Source: Oscillospiraceae bacterium
Lineage (GTDB): Bacteria; Bacillota; Clostridia; Oscillospirales; Oscillospiraceae
DNA length: 39,563 bases
Reading direction: 5' to 3'
NCBI GenBank assembly: GCA_017552325.1
Contig: JAFZQE010000021.1
Coordinates: forward strand, 1-39,563
Positions 1-39,563 of the stretch are shown here, one piece after another; the stretch's first letter is position 1; each line of letters starts with the position of its first letter. Made by a program: the position numbers and the translations under genes. A model generated the notes under the pieces. The model ran no database searches, was not told the origin of the DNA, and saw only the letters and a program-made list of their open reading frames with translations.

Positions 1-33
1 GGTGTCCTGTCTGTTTGGTACATGGTTTTTCAA

Positions 34-122
34 GACGGGATTCGAAGGGCGCGGGAGTGAATGACATGCCGGTGGCATGTCAGAGCCGCGCCCCGGCCCG
101 CCCGCAGGCGGGGAATCCCGTC
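34..122. other. Cloverleaf-like structured element, possible dispersed repeat
   Basis: Nested inverted repeats are visible. An outer 9-bp stem (34-42 with 114-122, GACGGGATT/AATCCCGTC) encloses an 8-bp GC stem (47-54 with 86-93). That stem encloses a perfect 9-bp hairpin with loop GGT (62-70 with 74-82). A second small hairpin (101-105 with 108-112) sits beside it. No convincing coding frame runs through it. The window starts just upstream, which would fit a multi-copy element breaking an assembly, but no second copy is seen here. It could be a structured RNA, a REP/MITE-like element or a processed terminator. The pairings are seen directly; the identity is inferred. Confidence 0.55.
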
Positions 123-126
123 AGCC

Positions 127-171
127 GTACCAGGAAGAGGCTCCCCCGGTGGGGGAGCCTCTTCCTGGTAC
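127..171. terminator. Perfect 21-bp hairpin with GGT loop
   Basis: Positions 127-147 and 151-171 are exact reverse complements separated only by GGT. The stem is very stable. It is not followed by a T-run on the plus strand (CATTAGGATC follows), so it is not a standard intrinsic terminator in that direction. It may be a terminator for a gene lying left of the window, or part of the structured element just upstream, which uses the same GGT loop. Confidence 0.5.
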
Positions 172-232
172 ATTAGGATCCGCATCCCTTCTGCGTCTTT
201 TCCCGCTCGTTATCCTTTTTCTTTTCCTGCTG

Positions 233-261
233 TGGATTTTTTCGCCGCGGTCTGTTATGAT
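233..261 (+). promoter_or_regulatory. Promoter of the 338-3107 gene run
   Basis: An extended -10 (TGT followed by TATGAT at 256-261) lies about 77 bases upstream of the first start codon. The -35 is poor (TGGATT at 233-238, 17-bp spacing), as is common with extended -10 sites. The same TGnTATGAT form recurs before other genes in this window. Confidence 0.5.
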
Positions 262-337
262 AAGAACCGGGGATCAGAAACAAGGACATTCGTCACCCGG
301 GCCGTACCGCCCGGCGGCAGGAAACGGAGGGGAAGAC

Positions 338-559
338 ATGCTGAAAGACTGGCAGCTTGCCATGCTGGAGGATTACGGCCTGATGAACACGAACACGGGG
401 CTGATCAACCGTGTCGCGCGCCGGCTGGCCGAGAGCCCGAACAACGTCATCGAAACCGAGGAATTCCGCCGCGCCTGTCTGAGCAGCGGCGTAGACCCGG
501 ATTCCTTTACGCAGAGCGATCTGGAGCAGCTTCAGAGGAAGCTGAACGAACTGACATGA
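338..559 (+). CDS. Small protein of unknown function, 73 aa
   Basis: Product unknown. The start at 338 is chosen because GGAGGGG lies 6-12 bases upstream; the frame is open further upstream, but that part crosses the hairpins and promoter and looks non-coding. The protein is hydrophilic and acidic/amphipathic with no membrane segment. It has a helical look (KDWQLAMLEDYGL, then RRLAESPNN) and ends in a Leu/Gln-rich helix (DLEQLQRKLNEL), so it could be an all-helical binding module. Its stop overlaps the start of thpR by four bases (ATGA), which implies translational coupling with an RNA-processing enzyme. I recognise no family. Confidence 0.75.
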   Translation: MLKDWQLAMLEDYGLMNTNTGLINRVARRLAESPNNVIETEEFRRACLSSGVDPDSFTQSDLEQLQRKLNELT

Positions 560-1062
560 GACTGTTCATAGCCATTCAACTGTCCGACGAAATGAAAGCG
601 GCGCTGATCGACGCGCAGAATCTGCTGTACGACCGGGGCGTCCGGGGCGATTTCACTCCGGAAGAGAACATGCACCTGACCCTGACCTTCATCGGGGACT
701 ATCCGGAGGCCGAGCCGGTTCTCGACGCGCTGTCGAAGCTGTCCTTCGCGCCCTTTGAGCTCTCGCTGGAGGGAATGGGCTGCTTCGGCCGTCTCTGGTG
801 GGCGGGGCTCGAGGAGTCCGCCGCGCTGACCGCCCTCGCGCACCGGGTCCGCCGGGCGCTCGCGGAGCGGGAGATCCCCTTCGACAGGAAGCGCTTCTCC
901 CCGCACATCACGCTGCTCCGCCGCGCCTCCGGGCGCCTGCCCGGGGCGGAGCTCCCGCCCGCCTCGATGACGGTCGCCGCCGTCTCGCTGATGCGCTCCG
1001 ACCGAGGGAGGAACGGCATGATCTACACCGAGCTCGGCGCGGTCGAGGCCGTGGAAGGCTGA
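556..1062 (+). CDS. thpR: RNA 2',3'-cyclic phosphodiesterase (2H superfamily)
   Basis: Member of the 2H phosphoesterase family once called 2'-5' RNA ligase (ThpR/LigT), a cytoplasmic enzyme that opens 2',3'-cyclic phosphate ends on RNA. Both signature HxTx motifs are present: H40-L-T-L in HLTLTFIGD and H117-I-T-L in SPHITLLRR. The N-terminus (MRLFIAIQLSDE) matches the family start, and 168 aa is close to the usual length of 175-190. The ATG overlaps the stop of the preceding 73-aa gene (ATGA), and the next gene starts 21 bases after the stop. Identification of the family is secure; the natural RNA substrate is not known from sequence. Confidence 0.93.
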   Translation: MRLFIAIQLSDEMKAALIDAQNLLYDRGVRGDFTPEENMHLTLTFIGDYPEAEPVLDALSKLSFAPFELSLEGMGCFGRLWWAGLEESAALTALAHRVRRALAEREIPFDRKRFSPHITLLRRASGRLPGAELPPASMTVAAVSLMRSDRGRNGMIYTELGAVEAVEG

Positions 1063-1083
1063 GCATGCAAGGAGAGAACGCAA

Positions 1084-1512
1084 GTGAAAAAGAGTAAGAT
1101 CTATGTGGCCGCGCCGCTCTTCTCGGAGGGCGAGCGGGCCTTCAACGAGCGCGTCGACGCGATCCTGCGCGCCTGCGGACACGAGACCTTCCTGCCCCAG
1201 CGGGAGGGCGGCTGCGTGGCCGACCTGCCGGAGATGATCGAGGGCATGCCCAAGCGGAAGTACCTGTTCCGCCTGGACTGCGCGCACATGGACTGGTGCG
1301 ACACGATCCTGTTCCTGTTCGACGGGCGCGTCCCGGACGAGGGGGCCTGCTTCGAGCTCGGCTACTGCTACGCGAAGGGCAAGCGCTGCGTGGGCTACAA
1401 GACGGACGCGCGCAGCTTCATCGACGGCTATGACAACGTGATGCTGCACGGCGCGCCCGAGATCGTCCTGCGCAGCGAAGAGGAGCTCCGGGACTACTTC
1501 GCGGCGGACTGA
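1084..1512 (+). CDS. Nucleoside 2-deoxyribosyltransferase-like protein
   Basis: 142 aa, probably starting at GTG 1084, with AAGGAGAG 8-15 bases upstream. The opening KIYVAAPLFSEGERAFNERV is the typical first strand and helix of the NDT/DRTase family (Rossmann-like fold), which swaps bases on deoxyribosides or hydrolyses them. D-G-R-VPDEGACFELGYCYA corresponds to the family segment with the catalytic Glu (DEGxxxELG). It lacks any extra domain. The middle (LFRLDCAHMDWCDTILFLFDG) is the usual strand carrying the substrate-contacting Asp. It may act in nucleotide salvage, or as a nucleotide-hydrolase relative (DNPH1-like). It lies in a run of closely spaced genes after thpR. Confidence 0.85.
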   Translation: MKKSKIYVAAPLFSEGERAFNERVDAILRACGHETFLPQREGGCVADLPEMIEGMPKRKYLFRLDCAHMDWCDTILFLFDGRVPDEGACFELGYCYAKGKRCVGYKTDARSFIDGYDNVMLHGAPEIVLRSEEELRDYFAAD

Positions 1513-1554
1513 AGCCCGGACGGGACAACACACAGAATAGAAGGGGGCATTCAC

Positions 1555-2205
1555 ATGGACGGATTTTCCGAGTACACCCGGTCGGCGCTCGAGATCCTGC
1601 GCCAGCCGGACAAGACCATGCACTGGTATATCGTGCCGCTGCTGCTGATCACGATGTACATCGTCACCAAGCAGCTGCACGAGAAAAACTACAAGGTCGT
1701 CCTCGGCGGCTTCGCGCTCTGGGGCGTCGACATCTTCAACGAGATCTGGAACTCCATGATCTGTTTCATCAGCGGCTACGCGCCGGTCTGGGGGACCCCG
1801 GTCGGCGTGGGCAACACGGCCTGGCTGCTGATGATCGGCTACAACATCGAGATCTCCTTCATGTTCCTGATCATGGGCGTCACGGTCTGCCTGATGCTGC
1901 CGGCCGACCCGAAGAAAAAGATCCTCGGCATCAACAACCGCATTTTCTACTGTATCGTGCTGACGACGCTCGCGGTGATCATCGAGTGCTTCCTCAACTA
2001 CTGCGGCATCCTCACCTGGGAGTGGGCCTTCTGGCAGCGCAGCTGCCCGTGGATCCTGTGGCTGATCGGCTACCTGCCCTTCTTCGCCGCGGCCTTCTAC
2101 GTGCACGACAGACCGACCGTCAAACAGTCCGCCGCCTGCGTCGGCGGGATCCTGGGCTTCGACGCAGTATTGATCGCGATCTGCGCCTGCCTGGGCTGGA
2201 TCTGA
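1555..2205 (+). CDS. Six-helix membrane protein, unknown
   Basis: 216 aa, start ATG 1555 with AAGGGGG 8-14 bases upstream. About six hydrophobic segments are visible near residues 22-38, 45-72, 83-114, 127-152, 160-183 and 190-216, so it is an integral membrane protein with short loops. No signal peptide, transporter signature or enzyme motif is recognised. Aromatic and acidic residues inside the helices (WGVDIFNEIWN; YNIEISFMF) suggest a ligand or lipid site more than a simple anchor. A 33-aa one-helix protein follows 13 bases later with a strong ribosome site and may be its partner. Function not assignable. Confidence 0.8.
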   Translation: MDGFSEYTRSALEILRQPDKTMHWYIVPLLLITMYIVTKQLHEKNYKVVLGGFALWGVDIFNEIWNSMICFISGYAPVWGTPVGVGNTAWLLMIGYNIEISFMFLIMGVTVCLMLPADPKKKILGINNRIFYCIVLTTLAVIIECFLNYCGILTWEWAFWQRSCPWILWLIGYLPFFAAAFYVHDRPTVKQSAACVGGILGFDAVLIAICACLGWI

Positions 2206-2218
2206 GGAGGGATTAGCG

Positions 2219-2320
2219 ATGGCGATTATTTCCGGCGGCGCGCTGGCCGTTCTGATCGGCGCGATCATCATCGACTGCGGCCTGGTGGCCGTGGCCTTTG
2301 TCAGCTTTCTGAAGAAATAG
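2219..2320 (+). CDS. 33-aa single-helix membrane miniprotein
   Basis: A short gene starting ATG 2219, preceded at 2204-2211 by GAGGAGGG, one of the best ribosome sites in this area. The product is nearly all hydrophobic (MAIISGGALAVLIGA, then IIIDCGLVAVAFVSFLKK) and ends in Lys-Lys. That gives a single membrane helix with a positively charged cytoplasmic tail and one Asp-Cys pair in the middle. It sits 13 bases after a six-helix membrane protein and 19 before a nuclease-like gene. It may be a subunit or regulator of the membrane protein. A small toxin is possible, but nothing here supports that. Confidence 0.6.
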   Translation: MAIISGGALAVLIGAIIIDCGLVAVAFVSFLKK

Positions 2321-2339
2321 GCCTCCCGGCGTTTTGAAC

Positions 2340-3107
2340 ATGAGCAACACGGATTCACAGGCCCTGCAGCGGGCGATCTGCGCGGAGATCTGCCGCCGCG
2401 ACGGTCTCAGGGCCCGCGAGATCGCCGCAGAGCTGGGGCTCGATCATCAGACCGTCAATCACGTGCTCTACAGCTCCCCGCTGATGAAGGAGCTCTGCTG
2501 GCAGGACCGGGACTTCCGCTGGCACGGGATCGTCCGGCAGGAGCGGCCGCACCTCGGTCTGCAGGAGTTCGCGGGCTATTACGGCACGGTCGGGGACTTT
2601 CTCGACCTGGACGAGGAGCGGTGGCTGGCGCTGCTGAGCGAGGGCTGCGCGAACATCGGCCGGAGCCTCAGCGACACGCGCGGCCTCCTGCACTCCTTCC
2701 GCGACTGCCGGGAGCAGATGCTCCGGCTGTTCCGCGATCTGCTGGACATGGCGGGCGAGGCCTGCCTCGGCTGGGAGCTCGCCTTCGAGCTGCGGCTCAA
2801 GCGCTCGCGGCATGTGCGCATCTACGCGGACGTGCTGGTCGTCACGGAGGACCGGGTCTTTGCGCTGGAGTTCAAGATGAAGGACCGGGTCGAGCCCGGC
2901 GAGGTGCTGCAGTCGGCCAAGTACGTGCCCTATCTGGAGATCGTGTTCGGCTCCCGCTATGAGGTGATCCCGGTGCTGGTGCTGACGGGGGCGAGGGAGC
3001 TCTTCCGTTACGAGCCGATCGGCAAAAGCGACGCGGTGCTCCCGGTCTGCTCCGGGGACATGCTCTTCAACGTCTTCGACGAGTATCTCGGTTTCCTCAA
3101 GCAGTAA
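2340..3107 (+). CDS. Winged-helix plus PD-(D/E)XK nuclease-like protein
   Basis: 255 aa from ATG 2340; a TTG two codons upstream is also possible, and no strong ribosome site is present. Residues about 8-65 look like a winged helix (RAREIAAELGLDHQTVNHVL). Residues about 145-215 carry a PD-(D/E)XK pattern: E146/E150, D164 in IYADVLVV, E177-x-K179 in ALEFKMK, and Q191 in VLQSAKYVPYL. The strand-strand-helix order and spacing fit restriction-endonuclease-fold nucleases and resemble the nuclease segment of DUF2075-type proteins. The helicase part is missing, so this is a stand-alone DNA-binding nuclease-like protein. It could cleave DNA or be an inactive DNA-binding relative. It is the last gene of the run, followed by a terminator. 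Confidence 0.75.
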   Translation: MSNTDSQALQRAICAEICRRDGLRAREIAAELGLDHQTVNHVLYSSPLMKELCWQDRDFRWHGIVRQERPHLGLQEFAGYYGTVGDFLDLDEERWLALLSEGCANIGRSLSDTRGLLHSFRDCREQMLRLFRDLLDMAGEACLGWELAFELRLKRSRHVRIYADVLVVTEDRVFALEFKMKDRVEPGEVLQSAKYVPYLEIVFGSRYEVIPVLVLTGARELFRYEPIGKSDAVLPVCSGDMLFNVFDEYLGFLKQ

Positions 3108-3114
3108 ATGAAAG

Positions 3115-3155
3115 ACCCCTGCCGCCGGAGAATTCCGGCACGGCAGGGGTTTCGT
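3115..3155 (+). terminator. Terminator between convergent genes
   Basis: A 10-bp stem (3115-3124 with 3141-3150) is capped by a second 5-bp stem (CCGGA/TCCGG) and followed by TTCGTTTTT. It ends the plus-strand run and lies just beyond the mnmA stop, so it may serve both strands, although the T-run is better on the plus side. Confidence 0.85.
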
Positions 3156-3157
3156 TT

Positions 3158-4282
3158 TTAATCGGGTGGATCTCCGTCACCCCGGATCGTCCCTCCGCCC
3201 AGGACGAGCTCGCCATCGTAGAGAACGACGGCCTGCCCGGGCGTGATGGCCCGCTGCGGCTCGTCAAAGACGATCTTTACTCTCCCCTGAGGGAGAGGGA
3301 ATACGGTCGCCGGATGCTCTGCCTGACGGTAGCGCGTCCTTGCGGCGGCACGGATCGGCTCCGGCGGCTCCGGGATCGAGAGCCAGTTGAAATCCGAGGC
3401 ATACAGTGTCCGGCGGTACAGCGCTTCCTCCGGCCCGACGATCAACTCGTTTTTGGCAGTATCTCTGCCGACGACATAGACTCGCTCGCCCATCGGCAGA
3501 CCGAGACCGCGGCGCTGGCCGACGGTGTAGCGGATCAGACCGCGATGCTGCCCGACGACCCTGCCGGAAAGATCCACGATCTCACCGGCAGGGTATGTTT
3601 TTCCCGTCCAACGCTCCAGAAAGCGGATATAATCGCCGTCCGGGACGAAGCAGATGTCCTGACTGTCGCGCTTTGATGCATTGACAAGCCCGTGCGCATC
3701 TGCGATCCGCCTGACCTCTGTTTTCGGCAGCCCGCCGAGCGGGAGACGGAGATGCGCAAGCTGCTCCTGCGTGAGCATATACAGAACATAGCTTTGATCC
3801 TTGCCTTTGTCCGCGGCTTTGAAAAGCTGAAGGCGCCCCGTGTCTTCACAGCGGCGGATACGGGCATAATGGCCGGTCGCGAGAACGTTGAAGCCCTCGG
3901 TGCACGCGTGCTCCAACAGGGCTTCAAATTTCAGGAAACGGTTACAGTCGATACAGGGATTCGGCGTTCGTCCCGCTTCATATTCCCGGATGAATTTTCG
4001 GATCACCTTATGCTCGAAAAGCTTCGAAAAGCAAGCCGATTCATGCGGAATGTCAAGCTGGTGGCACACAAAAGAGGCGTCCTCTTCGTCCTCGTCCGAA
4101 CAGCAGCTTTTCGGACCGTATTCCGAAAAACCCGGATCCCGGTACAGACGCATGGTGACTCCCGTACAGTCGAAGCCGTTCTTCCGCATCAGCAGCGCGG
4201 CTACGGAGCTGTCCACTCCGCCGCTCATTGCGATCATGGCCTTTGCTCCCGTCTCCCCCACGTATTGTCCCACCTTTCCCAT
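3158..4282 (-). CDS. mnmA: tRNA-specific 2-thiouridylase MnmA
   Basis: Thiolates U34 of tRNA-Lys, -Glu and -Gln in the cytoplasm, taking sulfur from a cysteine-desulfurase relay. The N-terminal PP-loop SGGVDSS (residues 20-26) binds ATP. The two catalytic cysteines are C110 in TPNPCIDCN and C211 in SQDICFVPDGDY. The C-terminal barrel is complete (PGQAVVLYDG, LGGGTI). 374 aa is near the family length. The N-terminus is slightly extended; an internal ATG at M16 has a purine-rich upstream stretch and is an alternative start, while the listed ATG lies only about 14 bases after the expected transcript start. It is a single-gene unit with its own strong promoter. Confidence 0.96.
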   Translation of the reverse strand: MGKVGQYVGETGAKAMIAMSGGVDSSVAALLMRKNGFDCTGVTMRLYRDPGFSEYGPKSCCSDEDEEDASFVCHQLDIPHESACFSKLFEHKVIRKFIREYEAGRTPNPCIDCNRFLKFEALLEHACTEGFNVLATGHYARIRRCEDTGRLQLFKAADKGKDQSYVLYMLTQEQLAHLRLPLGGLPKTEVRRIADAHGLVNASKRDSQDICFVPDGDYIRFLERWTGKTYPAGEIVDLSGRVVGQHRGLIRYTVGQRRGLGLPMGERVYVVGRDTAKNELIVGPEEALYRRTLYASDFNWLSIPEPPEPIRAAARTRYRQAEHPATVFPLPQGRVKIVFDEPQRAITPGQAVVLYDGELVLGGGTIRGDGDPPD

Positions 4283-4302
4283 TGACTTGATAGGTTGTTT
4301 TG

Positions 4303-4331
4303 TTTATACTGCACTTGACCCGCTTTGTCAA
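4303..4331 (-). promoter_or_regulatory. mnmA promoter
   Basis: On the minus strand, TTGACA (4331-4326) and TATAAA (4308-4303) are separated by exactly 17 bp. This is the best consensus housekeeping promoter near here, and transcription would begin about 14 bases before the mnmA ATG. Confidence 0.85.
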
Positions 4332-4403
4332 GAAAAACGGAAGCCAAAAGCCGGCCCGGGGCTTCGAGGCCGAAGGCTGCGCCGCGCGGAAAAACAGATC
4401 CTC

Positions 4404-4442
4404 CCGGGGGCTTGCGGCCGAGACGCTGATGGGGTATGATAC
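4404..4442 (+). promoter_or_regulatory. Upstream tandem promoter P1 of the importer operon
   Basis: TTGCGG (4412-4417), 17 bp, TATGAT (4435-4440). The 39-base block beginning CCGGGGGCTTG is repeated 54 bases downstream as P2. A weaker relative (CCGGGGCTTCGAGGCCGA) lies near 4357. A transcript from here would have a leader of about 54 bases containing GGAAAGG. Confidence 0.65.
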
Positions 4443-4457
4443 GAAATAATATCCCCC

Positions 4458-4496
4458 CCGGGGGCTTGTGGACAGAGGGCGGAAAGGCTATGATAC
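4458..4496 (+). promoter_or_regulatory. Downstream tandem promoter P2 of the importer operon
   Basis: TTGTGG (4466-4471), 17 bp, TATGAT (4489-4494). It is a direct repeat of P1 (same CCGGGGGCTTG start, same TATGATAC end). Transcription would start at about 4501, the position of the proposed ATG, so a P2 transcript would have almost no leader. Confidence 0.6.
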
Positions 4497-4500
4497 CATC

Positions 4501-5565
4501 ATGAACATGCAGTCAGAACTTGTGAAAAACAGAAGAAAGAACGCAGCGGCGCTCGTCCTGCTGTCCGCCGCCGTGATCGTTCTTGCCTTTGTGTGCCTCT
4601 TCGTGGGCTCTTCTCATATGACGGTTGCGGAGTGCTTTGCCGCCCTGGCCAAGCAGGGCAGCGCTGCGCAGGTGCGGATCATCTGGAACATCCGCATCCC
4701 CCGCGTGCTGGCGGCGATCATCGCGGGCGCGGGCCTGTCGGTTGCCGGTCTCATCATGCAGACCGACCTGAATAACCCGATGGCCTCGCCCTCCACGCTC
4801 GGCGTGTCCAACGCGGCGGTCTTCGGCGCGAATCTCTCCATCATCGCCTTTGCCGGCGGCTTCCTGGACACGGGGAACCATCTGTCGAGCTACACCGTGG
4901 GCGCGAATCCCTACGCGACCTCGCTGATGGCCTTCCTCTTCTCCACGCTGTCGATCCTGCTGATCCTCGGGCTCTGCCGTCTGCGGGCCTTCCAGCCCGG
5001 CGTGGTCGTGCTGGCGGGCATCGCCATCGGCTCGGTCTGGACGGCCGCCACCACGATCCTGCAGTTCTATGCCACGGACGTGGGGCTCTCCGCTGCGGTG
5101 ATCTGGACCTTCGGCGACCTGGGGCGGGCTACCTACCGCACCGATCTGATCATGGCCGCCGCGGTCGCGGTCGGGCTCGTGTTCTTCTCGCTGATGAGCT
5201 GGCGCTTCAACGCCCTGCTCAGCGGCGACGCCGCGGCCAAGAGCATGGGCGTCGCGGTGGATCGGCTGCGCTTCCTGTCGATGCTGCTGGCCTCGGTCAT
5301 CACGGCCGTCTGCGTGTCCTTCCTCGGCATCATCGGCTTCGTGGGCATCATCTGCCCGCATGTGACCAAAAAGCTGCTGGGCCAGGATCACCGGGTCTCT
5401 ATCCCGGCCTCTGCCCTGAGCGGGAGCATCCTGCTGCTGCTGGCGGACACGCTATCCCGCAGCATCGGCAACGGCTCTGCCCTGCCGGTGGGCGCGATCA
5501 CCTCGCTGCTGGGCGCGCCCTTCTTCCTCGCGATCATCTTCGGAAGGAAGGGGGAACACGACTGA
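4501..5565 (+). CDS. FecCD-family ABC permease (iron/siderophore or corrinoid type)
   Basis: Inner-membrane permease of a FecCD/BtuC-type importer, 354 aa from ATG 4501, with many hydrophobic helices. Family signatures: RIPRVLAAIIAGAGLSVAG, then MQTDLNNPMASPSTLGVS, GFVGIICPHVTKKLLG (the coupling helix toward the ATPase) and PVGAITSLLGAPFFLAIIFG. A GTG at 4468 is also in frame, but the segment before 4501 is promoter sequence; ATG 4507 is another option. The stop overlaps the ATPase start (TGATG). Substrate cannot be read from sequence: ferric siderophore, haem and cobalamin all fit. No cobalamin-riboswitch-like leader was seen, which slightly favours iron. Confidence 0.92.
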   Translation: MNMQSELVKNRRKNAAALVLLSAAVIVLAFVCLFVGSSHMTVAECFAALAKQGSAAQVRIIWNIRIPRVLAAIIAGAGLSVAGLIMQTDLNNPMASPSTLGVSNAAVFGANLSIIAFAGGFLDTGNHLSSYTVGANPYATSLMAFLFSTLSILLILGLCRLRAFQPGVVVLAGIAIGSVWTAATTILQFYATDVGLSAAVIWTFGDLGRATYRTDLIMAAAVAVGLVFFSLMSWRFNALLSGDAAAKSMGVAVDRLRFLSMLLASVITAVCVSFLGIIGFVGIICPHVTKKLLGQDHRVSIPASALSGSILLLLADTLSRSIGNGSALPVGAITSLLGAPFFLAIIFGRKGEHD

Positions 5566-6338
5566 TGCTGGAGATCAAAAACCTCAGTTTTCGCTACGCC
5601 AGCCGCTCGCCGCTTGTGCTCGACGGCGTGGACCTGACCCTGAAAGACGGCGAGATCGGCATCCTGCTGGGCAAAAACGGCTCAGGCAAGACGACGCTGT
5701 TCAAAACCATCCTCGGCATCCGGAAGCCGGACGGCGGCAGCATCCGCTTCGACGGCGAGGATCTGCTGAAGATGAGCCGGCGCGAGCGGGCACGGCGCAT
5801 CGCCTATGTGCCGCAGAGCATCCATTTCGGCGCGCTCAGCGTCTTCGACACGGTGCTGATGGGCCGCGTGTCCTACTTCGGCTACAAGGCCGGGAGGGAG
5901 GACGAGGCCGCAGTGGAGGCCATCCTCCGGGACATGAGGCTGGAGGAGCTCGCCGCGCGCAATGTGGAGGAGCTCTCCGGCGGCGAGCGGCAGAAGATCG
6001 CCATCGCCCGCGCCCTGGCGCAGGAGCCGCGCCTGCTGGTCTTCGACGAGCCCACCGGGAACCTGGACATCGCCAACGAGCAGCTGATCCTCTCGGAGGC
6101 CCGCCGCGTGGCCGCGGAAAAGGGCATCGGGATCCTGACCTCGCTGCACGACCTGAACCAGGCCCTGGATCTGGGCGGCCGCTTCTTCTTCATGAAGGAA
6201 GGGAAGATCCGCTTCGCGGGCGGCCCGGAGATCGTGAACGAGTCCGTCATCCGTGAAATCTACGACGCGGAGGTCCGCGTCCTGGATATAGAAGGCAAAA
6301 AAATCGTCATAAACAGAAACGGAGGACAGAAAACATGA
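5565..6338 (+). CDS. ABC transporter ATPase of the FecCD-type importer
   Basis: 257-aa FepC/BtuD-type nucleotide-binding subunit that powers the permease from the cytoplasmic side. Walker A GKNGSGKTTL, signature LSGGERQKIAIARAL, Walker B LLVFDEPTGNLD and the H-loop SLHDLNQAL are all intact, as is the Q-loop (YVPQS). Its start overlaps the permease stop by one base, and its stop overlaps the lipoprotein start (ATGA), so the three subunits are translationally coupled. Family certain, substrate not. Confidence 0.95.
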   Translation: MLEIKNLSFRYASRSPLVLDGVDLTLKDGEIGILLGKNGSGKTTLFKTILGIRKPDGGSIRFDGEDLLKMSRRERARRIAYVPQSIHFGALSVFDTVLMGRVSYFGYKAGREDEAAVEAILRDMRLEELAARNVEELSGGERQKIAIARALAQEPRLLVFDEPTGNLDIANEQLILSEARRVAAEKGIGILTSLHDLNQALDLGGRFFFMKEGKIRFAGGPEIVNESVIREIYDAEVRVLDIEGKKIVINRNGGQKT

Positions 6339-7585
6339 AAAAGATCATCGCCCTGCTTCTCGGCCTGCTGATGCTGCTCTCGCTGTGCGCCTGCGGCCAG
6401 AGCGCCGCGCCCGCCGCGACGGATGCGCCCGCGCCCGCCGAGACCGAGGCCCCCGCCCCCGCGCCCGCCGAGACGGAAGCGCCGGCTCCCGCCGAGACGG
6501 AGGCTCCCGTGGAAGAACCCGCCGAGATCACGATCACGGACATGATCGGCCGTGAAGTCACCGTGACCCCGGGCAGCTACACCCGCGTCGTCTGCATCGG
6601 CGCCGGCGCCCTGCGCATGTACAGCTACATCGGCGACGTCGGCCTGCTCTGCGGCGTGGAGGACATCGACAACGCCTCCCTGGCCGAGCGTCCCAAGATG
6701 TTCGACGGCGTGGCCCGCCCCTACGTGATCGCCTACGGCGACGTGTTCAGCACCCTGCCGTCCTGCGGCGTGGGCGGCCCCCAGGCACAGACCGCCGAGG
6801 CGGAGAAGATCCTCGCCTGCGAGCCCGACATCGTCATCTCCGAGTATGAGGACGTGGAGAAGGAAGACGCCCTGCAGGAGCAGCTCGGCGTGCCCGTCAT
6901 CACGCTCAAGGCCGGCTCCGGCGGCGTGTTTGACGAGAACTTCTTCGGCACCATGCGCTTGCTCGGCGTGATCTTCCAGAACGAGGAGAAGGCCGAGGAG
7001 CTCGTCAGCTTCATCCAGGCCGAGCGCGCCGAGATCGAGAAGCGCACCGCCGACATCCCCGAGGAAGAGAAGCCCGCGGTCTACATCTGCGGCCTCGGCA
7101 ACTGGGGCACCACCAACCACCTGATGACCGCCCCGAACTACATCTCCTTCCGCGTCGCCAACGTGAAGAACGCCGTCACCGATCTGGAGGCCCCCGGCAT
7201 CCAGGCCATTGAGGAGGAGAAATTCGTCGCCATCGGCGAGGACATGGACATCATCATCATGGACGCGGCGGCCGTGAAGAACATCAAGCCGCTTTACGCC
7301 GAGAATCCCACGATGTTCGACACCTGCAAGGCCTGGCAGAACGGCGAGGTCTATCTCGAGATGGCCTACAACGCCTACTACACCAACTACGAGATCGCGC
7401 TGATCAACACCTGGTTCATCGCCAAGAGCGTCTATCCCGACCGCTTTGAGGACATCGACATCACCGCGAAGATCAACGAGGTCACGATGATGTTCCTCGG
7501 ACAGGAGCTGGCCGAGCAGATCAACGCCTATCCGAACAGCTTCGGCGGCTACCAGAAGATCGACACCGCCACCTTCTTCGGCTGA
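6335..7585 (+). CDS. Substrate-binding lipoprotein of the importer
   Basis: 416 aa. A Lys-rich signal peptide ends in a lipobox L-C-A-C with the lipidated Cys at residue 20. A low-complexity linker of PAPAETEAPA repeats (about residues 25-60) tethers a TroA/FepB-type (periplasmic-binding superfamily) domain outside the membrane. That domain opens ITITDMIGREVTVT and contains the typical second-lobe helix. AYNAYYTNYEIALINTWF near the C-terminus matches a clostridial subgroup of these binding proteins. It overlaps the ATPase gene by four bases. It probably captures an iron chelate or related metal complex; the exact ligand is unknown. Confidence 0.92.
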   Translation: MKKIIALLLGLLMLLSLCACGQSAAPAATDAPAPAETEAPAPAPAETEAPAPAETEAPVEEPAEITITDMIGREVTVTPGSYTRVVCIGAGALRMYSYIGDVGLLCGVEDIDNASLAERPKMFDGVARPYVIAYGDVFSTLPSCGVGGPQAQTAEAEKILACEPDIVISEYEDVEKEDALQEQLGVPVITLKAGSGGVFDENFFGTMRLLGVIFQNEEKAEELVSFIQAERAEIEKRTADIPEEEKPAVYICGLGNWGTTNHLMTAPNYISFRVANVKNAVTDLEAPGIQAIEEEKFVAIGEDMDIIIMDAAAVKNIKPLYAENPTMFDTCKAWQNGEVYLEMAYNAYYTNYEIALINTWFIAKSVYPDRFEDIDITAKINEVTMMFLGQELAEQINAYPNSFGGYQKIDTATFFG

Positions 7586-7589
7586 ACCG

Positions 7590-8183
7590 ATGATTGAGAC
7601 CGGAGAAGTCATCGCCTTCTTCGACCGCCTCGCCCTGCAGTGGGATGAGGACATGATCCGCGACGACGCGATCATCGCCTCGATCCTGGACCGGGCCGGC
7701 GTTGCGGCGGGGAAGCGCGTGCTGGACGTGGCCTGCGGCACCGGCGTGCTGATCCCGGACTACCTCGCGCGCGGGGTCGAAGCCGTGACGGGGATCGACA
7801 TCTCCCCGAAAATGGCGGCGCTCGCGCGGGAGAAGTTCCCGCAGGAGAAGGTCAGGATCCTCTGCGGCGACGCGGAGGAGACCGACTTCGGCGAAGCCTT
7901 CGACTGCGTCGTGGTCTACAACGCCTTCCCGCATTTCCCGGATCCGGAACGGCTGATCGCGCGGCTCGCCTCGCTGCTGAAGCCGGGCGGGACGCTGACC
8001 GTCGCCCACGGCATGAGCCGGGAGAAGATCGACGCGCACCACCGCGGCACGGCGAGCCGCGTCTCCAACGGGCTGATGCCGGCGGAGGAGCTCGCGGCCA
8101 TCTTCGCCGGGCACCTGACGGTGACCGCCGTCGTGTCCGACGACAGGATGTACCAGGTGGCCGGAAAGCGATTGGAAGCATAA
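7590..8183 (+). CDS. Class I SAM-dependent methyltransferase
   Basis: 197 aa, starting four bases after the importer lipoprotein stop, so surely co-transcribed. Motif I is VLDVACGTG; motif II is TGIDISPKMAALA; the later LLKPGGTLTVAHG is motif post-I/III of the UbiE/Methyltransf_11 group. It has an unusually His-rich segment near the C-terminus (SREKIDAHHRGTASR). The tight coupling to a metal importer suggests it modifies a metallophore, a corrinoid-like ligand or a component used after uptake. The substrate is inference only. Confidence 0.88.
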   Translation: MIETGEVIAFFDRLALQWDEDMIRDDAIIASILDRAGVAAGKRVLDVACGTGVLIPDYLARGVEAVTGIDISPKMAALAREKFPQEKVRILCGDAEETDFGEAFDCVVVYNAFPHFPDPERLIARLASLLKPGGTLTVAHGMSREKIDAHHRGTASRVSNGLMPAEELAAIFAGHLTVTAVVSDDRMYQVAGKRLEA

Positions 8184-8222
8184 AAAAAGAGAAGCTCTGT
8201 TTGCTCGGAGCTTCTCTTTTTT
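8183..8222 (+). terminator. Terminator of the importer operon
   Basis: A-run, then the stem AGAGAAGCTC / GAGCTTCTCT with a 10-base loop and a run of six T. Textbook intrinsic terminator immediately after the methyltransferase stop. Confidence 0.92.
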
Positions 8223-8244
8223 GCGGGAAACGAGCGTTTTCCGT

Positions 8245-8273
8245 TTGCCAGGGAGCCGCTTTTGTGCTATGCT
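8245..8273 (+). promoter_or_regulatory. Promoter of the alcohol dehydrogenase gene
   Basis: TTGCCA (8245-8250), 17 bp, TATGCT (8268-8273) with an upstream TGC (extended -10), about 47 bases before the ATG. Confidence 0.75.
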
Positions 8274-8319
8274 GATCCCGGAAAGACAAAACAGGGCTCA
8301 CGGACGGGGGAGGAGAAAC

Positions 8320-9531
8320 ATGATCGCAGTCAAAAAAGCGTATTACCGCAGTTTTCAGGCCGTTTTCAACATCGGCGCGCGCTGCCTGCACTGGAGGCGG
8401 CCCATCCCGGTCTCCGGCCCGGGCTCGATCGGGAAGATCCCCGAACTGCTGAAGCAGGAGAAGATCGAAAAGGTCATGCTTGTCACCGGGCCCACCGTGG
8501 GCCGGAAGCTCGCGCCGAAGATCCTGTCCGAGCTGGACGCGGCGGGCGTCGCCTGGACGATGTTCGATCGGGTCGAGGCCAACCCCTCGGTCGACACCGT
8601 GGAAAAGATCCGGAAAAGCTATCTGGACAGCGGCTGCGAGGGCTTCATCGCCGTCGGCGGCGGTTCGCCGATGGACGCGGCCAAGGCCGCGGCTGCCCGC
8701 GTGGTGCGGCCGAACAGGGAGCTGGGCCGGATGGCGGGACTGCTGAAGGTCGGGAAAAAGCTGCCGCCCTTTATCGCCGTGCCGACCACGGCGGGCACCG
8801 GCTCGGAGACCACGATCGCGGCCGTCATCACCGACGGCGCGACCCATCACAAATACGCGCTGATGGATCTGCACCTCGTCCCGAAGTACGCAGTGCTGGA
8901 TCCCGGGATGACGCGCGAACTGCCGCCGGCGATCACCGCGACCACCGGCATGGACGCGCTGACCCACGCGGTGGAGGCCTATCTCTGCTGGACCTACAAC
9001 ACCGCCGAGAGCATCCGCCTGGCCGAGGAGGCCGTCTGCCGGATCTTCCGGTATCTGGAGCGCGCCTACCGCGACGGCGGCGACATGGAGGCCCGCACCG
9101 AAATGCTGATCGCCGCCTATCAGGCGGGCTTCGCCTTCACGCGCGCGGGCGTGGGGAACGTCCACGCCATCGCGCACACGCTCGGCGGCCTGTACAACAC
9201 GCCCCACGGTCTGGCCAACGCGGTCATCCTGCCGATCGTGCTGGAGGACTACGGGGAGGCCGTCTTCCCGAAGCTCGCGCATCTGGCGGAGCTGACCGGC
9301 GTGAAGACGGAGGGCACGGACGCGGAAAAGGCTCGGGCCTTCATCGGCGAGATCCGCGCGATGAACCGCCGTATGGACATCCCCGCGGGCTTCGATCATA
9401 TCCGGGAGGAGGACATCCCGCAGATGGTCAAATGGGCGCTCGCGGAGGCCAACCCCGTCTATCCCGTGCCGGTGCTCTACGACGAAAAGCGCTGCGAGGC
9501 GGTCATCCGCCGCATCATCGCCGAAGCCTGA
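8320..9531 (+). CDS. Iron-containing (group III) alcohol dehydrogenase
   Basis: 403 aa from ATG 8320, chosen because GGGGGAGGAG precedes it. NAD(P)-dependent metal ADH: the nucleotide loop is VGGGSPMDAAKA. Metal ligands in the order known from FucO are D212 and H216 (TGMDALTHAVEAYL), H282 (NVHAIAHTLGG) and H296 (NTPHGLANAV). Complete length for the family. It reduces aldehydes or ketones to alcohols, or the reverse, and is commonly used for redox balance in fermentation; the substrate (butanal, lactaldehyde, propanediol and others) cannot be told. It is flanked by its own promoter and terminator, so a single-gene unit. Confidence 0.95.
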   Translation: MIAVKKAYYRSFQAVFNIGARCLHWRRPIPVSGPGSIGKIPELLKQEKIEKVMLVTGPTVGRKLAPKILSELDAAGVAWTMFDRVEANPSVDTVEKIRKSYLDSGCEGFIAVGGGSPMDAAKAAAARVVRPNRELGRMAGLLKVGKKLPPFIAVPTTAGTGSETTIAAVITDGATHHKYALMDLHLVPKYAVLDPGMTRELPPAITATTGMDALTHAVEAYLCWTYNTAESIRLAEEAVCRIFRYLERAYRDGGDMEARTEMLIAAYQAGFAFTRAGVGNVHAIAHTLGGLYNTPHGLANAVILPIVLEDYGEAVFPKLAHLAELTGVKTEGTDAEKARAFIGEIRAMNRRMDIPAGFDHIREEDIPQMVKWALAEANPVYPVPVLYDEKRCEAVIRRIIAEA

Positions 9532-9553
9532 GCAAACAGAATCAAATGAAGCA

Positions 9554-9590
9554 GGGCGGTCCCGAAGCGTTTCGGGGCCGCCCCGTTCTA
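9554..9590 (+). terminator. Terminator after the alcohol dehydrogenase gene
   Basis: Strong GC stem (GGGCGGTCCCGAA against TTTCGGGGCCGCCC) with a short loop, followed by GTTCTATTT. The T-tract is weak but the stem is long. Confidence 0.7.
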
Positions 9591-9646
9591 TTTGCGCGGC
9601 GGGCTGCGCAGGGCGGACGGAATTTCGGAAAAAGCGAGAATTTTGT

Positions 9647-9675
9647 TTGATGGCCGCGCGTTTTTATGCTATGAT
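9647..9675 (+). promoter_or_regulatory. Promoter of the larA-etf unit
   Basis: TTGATG (9647-9652), 17 bp, TATGAT (9670-9675) preceded by TGC (extended -10). No other promoter or terminator was recognised until 19295, so it may drive seven genes. Confidence 0.75.
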
Positions 9676-9706
9676 AACAAGAGAATGAAAAGGAAGGGGG
9701 ATGCCC

Positions 9707-10960
9707 ATGCTTTCGATCCCGTACGGAAAGACCTTTCTCCCGCTGGAGGAGGGCGATGCCGCGGTCCTGTGCTCCCGGATCGGCGAGCTGAAGGCCGAGG
9801 GCGAGGGTCTGGCCGTCGTCCGGGCGGCGATGGAACGTCCGATCGACAGCCCGCGGCTGTCGGAGCTCGCCCGCGGCAAGAAAAACTGCGTCATCATCAT
9901 CTCCGACCATACCCGGCCGGTGCCGAGCCGGGACATCCTGCCGAACATGCTCGCGGAGCTGCGTGCGGGCAGCCCGGATATCGAGGTCACGCTCCTCGTG
10001 GCCACCGGCTTCCACCGCCCGAGCGCGGAGGCGGAGCTGCGCGCCAAGTTGGGCGACGAGATCTACGAACAGTGCCGCATCGTCGTCCACGACTGCCGCG
10101 ATCCCGAGGCGAATGTCCGGGTGGGCACGCTGCCCTCCGGCGCGCCCTGCGTGATCGACCGCCTGGCCGCGGAGGCCGAGCTCCTGATCGCCGAGGGCTT
10201 TATCGAGCCGCACTTCTTCGCGGGCTTCTCCGGCGGGCGCAAGAGCGTGCTGCCCGGCGTCTGCGACCAGGTGACCGTGATGGGCAACCACTGCAGCCGC
10301 TTCATCGACAGCCCGCATTCCCGCACCGGCATCCTCGACGGCAACCCGATGCACGAGGATATGCTGGCCGCCGCCGCGCTGGCGAAGCTCGCCTTCATCG
10401 TCAACGTTGTCATCGACGAGAACAAGAAGACCGTCGCCGCCTTCGCGGGAAACTACGTCACCGCGCACCGGGCGGGCTGCGACTTCCTGATGAACTACGC
10501 GCGGGTGAAGCCCGCCTTTGCGGACGTCGTCCTCACCTCGAACGGCGGCGCGCCGCTGGACCAGAACCTCTACCAGTGCGTCAAGAGCATGACGGCCGCC
10601 GAGGCGACCTGCCTGCCGGGCGGCGTGATCATCGAGTGCGCAGAGTGCGCCGACGGGCACGGCGGCCAGGCCTTCTACGAGTCCCTGCGCGACTGCGAAA
10701 GCCCCGCTGCGCTCTACGCGCAGTTCATGGCGACGCCGCAGGAGAAGACCATCGCCGACCAGTGGGAGAGCCAGATCCTGGCGCGCATCCTGATGAAGCA
10801 CACCGTCATCATGGTCACGCGCCCGGAGCTGAAGACCATGGTCGAGGAGATGAAAATGAAATACGCCGCCTCTCCGGAGGAGGCGCTGGCCATGGCGAGA
10901 GCCATGGGGAAACAGACGCTGACCGTCATCCCGAACGGGATCTCGGTGATCGTGGTTTGA
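9707..10960 (+). CDS. larA: Nickel-dependent lactate racemase (LarA family)
   Basis: 417 aa from ATG 9707. The ATG at 9701 is also in frame but lies too close to the ribosome site AGGAAGG. LarA interconverts D- and L-lactate (relatives act on other 2-hydroxyacids) using a nickel-pincer cofactor bound to a lysine. Numbering from 9707, R70, H103, H169, K179, H195, Q290 and K293 fall at a constant offset of five from the Lactiplantibacillus LarA residues R75, H108, H174, K184, H200, Q295 and K298, so every active-site residue appears conserved. Motifs: DHTRPVPS, ATGFHRP, EPHFFAGFSGGRKS. The cofactor genes larB/C/E are not in the window. It lies upstream of a lactate-dehydrogenase/Etf set. Confidence 0.92.
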   Translation: MLSIPYGKTFLPLEEGDAAVLCSRIGELKAEGEGLAVVRAAMERPIDSPRLSELARGKKNCVIIISDHTRPVPSRDILPNMLAELRAGSPDIEVTLLVATGFHRPSAEAELRAKLGDEIYEQCRIVVHDCRDPEANVRVGTLPSGAPCVIDRLAAEAELLIAEGFIEPHFFAGFSGGRKSVLPGVCDQVTVMGNHCSRFIDSPHSRTGILDGNPMHEDMLAAAALAKLAFIVNVVIDENKKTVAAFAGNYVTAHRAGCDFLMNYARVKPAFADVVLTSNGGAPLDQNLYQCVKSMTAAEATCLPGGVIIECAECADGHGGQAFYESLRDCESPAALYAQFMATPQEKTIADQWESQILARILMKHTVIMVTRPELKTMVEEMKMKYAASPEEALAMARAMGKQTLTVIPNGISVIVV

Positions 10961-11024
10961 AAGAGAAGAGCTCCGCTCCCGTCCCGGCGCTCCGGCGACG
11001 CAGCGAACACGGAGGAAGAGAACG

Positions 11025-12716
11025 ATGAGACGAGGAATCGCAGGGCTGATGGCTCTGCTGATGCTGTGCGCCCTGATGAGCGGCTGCGGCGGCAGGGAAG
11101 GCCCTGTGTCCACGCCGGAGCCCGCGCCTGCGTCAACGCCGGAACCGACGCCCGTGCCGACGCCGGAGCAGACGCCCGTGCCGACGCCGGAGCAGACGCC
11201 CGATCCGACGCCCGCGCCGGACCGGGATCTGAGCTGGACCAGGGCATTTCGTGACGAGACGCTGCCCGAGGGCTCTCTCACGCCGGAGGAGATCGCCTTC
11301 CAGCTCACGGACGAGGAGGAGAACAGCCTCGTCGTGAACGTCTCCCGGGATGAGCTGCTCGCCTGGTGGAACGACCAGGAGACTCTGCCGAGGAGCAGCT
11401 ACTACGAGCAGTTCATGCCCGAGTCCCTGCATGAGCTCTACCCCGCGCTGGACTATGCCATGGCCCACGGCTGCAGCCGCTTCTGCATACCGAGCACGGG
11501 CTTTACGCCCACGGACGTGGCGGTCGGCAAGAAATGCCTGAAGTGGATGTACCGCGTCAACAACAGGGTCGTCAGCGCGGAGAGCTGCGGCAGCTTCGAC
11601 CTGGGAGAAGGACGGACGCTGCAGTACATTCTGGTGACGCTGCAGGGGATGGACGCTCCGGCTTTGAGAAACGAGTATCGGGAGGCCATCGCCCGCGCCA
11701 GGGAGATCGTGGCCGGGATCCCGGACGGAAGCAGCGACAGCGAAAAGATCCTCTATCTGTACAGCTGGCTCACCGAGCACGTGAGCTATGACTTCGACGA
11801 ATACTACGAGAGCGAGTGGAACCTGCTTTACGATACCCTCGTGAAGAACAAAACGGTCTGCGCCGGCTATGCGGAGGCCCTGTATGTGCTGAGCAATCTG
11901 GCCGGCATCGAGTGCATCACGATCAGGGGCAGCGTGAACAGCGGCCAGGGCTGGGCGCGCCATATCTGGAACGCGGCGAAGATCGACGGGGAATACTACC
12001 AGTTCGACGCCACCTGGGACACGGGGCTGCCGCCCGAGCAGTACTGCTTCTTCGGCGTATCGGAGAGCACGATGCAGCTTTACTATCCCCGGCTCATCCA
12101 GGAGCCGCCCGAGGAATACCGCCCCTCCTGCACGAAGGATCTGCCCATCCCCGGCGGCTTTGCCGTTCCCGCAGAGCTGGGGCCGGGCACGGTGGAGGGC
12201 GGCGTCTACAGCCAGCCCTTCGCGGATCTGACGCTGTCCTGGGACGATTCCTGGACCGTGTACAGCAGGGAGGAGATCAACGAGGCCTGTTACGCAGGCA
12301 CTGCGCTGAGCCTGGAGCAATGCTTCCGGCTGGGGATCCCCTATTGGGATCTGATACTGGAACGGGGCAGAGAAGCTGTGGAGATCACGCTGGAACAAAG
12401 CCCGGCCACGGTCTTTTCCGGCGCGGTCTGCGACAGCCCGGAAGGCTATATGGACGAGCTAGGAAAGAGCTTACAGGCCGATCTGGAAGAGATTGGATTC
12501 ATCCGCATTTCGTGCCGGCGCTTTCAGGAGGAGATCGGCGGCCGAAGCTATGAGTGTGTGGCGGTCACAGGCCGATCCGTCGGCTACAGCTTTACTCAGA
12601 TCACACGATGCACCATGCGCGACGGTACTTTTCTGGTGATCGACATCTTTTCCGAGAATGAGGAACGCTGCGGGCAACTCCTGCAGGAGCTGCTGCAGGC
12701 GGAGCCGGGTCTTTGA
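11025..12716 (+). CDS. Transglutaminase-like lipoprotein, copy 1
   Basis: 563 aa. A signal peptide ends in a lipobox with Cys21 (LMSGC). A Pro/Thr-rich linker with repeated PTPEQTPV (about residues 28-66) follows. The body carries a transglutaminase-like (papain-fold) core with an ordered Cys-His-Asp triad: C279 in KTVCAGYAEAL, H313 in ARHIWNAAKI, D328 in YYQFDATWD. The roughly 160-residue C-terminal part is not recognised. It is expected outside the membrane, acting as a protease/peptidase or crosslinking enzyme on surface proteins or wall peptides. The next gene is a close paralogue in tandem. Its place inside a lactate-use gene run is odd. Confidence 0.88.
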   Translation: MRRGIAGLMALLMLCALMSGCGGREGPVSTPEPAPASTPEPTPVPTPEQTPVPTPEQTPDPTPAPDRDLSWTRAFRDETLPEGSLTPEEIAFQLTDEEENSLVVNVSRDELLAWWNDQETLPRSSYYEQFMPESLHELYPALDYAMAHGCSRFCIPSTGFTPTDVAVGKKCLKWMYRVNNRVVSAESCGSFDLGEGRTLQYILVTLQGMDAPALRNEYREAIARAREIVAGIPDGSSDSEKILYLYSWLTEHVSYDFDEYYESEWNLLYDTLVKNKTVCAGYAEALYVLSNLAGIECITIRGSVNSGQGWARHIWNAAKIDGEYYQFDATWDTGLPPEQYCFFGVSESTMQLYYPRLIQEPPEEYRPSCTKDLPIPGGFAVPAELGPGTVEGGVYSQPFADLTLSWDDSWTVYSREEINEACYAGTALSLEQCFRLGIPYWDLILERGREAVEITLEQSPATVFSGAVCDSPEGYMDELGKSLQADLEEIGFIRISCRRFQEEIGGRSYECVAVTGRSVGYSFTQITRCTMRDGTFLVIDIFSENEERCGQLLQELLQAEPGL

Positions 12717-12767
12717 GCGGCCCGGCGGCAGCTTTGGAACAAAAAGAAAGAAGAAAACAGGAGGAAC

Positions 12768-14435
12768 ATGACCATGAAACGGGGAATCGCATTTCTGCTT
12801 GCGCTGCTGATGCTGGCTGCGCTCATGCTGACCGGCTGCAGCGGAAAAGAGACCACTGTGACGACGCCGGAACCTACGGCAGCGCCGACCGCCGAGCCGA
12901 CGCCTGAACCCACTCCGGAGCCGACCCCCGCGCCCACGCCGAACCGGGATCTGAGCTGGGCCAAGGCCTTCCGCGACGAGAGCCTGGAAGGCAGCCTGAC
13001 GCCGGAGGAGATCGCCTTCTATACCCTGGACGCGGAGGGGAATCCCGGCATCGTGAACGTGCCCCGGTCGGAGGTGCTGGCCTGGTGGAACGAGCAGGAG
13101 AGCCTGCCGAGGACAGGCTTCTATGAGCAGTACATGCCGGAGGCCATGCTGTCGCTTCTGCCGGTGCTGGACTACGCGATGGCGCACAGCTGCAGCCGCT
13201 TCTGCCTGCCGACCGACAAGTTCTCTCCCACCGACGTGGGCAGCGCCAAGAGCTTCCTGCTGGAGACCTACCGCATCAACAACAACGGCATCAGCGCGGA
13301 GGCCTGCGCCAACTACGACCTGGGGGACGGCCGCGCGCTGCGCTACATCCTGGTGACGCTCAGCGGCATGAACAGCCAGGGGACCCTGAACGAGTATCAG
13401 GAGGCCATCGCCGCGGCCAAAGAGATCGTGGCCGGGATCCCGGAGGGGAGCGGCGACTACGAGAAGATCCTCTACCTGTACCAGTGGCTGACGGACAACG
13501 TGCGCTACGACTTTAACGATTACTACGAAAACGAGTGGAACCTGCTCTACGACACGATGGTCAAGAAGCAGACGGTCTGCGCCGGTTATACGGAGGCGCT
13601 GTACGTCATGGCCAACCTGGCCGGCGTGGAGTGCTTCACGCAGGCGGGCGACATCTACATGAACGGCAGCTGGGGGAGCCACATCTGGAACGTGGCGAAG
13701 ATCGACGGGGAGTACTACCTGTTCGACTCCACCTGGGACGAGGGGCTCCCGCCCGAGCGCTACTGCTTCTTCGGCGTATCGTCGGAGACGATGAATTCCT
13801 ACTATCCCCGCCTGATCCAGGGCATGCTCAAGAGCTACTGCCCGCCCTGCACCAAGGATCTGCCGATCCCCGGCAACGCCGGTCTCCCAGAGGGGCTTGC
13901 GGAAGGCACGGCGGAGGACGGCGTCTACAGCCAGCCCTTCATGGATCTGACGCTGTCCTGGGACGGCTCCTGGACCGCGTTCAGCCGGGAGGAGATCGTC
14001 GAGGAGTATTACAACGGCACGGACTTGAGCCTGGAGCAGTGCTTCCGGCTGAGGACCCCGTATATCGAGCTGATCCTGGAGCGCAACGGAACGGTCGTGC
14101 AGATCTTCCTGGAGCAGGGACCGGTGCCGACCTCGGAAGGCACATTCTGCGACAGCGCTGCCAGCTATATGGACGCGGCCGCGCAGATCCTGCCGGGCCA
14201 GCTGGAAGCGGCGGGGATGAGCGGCGCCAAGGCGCTGCGGTCTCAGACAGAGGTCGGCGGCAGGACCTATGAGTGCGCGGCGATCAGCGGCGTAACCTTC
14301 GGGATGACCGTTTCCCAGACCATGTTCTGCACCGAGCGCGAAGGGTATTTCCTGTCGATCATCATCGCCGGCGTCGGCGAAGATCTCGGCGAGACGATCC
14401 TGCAGGAGCTGCTGGCGGCGGCTCCGGGCGCCTGA
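12768..14435 (+). CDS. Transglutaminase-like lipoprotein, copy 2
   Basis: 555 aa, start ATG 12768 with AGGAGG at a good distance. Same plan as the gene before: lipobox Cys24 (LTGC), a linker of PTPEPTPE repeats, a core with C271 (TVCAGYTEAL), H305 (WGSHIWNVAKI) and D320 (YYLFDSTWD), and the same unrecognised C-terminal region. The two are alike over their full length, including shared blocks such as NRDLSWAKAFRDE / DRDLSWTRAFRDE, so a tandem duplication is clear. The sequence right around the catalytic His differs, and the two may have different substrates. Both triads are intact, so neither copy looks decayed. Confidence 0.88.
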   Translation: MTMKRGIAFLLALLMLAALMLTGCSGKETTVTTPEPTAAPTAEPTPEPTPEPTPAPTPNRDLSWAKAFRDESLEGSLTPEEIAFYTLDAEGNPGIVNVPRSEVLAWWNEQESLPRTGFYEQYMPEAMLSLLPVLDYAMAHSCSRFCLPTDKFSPTDVGSAKSFLLETYRINNNGISAEACANYDLGDGRALRYILVTLSGMNSQGTLNEYQEAIAAAKEIVAGIPEGSGDYEKILYLYQWLTDNVRYDFNDYYENEWNLLYDTMVKKQTVCAGYTEALYVMANLAGVECFTQAGDIYMNGSWGSHIWNVAKIDGEYYLFDSTWDEGLPPERYCFFGVSSETMNSYYPRLIQGMLKSYCPPCTKDLPIPGNAGLPEGLAEGTAEDGVYSQPFMDLTLSWDGSWTAFSREEIVEEYYNGTDLSLEQCFRLRTPYIELILERNGTVVQIFLEQGPVPTSEGTFCDSAASYMDAAAQILPGQLEAAGMSGAKALRSQTEVGGRTYECAAISGVTFGMTVSQTMFCTEREGYFLSIIIAGVGEDLGETILQELLAAAPGA

Positions 14436-14472
14436 TCGCTTTCCCTTGCAAATGAAACAGGAGGATGATGCT

Positions 14473-15906
14473 ATGGCACAGTACAACACCATCACGCCCG
14501 AGGTCGCCGCGCAGCTTCACGCGGCCGTCGGGGAGGGGAGGTTCTTCCTGCGGGAAGAGGTCGACCCCAACTATTCCCACGATGAAATGCCCATCTACGG
14601 CAAGCGGCTACCGGAGGCGGCCGTGGACGTGGAGACGACGGAAGAGGTCTCCGCGATCATGAAGATCTGCGCGGCCAACAGGATCCCGGTCACCTGCCGC
14701 GGCGCGGGCACCGGCCTCGTGGGCGGCTGCGTGCCGCTGGCGGGCGGCCTGGTGCTGTGCACCAAGCGGATGAACAAAATCCTGGAGTACGACATGGACA
14801 ACCTCGTCGTGCGCCTGCAGCCCGGCGTGCTGCTGAAGGATCTCGCGGCCGACGCGCAGAAGCACGGCCTGATGTACCCGCCCGATCCCGGCGAGAAGAC
14901 CGCCACCGTCGGCGGCAACATCTCCACCAACGCGGGCGGCATGCGCGCGGTCAAGTACGGCGTCACGCGCGACTATGTCCTGGCGCTCACGGTCGTTCTG
15001 GCGGACGGGCGCGTCATCGAGCTGGGCAAATCCGTCAGCAAGACCAGCTCGGGCTACAGCCTGCTGCATCTGATGATCGGCTCGGAGGGCACGCTCGGCA
15101 TCATTACCGAGATGACCCTGAAGCTGATCCCGAATCCCGTCTGCGACGTGTCCTGCCTCGTGCCCTTCCGGACGGTGGATGACTGCATACGCTTTGTGCC
15201 GAAGATCAAGCTGGCCAAGCTCGACCCCCAGTCGATCGAGTTCATGGACGCGGACATCGTCACCTCCTCGGCGGCCTTCACCGGCAACCCGATCTTCCCC
15301 GAGCGGGTGAAGAACGAGGATGTGGGAGCCTCTGTGCTGGTCACCTTCACCGGCTACGACGAGGAGGAACTCGACCAGAAGATGATCCGCCTCGGCGAGA
15401 TCGCGAAGGAGGCCGGCGCGCTGGACGTGCTGGTCGTGGCCACCTCGGCCAACAAAAAGTCCGCCTGGGCCGCCCGCTCGAGCTTTCTGACCGCCATCGA
15501 GGCCGACACGAAGCTGATCGACGAGATGGACGTGGTCGTGCCGGTGGACAAGATCCCCGCCTTTCTGATCTACATCCGCGCCCTCGGCGACGAGGTCGGC
15601 ATCCGCATCCGCAACTTCGGCCACGCGGGCGACGGCAACCTGCACATCTACTGCTGCTCCAACGAGCTGGAGGAGGACGAGTTCAAGCGCCGGGTCAAGA
15701 TCATCATGGACCGGGCCTATACCAAGTGCGCCGAGCTGGAGGGACAGGTCTCCGGCGAGCACTCGATCGGCCACGCGAAGATGGTCTATCTGCGCGAGTC
15801 CGTGGGCGAGGACGTGTTTGATCTGATGAGGCAGATCAAGGCGGTCTTCGACCCGGACAACATCCTCAACCCCGGCAAGGTCTGCGACAGCAGCGTCACG
15901 ATGTGA
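14473..15906 (+). CDS. glcD: FAD-linked 2-hydroxyacid (lactate/glycolate) dehydrogenase, GlcD type
   Basis: 477 aa from ATG 14473, preceded by AGGAGG; an in-frame upstream ATG lacks this spacing. The PCMH-type FAD domain is marked by CRGAGTGLVGG and TVGGNISTNAGGMRA. The C-terminal FAD-oxidase domain has FGHAGDGNLHIY and VSGEHSIGHAKM. It is followed directly by etfB and etfA, an arrangement known from LDH-Etf complexes of acetogens (lctBCD of Acetobacterium woodii). Most likely it oxidises D-lactate or a related 2-hydroxyacid to the oxoacid and passes electrons to the Etf. Glycolate or 2-hydroxyglutarate are other possible substrates. Confidence 0.92.
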   Translation: MAQYNTITPEVAAQLHAAVGEGRFFLREEVDPNYSHDEMPIYGKRLPEAAVDVETTEEVSAIMKICAANRIPVTCRGAGTGLVGGCVPLAGGLVLCTKRMNKILEYDMDNLVVRLQPGVLLKDLAADAQKHGLMYPPDPGEKTATVGGNISTNAGGMRAVKYGVTRDYVLALTVVLADGRVIELGKSVSKTSSGYSLLHLMIGSEGTLGIITEMTLKLIPNPVCDVSCLVPFRTVDDCIRFVPKIKLAKLDPQSIEFMDADIVTSSAAFTGNPIFPERVKNEDVGASVLVTFTGYDEEELDQKMIRLGEIAKEAGALDVLVVATSANKKSAWAARSSFLTAIEADTKLIDEMDVVVPVDKIPAFLIYIRALGDEVGIRIRNFGHAGDGNLHIYCCSNELEEDEFKRRVKIIMDRAYTKCAELEGQVSGEHSIGHAKMVYLRESVGEDVFDLMRQIKAVFDPDNILNPGKVCDSSVTM

Positions 15907-15927
15907 GCGCGGGAAAAGGAGGACGAC

Positions 15928-16722
15928 ATGCTGAACATACTTGTCTGTGTCAAGCAGATCCCGGACGTGGATCTGGTCAAGATGGACCCGGAGACCGGCA
16001 ATCTGATCCGCACCGGCGTGCCAACGCTGACCAATCCGCTCGATCTGAACGCGCTGGAGGCGGCCGTGCAGCTCAAGGAGCGTTACGGCGGCGCGATCAC
16101 GCTCATTACGATGGGCCCGCCCATGGCGGAGAGCACGCTGCGCGAGTGCCTGGCCGTCGGCGGGGACGAGGCCGTGCTGATCACCGGCCGCCCCTTCGGC
16201 GGCGCCGACACCCTCTCCACCAGCTACACGATCGTCAAGGCCGCGGAGCGGTTCGGGCCCTTCGATCTGATCTTCTGCGGCAAGGAATCGCTGGACGGCG
16301 CGACCGGCCAGATGGCCTCGCAGCTCGCCGAGCGCTTCGACGCCGCGCAGATCTCCTGCTGCCTGAGCATCGAGGAGGTCAAGGACGGCAGGATCCGCGC
16401 CACGCGCGCGCTGGAGAGCGGCCGCGAGCTCGTCGAGGCGAAGCTGCCCTGCCTCGTCACGGTGGAAAAGGACAATTACTACGGGCGGCTGCCCAACCTG
16501 GAGGCCTATCTCGCCGCCAAGAAGGCGCCGATCGTCACCTGCACCGAGAACAACATCGAGGGGCTGGATCTGCAGAAGATCGGCGTGCCCGGCTCGGGCA
16601 CGATCGTGCCGAAGATCTACCCGCCCGAGCTGCCGGAGCCCGGACAGATGATCCGCACCGGCAGCGTCAAGACCGACGTCGGCAGGCTCCTCGAGCTGCT
16701 GGCGGAAAAGGGAACGCTGTGA
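15928..16722 (+). CDS. etfB: Electron transfer flavoprotein beta subunit
   Basis: 264 aa, start ATG 15928 with AAAGGAGG. Family features: the opening LVCVKQIPDVD, the segment NPLDLNALEAAVQLKE, TLITMGPP and FCGKESLDGATGQMASQLAE, then LPCLVTVEKD. It pairs with EtfA to carry FAD and move electrons from the adjacent GlcD-type dehydrogenase to NAD, ferredoxin or a quinone. Whether it is of the electron-bifurcating type cannot be settled by eye. Gaps are 21 bases to the dehydrogenase and 14 to etfA. Confidence 0.95.
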   Translation: MLNILVCVKQIPDVDLVKMDPETGNLIRTGVPTLTNPLDLNALEAAVQLKERYGGAITLITMGPPMAESTLRECLAVGGDEAVLITGRPFGGADTLSTSYTIVKAAERFGPFDLIFCGKESLDGATGQMASQLAERFDAAQISCCLSIEEVKDGRIRATRALESGRELVEAKLPCLVTVEKDNYYGRLPNLEAYLAAKKAPIVTCTENNIEGLDLQKIGVPGSGTIVPKIYPPELPEPGQMIRTGSVKTDVGRLLELLAEKGTL

Positions 16723-16736
16723 GGGGGTGACGGAGC

Positions 16737-17750
16737 ATGAACAAGAACGATTACAAAAACATGTGGGTCTACATCGAGCACGACGGCAAGACCGCCGCGC
16801 CCGTCGGCCTCGAGCTCTGCTGTGAGGTACGCAAGCTCTGCGACCGCACCGGCGACAGGCTCTATGCCGTCGTCATCGGCGCGCTGCCTGAGACGGAGCT
16901 GGAGAAGGTAAAGGCCTGCGGGGTCGACGGCTTCATCCTCGTCTCCGGCACGGGCTACGACTTCTTCAACACCGACGCCTGGGCGAACGCCTTCACTGTG
17001 CTCTCGCGCAAATACAATCCCTCCGCGATCTTCGTCGGCGGCACGGTCGACGGGCGCGATTTCGCGCCGCGCTTCGCCGTGCAGCTCGAGACCGGCTGCA
17101 CCTCCGACGCGATGGAGCTCGACTGGGATCCCGAAACCGGCGACATCCAGTTCATCGAGCCCGCCGTCGGCGGCAAGATCATGGCGGTCATCACCGTCCC
17201 GGTGCTGCGCCCGCAGGTCGGCACGATCCGCCCCGGCACCTTCCCGTATGCGCCTGTCGGCGCGAAGGAACGCGTTGAAGTGATCGAGGAGCGCATCGAC
17301 TTCGATCCCGCGGCGATCCGTTGCCACCCGGTCGGCTTCATCCCGGACGAGAACGACCCCGAGCTCGACATCGCGCACGCCGACTGCATCGTCTGCGTCG
17401 GCAACGGCCTGAAGGACGGCGAGCACCTCGAGCGCTACCGCACGCTGGCGCGGCTGCTCGGCGGCAAGCTCGGCTGCACGCGGCCGCTTTACGACCGCGG
17501 CATCCTGCCCTACAAGCTGCAGATCGGCCAGTCCGGCGTCATGGTCAAGCCAAAGCTCTACATCAGCTTCGGCGTCTCGGGCGCTGTCAACCACACCGCC
17601 GGCGTGGACGCGGGCCTGTTCATCGCCGTGGACAAGAACCCCAACGCGCAGATCTTCAACTACTGCGATTACGGCATAGTCGGCGACATGGACGAGGTCT
17701 GCGACGAGCTGATCGCCCGGCTCCGCGCCGGCGACGGGAAGCTGATCTGA
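16737..17750 (+). CDS. etfA: Electron transfer flavoprotein alpha subunit
   Basis: 337 aa with a GAGGGGGTGACGGAGC ribosome region. The FAD-binding C-terminal domain is complete: GQSGVMVKPKLYISFGVSGA, then NHTAGV, IAVDKNPNAQIF and YCDYGIVGD. The N-terminus begins directly with the alpha-subunit fold (MWVYIEHDGK). There is no ferredoxin-like Cys cluster there, unlike LctC/CarE-type alpha subunits of known bifurcating lactate and acyl-CoA systems. NH replaces the usual QH in the FAD motif. It forms the heterodimer with EtfB and accepts electrons from the neighbouring dehydrogenase. Confidence 0.94.
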   Translation: MNKNDYKNMWVYIEHDGKTAAPVGLELCCEVRKLCDRTGDRLYAVVIGALPETELEKVKACGVDGFILVSGTGYDFFNTDAWANAFTVLSRKYNPSAIFVGGTVDGRDFAPRFAVQLETGCTSDAMELDWDPETGDIQFIEPAVGGKIMAVITVPVLRPQVGTIRPGTFPYAPVGAKERVEVIEERIDFDPAAIRCHPVGFIPDENDPELDIAHADCIVCVGNGLKDGEHLERYRTLARLLGGKLGCTRPLYDRGILPYKLQIGQSGVMVKPKLYISFGVSGAVNHTAGVDAGLFIAVDKNPNAQIFNYCDYGIVGDMDEVCDELIARLRAGDGKLI

Positions 17751-17801
17751 GCCGGATACCGGCATAATAAAGGGACAGAAGAAAGAAGGAGCGACGCGGC
17801 C

Positions 17802-19283
17802 ATGAATGAGAGCTCATACATTGCGCGCACCAGCGGCCTGAAGGCGAAGGACTACACCGGCTACGCGATGATCGACGCGGCCGGCTGCCTGGTCTTCAGC
17901 CTGGTGACGGTCCTGCTGCAGAAGTTTTACACGGACGTTTTCTTCCTCAAGCCCGGGTTCATCATGCTGATGTTCATCGCGGCGCGCATCTGGGACGGCA
18001 TCAACGACCCGATCATGGGCCGCATCTGCGACACGGTCAAGCCCTCCCGCTTCGGCCGCTACCGCCCCTGGATCCTCTACGCGGCGCCCTTCCTGGCGCT
18101 CTCGGCCGTGCTGATGTTCCTCAAATTCCCCGGCGTCGGCGAGGATGGGCACACGGTCGCCACCTGCGTCTACGCCACCGCGACCTACATCTTCTTCGGC
18201 ATGGCCTACACCGTGCTGCAGATCCCCTACGGCTCGCTGGCCTCGGTCGTTACGACCGACGAGCACGAGCGCAACCGCCTCTCGGTGGCCCGTTCGATCG
18301 GCGCGGCCCTGGGCTCGATCCCGGTGCTGCTGATCGCGAGCTTCGCCTACGCCCCCCGCGTCGATGAGGCGGGGAACAAGGTCCTCGGCGAGAACGGCAA
18401 GGTCATCACCGACCTGCAGTACTCGCCGGTGATCCGCGGCGTCGTGATCATGGCGGTCTGCTCGCTCATTATGCTGATCATCGCCTTTACGATGAACCGC
18501 GAGCGCGTCAAGACCAGGCCGCAGGTCCCGGAAAAGGGCGCCGCGCTGAAGGCGATGCGCCTGCTGTTCAAAAACCGCGCCTTCGTGGCTGTCAGCATGG
18601 TCTCGATGCTGCTGCTCTCGGGCCAGATGTTCACGCAGAGCTTCTATACCTACCTCTTTGACGATTATTTCCACGCAAACTGGATGAACCTCGCCACGCA
18701 GGCCTGCACCTATTCCCCGATGCTGGTGATGATGTTCCTCCTGCCGCGGATGGCCAAAAACATCGGCAAGAAGGAGGTCACCTCCGTGGGCGTCGCGGCG
18801 GCCGCCGGAGCGAACCTCGTGCTCTTCTTCCTGCGCGGCATGGATCCCGAGCCGCTCAAGTGGATCTTCCTCGCGCTCAACTTCGTCAGCGGCTGCGGCC
18901 TGACCACGCTGGTCATGCAGCTCTGGGCGATGGTGACCGACTCGATCGACGACATCGAGGTCAAAACGGGCAGCCGCGACGACGGCACGGCCTACTCGGT
19001 CTTCAACTTCTTCCGCAAGCTCGGACAGGTGCTCTCGGCCGTCTGCGTCAACGGCGCGCTGATGGGAATGAACTACAAGGTCGAAAAAGGCGCGGTGCAG
19101 ACGCCGGAGAACCTGCACACGATGTACGACCTGGCCACGCTGATCCCGGCGCTGCTCTTCGGCCTCATGGCGCTGATCCTCTTCGTCTGGTATCCGCTCT
19201 CCCGCCGCAAGGTGACCGAGCTGCAGGCGCTGAAGGAGACCGCCCTGAAGGAATCCTACGAGAACAGGCAGATCGACATCTGA
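17802..19283 (+). CDS. GPH-family (MelB-like) cation symporter
   Basis: 493-aa membrane transporter of the glycoside-pentoside-hexuronide:cation symporter family within the MFS, with about 12 hydrophobic segments. Signatures: ARIWDGINDPIMGRICD and RFGRYRPWIL after helix 2, TYIFFGMAYTVLQIPYGSL, and the late SRDDGTAYSVFNFFRKLGQ. Such proteins normally import sugars or sugar acids with Na+ or H+. Being last in a larA-glcD-etfBA run, it may supply the 2-hydroxyacid or its glycoside precursor, taking the position that a lactate permease holds in acetogen clusters. Family secure, substrate open. Confidence 0.92.
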   Translation: MNESSYIARTSGLKAKDYTGYAMIDAAGCLVFSLVTVLLQKFYTDVFFLKPGFIMLMFIAARIWDGINDPIMGRICDTVKPSRFGRYRPWILYAAPFLALSAVLMFLKFPGVGEDGHTVATCVYATATYIFFGMAYTVLQIPYGSLASVVTTDEHERNRLSVARSIGAALGSIPVLLIASFAYAPRVDEAGNKVLGENGKVITDLQYSPVIRGVVIMAVCSLIMLIIAFTMNRERVKTRPQVPEKGAALKAMRLLFKNRAFVAVSMVSMLLLSGQMFTQSFYTYLFDDYFHANWMNLATQACTYSPMLVMMFLLPRMAKNIGKKEVTSVGVAAAAGANLVLFFLRGMDPEPLKWIFLALNFVSGCGLTTLVMQLWAMVTDSIDDIEVKTGSRDDGTAYSVFNFFRKLGQVLSAVCVNGALMGMNYKVEKGAVQTPENLHTMYDLATLIPALLFGLMALILFVWYPLSRRKVTELQALKETALKESYENRQIDI

Positions 19284-19294
19284 TACAGACGCGC

Positions 19295-19328
19295 AAAAAA
19301 GCGAGCCCCGACAGGGACTCGCTTTTTT
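19295..19328. terminator. Bidirectional terminator
   Basis: AAAAAAGCGAG (19295-19305) pairs with CTCGCTTTTTT (19318-19328). T-runs flank the stem on both strands, so it ends both the symporter transcript and the convergent GH31 transcript. Confidence 0.93.
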
Positions 19329-19344
19329 CATGCTTTCCGACGGA

Positions 19345-21369
19345 TCACCAGGGCCGGTCGCCCGCGCGGACGAACCAGACCGGCTCGTCCTCCGGCAGGC
19401 AGGGGACGCTCACGCGGCTGCCGCCGGGTCTTTTTTCTCCCTCGCCGCGCAGCTGCCAGCCGCCCTCGCTCTCCGGGAGCAGCACCGTGACCGACCCGGC
19501 GCCGCGGTCGAAGACCGGGCAGGCCAGCACGCGCTCGCCGCAGAAGAAGCAGTCGCTCTCGCAGTCATAGCCCGGCTGCCGCAGGAAGACCGGGAAGATC
19601 AGCGGCTCGTGCGCCGCGCGGCTGCGCTCGAACTCCCGCCGCAGATAGGGCAGCATCCGCTCGCGCAGCGCGAACAGCCGCCGCACCGGCTCCATCAGAT
19701 CTTCATAGAGCCAGGGCATCGTCGGCTCCGCGCCGGGCTTCCAGGAGTGCAGCACGAAGCGCGGCGTGAACAGACCGTACTGCAGCCAGCGCAGGAAGAG
19801 CTCGCGGTCGGGCTGCGGTCCGGCGAAGCCGCCGATGTCCGCGCCGAAGAAGACGAAGCCGCTCAGCGCCATCGTCATCGCCTGCCGGTGGTTCCAGCGC
19901 AGCTCCCCGAAATCCGTCAGGTTGTCGCCGGTCCAGGTCGTGGCGGCGCGCTGCGTCCCGGCGAACGCGCAGCGGGAGACAATAAAGGGCTCCTCCACGC
20001 CCGCCTCCATGCAGGCCTCGCGGCTGGCGCGCGCCATCAGATAGGAAAACAGCGGCCGAATCCGCCGCGCCGGGATCTCCCGCCCGAAGCCGCGGGCGAG
20101 GACGTCGGCGTCCGGCACGTCGTACTCGTTGTTGTCGTTCCAGATGTTCCTGTATCCGCGTTCGACCAGCTGCTCCCGCACGCAGCGCTTCCAGAAAGCG
20201 TAGGCCCCCGGGTCAGTGAAGTCGAGGTAGCTGGCCATGCCGCCCCAGAAGGGGAAGAGGGCGGGGCTGCCGTCGGCATAGTGCAGGAACCAGCCCTTTT
20301 CCGCGATCTCCGCATACATCGGGTGCTCCGTCAGAAAGGCGGGCTTGACGTTGGGGATCAGTTCCATGCCGCGCTCGCGGAAGTGCTCGGCCAGACCCTC
20401 CGGCGAGGGGATCTTGTCTGCGTTCCAGTGAAACACGCAGCGTCGGTCGCCGATCTGGGTATAGCCGCTGGAGAGATAAAAGCCGTGCGCGGGGATGCCC
20501 TCCGCCTCGCAGCGCGCCGCGAAGCCGCGGAGCTGCCGGTCGGCGTCCGGCGCGTCGGTATAGGCCATCGTGCTGCCGCAGTAGCCGAAGGCCCAGCCCG
20601 GCACCGGCGCGATCTCGCCGCAGAGCGCGGAAAAGCGCCGCAGGATCTCCGCCGTCGAGCCGAGGATCAGGTAGAACACCAGGTTCTCCTCTTCGAAGCG
20701 GACGGAGCTGAAGGGCTCGAAGTAGTTGTCGTGCTCCTCGCCGAAGTTCACGCGGCCGTTGGAATAGGTGTCGTAGTACAGCCCGTAGGAGCCGGCGCCG
20801 TTCTCGCAGATATAGAAGGGAAGCTGCTTGTAGAGCGGATCGCTGCTCTTCGCGGAAAAGCCCATCGAATCGGTCGCCTCGAGCGCGAAGCTGCGACCGG
20901 CCTTGTTGACCTGGCCGCACTTGTCGCCCAGGCCGAAGATCCGCTCGCCGGGCTCGCGCCGCGTATAGTGCGCCGAGCCGTCGCCCAGCTCGCCTTCGAA
21001 GTTGTAGGCCAGGCCCGTGCGGTCGGCGTAGAGCAGGCCATTTTCGTTTCTCGCCGAGATGCGGAAGTTTTTCTTTTCCACCGTGAAATCGAGGCCGTCG
21101 AGCGTGAAGCGGAGCTTCTCCGCGTCCTCGCGGATCTCCGGCTCAACGGGCTTCAGCCCCTCGGTCGAGAGCTTGTCCCGGCCCTCGAGCGGGCAGTCGC
21201 CCGGCCCGGGCCAGACGCTCCAGGTCGGCAGCGGCGGCAGGTCCTCGCGCAGCAGCGCCACGCGGAGCATGTGCGCGAAGAAATCCAGCCGCATCGTCAC
21301 GCCGTCCGCCTCGTAGACGCGCATCGAGGGTGCCGCCTCCTTCAGCACGAAGCGGTGATCGTATTTCAT
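19345..21369 (-). CDS. Glycoside hydrolase family 31 (alpha-glucosidase-like)
   Basis: 674 aa. The (beta/alpha)8 catalytic domain is marked by the nucleophile D412 in NIWNDNNEYD and the acid/base D482 in TTWTGDN; GYCGSTMAY opens the barrel. The N-terminal beta domain and C-terminal beta domains are present, so it is full length. There is no signal peptide, so it acts inside the cell on imported oligosaccharides. The WNDNNE form is found in gut clostridial alpha-glucosidases active on alpha-1,4/1,6 glucosides; xylosidase or sulfoquinovosidase activity is less likely. Its start overlaps the esterase stop by four bases, and it is the last gene of the sugar operon. Confidence 0.94.
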   Translation of the reverse strand: MKYDHRFVLKEAAPSMRVYEADGVTMRLDFFAHMLRVALLREDLPPLPTWSVWPGPGDCPLEGRDKLSTEGLKPVEPEIREDAEKLRFTLDGLDFTVEKKNFRISARNENGLLYADRTGLAYNFEGELGDGSAHYTRREPGERIFGLGDKCGQVNKAGRSFALEATDSMGFSAKSSDPLYKQLPFYICENGAGSYGLYYDTYSNGRVNFGEEHDNYFEPFSSVRFEEENLVFYLILGSTAEILRRFSALCGEIAPVPGWAFGYCGSTMAYTDAPDADRQLRGFAARCEAEGIPAHGFYLSSGYTQIGDRRCVFHWNADKIPSPEGLAEHFRERGMELIPNVKPAFLTEHPMYAEIAEKGWFLHYADGSPALFPFWGGMASYLDFTDPGAYAFWKRCVREQLVERGYRNIWNDNNEYDVPDADVLARGFGREIPARRIRPLFSYLMARASREACMEAGVEEPFIVSRCAFAGTQRAATTWTGDNLTDFGELRWNHRQAMTMALSGFVFFGADIGGFAGPQPDRELFLRWLQYGLFTPRFVLHSWKPGAEPTMPWLYEDLMEPVRRLFALRERMLPYLRREFERSRAAHEPLIFPVFLRQPGYDCESDCFFCGERVLACPVFDRGAGSVTVLLPESEGGWQLRGEGEKRPGGSRVSVPCLPEDEPVWFVRAGDRPW

Positions 21370-22724
21370 GCCTTCGGATCTCCTTTCGTCAGCATGTTCC
21401 GGATCAGCTTGCCGTAGTTGGCGCGGCCCATCGCCGTCCCCCGCGGCGCGATGCGCAGCACGCGGGCGCTGTTCTTCCCGGCGGGCCGCCAGAGCGGGAG
21501 CCCCGGGCCGTTCGGATCGCCGCTGCGGGCGAAATTGGCCAGACAGGCCGTAATCTGCGCCGAGGCCTCATAGTCCCGCGCACCATAGGGTCGCCAGCTT
21601 CCCGCAAGCGTCCCGAACATGTAGCGCAGGTCGCTGGAGTGGAAGGCGGCGTTGTCGTCGCCGGGCGCGTCGAGGTCGAAGTAATAGACGTAAGCGCCGG
21701 TCTCGCGGGCGAAGCGCAGGCCGATATGAGCCATGAGCGGGGCGTACATGTCCGCGTTCGTAAAGCCGACGAGATAATCCAGCGGCAGCGGGCTTCGGTA
21801 GAGCTCGTCCACCGGCGCGGGGATCAGCAGCCCGTCGATCACCGGCATCGTGTGGTATATGCCGTCCTTCCGCTTTTCATGCATGCGCTCCACCGCGTCG
21901 AAGAGCGTGTCGAGCGGGGCTTCCCGCAGCTCGTCGAGGCTCCGGCAGCCCGCGGCCTCGATGTACTCCAGCCAGTAGGCCTGCGTGTCCTCCGCCCGCC
22001 GCGGCAGCGCGAAGCGGGGGAAGAGCCCCGCGCCGGACATCATCGCCGCGCGGCGGAAAAGCCCGGCGTTGGCCGGGTTCAGGCAGAGGTACTGGATCGA
22101 GATCGCCCCGGCGCTCTGGCCGAGCAGCGTGATGTTGCCCGGATCGCCGCCGAAATCGGCGATGTGCGCGCGCACCCAGCGGAGGGCCGTGAGCTGGTCG
22201 TCCAGGCCGAAGTTGCCGTCCCGGCCAGTTTTCGCGCGGATCTCCTCGTGCGTCAGATAGCCCAGCGGCCCGACGCGGTAATTGGCGAAGACCGAAACGA
22301 TTCCGTGTTTTGCGAGGGCCTCCCCGTCGAAGGGATCCTCGCTGTTGATGCCGGAGTCGAAGCCGCCGCCGTAGAAATAGAGCACGACGGGGCAGTTTTC
22401 GGCGTCTTTCGGCGTAAAAATGTTCAGGTTGAGGCAGTCCTCGCCGTAACGGAACTCGCTGCCCTCGCGGTATTCCTTTTTGTAAAAGCGCCGGGTCGGG
22501 TTTTCCAGGTGCTCGTGCCAGCCGCGGTTCTGCGGGCAGGCGAGGCCCGGGCGCGTCGCGTCGAGCAGGCCCTCCCAGCCCTCGTCGGGCACGGCGTATT
22601 CAAAGCGCCCCGCGTGCGCGAAGGGAACGCCCAGAAACTCAAAGCAGCCTTCCCGCTCGTTGCCCCTCAGCGTCCCGCAGGCGCAGCCGCGCGTGACCGG
22701 GCCGAGGATCGTCTTTTTCAGCAT
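21366..22724 (-). CDS. Type-B carboxylesterase
   Basis: 452-aa alpha/beta hydrolase of the carboxylesterase type B family. Oxyanion-hole stretch LYFYGGGFDSG, nucleophile S204 in LGQSAGAIS, and the catalytic His region FHSSDLRYMFG. EDCLNLNIFTP is the family signature. There is no signal peptide, so it is cytoplasmic. It overlaps both neighbours in the PfkB-esterase-GH31 unit, suggesting it removes acyl or phenolic esters from imported glycosides before hydrolysis. The C-terminus is shorter than in eukaryotic members but normal for bacteria. Confidence 0.92.
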   Translation of the reverse strand: MLKKTILGPVTRGCACGTLRGNEREGCFEFLGVPFAHAGRFEYAVPDEGWEGLLDATRPGLACPQNRGWHEHLENPTRRFYKKEYREGSEFRYGEDCLNLNIFTPKDAENCPVVLYFYGGGFDSGINSEDPFDGEALAKHGIVSVFANYRVGPLGYLTHEEIRAKTGRDGNFGLDDQLTALRWVRAHIADFGGDPGNITLLGQSAGAISIQYLCLNPANAGLFRRAAMMSGAGLFPRFALPRRAEDTQAYWLEYIEAAGCRSLDELREAPLDTLFDAVERMHEKRKDGIYHTMPVIDGLLIPAPVDELYRSPLPLDYLVGFTNADMYAPLMAHIGLRFARETGAYVYYFDLDAPGDDNAAFHSSDLRYMFGTLAGSWRPYGARDYEASAQITACLANFARSGDPNGPGLPLWRPAGKNSARVLRIAPRGTAMGRANYGKLIRNMLTKGDPKA

Positions 22725-23689
22725 GATCCCACCGTTCCTTCGCCTTCGGAGAAGCGCAGCAGCTCCTCCTGCGTCGGCATCGCGGGGATGGCGCCGCGGC
22801 GGCTCGCGGTGAGGGCGGCGGCGCGGTTGGCGTAGCCCAGGATGTCCTGCAATGCCTCAGCCCCGGCCGAGAGGGGATCCTCGAGCCGCACAAGGCGGGA
22901 CAGCGCCGCGCCGAGGAAGGTGTCGCCGGCGCCGTTGGTGTCGCCGACTTTGACAGGGACGCCGGGCACGCGCCCGGTCAGCGCTCCGGCGCGGAAGAAG
23001 GCGCCGTCAGCCCCGAGCGTGACGAAGACCAGGCCGATCCCGCGCTCAGCCAGCAGCGAGCTGCCGCGCAGCGGATCGTCCGTTCCGGTCAGCAGGGGCA
23101 GCTCCTCGTCGGAGACCTTGAGGATGTCCACCAGGGGCAGGGGAGCGAGCATCTGTTCGACGGCCGCTGTCTCATCCGGCCAGAGGCTGGCGCGGTAATT
23201 GGGGTCGTAGCTGATCAGCGCCCCGGCCTCCTTTGCCTGTCGCACGGCTTCCAGCGTCGCGCTGCGGGCGGGCTCGGCGGTCAGACTGACGCTGCCGAAG
23301 TGCAGCACGCGGCAGCTCCGGAGCAGCTCCGCGGGCAGCTCGGCGGCGCTCAGATTGACGTCGGCGCTCGGATCCCGGTAAAAGCTGAAGCTCCTCTCGC
23401 CGCGCTCGTCGAGCGAAACGACCGCGAGCGTCGTGCGCAGCGCAGGGTCGACCGACAGACCGGAAGCGTCGACGCCGTTGTCCCGCAGGACGCGGCGCAG
23501 ATAATCGCCGAAGCCGTCGCTGCCGATACGTCCGACAAAGGCAGTCTTCGCGCCCAGCCGGGAGGCGGCGACCGCGAGATTGGCCGGCGCGCCGCCGGGA
23601 TTGGCGTCGAAGCGGGGGATGCCCTGCTCCGTCAGACCGGATTGGGTCAGGTCGATCAGGATCTCGCCGACCGCGCAGATATCGATCAT
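22718..23689 (-). CDS. PfkB-family sugar kinase, probably fructokinase
   Basis: 323 aa. Both PfkB signatures are present: GGAPANLAVAASRLGAK (residues 32-48) with FVGRIGSDGFG, and DTNGAGDTFLGA with the catalytic base D256. The first segment (AVGEILIDLTQ) is typical of bacterial fructokinases; the enzyme phosphorylates a free sugar with ATP. Start ATG 23689 has AAGGAGG upstream. The stop overlaps the esterase start, so kinase, esterase and GH31 are coupled. 2-dehydro-3-deoxygluconokinase or another PfkB specificity cannot be excluded. Confidence 0.92.
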   Translation of the reverse strand: MIDICAVGEILIDLTQSGLTEQGIPRFDANPGGAPANLAVAASRLGAKTAFVGRIGSDGFGDYLRRVLRDNGVDASGLSVDPALRTTLAVVSLDERGERSFSFYRDPSADVNLSAAELPAELLRSCRVLHFGSVSLTAEPARSATLEAVRQAKEAGALISYDPNYRASLWPDETAAVEQMLAPLPLVDILKVSDEELPLLTGTDDPLRGSSLLAERGIGLVFVTLGADGAFFRAGALTGRVPGVPVKVGDTNGAGDTFLGAALSRLVRLEDPLSAGAEALQDILGYANRAAALTASRRGAIPAMPTQEELLRFSEGEGTVGSC

Positions 23690-23717
23690 GATACGTCCTC
23701 CTTGCTTTTGAATGAAG

Positions 23718-23745
23718 CGGCTCCCTCCGGACAGAGAGGGAGCCG
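23718..23745 (-). terminator. Hairpin between pfkA and the PfkB-kinase operon
   Basis: CGGCTCCCTC (23718-23727) pairs perfectly with GAGGGAGCCG (23736-23745), loop of 8. On the minus strand it is followed by CTTCATTC, without a real T-run, so it may be an attenuator or RNA-stability hairpin letting some pfkA transcription pass into the sugar operon. No separate promoter was found for the downstream genes. Confidence 0.6.
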
Positions 23746-23766
23746 TATGACTGTTCCGCTGCGAAA

Positions 23767-24765
23767 TTACTTGTGGCCGAGCTCGTGGAAGCCGCCGAGC
23801 TGCATGGTCTCCATGATCTCGTAGCGGTACATCTGCAGGCGCTTCTTCATGGCCAGGGCCTCTTCGATGGGCAGTTCGACCAGATCGCCCTCCTGGGTGC
23901 CGATGATGCAGTTGCCGCGCCCCTCGGCGAAGGCCTTGACGGCATAGTAGCCCATGCGGGTCGCGGTCTCGCGGTCGCGCGCGTTCGGCGCGCCGCCGCG
24001 CTGGATGTGGCCGAGCACGGTGACGCGGGGGTCCATGCCCAGCGCGTCGTGGATCTGTTTGCCGATTTCAAACGCGCTGCCGACGCCCTCGGCCACGACG
24101 ACCATGAAGTGCGTGTTGCCGGCCAGACGGGATTCGCGGATGCGATCGACCACGTCCTTCTGGAAGTCGAGCGGGCGCTCGGGCACCAGAACGGCCGTCG
24201 CGCCGACGGCAATGCCGACGTAGAGCGCGAGGAAGCCCGCGTTGCGGCCCATGACCTCGACCACCGAGCAGCGCTCGTGCGACTGCATCGTGTCGCGCAG
24301 CTTGTCGATGCACTCGATGGCGGTATTGCAGGCCGTGTCGAAGCCGATGGTGTAGTTCGTGCAGCCGACGTCGTTGTCGATGGTGGCGGGCACGCCGACC
24401 ACGGGGACGCCCAGACGCGACAGCTCCAGCGCGCCGCGGAAGGTGCCGTCGCCGCCGATGGCGACGATGCCGTCCAGCCCCAGCATCTTGCAGGTGGCGA
24501 CCGCCTTCAGACGGCCCTTTTCGGTCATGAACTCCTCGCTGCGGGCGGTGTAGAGAATCGTGCCGCCGCGGGAGAGGATATGGCCGACGCTTTCGCTGTT
24601 GAGCTTCACGAAATCGCTGTTGATGAGGCCCTGCCAGCCTCTGCGGATACCGATGCATTCAATGCCGAGGGAGAGCGCCGTGCGGACGACCGCGCGGACC
24701 GCCGCGTTCATGCCGGGCGCGTCGCCGCCGCTGGTCAGCACGCCGATCCTTTTGATTTTGTTCAT
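23767..24765 (-). CDS. pfkA: ATP-dependent 6-phosphofructokinase
   Basis: 332 aa, normal length. Converts fructose 6-phosphate to the 1,6-bisphosphate in glycolysis, as a cytoplasmic tetramer. LTSGGDAPGMNAAVRA is the ATP-loop; IGGDGTFRGA has Gly rather than Asp after GGD, which marks the ATP-using type as opposed to the PPi type; PATIDNDV holds the catalytic Asp; EVMGRNAG and HIQRGGAPNARDRE bind substrate and effector. The start has CAGGAGG upstream and its own promoter. Confidence 0.96.
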   Translation of the reverse strand: MNKIKRIGVLTSGGDAPGMNAAVRAVVRTALSLGIECIGIRRGWQGLINSDFVKLNSESVGHILSRGGTILYTARSEEFMTEKGRLKAVATCKMLGLDGIVAIGGDGTFRGALELSRLGVPVVGVPATIDNDVGCTNYTIGFDTACNTAIECIDKLRDTMQSHERCSVVEVMGRNAGFLALYVGIAVGATAVLVPERPLDFQKDVVDRIRESRLAGNTHFMVVVAEGVGSAFEIGKQIHDALGMDPRVTVLGHIQRGGAPNARDRETATRMGYYAVKAFAEGRGNCIIGTQEGDLVELPIEEALAMKKRLQMYRYEIMETMQLGGFHELGHK

Positions 24766-24808
24766 GCGATTACCTCCTGTCAGATTCTGTATGGCTCTTC
24801 ATATCTGG

Positions 24809-24837
24809 ATTGTACCACGTCAAAGCGCGAAAGAAAA
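24809..24837 (-). promoter_or_regulatory. pfkA promoter
   Basis: Extended -10 on the minus strand, TGG followed by TACAAT (24814-24809), about 44 bases before the pfkA ATG; the -35 (TTTTCT) is weak. It ends six bases from the MITE-like element. Confidence 0.55.
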
Positions 24838-24842
24838 GACAT

Positions 24843-25005
24843 AAACTAATATCTGATAGAAAAGTTCTCATCTTTCCGGACGAATTTGCGCCATGCGTCG
24901 TTGGCGACCTTGCAAATAATTCTCCATTATTCGCTGCGTTCGCCGCCTTGCCTGGCACAAATTCCTCTCGAAAATCTTGTGAACTATCTTTTCAGACATT
25001 AGTTT
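24843..25005. mobile_element. MITE-like palindromic element, 163 bp
   Basis: Terminal inverted repeats of 25 bp (24843-24867 and 24981-25005, 20 of 25 matching, starting AAACTAAT). Inner arms also pair: 24881-24893 with 24953-24964, and 24903-24920 with 24926-24944 around the loop TCTCC. The whole element can thus fold into one long imperfect hairpin. It carries no gene of its own; short frames inside resemble a junk protein often mis-called from repeats in clostridial genomes. Possible TA at the outer ends. The right end touches the stop codon of the XRE gene, so the insertion may have set that protein's C-terminus. Structure seen; mobility inferred. Confidence 0.72.
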
Positions 25006-25496
25006 TAATCTTCCGCTTCGTCGATTTTTCCGGTCTGCAGCGCGTGCTCCAGCCAGATCTGCATGCTGCGGATCGAGCGGTCGATCGCCTGCAGCTTTTC
25101 GAGGATCCGGTCGAAGTCCCGCCGCTCGAAGTCGTTGATCCGGCCGTCGACGGAGATCGCGATCAGCCGGTCCTTTTCCTGCTCCATCGCGTTCAGCGAG
25201 GCCAGCATCTCGACCGTGACCTGCGCGAGGCTTTTCAGCTTGACCTCCTGCTCGTATTTCATGCCGATCGGGCACTCGTGCGTGCAGAACCAGTTGCTCA
25301 GCTCCGGGTTGCGGTAGCAGCTCTCCATGGCCAGCACCTCGTCCGGGTGCGCCGCGCTGCGCCCGCTCTCGATCTTCTCGATCCGCTCGGGGCTGAGAAA
25401 GACCAGCGCCTCGCTCGCGGCCTCGCGCGTCAGTTCACAGGCCTCGCGGCTGAGCTGATAGATGTTTTTGTCCGTTTTGATCGATTTCCTGCCCAT
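25005..25496 (-). CDS. XRE-family helix-turn-helix regulator
   Basis: 163 aa, starting ATG 25496 with GGGAGGA upstream. Residues about 8-60 form a Cro/CI-type HTH (LTREAASEALVFLSPERIEKIESG). A Cys pattern follows (CYRNPELSNWFCTHECPIG) and could bind metal. The rest is long helices (EQEVKLKSLAQVTVEMLASL; DFDRILEKLQAIDRSIRSM), probably for dimerisation. It matches a conserved clostridial regulator type I know of without a named function. It ends GKIDEAED at a TAA that overlaps the MITE-like right repeat; relatives I recall extend a few residues further. It is divergent from the flotillin operon and could control it. Confidence 0.87.
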   Translation of the reverse strand: MGRKSIKTDKNIYQLSREACELTREAASEALVFLSPERIEKIESGRSAAHPDEVLAMESCYRNPELSNWFCTHECPIGMKYEQEVKLKSLAQVTVEMLASLNAMEQEKDRLIAISVDGRINDFERRDFDRILEKLQAIDRSIRSMQIWLEHALQTGKIDEAED

Positions 25497-25546
25497 GGCG
25501 TCCTCCCGATCCGGCGCGGCGGGGCCGCGCGTTTTTACCGATCCCC

Positions 25547-25575
25547 ATTATACACGATATTTCTCCCGGATGGAA
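25547..25575 (-). promoter_or_regulatory. Promoter of the XRE regulator
   Basis: Minus strand TTCCAT (25575-25570), 17 bp, TATAAT (25552-25547). It lies back to back with the flotillin promoter, leaving room for shared control. Confidence 0.6.
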
Positions 25576-25608
25576 GAATTATCGACGTTTATTTTGCGCC
25601 GGCCGTCA

Positions 25609-25637
25609 TGGAAAAAATGCCCCCGCTGTCATATCAT
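25609..25637 (+). promoter_or_regulatory. Possible flotillin promoter
   Basis: TGGAAA (25609-25614), 17 bp, TATCAT (25632-25637), about 64 bases before the flotillin ATG. Moderate match only. Confidence 0.4.
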
Positions 25638-25661
25638 GAAATTGGAAGAAAAAACAGGAGA

Positions 25662-25679
25662 CCGCCCGGGAGCGGGCGG
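25662..25679 (+). promoter_or_regulatory. Leader hairpin before flotillin gene
   Basis: CCGCCCG / CGGGCGG with loop GGAG, nine bases before the ribosome site AAAGGAG. It may tune translation or mRNA stability; there is no T-run, so it is not a terminator. Confidence 0.45.
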
Positions 25680-25700
25680 CACGGGAGAAAGGAGAAACCC

Positions 25701-27218
25701 ATGGATCAGATCACCATTGTTCTTATTGTATTCGCCGCGCTTGCCGTCGCCGGCGTCATCGCCAGCGGCTACGTCAAGGCTCCGCCCGACAAGGCCTACA
25801 TCATCTCCGGCCTGAAGAAGACGCCGAAGATCCTGATCGGCCGCGCCGGCATCAAGCTGCCCTTCTTCGAGAGGAAGGACACCCTGGTCCTCAAGCAGAT
25901 CAGCATCGACATCAAGACCAACGGCTACGTCCCGACGCAGGACTTCATCGGCGTGGACATCGACGCCGTCGCCAAGGTCCGGCTCAAGACCGACCCCGAA
26001 GGCATCAAGATCGCGATGAAGAACTTCCTGAACCTCAGCGAGGACCGCATCGCCCACGCGCTGACCGACTCCCTGCAGGGCAACATGCGTGAGATCATCG
26101 GCACCGTCAAGCTCAAGGAGCTCAACACCGACCGCAAGAAATTCGGCGACGAGGTCCAGGCCAAGGCCCAGTTCGACATGAACGCCCTCGGCGTGGAGAT
26201 CATCTCCTGCAACATCCAGAAGATCGAGGACGAGAAGGGCCTGATCGTGGCCCTCGGCCAGGACAACATGAGCCAGATCCAGAAGGATGCTTCCATCGCC
26301 AAGGCTCAGGCCGAGCGCGACGTGGCCATCGCCGAGGCGGAGGCCAAGCGCATGGCCAACGAGGCCCAGGTCGCGGCCGAGACCGAGATCGCCTCCCGCC
26401 GCAACGAGCTGCGCATCCGTCAGGCCGAGCTCAAGCGCGAGAGCGACGTCAAGCAGGCCGAGGCCGACGCCGCCTACGAGATCCAGCAGCAGGAGCAGCG
26501 CAAGACCATCGAGGTCACGACCGCCAACGCCAACATCGCCAGGCAGGAGCGCGAGATCGAGCTGCGCCGCAAGGACGTCGAGGTCACCGAGCAGACCCTC
26601 GAGGCAGAGATCAAGAAGAGGGCCGAGGCTGACAAGTTTGCCCGCCAGCAGAAGGCGGAGGCTGAGCTCTTCGAGCGTCAGCGCAAGGCCGAGGCCGAGA
26701 AGTTCGAGCGCGAGAAGGCCGCAGAGGCCAAGCGCATCCAGGCGGAGGCCGAGCTCTTCGCCCGCAAGACCCAGGCGGAGGCCGAGCTCTTCGCCCGGAC
26801 CCAGGAGGCCGCCGGCATCCGCGCCGTCGGCGAGGCCGAGGCCAAGGCCATCGAGGCCAAGGGAATCGCGGAGGCCGAGGCGCTGGAGAAGAAGGCGGAG
26901 GCCATGAAAAAGTACGGCCAGGCGGCCATGATCGAGATGATCGTCAACGCCCTGCCCGAGATGGCTGCCGCGATCGCCAAGCCCCTGGAGAACATCGACA
27001 AGGTCACCATCATCGACGGCGGCAGCAACGGCCCCGGCGTAGATTCCGTCGGCGGCTACGTCCCCTCGGTGCTGGCCCGGACCATCGAGACCATGAAGGA
27101 GGTCACCGGACTGGATCTGGTCGAGGTCATGAAGGCCGAGACCTATGACGCGAAGGTCAACCGCAACATCACCGTCAACGGCGTCGACGCCGACGCGGTC
27201 AAGAAGATTATCGAGTAA
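25701..27218 (+). CDS. floT: Flotillin-like scaffold protein
   Basis: 505 aa, close to Bacillus FloT. One N-terminal membrane segment (ITIVLIVFAALAVAGVIASG), then the SPFH/band-7 domain (about residues 28-200), then a long Glu/Ala-rich coiled coil with repeated EAELFAR / EAEKFER units (about 200-410). The conserved tail GQAAMIEMIVNALPEMAAAI is followed by KPLENIDKVTIIDGG. It organises ordered membrane domains and aids assembly of membrane complexes. An NfeD/YuaF partner, usual next to flotillins, is absent; a DUF4177 miniprotein follows instead. The start ATG 25701 has AAAGGAG upstream; longer frames to the left run through the promoter region. Confidence 0.94.
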   Translation: MDQITIVLIVFAALAVAGVIASGYVKAPPDKAYIISGLKKTPKILIGRAGIKLPFFERKDTLVLKQISIDIKTNGYVPTQDFIGVDIDAVAKVRLKTDPEGIKIAMKNFLNLSEDRIAHALTDSLQGNMREIIGTVKLKELNTDRKKFGDEVQAKAQFDMNALGVEIISCNIQKIEDEKGLIVALGQDNMSQIQKDASIAKAQAERDVAIAEAEAKRMANEAQVAAETEIASRRNELRIRQAELKRESDVKQAEADAAYEIQQQEQRKTIEVTTANANIARQEREIELRRKDVEVTEQTLEAEIKKRAEADKFARQQKAEAELFERQRKAEAEKFEREKAAEAKRIQAEAELFARKTQAEAELFARTQEAAGIRAVGEAEAKAIEAKGIAEAEALEKKAEAMKKYGQAAMIEMIVNALPEMAAAIAKPLENIDKVTIIDGGSNGPGVDSVGGYVPSVLARTIETMKEVTGLDLVEVMKAETYDAKVNRNITVNGVDADAVKKIIE

Positions 27219-27248
27219 GAAACAGCAACAGAGATCGGAGGGATCGAC

Positions 27249-27398
27249 ATGAAGGAATACAGGCTCATCAAATGCGGCCAGGGAGAAGCCGAGCGGATCA
27301 TGAACGACATGGCCGAGACCGGCTGGAGGGTCGTCAGCGTGACCTACTGGGCCTACTGGTGGGTACATCTGCTGATCACCTTCGAGAGAGACCGCTGA
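27249..27398 (+). CDS. DUF4177-like small protein
   Basis: 49 aa with the ribosome site GGAGGG 6-11 bases upstream of ATG 27249. The pattern MKEYRLIKCG, EAERIMNDMAETGWRVVSVT and LLITFERDR matches the short beta-alpha-beta DUF4177 family, in which one strand pair and a helix pack a conserved GWRVVSV core. The aromatic patch TYWAYWWVH near the end is unusually Trp-rich and could touch the membrane. It follows flotillin by 30 bases and is probably co-transcribed, so a role at flotillin domains is a reasonable guess. Function of the family is unknown. Confidence 0.78.
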   Translation: MKEYRLIKCGQGEAERIMNDMAETGWRVVSVTYWAYWWVHLLITFERDR

Positions 27399-27399
27399 A

Positions 27400-27579
27400 T
27401 CAAAAAAGTAAAGGCACAGAATCGGAATCCATCCGCTTCTGTGCCTTTCGCCTGTTGTATGCCTTCGGGTTTTCCGGCCTTCGCGTCACGGGGCTGATCT
27501 GCCAGACGACGCGGCGCCGGGCGTCGCTCTCGCGCTTTTTCTTCTTCGAGAGCTTTTCATAGGGGATGAACTTCTCCAT
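27400..27579 (-). CDS. Conserved small basic protein, 59 aa
   Basis: Start ATG 27579 with a perfect AAAGGAGGGG ribosome site and its own consensus promoter. The sequence starts MEKFIPYEKLSKKKKRESDA and goes on through PVTRRPENPKAYNRRKAQ, a recurrent clostridial small protein I recognise by its start, though it has no named function. It is very rich in Lys and Arg, so binding to nucleic acid or ribosomes is plausible. It converges on the DUF4177 gene with stops only one base apart. Its last codons form one arm of the shared terminator. Confidence 0.8.
   Translation of the reverse strand: MEKFIPYEKLSKKKKRESDARRRVVWQISPVTRRPENPKAYNRRKAQKRMDSDSVPLLF
27402..27448 (-). terminator. Terminator inside the 3' end of the 59-aa gene
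   Basis: AAAGGCACAGA (27410-27420) pairs with TCTGTGCCTTT (27438-27448); on the minus strand it is followed by ACTTTTTTG. The stem lies within the last codons and the stop of the 59-aa gene, and it also follows the DUF4177 stop on the plus strand. It thus closes both convergent genes in minimum space. Confidence 0.88.
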
Positions 27580-27607
27580 GCGAGCCCCTCCTTTCTTTCC
27601 GTGCGCT

Positions 27608-27636
27608 ATCATACGCACATTTCCCCGCGCTGTCAA
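27608..27636 (-). promoter_or_regulatory. Promoter of the 59-aa gene
   Basis: Minus strand TTGACA (27636-27631), 17 bp, TATGAT (27613-27608). A near-perfect housekeeping promoter, implying strong steady expression of a 59-aa protein. Confidence 0.87.
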
Positions 27637-27658
27637 GAGCGGGCCAGTATCATCAGTT

Positions 27659-27889
27659 TTATGATTGATCTATGGCGTCCTCAATTTCAGCCATAATTAC
27701 AGAAGCCTTGATTCCTAAAGCATCAGCAATACGGAAAAACGTCTCCAAAGTCGGCCGCCTTACGCCTCGCTCAATTGCGCTGAGATGTGTTCGTCCGATA
27801 TCGGCAAGACCGCTGAGAACTTCCTGAGATATTCCTTTGGTTTCCCGGTTTCGTTGTATGACAAAGCCAACAATTTCAGGGTCAAGCAT
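27659..27889 (-). CDS. Small XRE-type repressor
   Basis: 76 aa from ATG 27889, with GAAAGAAGG upstream; a GTG three codons earlier is less well spaced. The protein is almost only a helix-turn-helix of the Cro/CI class: VIQRNRETKGISQEVLSGLAD, then the recognition-helix region GRTHLSAIERGVRRPTLETF, then an FFRIADALGI helix. It probably binds as a dimer. It is divergent from the zinc-ribbon/DUF4352 gene and AT-richer than genes to the left. An inverted repeat in the shared promoter region is the obvious operator candidate. Confidence 0.88.
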   Translation of the reverse strand: MLDPEIVGFVIQRNRETKGISQEVLSGLADIGRTHLSAIERGVRRPTLETFFRIADALGIKASVIMAEIEDAIDQS

Positions 27890-27941
27890 ATCGTGCACCT
27901 TCTTTCAAATCCAGTGTACGAATATCTTTCCCCGGTTATGA

Positions 27942-27975
27942 ACACATATGTTGCCAAATGAGCACAAATGTGTTA
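27942..27975. promoter_or_regulatory. Candidate operator between divergent genes
   Basis: AACACAT (27942-27948) and ATGTGTT (27969-27975) form an inverted repeat around the -35 of the DUF4352 gene, running up to its -10. That position suits repression by the adjacent XRE protein. Confidence 0.45.
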
Positions 27976-27980
27976 TTGTT
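27952..27980 (+). promoter_or_regulatory. Promoter of the DUF4352 gene
   Basis: TTGCCA (27952-27957), 17 bp, TATTGT (27975-27980) with TGT just upstream of the -10; about 56 bases before the ATG. Confidence 0.65.
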
Positions 27981-28035
27981 TATATGGTATTTTATTTCAT
28001 TAGGCAGATTGAAAATAATTGCAGGAGGGAAAAAG

Positions 28036-29139
28036 ATGTCGAACAGCAAAATGACAGTCTGCAAGCATTGCGGGGCTGAAATAGCAAAGAGCGCCAAGGT
28101 ATGTCCCCAATGCGGCGGCAAAAACAAAAAGCCTATTTTTCTGCGCTGGTGGTTTATTGCTTTGGTAGTCATTATAATCATTGGTGCAGTGGGCGGCGGA
28201 GGCAAATCCGGAAGCAGTGAGGCTAAACAGATAGGCACAGTCAGCCAAACCAGTACAAGCAGTCAAGAGAGCGGTACCAAAGAAAGCGCAAGCAAAGAAG
28301 AGAGCAGAACAAAAACAAACGAACCGACTCCAGCACCGAAATCTGTATACAATGTCGGAGATATTTTGCTGGACGGCGACATAAAGATCGTATATATGGC
28401 CAGCGGCGATTATCTGTCAGACAATCAGTTTCTGCAGCCAAAAGAAGGGTATAAATACATCTTTTTGGAATTCGCCTTTATCAACAACGGTAAGAGTGAC
28501 ACTTCAATTTCATTTTATAGTTTTGAGGCTTATGCCGACGGATACAATGTAGAAATGTTCTATGGGGCGGATGATGACCTTTCTGCTACGCTTTCATCGG
28601 GGCGTTCAACGGTTGGAAAGGTATTTTTTGAGGTTCCGACAGATGCAAAGGAAATCGAGATAGAGTACGAGCCGAATATCTTCCTCGACAGGAAAATCAA
28701 GTTTGCCTACGAGGGGAATATGGATTCCGGATTTATTCTGGAACCGAACACGGCAAGAACAAGCGGCGCGCTTAACGTAGGGGACACTTTTGAAAACAGC
28801 TCGTTACGCATCATTTATCTTTCCTGTGAAGATTATGTCAGCGACAATATGTTTGTCACGCCCAAGTCTGGTTATCATTACGTTTCTCTTTCCTTCGAGT
28901 TCGAGAATCTTGGTAGTTCAGACAGAACGATCAGTTCTTTTTCCTTTAACTGCTATGCCGACGGAAAGACCTGTGACGCAACATATATCCGTGACGATGA
29001 TCTACAGGCAACTATTTCTTCGGGAAGAAAAGCGAAAGGATCCGTCACTTTTGAAGTTCCTGACGGCGCAGAAGTGATCGAAGTCGAATTTGACAATAAT
29101 ATCTGGACTTCTGACAAAATTACGTTTACGGTAAAGTAA
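28036..29139 (+). CDS. Zinc-ribbon membrane protein with two DUF4352 domains
   Basis: 367 aa, start ATG 28036 with AGGAGGG. Residues about 8-30 are a zinc ribbon (CKHCGAEIAKSAKVCPQCGG). One membrane segment follows (WWFIALVVIIIIGAV), then a Ser/Thr/Lys-rich linker, then two repeats of an Ig-like DUF4352 domain (starting near VYNVGDILLDGDIKIVYMAS and LNVGDTFENSSLRIIYLSC). The repeats share YVSDN/YLSDN, GYKYIFLEF/GYHYVSLSF and GADDDLSATLSSGR/IRDDDLQATISSGR, so they arose by internal duplication. The ribbon faces the cytoplasm, the repeats face outside. Codon use is AT-rich compared with neighbours, pointing to transfer. Function unknown. Confidence 0.86.
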   Translation: MSNSKMTVCKHCGAEIAKSAKVCPQCGGKNKKPIFLRWWFIALVVIIIIGAVGGGGKSGSSEAKQIGTVSQTSTSSQESGTKESASKEESRTKTNEPTPAPKSVYNVGDILLDGDIKIVYMASGDYLSDNQFLQPKEGYKYIFLEFAFINNGKSDTSISFYSFEAYADGYNVEMFYGADDDLSATLSSGRSTVGKVFFEVPTDAKEIEIEYEPNIFLDRKIKFAYEGNMDSGFILEPNTARTSGALNVGDTFENSSLRIIYLSCEDYVSDNMFVTPKSGYHYVSLSFEFENLGSSDRTISSFSFNCYADGKTCDATYIRDDDLQATISSGRKAKGSVTFEVPDGAEVIEVEFDNNIWTSDKITFTVK

Positions 29140-29181
29140 ACCTGATCCTAAAATCATATTTCTGATTCCGGTATCGAATCA

Positions 29182-29213
29182 ACAAAGGAGCTGCCTGTCG
29201 GCAGCTCCTTTGT
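29182..29213. terminator. Terminator between convergent genes
   Basis: A perfect 14-bp stem, ACAAAGGAGCTGCC (29182-29195) with GGCAGCTCCTTTGT (29200-29213), loop TGTC. It lies between the DUF4352 gene and the convergent DUF362 gene and probably serves both. Confidence 0.88.
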
Positions 29214-29218
29214 CATGT

Positions 29219-30370
29219 TCATTTCCCGAGCACGCGCATCAGCAGGTGCCGCCCGACGCGCATCGCGCCCTTCGGGCAGAATTCCTGGCAGCAGAAGCAG
29301 TGGATGCAGCGGTTGCGCGCGATATGAGGATGTTTGTCCTTCATCGTGATCGCCTTCGCCGGGCAGATCTGCGCGCATTTGCCGCAGCCGACGCAGGACG
29401 CCGGATCCAGCTTCGGGAAGGGCGTGAGGATGCGCTTGCCGATCCGGTCTGCGGCCTTTCCCAGCGGCCCGTCCCCGAGAGCGAGGAAAAAGACGCTCGC
29501 CTGCGAGGGGACAGTCCGGAAGTCCGGCACCCGGAAGGCGCCGGGATCGCCGAAAAAGCGGAGCCCCGCTTCGCTGTCCGGGACGAGGCCCCGGCGGATC
29601 GCGGCCTGCAGCGTCGGTACCTCGTCCGGGCTCAGCCCGATCAGACCCGCCGCGGTCAGGTCGAGCGCGTGGCCGTTCTTGCTCGCCAGCAGGCAGCCGA
29701 TCGGCCGCGGGCTGCCCTGGGTGGGGCCGTTGCCCTCCATGCCGATCACCGCGTCGCAGAGGCAGAGGACCGGCTTTGTGTACTCGTACAAATCGACCAG
29801 CACGTTGGAGAAATCCGCGGTCTTCGGATAGCGGTAGTGGTATTCCGGCTTCTGCGTGCCGGGGATCGAGCCGAAAAAGTTCTTGACCGCGCAGGTGAGG
29901 CCCATCATCCCGTGCGTTTTCAGCTTGCACAGGTCGATCACGGCGTCGGCCTTCGAAAGCCAGGCCGTGTAGGAGAACTGCCGCGCGACGGCGCCCTCCG
30001 GGAATTCGGCCTCGATCTGAGAATAATCCGCGTTCAGCTCTGCGCCGGCGGCCTCGGCGGCCCGCATGCCGCAGACCTCGTAGACGCGGTTGAGATGCGC
30101 GGCGTTGAAAAGCCCGCCGGGGCTGTCGCCGAGCACGACCTCTGCCCCGCGCTCCCGCAGCAGCTTCGTCAGCGCGCAGACCACGGCGGGGTGCACCGTG
30201 GCGGCGGTCTCCGGCTTCATCGCGCTCACCAGGTTCAGCTTGACGGCGACGCGCATGCCGGGCTTGACGAAATCCAGTCCGCCGATCGGATCGAGCACGC
30301 TGCGCAGCGCGGCCTCGACCTCGGCTTCCTCATAACTCCCGCAGGCGGCGAGAGACACTCTGTTGTCCAT
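29219..30370 (-). CDS. DUF362 protein with two 4Fe-4S ferredoxin motifs
   Basis: 383 aa from ATG 30370, with AGGACAGG upstream. The DUF362 domain is marked by VKPGMRVAVKLNLV, VVLGDSPGG, DAVIDLCKLKTHGMMGLTCA, KNFFGSIPG and GMEGNGPTQGSPRPIG. The C-terminal part holds two clusters, CVGCGKCAQICP and CIHCFCCQEFCP. Such proteins are common in anaerobes, with no firm biochemical role; maturation of, or electron delivery to, an iron-sulfur enzyme is the usual guess. It is the last gene of the CAT-like / dehydrogenase / GNAT unit. Confidence 0.9.
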   Translation of the reverse strand: MDNRVSLAACGSYEEAEVEAALRSVLDPIGGLDFVKPGMRVAVKLNLVSAMKPETAATVHPAVVCALTKLLRERGAEVVLGDSPGGLFNAAHLNRVYEVCGMRAAEAAGAELNADYSQIEAEFPEGAVARQFSYTAWLSKADAVIDLCKLKTHGMMGLTCAVKNFFGSIPGTQKPEYHYRYPKTADFSNVLVDLYEYTKPVLCLCDAVIGMEGNGPTQGSPRPIGCLLASKNGHALDLTAAGLIGLSPDEVPTLQAAIRRGLVPDSEAGLRFFGDPGAFRVPDFRTVPSQASVFFLALGDGPLGKAADRIGKRILTPFPKLDPASCVGCGKCAQICPAKAITMKDKHPHIARNRCIHCFCCQEFCPKGAMRVGRHLLMRVLGK

Positions 30371-30399
30371 GTCCTGTCCTGTCCTTTGCCGGGCGCCGC

Positions 30400-30867
30400 T
30401 CAGAGCTTCAGCTCCATATACCGGCGGTAGGTGACAAAGCCCTCGGCCTCGTAGAAGGCCAGCGCGCCCTGATTGAATTCCCACATGTTCAGCTCGACGC
30501 GGTCGAGCCCCTCGCTTTTCGCGTAATCCCGGATCGCGTCGATCATTTCCGAGCCGACGCCCTGCCGGCGGCAGGCCTCGTCCACGCCGAACTCGTCGAC
30601 GTCGAGATACTCCGCCGCGCGCTTGACCGGATTCTCCGGCCGGATGATCCGGCTGAGCACGGCGAAGCCGCAGATCGCGCCGCCCCGCTCGCAGACGAGG
30701 ATCTTTTTGAGCGGATCTTCAAAGATCGTCATGATGTAATCCCGGAACTCGGGGGAAAACTCCGCCCGGAAGATCTCGGGCTTTCCCTTCGCGTGCAGCT
30801 CGTTGACCTGCCGCCGCAGCTCGTTGACCCGGTCCAGATCTTCAGCCTTCGCAAATCGTATCGGCAT
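30400..30867 (-). CDS. GNAT-family N-acetyltransferase
   Basis: 155 aa. Begins MPIRFAKAEDLDRVNELR; the acetyl-CoA loop is ACRRQGVGSEMIDAI (R/Q-x-x-G-x-G/A), followed by ELNMWEFNQGALAFYEAEGF, the usual last strand-helix. The acceptor is unknown: an amine on a small molecule, antibiotic or protein. It lies 19 bases after the 2-hydroxyacid dehydrogenase and 29 before the DUF362 gene, in one transcription unit. Confidence 0.9.
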   Translation of the reverse strand: MPIRFAKAEDLDRVNELRRQVNELHAKGKPEIFRAEFSPEFRDYIMTIFEDPLKKILVCERGGAICGFAVLSRIIRPENPVKRAAEYLDVDEFGVDEACRRQGVGSEMIDAIRDYAKSEGLDRVELNMWEFNQGALAFYEAEGFVTYRRYMELKL

Positions 30868-30886
30868 AGCTTATCACTCCCTGTCG

Positions 30887-31822
30887 TCAGGCGTTTTCAT
30901 CCGCCGCCCCGGGCTCCCGCTCGCGGATCCCCAGCGCTTCAAAGACCGAGTCGACCACTGCGCGGCCCGTGCGCTCAAGAGCCTCGTGCGTGCTCCCGGC
31001 CACGTGCATGGCCGCGAGGAAGTTGTCCAGCCCCAGCAGCGGATTGTCCGCGGACGGCGGCTGCTGCTCGAAGACGTCCAGCCCCGCGGCGGCGATCCGC
31101 CCCTCGCGCAGCGCCTCATACAGGGCCTCCTCGTCCACCAGGCCGCCGCGGGCGGTGTTGACGAGGATCAGCCGGGGGTTGGCCCCGCGCAGGACCTCGG
31201 CATTGATCATGTGATAGCTCTCTTCGGTCAGCAGGCAGTGCACGCTGACACAGTCGCAGAGGCGAAAGAGCTCCGTCAGCTCCGCGACCGGCCTGAAGCC
31301 CAGCGCCTCGAGCTCCTCCGGCCGCCGGTGGGGATTATAGCAGTACAGCTCCATGCGGAAGCCCTCTCCCGCGATCTGCGCGAGCTCCCGCGCGATATGG
31401 CCGCTGCCGACGAGGCCGAGCTTCTTCCCGCTCAGCTCGACGCCGACCGTCTCCTCCATCCCGAAACGGGGGAGCAGCCCGGCGCGTGTCTTCCGGTCGA
31501 TCAGATTGACCTTGCGCGACAGGGTCAGCATCATGGCGAGGGCGTATTCCGCCACGGAGCGGGCGTTGCTGCCCGGCGTATTGCGGACGGGTATCCCCGC
31601 CTCCCGCGCGGCCTCCAGGTCGATCCGGTCGAGCCCGACCCCGTGCTGCTGGATGATCCGGCAGCGCGTCGCCCTGCGGATCACCTCGCCGGGGCAGTAC
31701 TGCTGCCGGAGGATGATGGCGTCCAGCTCCTCCGGATGCTCGTAGCTGTCCGTCAGCTCCACATATCGTTTCAGCCGCTCGACCGCCGAGGGGGCGATCG
31801 GATCGTTCAGATACACTTTCAT
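30887..31822 (-). CDS. D-isomer-specific 2-hydroxyacid dehydrogenase
   Basis: 311 aa from ATG 31822, with GGGAGGG upstream; an ATG further out lacks this. NAD-binding loop GLVGSGHIARELAQ has Ala in place of the third Gly. Catalytic residues sit in NTARGGLVDEEAL (Arg), AGLDVFEQQPP (Glu) and AAMHVAGST (His). This family covers phosphoglycerate, glycerate, lactate and hydroxypyruvate dehydrogenases; no ACT domain is present, so it is not a classical SerA. It is the second gene of the operon headed by the CAT-like gene. Confidence 0.92.
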   Translation of the reverse strand: MKVYLNDPIAPSAVERLKRYVELTDSYEHPEELDAIILRQQYCPGEVIRRATRCRIIQQHGVGLDRIDLEAAREAGIPVRNTPGSNARSVAEYALAMMLTLSRKVNLIDRKTRAGLLPRFGMEETVGVELSGKKLGLVGSGHIARELAQIAGEGFRMELYCYNPHRRPEELEALGFRPVAELTELFRLCDCVSVHCLLTEESYHMINAEVLRGANPRLILVNTARGGLVDEEALYEALREGRIAAAGLDVFEQQPPSADNPLLGLDNFLAAMHVAGSTHEALERTGRAVVDSVFEALGIREREPGAADENA

Positions 31823-31860
31823 GGGCTCTGCCCTCCCGAATGTCAAAAACGCCCCGCGCC

Positions 31861-32505
31861 TTATGCCGAAAAGGCGTCGATCTCCGCCTGCAGCAGGCGG
31901 AAGACCTTCGCGACCAGATAGCCGTCGGCGACGGCGTGGTTGAGCCTCACCGTGACCGGCATCAGCAGGCGGCCGTTTTCCTCCCGGTATCTGCCCCAGT
32001 TCACGATCGGCGCGAGATAGAGCCAGCCGTCCGGCAGCTCCAGGTGCAGCGCGTCGTAGGACAGCCAGGGGATATAGGAGGCGTCGAACCAGTTCGGGTG
32101 ATGCTCGGCGTCGAGCGCGTAGTCCCGCGTCTGTTTGGCCCGCTCCAGGTCGCGCTCCGCCTCCCGGTAAAAGCGCGCGTAGTCCTCATAGTAGGTCGTG
32201 TAGACCGGCGTGCAGGTCTCCGTGTCCTCGTGGAAGACGTACTGAGTCGGGTGGATCACGTCGTAGCAGATCAGCTCCTTCGTCTGCCACAGCCAGCCCA
32301 TCCGGTAATCCGGGCGGGAATTGAGCGTTTTCGTGAGGAGATACAGGAAATTCAGATAGAATTTCGTCCCGGTCCTCCCGGAGAACGCGGCCAGCTCCGT
32401 GACGTCGAGCTTCGCCGTCATCGAGACCGAGCATTTGCAGTCCTCCGAAAAATGGCGGAACACGCCCTTCCGGTAATAGCTTTCCTGATCGACGACCTGA
32501 TACAT
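31861..32505 (-). CDS. Chloramphenicol-acetyltransferase-like protein
   Basis: 214 aa, full length for the CAT (CatA) fold, with AGGAGGA upstream of ATG 32505. The active-site motif HxxxDG is intact as H190-A-V-A-D194-G in LNHAVADGYLVAK, and the substrate-side FYLNFLYLLTKTLN is typical. It transfers acetyl from CoA to a hydroxyl. Many intestinal clostridial members are not proven resistance genes, so chloramphenicol as substrate is only a possibility. It leads an operon with a 2-hydroxyacid dehydrogenase, a GNAT and a DUF362 protein, which suggests a small-molecule modification path. Confidence 0.9.
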   Translation of the reverse strand: MYQVVDQESYYRKGVFRHFSEDCKCSVSMTAKLDVTELAAFSGRTGTKFYLNFLYLLTKTLNSRPDYRMGWLWQTKELICYDVIHPTQYVFHEDTETCTPVYTTYYEDYARFYREAERDLERAKQTRDYALDAEHHPNWFDASYIPWLSYDALHLELPDGWLYLAPIVNWGRYREENGRLLMPVTVRLNHAVADGYLVAKVFRLLQAEIDAFSA

Positions 32506-32548
32506 GCCGCATTCCTCCTGCCCTCGGCGGGCCGCGTCCTTTCTCCGG

Positions 32549-32577
32549 ATTATACCCGAAAAGCGGCGCGTTTTCAA
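32549..32577 (-). promoter_or_regulatory. Promoter of the CAT-like operon
   Basis: Minus strand TTGAAA (32577-32572), 17 bp, TATAAT (32554-32549); about 44 bases before the ATG. Confidence 0.8.
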
Positions 32578-32610
32578 GCGCTTCGGCATAATACTCCCGC
32601 ACAGAGCTCG

Positions 32611-32647
32611 AAAAACCCGCCTCCGTCGTCGGACGGAAGCGGGTTTT
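32611..32647 (-). terminator. Terminator of the nucleotidyltransferase unit
   Basis: Stem AAAACCCGC...TCCGTC with GACGGA...GCGGGTTTT, loop GTCG; on the minus strand it runs into GGGTTTTTCG. It separates this unit from the CAT-like operon promoter. Confidence 0.85.
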
Positions 32648-32681
32648 GCAGATCAGAACGCGGGAAGCCGGCCGGGCCGGG

Positions 32682-33059
32682 TCATTCTCCCAGCGCGGCG
32701 CGGATCAGCTCGACGTCGCGCCGGTCCTTCTCCCGGCCGAGCCGCCGCTTCAGCTCCAGCAGGCCGCGCAGCGAGATGACCGGGAGGCCGTCGACCGAAA
32801 CGACCCGGTCGTACAGCCAGTTTTCAAAGACCTCGAGGTCGCCGCCGAGCCGGAACCGGCGATTCCCGTCGTCCGTCACCCGGCACGGGAAGCCCTCCGC
32901 CTCGAGGCGGTCCGCCAGCTTCGGCGTGCAGCCGAGGTCAAGATCGGCGGTCTCCTCCCGCAGCCCGTACAGCACCATCGCGCCGCCTGCCAGGACCCAG
33001 TACTCCCCGGGATCAAAAGGAAACCCGCGCAGCCGCGCGGCGATATTGGCTTTTTTCAT
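32682..33059 (-). CDS. Small nucleotidyltransferase-fold protein
   Basis: 125 aa, with GGAGGGCGG upstream of ATG 33059. The pattern WVLAGGAMVLYGLREETADLDLG gives the GG (residues 25-26) and D39-x-D41 of the DNA polymerase beta-type nucleotidyltransferase superfamily, in the AbiEii/DUF6036-like style rather than the MNT-HEPN style. The rest (ISLRGLLELKRRLGREKDRRDVELI) matches the common tail in which Lys and Asp follow. It could transfer nucleotides to protein or tRNA ends. It follows an XRE/zinc-ribbon gene by 49 bases. Toxin-like use is possible but not shown. Confidence 0.82.
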   Translation of the reverse strand: MKKANIAARLRGFPFDPGEYWVLAGGAMVLYGLREETADLDLGCTPKLADRLEAEGFPCRVTDDGNRRFRLGGDLEVFENWLYDRVVSVDGLPVISLRGLLELKRRLGREKDRRDVELIRAALGE

Positions 33060-33108
33060 CTTCCGCCCTCCGATCCTCTTCGTCGGCCCCGGTCCAGTGC
33101 GCCGGGCC

Positions 33109-33873
33109 TTATCTCTTTTTGTACAGCACGAGCTCGGGATCGGCTCCGCCCTCGCCGTAAGTGCAGATCAGAATGAAGTCCGCGTTGGCGAGCACGCCGA
33201 AGCAGCGGTCGTCGCCGCGCTCCGACTCGAGCTGATTGCCGAGATAGGTCGTCCGGTCGTCGAGGAACTTCACACTGGCGCCGCCGGGCAGGGGATAGGC
33301 CAGATTGACGTAGCTGCCGACCAGGGCGTTCAGCTTGTCCAGCTTCGGCATGCCCGGGATATCCAGCGCGTTGATCTCTTCGATCAGCTGCCTCTTGAAA
33401 GCCTCGAACTGCCCGCCGTCGCCGAGCTCGTCATGCCGCCTCCAGTAATCCAGCCGGGGCAGCGACTGCTTCAGATAGGCGCGCGCCTGCTCCGGGGAAA
33501 AGCCCTCGCCGGCCATATGCCCGACGCAGACCTCGATCAGCTCGTCCATGTCGCCGTAGGTATAGGTCCCGTCGGCGTAGCACCATTTGCAGTAGTCCTC
33601 GTTGAGCGAGCCGTCGCTGTTGCGGCCGATGATCTCGTCGTCCAGCGGCATCCCGCAGCACTGGCAGATCAGCTGCCGCGGCGCGCCGAGCAGCGTGTTG
33701 ATCGAGACATGAAAGAGATTCGACAGCAGCTTCAGCGTTTCGGTATTCGGCACGGTCTCGCCGTTTTCCCAGCGCGACACCGCCTGCCGGGTCACGAAGA
33801 GCTTCTCGGCCAGCTCGTCCTGCGACAGACCGTTTCTGGTCCGCAGCTCATAAAGCACATCCTTCGTATTCAT
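33109..33873 (-). CDS. XRE regulator with zinc ribbon
   Basis: 254 aa from ATG 33873, with GGGAGG upstream. Residues 7-60 are a classical HTH (LSQDELAEKLFVTRQAVSRW). Residues 70-98 carry C70-x-C72-C73 and C95-x2-C98 (ICQCCGMPLDD, EDYCKWCYADG), matching the putative zinc-ribbon domain seen fused to such regulators. About 150 further residues follow with a helical region (RAYLKQSLPRLDYW) and a C-terminal beta-rich segment. It probably senses a metal, oxidant or ligand, and heads a two-gene unit with the nucleotidyltransferase. Confidence 0.88.
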   Translation of the reverse strand: MNTKDVLYELRTRNGLSQDELAEKLFVTRQAVSRWENGETVPNTETLKLLSNLFHVSINTLLGAPRQLICQCCGMPLDDEIIGRNSDGSLNEDYCKWCYADGTYTYGDMDELIEVCVGHMAGEGFSPEQARAYLKQSLPRLDYWRRHDELGDGGQFEAFKRQLIEEINALDIPGMPKLDKLNALVGSYVNLAYPLPGGASVKFLDDRTTYLGNQLESERGDDRCFGVLANADFILICTYGEGGADPELVLYKKR

Positions 33874-33894
33874 CAGAACACCTCCCTGCGTCCC

Positions 33895-33923
33895 ATTGTA
33901 ATACCCTGCCGCCTCCGCGGCAA
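33895..33923 (-). promoter_or_regulatory. Promoter of the XRE/zinc-ribbon unit
   Basis: Minus strand TTGCCG (33923-33918), 17 bp, TACAAT (33900-33895). A GC palindrome (CCGCCTCCGCGG) within the spacer could hold a regulator. Confidence 0.65.
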
Positions 33924-33954
33924 GCAACCCGCTGTTGCCCCGGCAGACCGGGAT

Positions 33955-34605
33955 CTATCTGACCGCTTTCAGCGCAGCGGTAGCGCCCCAGCGGTCCAAC
34001 AGCTCAACGGAAGAAAAACCCGCCTCGATCAGCGCTTCCGTCTCATGCCCGACGGTCAGGGGCGTGTCGTAGTGATAAAACGCTTCGTCCGCCAGACCCT
34101 GCTCTTTTTTCAGACGAAACAGCTCCGCGCGGCGGAAGCGTTCCTCCTCCGCGGACGACGCGAAATAATCCGTCAGAATGAACCAGCCGCCGGGCTTCAG
34201 GGCTTTCCGCAGCTTTTTGTACAGCGGTATTTTCTCCTCTTTTGTGAAGTGATGCAGCGACTCCACCGAGACCGCGGCGTCAAAGGCGTGCTCCCCGAAC
34301 GGCACGTCAAAATACGACCCGTGGATCAGGCGCAGGGATTTGCCGGGGAATTTCCTGCGCAGCTCGTCGAGCATGCCGGATGCGAGGTCGACGCCCGTCA
34401 GCTCCGCCGTGGGAACGAGTTCAAAATAATACCCGAGCTCGAGGCCCGTGCCGCATCCCAGATCGAGAACGCGCGCGCCGGGGGTCCGGGGCAGGCAGCG
34501 CGCCGTAAAGGGATAGAAGTCCCGCGCCGACTCGATGCTGCTCAATTGATGCTCTTCGTATCCGTTCAGCCTGGAATCGAAGAATTCTCCCATTTTTTCA
34601 AGCAT
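33955..34605 (-). CDS. Class I SAM-dependent methyltransferase
   Basis: 216 aa. Motif I VLDLGCGTG, then LTGVDLASGMLDELRRKF, and FDAAVSVESLHHFTKEEK, followed by ALKPGGWFILTDYF; typical of the Methyltransf_25/UbiE-like group. The N-terminal MGEFFDSRLNGYEEHQ is a common opening in clostridial members. Acceptor unknown. It follows an FMN-binding pyridoxamine-oxidase-like gene by 30 bases in one unit. Confidence 0.9.
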   Translation of the reverse strand: MLEKMGEFFDSRLNGYEEHQLSSIESARDFYPFTARCLPRTPGARVLDLGCGTGLELGYYFELVPTAELTGVDLASGMLDELRRKFPGKSLRLIHGSYFDVPFGEHAFDAAVSVESLHHFTKEEKIPLYKKLRKALKPGGWFILTDYFASSAEEERFRRAELFRLKKEQGLADEAFYHYDTPLTVGHETEALIEAGFSSVELLDRWGATAALKAVR

Positions 34606-34635
34606 GTTTTTCGCCTCTCCGGACCGGGGACCGGT

Positions 34636-35055
34636 TCACTCAACGGTAAAGCTCTCCGTTTTCAGATCGCAGTAGTATCTGCCGCTTTCCGCGCTGAATC
34701 TCAGCACGCAGTAGTCGGGATCGGTCACGCCGCCCTTGTAGAACATCGTGTCGCCCCTGCGCCAGATCATGTTTTTCGTCTCCTGATCGGTCAGCACTTC
34801 CATTTCGCCTTTCAGCATGACGCCCGTGTACCGGATCAGCCCCTTGCGATAGAAGTAGATACAGGCCTTCGGGTCGTTCCGGTACTGTTTTACTCTCATG
34901 GAAGAGGTGTTCGTCGAAAAGTAAAAGCGATGGAGGCCTTCGATCCTTCTCGGCTTCAGCATGGCCTTCACATTGGGAAAGCCCTCTTCGTCGACGGAGC
35001 AGATGAAGGCGACGCTCCGCTTCCCGATGAATTCCGCGATTTTCCTTTGATCCAT
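34636..35055 (-). CDS. Pyridoxamine 5'-phosphate oxidase-like flavin protein
   Basis: 139 aa from ATG 35055, with AAAGGG upstream. The split-barrel FMN-binding fold is suggested by VAFICSVDEEGFPNVKAML, FYFSTNTSSMRVKQYRNDPK and the strand ACIYFYRKGLIRYTGVMLKG. Stand-alone members of this family are small cytoplasmic flavin or F420/haem proteins and rarely make pyridoxal phosphate. It is the first gene of a two-gene unit with a methyltransferase, under a module promoter. Confidence 0.87.
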   Translation of the reverse strand: MDQRKIAEFIGKRSVAFICSVDEEGFPNVKAMLKPRRIEGLHRFYFSTNTSSMRVKQYRNDPKACIYFYRKGLIRYTGVMLKGEMEVLTDQETKNMIWRRGDTMFYKGGVTDPDYCVLRFSAESGRYYCDLKTESFTVE

Positions 35056-35089
35056 CCCTTTCACCCCGCAGATCCCGTTTGTCGAGGCG

Positions 35090-35118
35090 ATTATACCATG
35101 CCCCGCCGCAGAAAACAA
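35090..35118 (-). promoter_or_regulatory. Module promoter before the PNPOx-like gene
   Basis: Minus strand TTGTTT (35118-35113), 17 bp, TATAAT (35095-35090) inside GGCATGGTATAAT. The same 13-mer occurs in the promoters at 35711 and 37821. The -35 lies beside the terminator stem of the upstream gene. Confidence 0.82.
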
Positions 35119-35119
35119 G

Positions 35120-35154
35120 AAAACCTCTCCCGCCCGAAGGCAAGAGAGGTTTTT
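35120..35154 (-). terminator. Module hairpin 1 (terminator of the 35224-35676 gene)
   Basis: AAAACCTCTC (35120-35129) with GAGAGGTTTT (35144-35153). On the minus strand it runs into TTCTTGTTTT, which contains the next -35 box. A second hairpin of arms AAGGCGC/GCGCCTT lies at 35174-35209. Confidence 0.8.
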
Positions 35155-35223
35155 TAATGTGAAAATGTACCGAAAGGCGCCTTGGCCCGGACAGCCAAAG
35201 CCGCGCCTTCCGAAGCAAGGGAC

Positions 35224-35676
35224 TTATCTGTGGATATACATTCTTGTCATCTCGGGCTCGCCGTCGCCCTGAACCATACAGAGGAACTCCCAGCCGTATC
35301 TTTCATAAAAGCCCGTGTGATCGGTCACCAGATAGACCGGGCTGATCCCCTTTGACCGCAGATCGTCGACCGCCAGATTGAGCAGACGCCCGGCGATGCC
35401 TTGGCCGCGGCAGTTCTCCTCCGTATACACTGCGCAAACATTGGGATACAGATCTTTCCTGTCATGAAAGTCGTTCTCGATAACGCCCAGGCCGCCGACG
35501 ATGCTGCCGCCGTCCAGGCAGAGATACCAGCCGTATTCCGTTTCCCCGTTCAGGTAGCTTTCCATACATTCCAGATAGGCTTCCTCGGGCACGCCCCACC
35601 TGCTGTGGAACCATGCCGCGGCGCGGTCCTTCCATTCGGGCTTTTCCCGCAAAGCGATATATTTCAACTCATCCAT
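35224..35676 (-). CDS. GNAT-family N-acetyltransferase
   Basis: 150 aa from ATG 35676, with GGGGAGGA upstream. The acetyl-CoA site is NCRGQGIAGRLLNLAVDDL and the end FYERYGWEFLCMVQGDGE is typical of the family. KPEWKDRAAAWFHSRWGVPEEAY at the start resembles clostridial GNATs that lie in resistance-like or accessory gene sets. Acceptor unknown. Single-gene unit between two terminator-promoter modules. Confidence 0.88.
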   Translation of the reverse strand: MDELKYIALREKPEWKDRAAAWFHSRWGVPEEAYLECMESYLNGETEYGWYLCLDGGSIVGGLGVIENDFHDRKDLYPNVCAVYTEENCRGQGIAGRLLNLAVDDLRSKGISPVYLVTDHTGFYERYGWEFLCMVQGDGEPEMTRMYIHR

Positions 35677-35710
35677 GATGAATCCTCCCCGATCCGAATC
35701 TGTCAGGGAA

Positions 35711-35739
35711 ATTATACCATGCCGTCCGCGATAAAACAA
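35711..35739 (-). promoter_or_regulatory. Module promoter before the GNAT gene
   Basis: Minus strand TTGTTT (35739-35734), 17 bp, TATAAT (35716-35711) in GGCATGGTATAAT. Nearly identical to the one at 37821, including CCTGTTGTTTT before it. Confidence 0.82.
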
Positions 35740-35743
35740 CAGG

Positions 35744-35775
35744 AAAGCTCTCAGGCCGCGGCAAAAGAGCTTTTT
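35744..35775 (-). terminator. Module hairpin 2
   Basis: AAAGCTCT (35744-35751) with AGAGCTTT (35766-35773), running on the minus strand into CCTGTTGTTTT and the -35 of the GNAT promoter. It ends the unit that contains the 167-aa gene. Confidence 0.72.
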
Positions 35776-35835
35776 GTCGGGCAGGCAGCCCAAAGGGGAC
35801 GCGCCTGCCGACTCGGTCAGCCCGCGCGCCTTCGA

Positions 35836-36339
35836 TCAGTCCTCCGGCGCTTCAAAGGCAAAGAGGGCCTCGCCCGGGAAACGGTAAGAAGCGTCGCAAA
35901 CGTAGCCGCGGAGCCACAGGACATCGTCCACGTTGCGCAGGTACAGCCCTTTCGGAAACGCGTCGTCCCGCTCAAGAAACTCGGAAAAAACCACGGCCGC
36001 CCGATCCGGCGAAGCGTGCGTTCCGCTGAGGACGGAGTTCCGGCTTTTGGGCTGATCCGTCCAGGCCAGGCGGAGAAACAGCCCCGTGCCCGGCGGACAC
36101 GGCCTCAGGCCGAGGACCGGAAGCCGCTGAGAAATTTCATCCAGGGTCGCGCCGCCGTCAAAGCCGATCTCCCGCAGCGATACGATCACGACGGTCATCT
36201 TTCCCGGCCGGCTGAAAGAAAACTTCGGATGCGCAAAGTACTCTTCCGCATACCGGTTGACACGGATGCCGTGCGCTTCGAGCAGCGCCGGGATCCGGTC
36301 GGCAGAGAGAGGCTCAACATCCAGTTCGAATCGCTTCAT
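35836..36339 (-). CDS. Conserved protein of unknown function, 167 aa
   Basis: Start ATG 36339 with AAAGGAG 7-13 bases upstream. It has no signal peptide or membrane segment. Recognisable blocks are ALLEAHGIRVNRYAEEYFAH, TLDEISQRLPVLGLRPCPPG, SGTHASPDRAAVVFSEFLE and FPKGLYLRNVDDVLWLRGYV. I believe these recur in small Firmicute hypothetical proteins, but I know no function. It lies 67 bases after the P-loop gene, with a degenerate module arm between them and no promoter of its own that I can see. Confidence 0.8.
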   Translation of the reverse strand: MKRFELDVEPLSADRIPALLEAHGIRVNRYAEEYFAHPKFSFSRPGKMTVVIVSLREIGFDGGATLDEISQRLPVLGLRPCPPGTGLFLRLAWTDQPKSRNSVLSGTHASPDRAAVVFSEFLERDDAFPKGLYLRNVDDVLWLRGYVCDASYRFPGEALFAFEAPED

Positions 36340-36353
36340 ACGTCCCGCTCCTT

Positions 36354-36382
36354 TCAACAAAGAAACCCCTTTCGCCCCGGCG
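36354..36382 (-). repeat. Degenerate module arm
   Basis: CAACAAAGAAACCCCTTT here matches the left arm of the full module hairpin at 38372, but the loop and right arm have diverged (GTCTGTCTC remains near 36400). It abuts the ribosome site of the 167-aa gene. Looks like a worn copy of the terminator-promoter module. Confidence 0.6.
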
Positions 36383-36406
36383 GACGTCTGCGCGAGCCGG
36401 TCTGTC

Positions 36407-37039
36407 TCAGCAAAGGCCGAAAGATTTTTCAACAAGCGCCAGGGTTTGCTGTATGCTCCGACTGTCGTCTCTGTGAACCACGGGAAAACCGGAGTGAAGA
36501 AGATTGTCGTAGTTTTCCTGCGAATTGATCAGCATCAGGCCTTTCCTGTAGTTTTCCATGGCCTGTTCGGGGTCGGGTTCTTCCATGATCAGGCGATATA
36601 AAAACTGTTTTTCCCGGTCCGGGCGCTCAAAGAAGCGTCTAACGGAGACATCCGGATCGGCCAGCATGATCAGCACATGATCAGGACGGGCTATCGTCTT
36701 CAGGGTTTCGATTGAGATATTGGTGTCGACAAAGACAGGCTTCCCCTGATTGCGCAGCTCTTCCAGGATCCGCAGCTCCAGTATTTCGCACTCTTTTGAT
36801 GCGCCGTCGATCCAGGCCTTGTACTGTTCCGGCGTCCTTCTGATGAAATCGTGCCAGTCTTCCAGATCCCGCGTATATGTCACACAGGGGAACTCCTCCC
36901 TGCTTAATCCCGGCAGCAGGGCGTCGTGATAGTTCTCCTCACAGAGTATCCCGTCATATTTCTCCGCGAGCAGCTTTACCATCGTGCTTTTTCCCGCATA
37001 GGCTGTCCCGGTGATAAAATAGGCATTGTCAAATCTCAT
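36407..37039 (-). CDS. P-loop ATP-binding protein (kinase/AAA-like)
   Basis: 210 aa from ATG 37039, with CGGAGGA upstream. A Walker A motif GTAYAGKSTM begins at residue 11. PVFVDTNISIETL and HVLIMLADPDVSVRRFFER resemble the Walker B and lid regions of small-molecule kinases (shikimate/gluconate kinase-like or AAA_18 fold). The extended Asp/Glu-rich middle (TRDLEDWHDFIRRTPEQYKA) is specific to this group. It probably phosphorylates a small metabolite. It follows the methyltransferase by 31 bases in the same unit. Confidence 0.85.
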   Translation of the reverse strand: MRFDNAYFITGTAYAGKSTMVKLLAEKYDGILCEENYHDALLPGLSREEFPCVTYTRDLEDWHDFIRRTPEQYKAWIDGASKECEILELRILEELRNQGKPVFVDTNISIETLKTIARPDHVLIMLADPDVSVRRFFERPDREKQFLYRLIMEEPDPEQAMENYRKGLMLINSQENYDNLLHSGFPVVHRDDSRSIQQTLALVEKSFGLC

Positions 37040-37070
37040 GATATCCTCCGCAGCGTGTGGAATAACGACA

Positions 37071-37787
37071 TCATTCCTTTCTGACATAGATCAGAAGGAA
37101 ATTCAGAATATCATACAGCCCTCTGTCTAAAAACGACTGATCACGCACGCCGTATTCATGCCCGGATTCAAACCATTCCTTCCAGGCAATATCGAAGCAT
37201 TCCGCTTCCTTCACTTCGATCCGGCACCGGTCTTTGCACTCGTCCTTCAGCAGCTTCTCCCACCAGGCGGCGGTCTTGAAAAGCTCCGCATCTTCGCCTT
37301 CCGCCCATGTCTCAAAAAGCTGTTTCAGCTCGCCCTGCGGCTGTTCCTTCAGTCCGGGAACAGCGATCATCACAGAGCCGCCTTTTTTGACATACGGCAA
37401 GATTTTCCCGGTGAATATGCCTTCTTTGCAGCCAAAGTAATGATAGGCGTCCACGCTGACGACGGCGTCGAAATACTCCTGCGCAAAGGGCATATCCATG
37501 GCGTCCCCATGGATCGGTATGATCTTGTCCTCCAGACCGTTATCCCGTATCCTCAGGTAGTTTTCCGTTGCGGGGATCCAGAGATCAAATGCGTAAACGT
37601 GCTCCGCATCCGTTTCGTTTGCAATAAACAGCGACGTCAGAGCGTAACCGCATCCCAGATCCAGCGTTCGGTGAAGGCAAACGTTTTCAGGCCTTCTGCA
37701 GATCAATTCATCAAGCAGCCGGAACGAGTTCGGGCCCATCAGATATTCTTTTGTGAAATACTTTTTGTACTTTTCCAGATTGCTCAT
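37071..37787 (-). CDS. Class I SAM-dependent methyltransferase
   Basis: 238 aa from ATG 37787, with GCGGAGG upstream; the longer frame runs back through the module and is not coding. Motif I is TLDLGCGYALTSLF; AFDLWIPATENYLRI and IPIHGDAMDMPFAQEYFDAV follow, then SVDAYHYFGC and YVKKGGSVMIAVPG. The YHYFGC block is shared by a cyclopropane-synthase-like clostridial subgroup. Acceptor unknown. First gene of a unit that includes the P-loop ATPase and possibly the 167-aa protein. Confidence 0.9.
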   Translation of the reverse strand: MSNLEKYKKYFTKEYLMGPNSFRLLDELICRRPENVCLHRTLDLGCGYALTSLFIANETDAEHVYAFDLWIPATENYLRIRDNGLEDKIIPIHGDAMDMPFAQEYFDAVVSVDAYHYFGCKEGIFTGKILPYVKKGGSVMIAVPGLKEQPQGELKQLFETWAEGEDAELFKTAAWWEKLLKDECKDRCRIEVKEAECFDIAWKEWFESGHEYGVRDQSFLDRGLYDILNFLLIYVRKE

Positions 37788-37820
37788 AAACGCCTCCGCA
37801 GATCCCGTATTTTCAAAATG

Positions 37821-37849
37821 ATTATACCATGCCGAGTACGGCAAAACAA
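37821..37849 (-). promoter_or_regulatory. Module promoter before the methyltransferase
   Basis: Minus strand TTGTTT (37849-37844), 17 bp, TATAAT (37826-37821) in GGCATGGTATAAT. The -35 overlaps the outer part of the hairpin arm that ends the previous unit. Confidence 0.84.
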
Positions 37850-37896
37850 CAGGAAACCTCTTTTGCCCAGACAGACAAAAGAGGTTTCTTTGTTGT
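37846..37896 (-). terminator. Module hairpin 3
   Basis: Core stem AAACCTCTTTTG (37854-37865) with CAAAAGAGGTTT (37876-37887), a 10-base loop, and an extended foot ACAACA/TGTTGT. It ends the 102-aa gene unit and overlaps the next -35 box. Confidence 0.82.
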
Positions 37897-37935
37897 GAAA
37901 GAGCGCGTAAAAGTGCACCAGGCCATAGAAAGAAC
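37863..37935. repeat. 73-bp perfect direct repeat, copy A
   Basis: Identical over 73 bases to 38390-38462, in the same orientation, 527 bases apart. It covers the hairpin loop and right arm plus a tail with GAAAGAGCGCGTAAAAG. A related 30-base unit follows in tandem (37928-37957). The two copies bracket the 102-aa gene. Confidence 0.95.
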
Positions 37936-37991
37936 TCCGAAAAGTACACCGGTGCAACACAAAGAAATCTGCGTCCAACATTAAATAAAAA

Positions 37992-38300
37992 TCATAGAAA
38001 CAACTGGATCATTAAAAATCCTTCAAGTAAAAAACTGGCTTTTCCATTATGGTCAGAGGCAAGATACTCCTCAATCGGACTACCGAAAGTCAACCAATTA
38101 TCCGAATAATTATCGAGAAGAGTTCGTATGTCTTGTTTATTGTCGATCCTGATTAGAACAGTATAGACTGACTCTATCTTCCAGTATTCCTCACATTGAA
38201 TAATTGAATACTCTATTCCGCTGATCTCTGCAAGAGAAATCCCTACTTTAGTTATTGCGTCTTCTCTTGATATTCCAGAGATAAAAAACTTCATTTTCAT
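37992..38300 (-). CDS. Hypothetical protein, 102 aa
   Basis: Unrecognised. Soluble, AT-rich gene with start ATG 38300 (ATG 38294 is also possible) and a poor ribosome site (AAGTGG). MKFFISGISREDAITKVGIS, then EYWKIESVYTVLIRIDN and a Trp/Leu-rich segment NWLTFGSPIEEYLAS. The beta-rich pattern suggests a small compact fold, possibly an immunity-type or single-domain protein. Its base composition differs from the older chromosomal genes to the left. It is a single-gene unit with a module promoter, bracketed by the 73-bp repeats, and so could be gained or lost as a piece. Confidence 0.7.
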   Translation of the reverse strand: MKMKFFISGISREDAITKVGISLAEISGIEYSIIQCEEYWKIESVYTVLIRIDNKQDIRTLLDNYSDNWLTFGSPIEEYLASDHNGKASFLLEGFLMIQLFL

Positions 38301-38346
38301 ATTTGCACCACTTGTAAATTATCCTTAATCCCAGCTTGTCAAGAGG

Positions 38347-38375
38347 ATTATACCACAGCTAAGCGGGTCGAGCAA
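38347..38375 (-). promoter_or_regulatory. Module promoter before the 102-aa gene
   Basis: Minus strand TTGCTC (38375-38370), 17 bp, TATAAT (38352-38347) with TGG ahead of it. The -35 overlaps the foot of module hairpin 4. Confidence 0.78.
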
Positions 38376-38423
38376 CAAAGAAACCCCTCTTGCCCAGACA
38401 GACAAAAGAGGTTTCTTTGTTGT
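38372..38423 (-). terminator. Module hairpin 4
   Basis: Arms 38372-38392 and 38403-38423 pair over 21 positions with two mismatches and one G-U, 10-base loop CCCAGACAGA. It ends the lipoprotein gene unit on the minus strand and leads into the promoter of the 102-aa gene. Confidence 0.8.
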
Positions 38424-38462
38424 GAAAGAGCGCGTAAAAGTGCACCAGGCCATAGAAAGAAC
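38390..38462. repeat. 73-bp perfect direct repeat, copy B
   Basis: Second copy of the repeat at 37863-37935. Tandem 30-base units follow each other at 38424-38453 and 38455-38484 (GAAAGAGCGCGTAAAAG... and GAAAGAACGCCTAAAAG..., 24 of the first 27 bases equal). Confidence 0.95.
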
Positions 38463-38513
38463 GCCTAAAAGTACACCAGGCATCTTGTCTTCGGGATGTG
38501 TTTCATAATACAG

Positions 38514-38975
38514 TTAATTGCCTTGCGCATCTTTTTCATTGGCTACCTGAAACTGTGTGAACCCATTGCCATCATTGTTGTATCGCCAAGTGACACCAAT
38601 ATAGAAGACGCTTTCATCAAACTCAACTTTGTAGTCAGCCTTAATGAAATTGTTATCGATATTGCTTCCTGTATATTTATCCCACTGAATGATTTCCAAG
38701 GTATATCCTTCTGTAACAGGAAAGTACTCATATATTTGTTCCGCAATCAAGTCAAAATTATCTTTGTCTGTTACACCTGGGTAAAGCATAGAATATGCCC
38801 CGTCAAAGTCGCGTGCGGCGATATAATCTATCATTTCTGCAACTCTTCCTTTTAACTGATTAACATCTTCATCACTATCGATAGATATTGGGAGCCCTGC
38901 TTTACAGCCAACACAAAAGATGACACATGCAAAAACAATAAGTATTGGAGTAAGAATTCTCAATAAACCTTTCAT
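38514..38975 (-). CDS. Small lipoprotein, unknown
   Basis: 153 aa from ATG 38975, with AAGGGG upstream. The hydrophobic leader LLRILTPILIVFACVIF ends in FCVGC, a lipobox-like site (Cys24; Cys at -3 is slightly irregular). The mature part has the layout of an NTF2-like/DUF4878 small lipoprotein domain: VAEMIDYIAARDFDGAYSML, then YTLEIIQWDKYTG, and DYKVEFDESVFYIGVTWRY. Genes of this type are often surface proteins of unknown role. AT-rich. Single gene with its own promoter, ended by module hairpin 4. Confidence 0.8.
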   Translation of the reverse strand: MKGLLRILTPILIVFACVIFCVGCKAGLPISIDSDEDVNQLKGRVAEMIDYIAARDFDGAYSMLYPGVTDKDNFDLIAEQIYEYFPVTEGYTLEIIQWDKYTGSNIDNNFIKADYKVEFDESVFYIGVTWRYNNDGNGFTQFQVANEKDAQGN

Positions 38976-39076
38976 ATTATGCCCCTTGTCATTATTATCC
39001 ATCTGCTCTGAATGGTTCCAACCATACTGGCACCTATACTGTGCTCCCTCTTTGAAATGGGTACGACTGTACGTTT

Positions 39077-39104
39077 ATTATACCACGTAACGCTTGTTTT
39101 GCAA
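39077..39104 (-). promoter_or_regulatory. Promoter of the small lipoprotein gene
   Basis: Minus strand TTGCAA (39104-39099), 16 bp, TATAAT (39082-39077) preceded by TGG. About 100 bases of leader lie before the ATG at 38975; nothing clear is seen in it. Confidence 0.72.
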
Positions 39105-39181
39105 CAATTCCGTGTAGTTTAATCCTTACCCGACTGGATATTTTTATAGTGAATATCCGGTTCAAGTCCTGCCTCTTAAAC
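39105..39181. other. Gene-free stretch with short hairpin and T-arm-like sequence
   Basis: No gene seen. GGATATT (39136-39142) pairs with AATATCC (39152-39158). It is followed by CCGGTTCAAGTCCTGCC, which looks like a tRNA T-arm with one broken pair. It could be a remnant of a tRNA 3' end or chance. Confidence 0.35.
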
Positions 39182-39222
39182 ACTTTTGTTCTTTCTTTGC
39201 GGAGCAAAGAAAGAACAAAAGT
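39182..39222. repeat. Perfect 19-bp inverted repeat
   Basis: 39182-39200 and 39204-39222 are exact reverse complements with loop GGA. The right arm continues into AAAAGTACACC, matching the tail of the tandem repeat units near 37928 and 38455. It may be a terminator or a recombination-type site. It lies beyond the tRNA on its 3' side. Confidence 0.7.
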
Positions 39223-39345
39223 ACACCTGTGTTTTCTGCCGTTTTCGGGGCTTGAACGCAAAAAACCGGGCTCCAAAGCAGCCGATCGACCACTCCGAAG
39301 CCCGATTTCACCGTATTCTGCCCTTTTTTGCCCAAAATGCAAGAA

Positions 39346-39380
39346 GAAACCTCTCTTGCCCCGTAGACAAAAGAGGTTTC
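39346..39380 (-). terminator. Terminator of the tRNA-Ser, same family as the modules
   Basis: GAAACCTCTCTTG (39346-39358) with CAAAAGAGGTTTC (39368-39380). Only five bases separate it from the tRNA CCA. On the minus strand it is followed by TTCTTGCATTTT. Confidence 0.82.
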
Positions 39381-39385
39381 TTTGT

Positions 39386-39476
39386 TGGCGGAGGGTGCAG
39401 GATTCGAACCCGCGTGGGCTTTCGCCCTAACGGTTTTCAAGACCGGTCGGCAGAGACCCAACTGCCGGAATTTGAC
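39386..39476 (-). tRNA. tRNA-Ser(UGA) lacking a matching 5' acceptor strand
   Basis: On the minus strand the sequence has a D-arm (CGGC/GCCG), an anticodon loop CTTGAAA (anticodon UGA), the long variable arm of serine tRNAs (GGGCGAAAGCCC), a T-arm GCGGG-TTCGAAT-CCTGC, and an encoded CCA after the acceptor strand ACCCTCCG. The 5' acceptor strand should read GGAGGGT but is GTCAAAT; only pairs 1-72 and 7-66 can form. So everything from position 8 onward is intact and positions 1-7 are foreign. This fits an integration scar (attachment-site copy) more than a working tRNA. The window ends 87 bases further. Confidence 0.75.
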
Positions 39477-39563
39477 GGAAAACAGTGCCGGATAGTGACA
39501 GCGGAAAAAGTAAGCGTTTTCAATGGGTTCCGGCGCTGAAGGACCGCAAAGCCGCGTCAAAAC

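Follow-up and report, generated by a model that had tools for sequence, protein, structure and literature searches.

The question raised by this locus was why several short gene units on the minus strand are joined by junctions of one design, each a hairpin running into a promoter-like site. The window, i.e. the whole stretch of DNA analysed, comprised 39,563 nt of contig JAFZQE010000021.1 (assembly GCA_017552325.1, Oscillospiraceae bacterium). All four junctions described in the sequence-only reading were present: TGGTATAAT was found at 35090, 35711, 37821 and 38347 on the minus strand, each time 17 bp behind TTGTTT or TTGCTC, and at each joint this hexamer sits in the hairpin tail. Three of the joints share an exact sequence, as had been stated, and read GGCATGGTATAAT. 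Two are indeed nearly identical, but over 98 bp instead of about 33 bases (96% identity, 37853-37950 vs 38380-38477, the longest stretch common to two joints). The fifth, degenerate arm noted at 36354 corresponded to a weak match (16 bits) to the left-end element described below. The hairpin-promoter joint thus exists, but it belongs to the downstream unit as its left end (L-end). The right end (R-end) is a separate repeat element, and erosion is evident at two of the four joints in the window. This other half of the joint, with R-ends at 38421-38477 and 37894-37950, was absent from the sequence-only reading, as was a tRNA-Ser 3' fragment at approximately 39386-39450. With good confidence, the joints are considered to be the termini of mobile, promoter-bearing, tRNA-targeted, integron-like cassettes that form one family, for which a recombinase acting in trans is predicted.

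The cassettes have a constant order: an L-end hairpin with TTTTGTCTACC, an extended -10 promoter-like site, usually one short gene, and an R-end in which GTGYACTTTTNNGCGYNCTT is directly repeated at a distance of 30-31 bp, with a final CA. The R-end/L-end junction reads CA-NN-AAAG, where NN is mostly TC or AC (by eye), and CA precedes the two nucleotides at 112 of 120 L-ends. In the L-end stem 91.5% of the cells were paired, changes on both sides were present in 8 of 16 pairs, and none of 500 shuffles equalled this. Of the 120 L-ends, 59 were followed by TATAAT within the stretch where it is expected, compared to 25 of 2000 random stretches that contained it. The 77 cassettes with two borders, the right one being an R-end or the next L-end and one locus being counted twice, had a median length of 809 bp; their GC content was 0.45 against 0.55 around them, and lower in 71 of the 77. 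Tandem arrays, i.e. loci with at least two L-ends in a row, were also present, and the cargo included acetyltransferases, phosphotransferases and regulators.

In the window these elements form an array with the following features, listed from the tRNA outward:

39386..39450, minus strand: tRNA-Ser 3' part with a terminal GCCA, which anchors the array (sequence reading; anticodon TGA by eye)
39337..39383, minus strand: cassette A L-end hairpin, two bases behind the tRNA end (nhmmer 50 bits, covariance model 61.6 bits; both models had this copy in training)
38514..38975, minus strand: cassette A gene (GC 0.37), without a Pfam match, judged lipoprotein-like by eye
38421..38477, minus strand: cassette A R-end, with two copies of GTGYACTTTTNNGCGYTCTT at a distance of 31 bp and CACA as its last bases (58 bits)
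38371..38418, minus strand: cassette B L-end hairpin (covariance model 61.7 bits)
38347..38375, minus strand: cassette B promoter-like site, TTGCTC-17-TATAAT, extended -10 (sequence)
37992..38300, minus strand: cassette B gene (102 aa), without a Pfam match
37894..37950, minus strand: cassette B R-end (52 bits)
37844..37891, minus strand: cassette C L-end hairpin (covariance model 63.4 bits)
37821..37849, minus strand: cassette C promoter-like site, TTGTTT-17-TATAAT (sequence)
37071..37787, minus strand: cassette C gene 1, methyltransferase (PF13649)
36407..37042, minus strand: cassette C gene 2, P-loop protein of kinase-like type (PF13238, curated cut-off not reached)
36353..36400, minus strand: unit D L-end, eroded to the right half of its hairpin (nhmmer 16 bits)
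35836..36339, minus strand: unit D gene, no Pfam match
35736..35777, minus strand: unit E eroded L-end hairpin (covariance model 21.7 bits, E 0.007)
35711..35739, minus strand: unit E promoter-like site (sequence)
35224..35676, minus strand: unit E gene, GNAT acetyltransferase (PF00583)
35113..35156, minus strand: unit F L-end hairpin (covariance model 32.8 bits, E 1.4e-5)
35090..35118, minus strand: unit F promoter-like site (sequence)
34636..35055, minus strand: unit F gene, pyridoxamine 5'-phosphate oxidase-like flavin protein (PF01243)
33955..34605, minus strand: methyltransferase, probable former cassette (cassette-like relatives elsewhere)
33109..33876, minus strand: HTH and zinc-ribbon regulator, probable former cassette (a cassette relative elsewhere)

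ARAGORN found no complete tRNA at 39386..39450, where the 5' acceptor strand is missing; the contig ends at 39563. The hairpin covariance model, trained with 90 copies of which three were from the window, matched the window at 39339, 38373 and 37846 with 61-63 bits. Outside the training set it matched the copies at 35113 and 35736 with the lower scores listed above, the latter barely above an unrelated hairpin at 8187 (20.1 bits, E 0.017). Rfam gave no match in the window at the gathering threshold.

Four window genes are related to cassettes of other genomes. The cassette B protein has an 88% identical relative that forms the second cassette behind a tRNA-Val in another genome (locus L113), and a 58% identical relative of the unit D protein is preceded by an L-end at a distance of 61 bp (L192). 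Relatives of the methyltransferase at 33955..34605 (75% and 77% identical) both lie 59 bp behind L-ends (L133 and L176), and a 79% identical relative of the regulator at 33109..33876 is a complete cassette from L-end to R-end (L078). The closest homologue fetched for the unit E protein (80%, L167) lies outside any recognised cassette, which counts against the reading. From the tRNA outward the GC content by unit was 0.37 and 0.35, and then 0.51-0.62. We read the window as an old array, with the fresh and complete cassettes A and B beside the tRNA-Ser fragment and older units with eroded ends beyond them. The idea that the tRNA-proximal cassette is the youngest by GC fits the window; it is unsupported elsewhere, because only 3 of 10 tRNA-anchored arrays agreed and in 7 of the 10 the proximal cassette was not the one with lower GC.

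After 11 duplicates and two edge cases were left out, 120 distinct L-ends were classified. Thirty-three of them are separated by exactly 2 nt from the CCA of the intact tRNA gene that precedes them, with 19 anticodons altogether; 36 follow the R-end of another cassette, and nine a tRNA 3' fragment (by pattern). The remaining 42 were not placed by the script; by eye, approximately 18 of these lie behind a tRNA-like CCA fragment and approximately 15 behind a degenerate R-end, and about nine lack both a tRNA end and any recognisable R-end in front of them, the last counting against the reading. A less selected set, obtained with a class-wide L-end model, included 28 loci outside the window's own genome, of which 22 had a distinct L-end call and six none of their own. 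Fifteen of the 22 L-ends start 1-5 nt behind an intact tRNA (here L300 resembles L136 again), two lie behind a tRNA fragment, and five behind neither, these five again counting against. At 36 of 78 R-ends an L-end comes next, and at 42 another sequence, mostly a hairpin like a native terminator; by eye, at least one of these 42 (L169) does have an L-end next. The tRNA 3' part did not qualify as a direct repeat at the far border of the cassettes (78 R-ends). Neither was a target-site duplication evident, the two bases on the left and right matching at only 2 of 12 single-cassette loci; at L072 and L079, which have odd ends, the border bases likewise differ.

Near-identical cassettes, with up to 99% DNA identity, were found behind different tRNAs in different genomes and with unrelated flanks, and the 77 two-bordered cassettes included 12 groups of related cassettes. 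The cassettes of L131, L098 and L101 were 97-98% identical with outer flanks at 0.33-0.50, the pairs L082/L092 and L168/L086 were 99% identical, and the borders were sharp in the clearest pairs. As far as it can be read from sequences, the comparison thus shows the cassettes to be mobile, and it likewise shows the two ends, the 2-nt spacing to the tRNA CCA, the arrays, the recurrence of one and the same cassette at several sites and the L-end covariation. It supports the earlier suggestion that cassettes are built here by a system lacking integron attC sites, with a recombination step that we infer. One gene order common to all relatives, with the module scattered over random single genes, was not what the comparison gave; dozens of draft genomes have units bounded by this pair of ends, and both the order of the units and the tRNAs in front of them vary. 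No occupied and empty pair of sites with shared synteny was found among the relatives. As a candidate empty site, the tRNA-Leu genes of relatives were considered: they have ordinary terminators (by eye), but their flanking genes are not syntenic and therefore they do not give a before/after pair.

The sequences compared were nearly all draft MAGs. In a class-wide sample of 391 genomes, 24 had L-end matches, and scanning GTDB contigs with the R-end motif gave 67 stretches, of which 43 were judged true and 24 chance. The L-end motif with at most three mismatches was found in 47 of 53 genomes, a selected set of which 39 were reached through R-ends; the reversed-pattern control gave none in all 53. 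Seven of 12 genus relatives had the motif, one of them only at three mismatches. The strict R-end pair pattern, the gap range of which excluded one R-end variant, was found in 2 of 295 genomes of the order. In the viral collection, the R-end had one match, judged chance, and the junction pattern none, and a 651-base stretch of the window had no match among plasmids and phages. The viral collection also yielded one cassette (L327), which is not part of the provirus on its contig but follows the provirus's distal tRNA fragment.

In two Pfam scans of cassette proteins (50 and 53 proteins, 25 commonest families each) no recombinase was recognised, apart from one serine recombinase inside a 6-kb insertion. 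Integrases located by arrays (L081, L100 and C12 of the own genome) lie outside the cassettes and were assigned by reading to ordinary tRNA-integrated elements. In 12 cassette-rich genomes, none of the tyrosine, serine and IS110 families was both universal and specific to carriers: serine recombinases were missing from one of the 12 (genomes counted, proteins not clustered) and the IS110 domain PF01548 was present in one and absent from 11. The lack of a common recombinase in these three families would suit real cassettes that spread solely by homologous recombination at their repeated ends, for example after DNA uptake or by hitchhiking with phages or ICEs that use the same tRNAs for integration, and with no dedicated recombinase. 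The L-ends and R-ends are long enough for homologous exchange, and some arrays have tRNA 3' fragments and integrases belonging to other elements beside them. Such an explanation is nevertheless unlikely, as the first insertion exactly 2 nt behind tRNA genes of 19 anticodons would need a site-specific step, and the borders are sharp in the clearest cassette pairs.

Among the tyrosine recombinases, only an XerC-like group (7 genomes) and an XerD group (6) were common to more than four of the 12 genomes, which is consistent with the cassettes being moved by host XerC/XerD, as proposed for pdif modules. Two tested members of the XerD group exceeded the XerD equivalog cut-off, and two of the XerC-like group scored best against XerC but remained below its cut-off. 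Against the integron-integrase cut-off these four Xer-type proteins, the only ones scored of the PF00589 hits, reached at best 133.8 of 265 bits. Host Xer proteins seem quite improbable as the movers, however, since neither group was recovered in 5 of the 12 genomes (drafts, and the filter could miss some) and the R/L junction has, by eye, no dif-like 28-bp site. It is very unlikely that the cassettes are non-autonomous, IS200/IS605-like derivatives of single-strand transposons with the left-end hairpin as recognition structure: a conserved hairpin end beside a fixed border and the lack of target duplication (two nucleotides agreeing at 2 of 12 single-cassette loci) fit this, whereas the right end is a direct repeat instead of a hairpin and the targets are tRNA ends. 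Ordinary genome-specific punctuation, a common terminator with a T-tract doubling as -35 and duplicated locally with nothing mobile, would explain the terminator-like, covarying hairpin and the fact that the own genome holds TGGTATAAT 30 times, 8 of them behind such a hairpin and 22 without one (printed contexts, by eye), but is highly improbable given that the conserved hairpin keeps a fixed distance from the tRNA end before it in many genomes and is paired with a separate R-end around near-identical units in unrelated flanks.

For tRNA-targeted cassettes, the preferred reading, the following mechanism is proposed. The L-end hairpin would act as a terminator for whatever is upstream, and the L-end would also provide the cassette's own extended -10 promoter, the T-rich hairpin tail giving the -35; one or two short accessory genes and the R-end with its two direct repeats ending in CA would follow. 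Insertion would take place between the CCA of a tRNA gene, or of its 3' fragment, and the tRNA's own terminator, or alternatively behind the R-end of an earlier cassette. Because the L-end carries a terminator, transcription of the tRNA would stay ended after insertion, and because it carries a promoter, the cassette gene could be expressed anywhere. A putative trans-acting recombinase would recognise the R-end/L-end junction as the att site of a circle and also the T-arm/acceptor end of tRNA genes, with strand exchange probably around the shared CA.

On balance, though with less assurance than for the joints themselves, we favour a new gene-capture system independent of integrons, in which a trans recombinase would accept essentially any tRNA 3' end, the T-arm/acceptor would serve as a universal attachment site and the tRNA loci of rumen Clostridia would form a distributed cassette platform. 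No description of such cassettes was found among the open-access papers listed. If true, there would be a second, unrelated capture system beside the integrons, the textbook cassette-collecting system, with tRNA genes as insertion points and the promoter included. This would help to explain the uptake of single accessory genes by rumen and gut Clostridia, and such genes could be recognised in metagenomes by the cassette ends. It also raises the question of which enzyme recognises tRNA ends in general.

Compared to known systems, the cassettes differ from Tn7-like and other DDE transposons in the lack of a short target-site duplication (agreement at 2 of 12 loci), and from the bridge-RNA elements IS110/IS1111 in that the DEDD recombinase was present in only one of 12 carriers. 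IS200/IS605 elements have hairpin ends and insert without target duplication. With these and their hairpin-ended derivatives the cassettes share one hairpin end and the lack of duplication, but the other end is a direct repeat, the cargo genes have a promoter-like site, and there was no transposase among the 25 commonest Pfam families per scan of the cassette proteins. The target, a tRNA 3' end, is shared with tRNA-integrated islands, prophages, ICEs, satellites and tycheposons; unlike these, the cassettes showed no integrase of their own among the Pfam families recorded, have no tRNA 3' copy at the far border and are not confined to one tRNA. The pdif modules of Acinetobacter are described (PMC7399989) as gene modules between short recombination sites (Xer sites), apparently mobile without a recombinase of their own. 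The cassettes resemble them in both the short bounding sites and this apparent mobility, but have an L-end hairpin, R-end direct repeats and chromosomal tRNA ends as targets, and by eye their ends are unlike the dif consensus. Integrons have an IntI integrase and one attI beside intI, and their cassettes carry attC, with the crossover core GTTRRRY / RYYYAAC, and no integrase inside. By eye, no conserved AAC/GTT core was present at the R-end/L-end junctions. The units described here are like integron cassettes in being small and mostly of one gene, with a site-like end, tandem arrays, accessory cargo and no integrase among the 25 commonest Pfam families per scan, but unlike them each unit has a promoter-like site and a terminator hairpin, the targets are tRNA 3' ends of many anticodons instead of a single attI beside intI, and there are several dispersed arrays per genome.

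The four joints of the window (38347, 37821, 35711 and 35090, minus strand) were present as the sequence-only reading had described them, each with an extended -10 TGGTATAAT placed 17 bp after TTGTTT or TTGCTC, within a T-rich hairpin tail. The strongest repeat, a 98-bp pair with 96% identity (37853–37950 vs. 38380–38477), includes the hairpin and a second element that had been left unnamed in that reading. The units are cassettes with the order left end (L-end) hairpin (NN-AAAGAAACCTCTTTTGTCTACC..GGCAAAAGAGGTTTTCTT), promoter-like site, gene and right end (R-end), the last formed by two direct repeats GTGYACTTTTNNGCGYNCTT 30–31 bp apart and ending with CA. Two bases separate the R-end from what comes after it, either the L-end of the next unit or a hairpin like a native terminator. 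In the window's own genome the same hairpin lies directly behind tRNA-Leu (contigs C62 and C43), tRNA-Pro (C14) and tRNA-Val (C20), and in the window a tRNA-Ser 3' fragment (about 39386–39450) precedes the start of the array. Two joints without full ends gave a good (35113, 32.8 bits) and a weak match (35736, 21.7 bits, where the unrelated hairpin at 8187 reached 20.1) to the hairpin model.

Over the genomic loci collected (L numbers), 120 distinct L-ends of at least 30 bits were classified, with 11 duplicates and two edge cases excluded. An intact tRNA preceded 33 of them at a distance of exactly 2 nt, with 19 anticodons represented (Leu, Ser, Val, Asn, Arg, Pro, Gln, Glu, Ala, Tyr, Trp and Met); 36 were behind an R-end and nine, by pattern, behind a tRNA 3' fragment. 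The script left 42 unassigned; inspection by eye placed about 18 of these after a tRNA-like CCA fragment and about 15 after a degenerate R-end, leaving nine with neither. CA was present two bases ahead of 112 of the 120 L-ends, and TATAAT in the expected stretch after 59, compared to 25 of 2000 random stretches. The class-wide L-end model gave a less selected set of 30 loci, of which the 28 outside the own genome yielded 22 distinct L-end calls; five of the 28 had no call and one, L325, merely repeated the L-end of L307. Fifteen of the 22 began 1–5 nt behind an intact tRNA (among them L300, resembling L136 again), two lay behind a tRNA fragment and five behind neither. Since several of the 15 are a non-coding L-end relative, the set supports the tRNA link for the hairpin more than for the coding cassettes.

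The 77 cassettes with two borders, the right one given by a matched R-end or by the L-end that follows, had a median length of 809 bp (range 412–2248) and a GC content of 0.45 vs. 0.55 in the remainder of the locus, the cassette being lower in 71. Twelve groups of related cassettes (70–100% identity) occurred at two or more places; the pair at 100%, L087/L170, is a single locus fetched twice. Among the clearest are the cassettes of L131, L098 and L101, which are 97–98% identical: that of L131 follows an R-end, that of L098 a tRNA-Gln 3' fragment and that of L101 tRNA-Glu, and the identity of their outer flanks is 0.33–0.50. Further clear pairs were L082/L092 (99%), L168/L086 (99%) and L139/L166 (98%). 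The right ends within pairs were often less alike (0.46–0.97) than the bodies, those of L082/L092 differing by the loss of one repeat, and in some pairs one outer flank was also alike (up to 0.90), being the neighbour's R-end or L-end. The 2 nt ahead of the L-end varied between copies of one cassette and the bordering 2 nt were equal left and right in only two of the 12 single-cassette loci, so there is no target duplication. These 2 nt were mostly TC, AC and TG behind tRNAs and between cassettes, and AA, TA and GC beside native terminators.

The window genes farther from the tRNA were without clean ends. Four window genes have cassette relatives elsewhere.

Window genes with cassette relatives in other genomes
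33109–33876: 79% identity, complete cassette in L078
33955–34605: 75% and 77% identity, in L133 and L176, each 59 bp after an L-end
35836–36339: 58% identity, in L192, 61 bp after an L-end
37992–38300: 88% identity, complete cassette in L113

Two cases were weaker, 31861–32508 (69% identity to an L130 gene located 239 bp after an R-end) and 30400–30867 (55% identity to an L101 gene, 55 bp after an R-end), and both homologues may be host genes adjoining a cassette. Against these stand 35224–35676, with its 80% homologue in L167 across a tRNA and outside any recognised cassette, and the kinase-like gene, with a 45% homologue 991 bp behind one L-end of L173, past another gene. The gene at 31861–32589 (minus strand) is predicted to encode a chloramphenicol acetyltransferase-family protein (PF00302). 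Window genes close to the tRNA have a GC content of 0.37 and 0.35 and those farther on one of 0.51–0.62, an increase that fits an ageing of the units; of ten other tRNA-anchored arrays, only three had a first cassette of lower GC, so newest next to the tRNA is no general result.

Pfam scans covered 50 and 53 proteins, some of them outside units with two good ends; five window proteins and host neighbours were among the proteins scanned. GNAT acetyltransferases were the commonest (PF00583 in 16 and 14 proteins, respectively), and the others included Cro/C1 regulators, methyltransferases, Nudix, HAD, HIT, phosphorylase and phosphotransferase-like proteins. Among the 25 commonest families per scan, the sole recombinase was of the serine type, encoded in a 6-kb insertion that separates two L-ends of L173. 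Short proteins at L143:4819-5265 and L171:5419-5667 resemble the 23S rRNA intervening-sequence (IVP) four-helix family; in the 50-protein scan PF05635 had one match, and its assignment to these two proteins is by reading only.

In 90 distinct L-ends the 16-pair stem showed 91.5% standard pairs, and eight pairs were changed on both sides (30 such cells vs. 6.4 in shuffles). None of 500 shuffles reached this covariation, a count that is no probability because the sequences are related, and every measure dropped when the pairing partners were shifted along the stem. Pairing is retained in the stem, and in TTTTGTCTACC the bases themselves, the pattern to be expected from selection on both RNA structure and a DNA sequence.

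Three further features were observed at these loci.

Non-coding elements and tRNA-side intervals
Window 39126–39383, minus strand: second kind of L-end, also in L060, L096, L115, L168, L173, L181, L198, L322 and L327
Hairpins sharing TTTGTCTACC: L055, L065, L143, L171, L297, L299, L303, L304, L307 and L311
Short intervals from intact tRNA to tRNA fragment: L061, L063, L066, L098, L176, L180, L185, L190, L196 and L198

The second kind of L-end leads into about 230 nt of conserved non-coding sequence, with a GC-rich terminator-like hairpin, a palindrome with GGTGTACTTTT and then GGAGGCRGGAYTTGAACC, where conservation ends and which looks like inverted tRNA T-arm/acceptor sequence. The hairpins with TTTGTCTACC, mostly behind tRNA ends, continue into palindromic arrays (AATGATATCC.., AATGATGTTTGCC.. 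or CAACTAAGTGTTCCGC..) and are possibly non-coding relatives of the L-end. The intervals between an intact tRNA and a duplicated tRNA 3' fragment measure only about 130–450 bp and open with a terminator-like hairpin; they probably remain from integrated elements or else are very small elements in their own right.

The scan of GTDB contigs for R-end repeats gave 67 stretches, of which 43 were kept and 24 discarded as chance matches, judged on the second repeat and the following hairpin. Thirty-six of those kept were titled Clostridia, Clostridiales, Oscillospiraceae or Ruminococcaceae, the other seven Solobacterium, Bacillota, Eggerthellaceae, Ruminococcus, Saccharofermentans, Christensenella and Mageeibacillus, and many titles named goat, sheep or buffalo gut compartments. 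One of the 43, L112 (RUG12904), is probably L066 (genome G011, of the window's genus) again, as both the length and the match positions agree. The window's own junction matched in eight of 20 genomes, the own included, with six of the 12 genus relatives among them. The L-end motif (at most three mismatches) was found in 47 of 53 genomes and the reversed control in none, 39 of the genomes in this search having been reached via R-ends. The L-end covariance model matched in 24 of 391 class genomes, the own included, some being non-coding relatives or unlinked hairpins. The distribution is therefore patchy.

Recombination is the step of the cassette system that we infer. In the simplest model, a circle with the junction R-end, CA, NN, L-end would recombine with tRNA CCA, NN and the A-rich terminator start, around the shared CA. 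The L-ends that follow tRNA 3' fragments suggest that a target needs no more than about 20–26 bp of T-arm and acceptor, unless the fragments postdate cassette insertion. In L327 a provirus is present in tRNA-Pro, with a cassette behind the distal tRNA fragment, outside the provirus; such later phage integration would yield the fragment-anchored class. The only tyrosine recombinases common to more than four of the 12 cassette-rich genomes were an XerC-like (7) and an XerD group (6). No XerC/XerD-like tyrosine recombinase was recovered in five of these 12 drafts (G314, G322, G326, G331 and G344), which reflects missing contigs, the filter or real absence. Serine recombinases were missing in one and IS110 in 11 of the 12. 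An enzyme from another element need not occur in every carrier, and the drafts are incomplete.

Searches of the open-access literature listed no description of such cassettes; one made with the motif matched two papers, and the one listed deals with calf faecal microbiota. With the reservation that coverage was of open-access papers, we call the kind of system new. None of the integron-specific sequence tests applied was positive for the tRNA-linked cassettes, whereas in the way they work they are like an integron cassette array.
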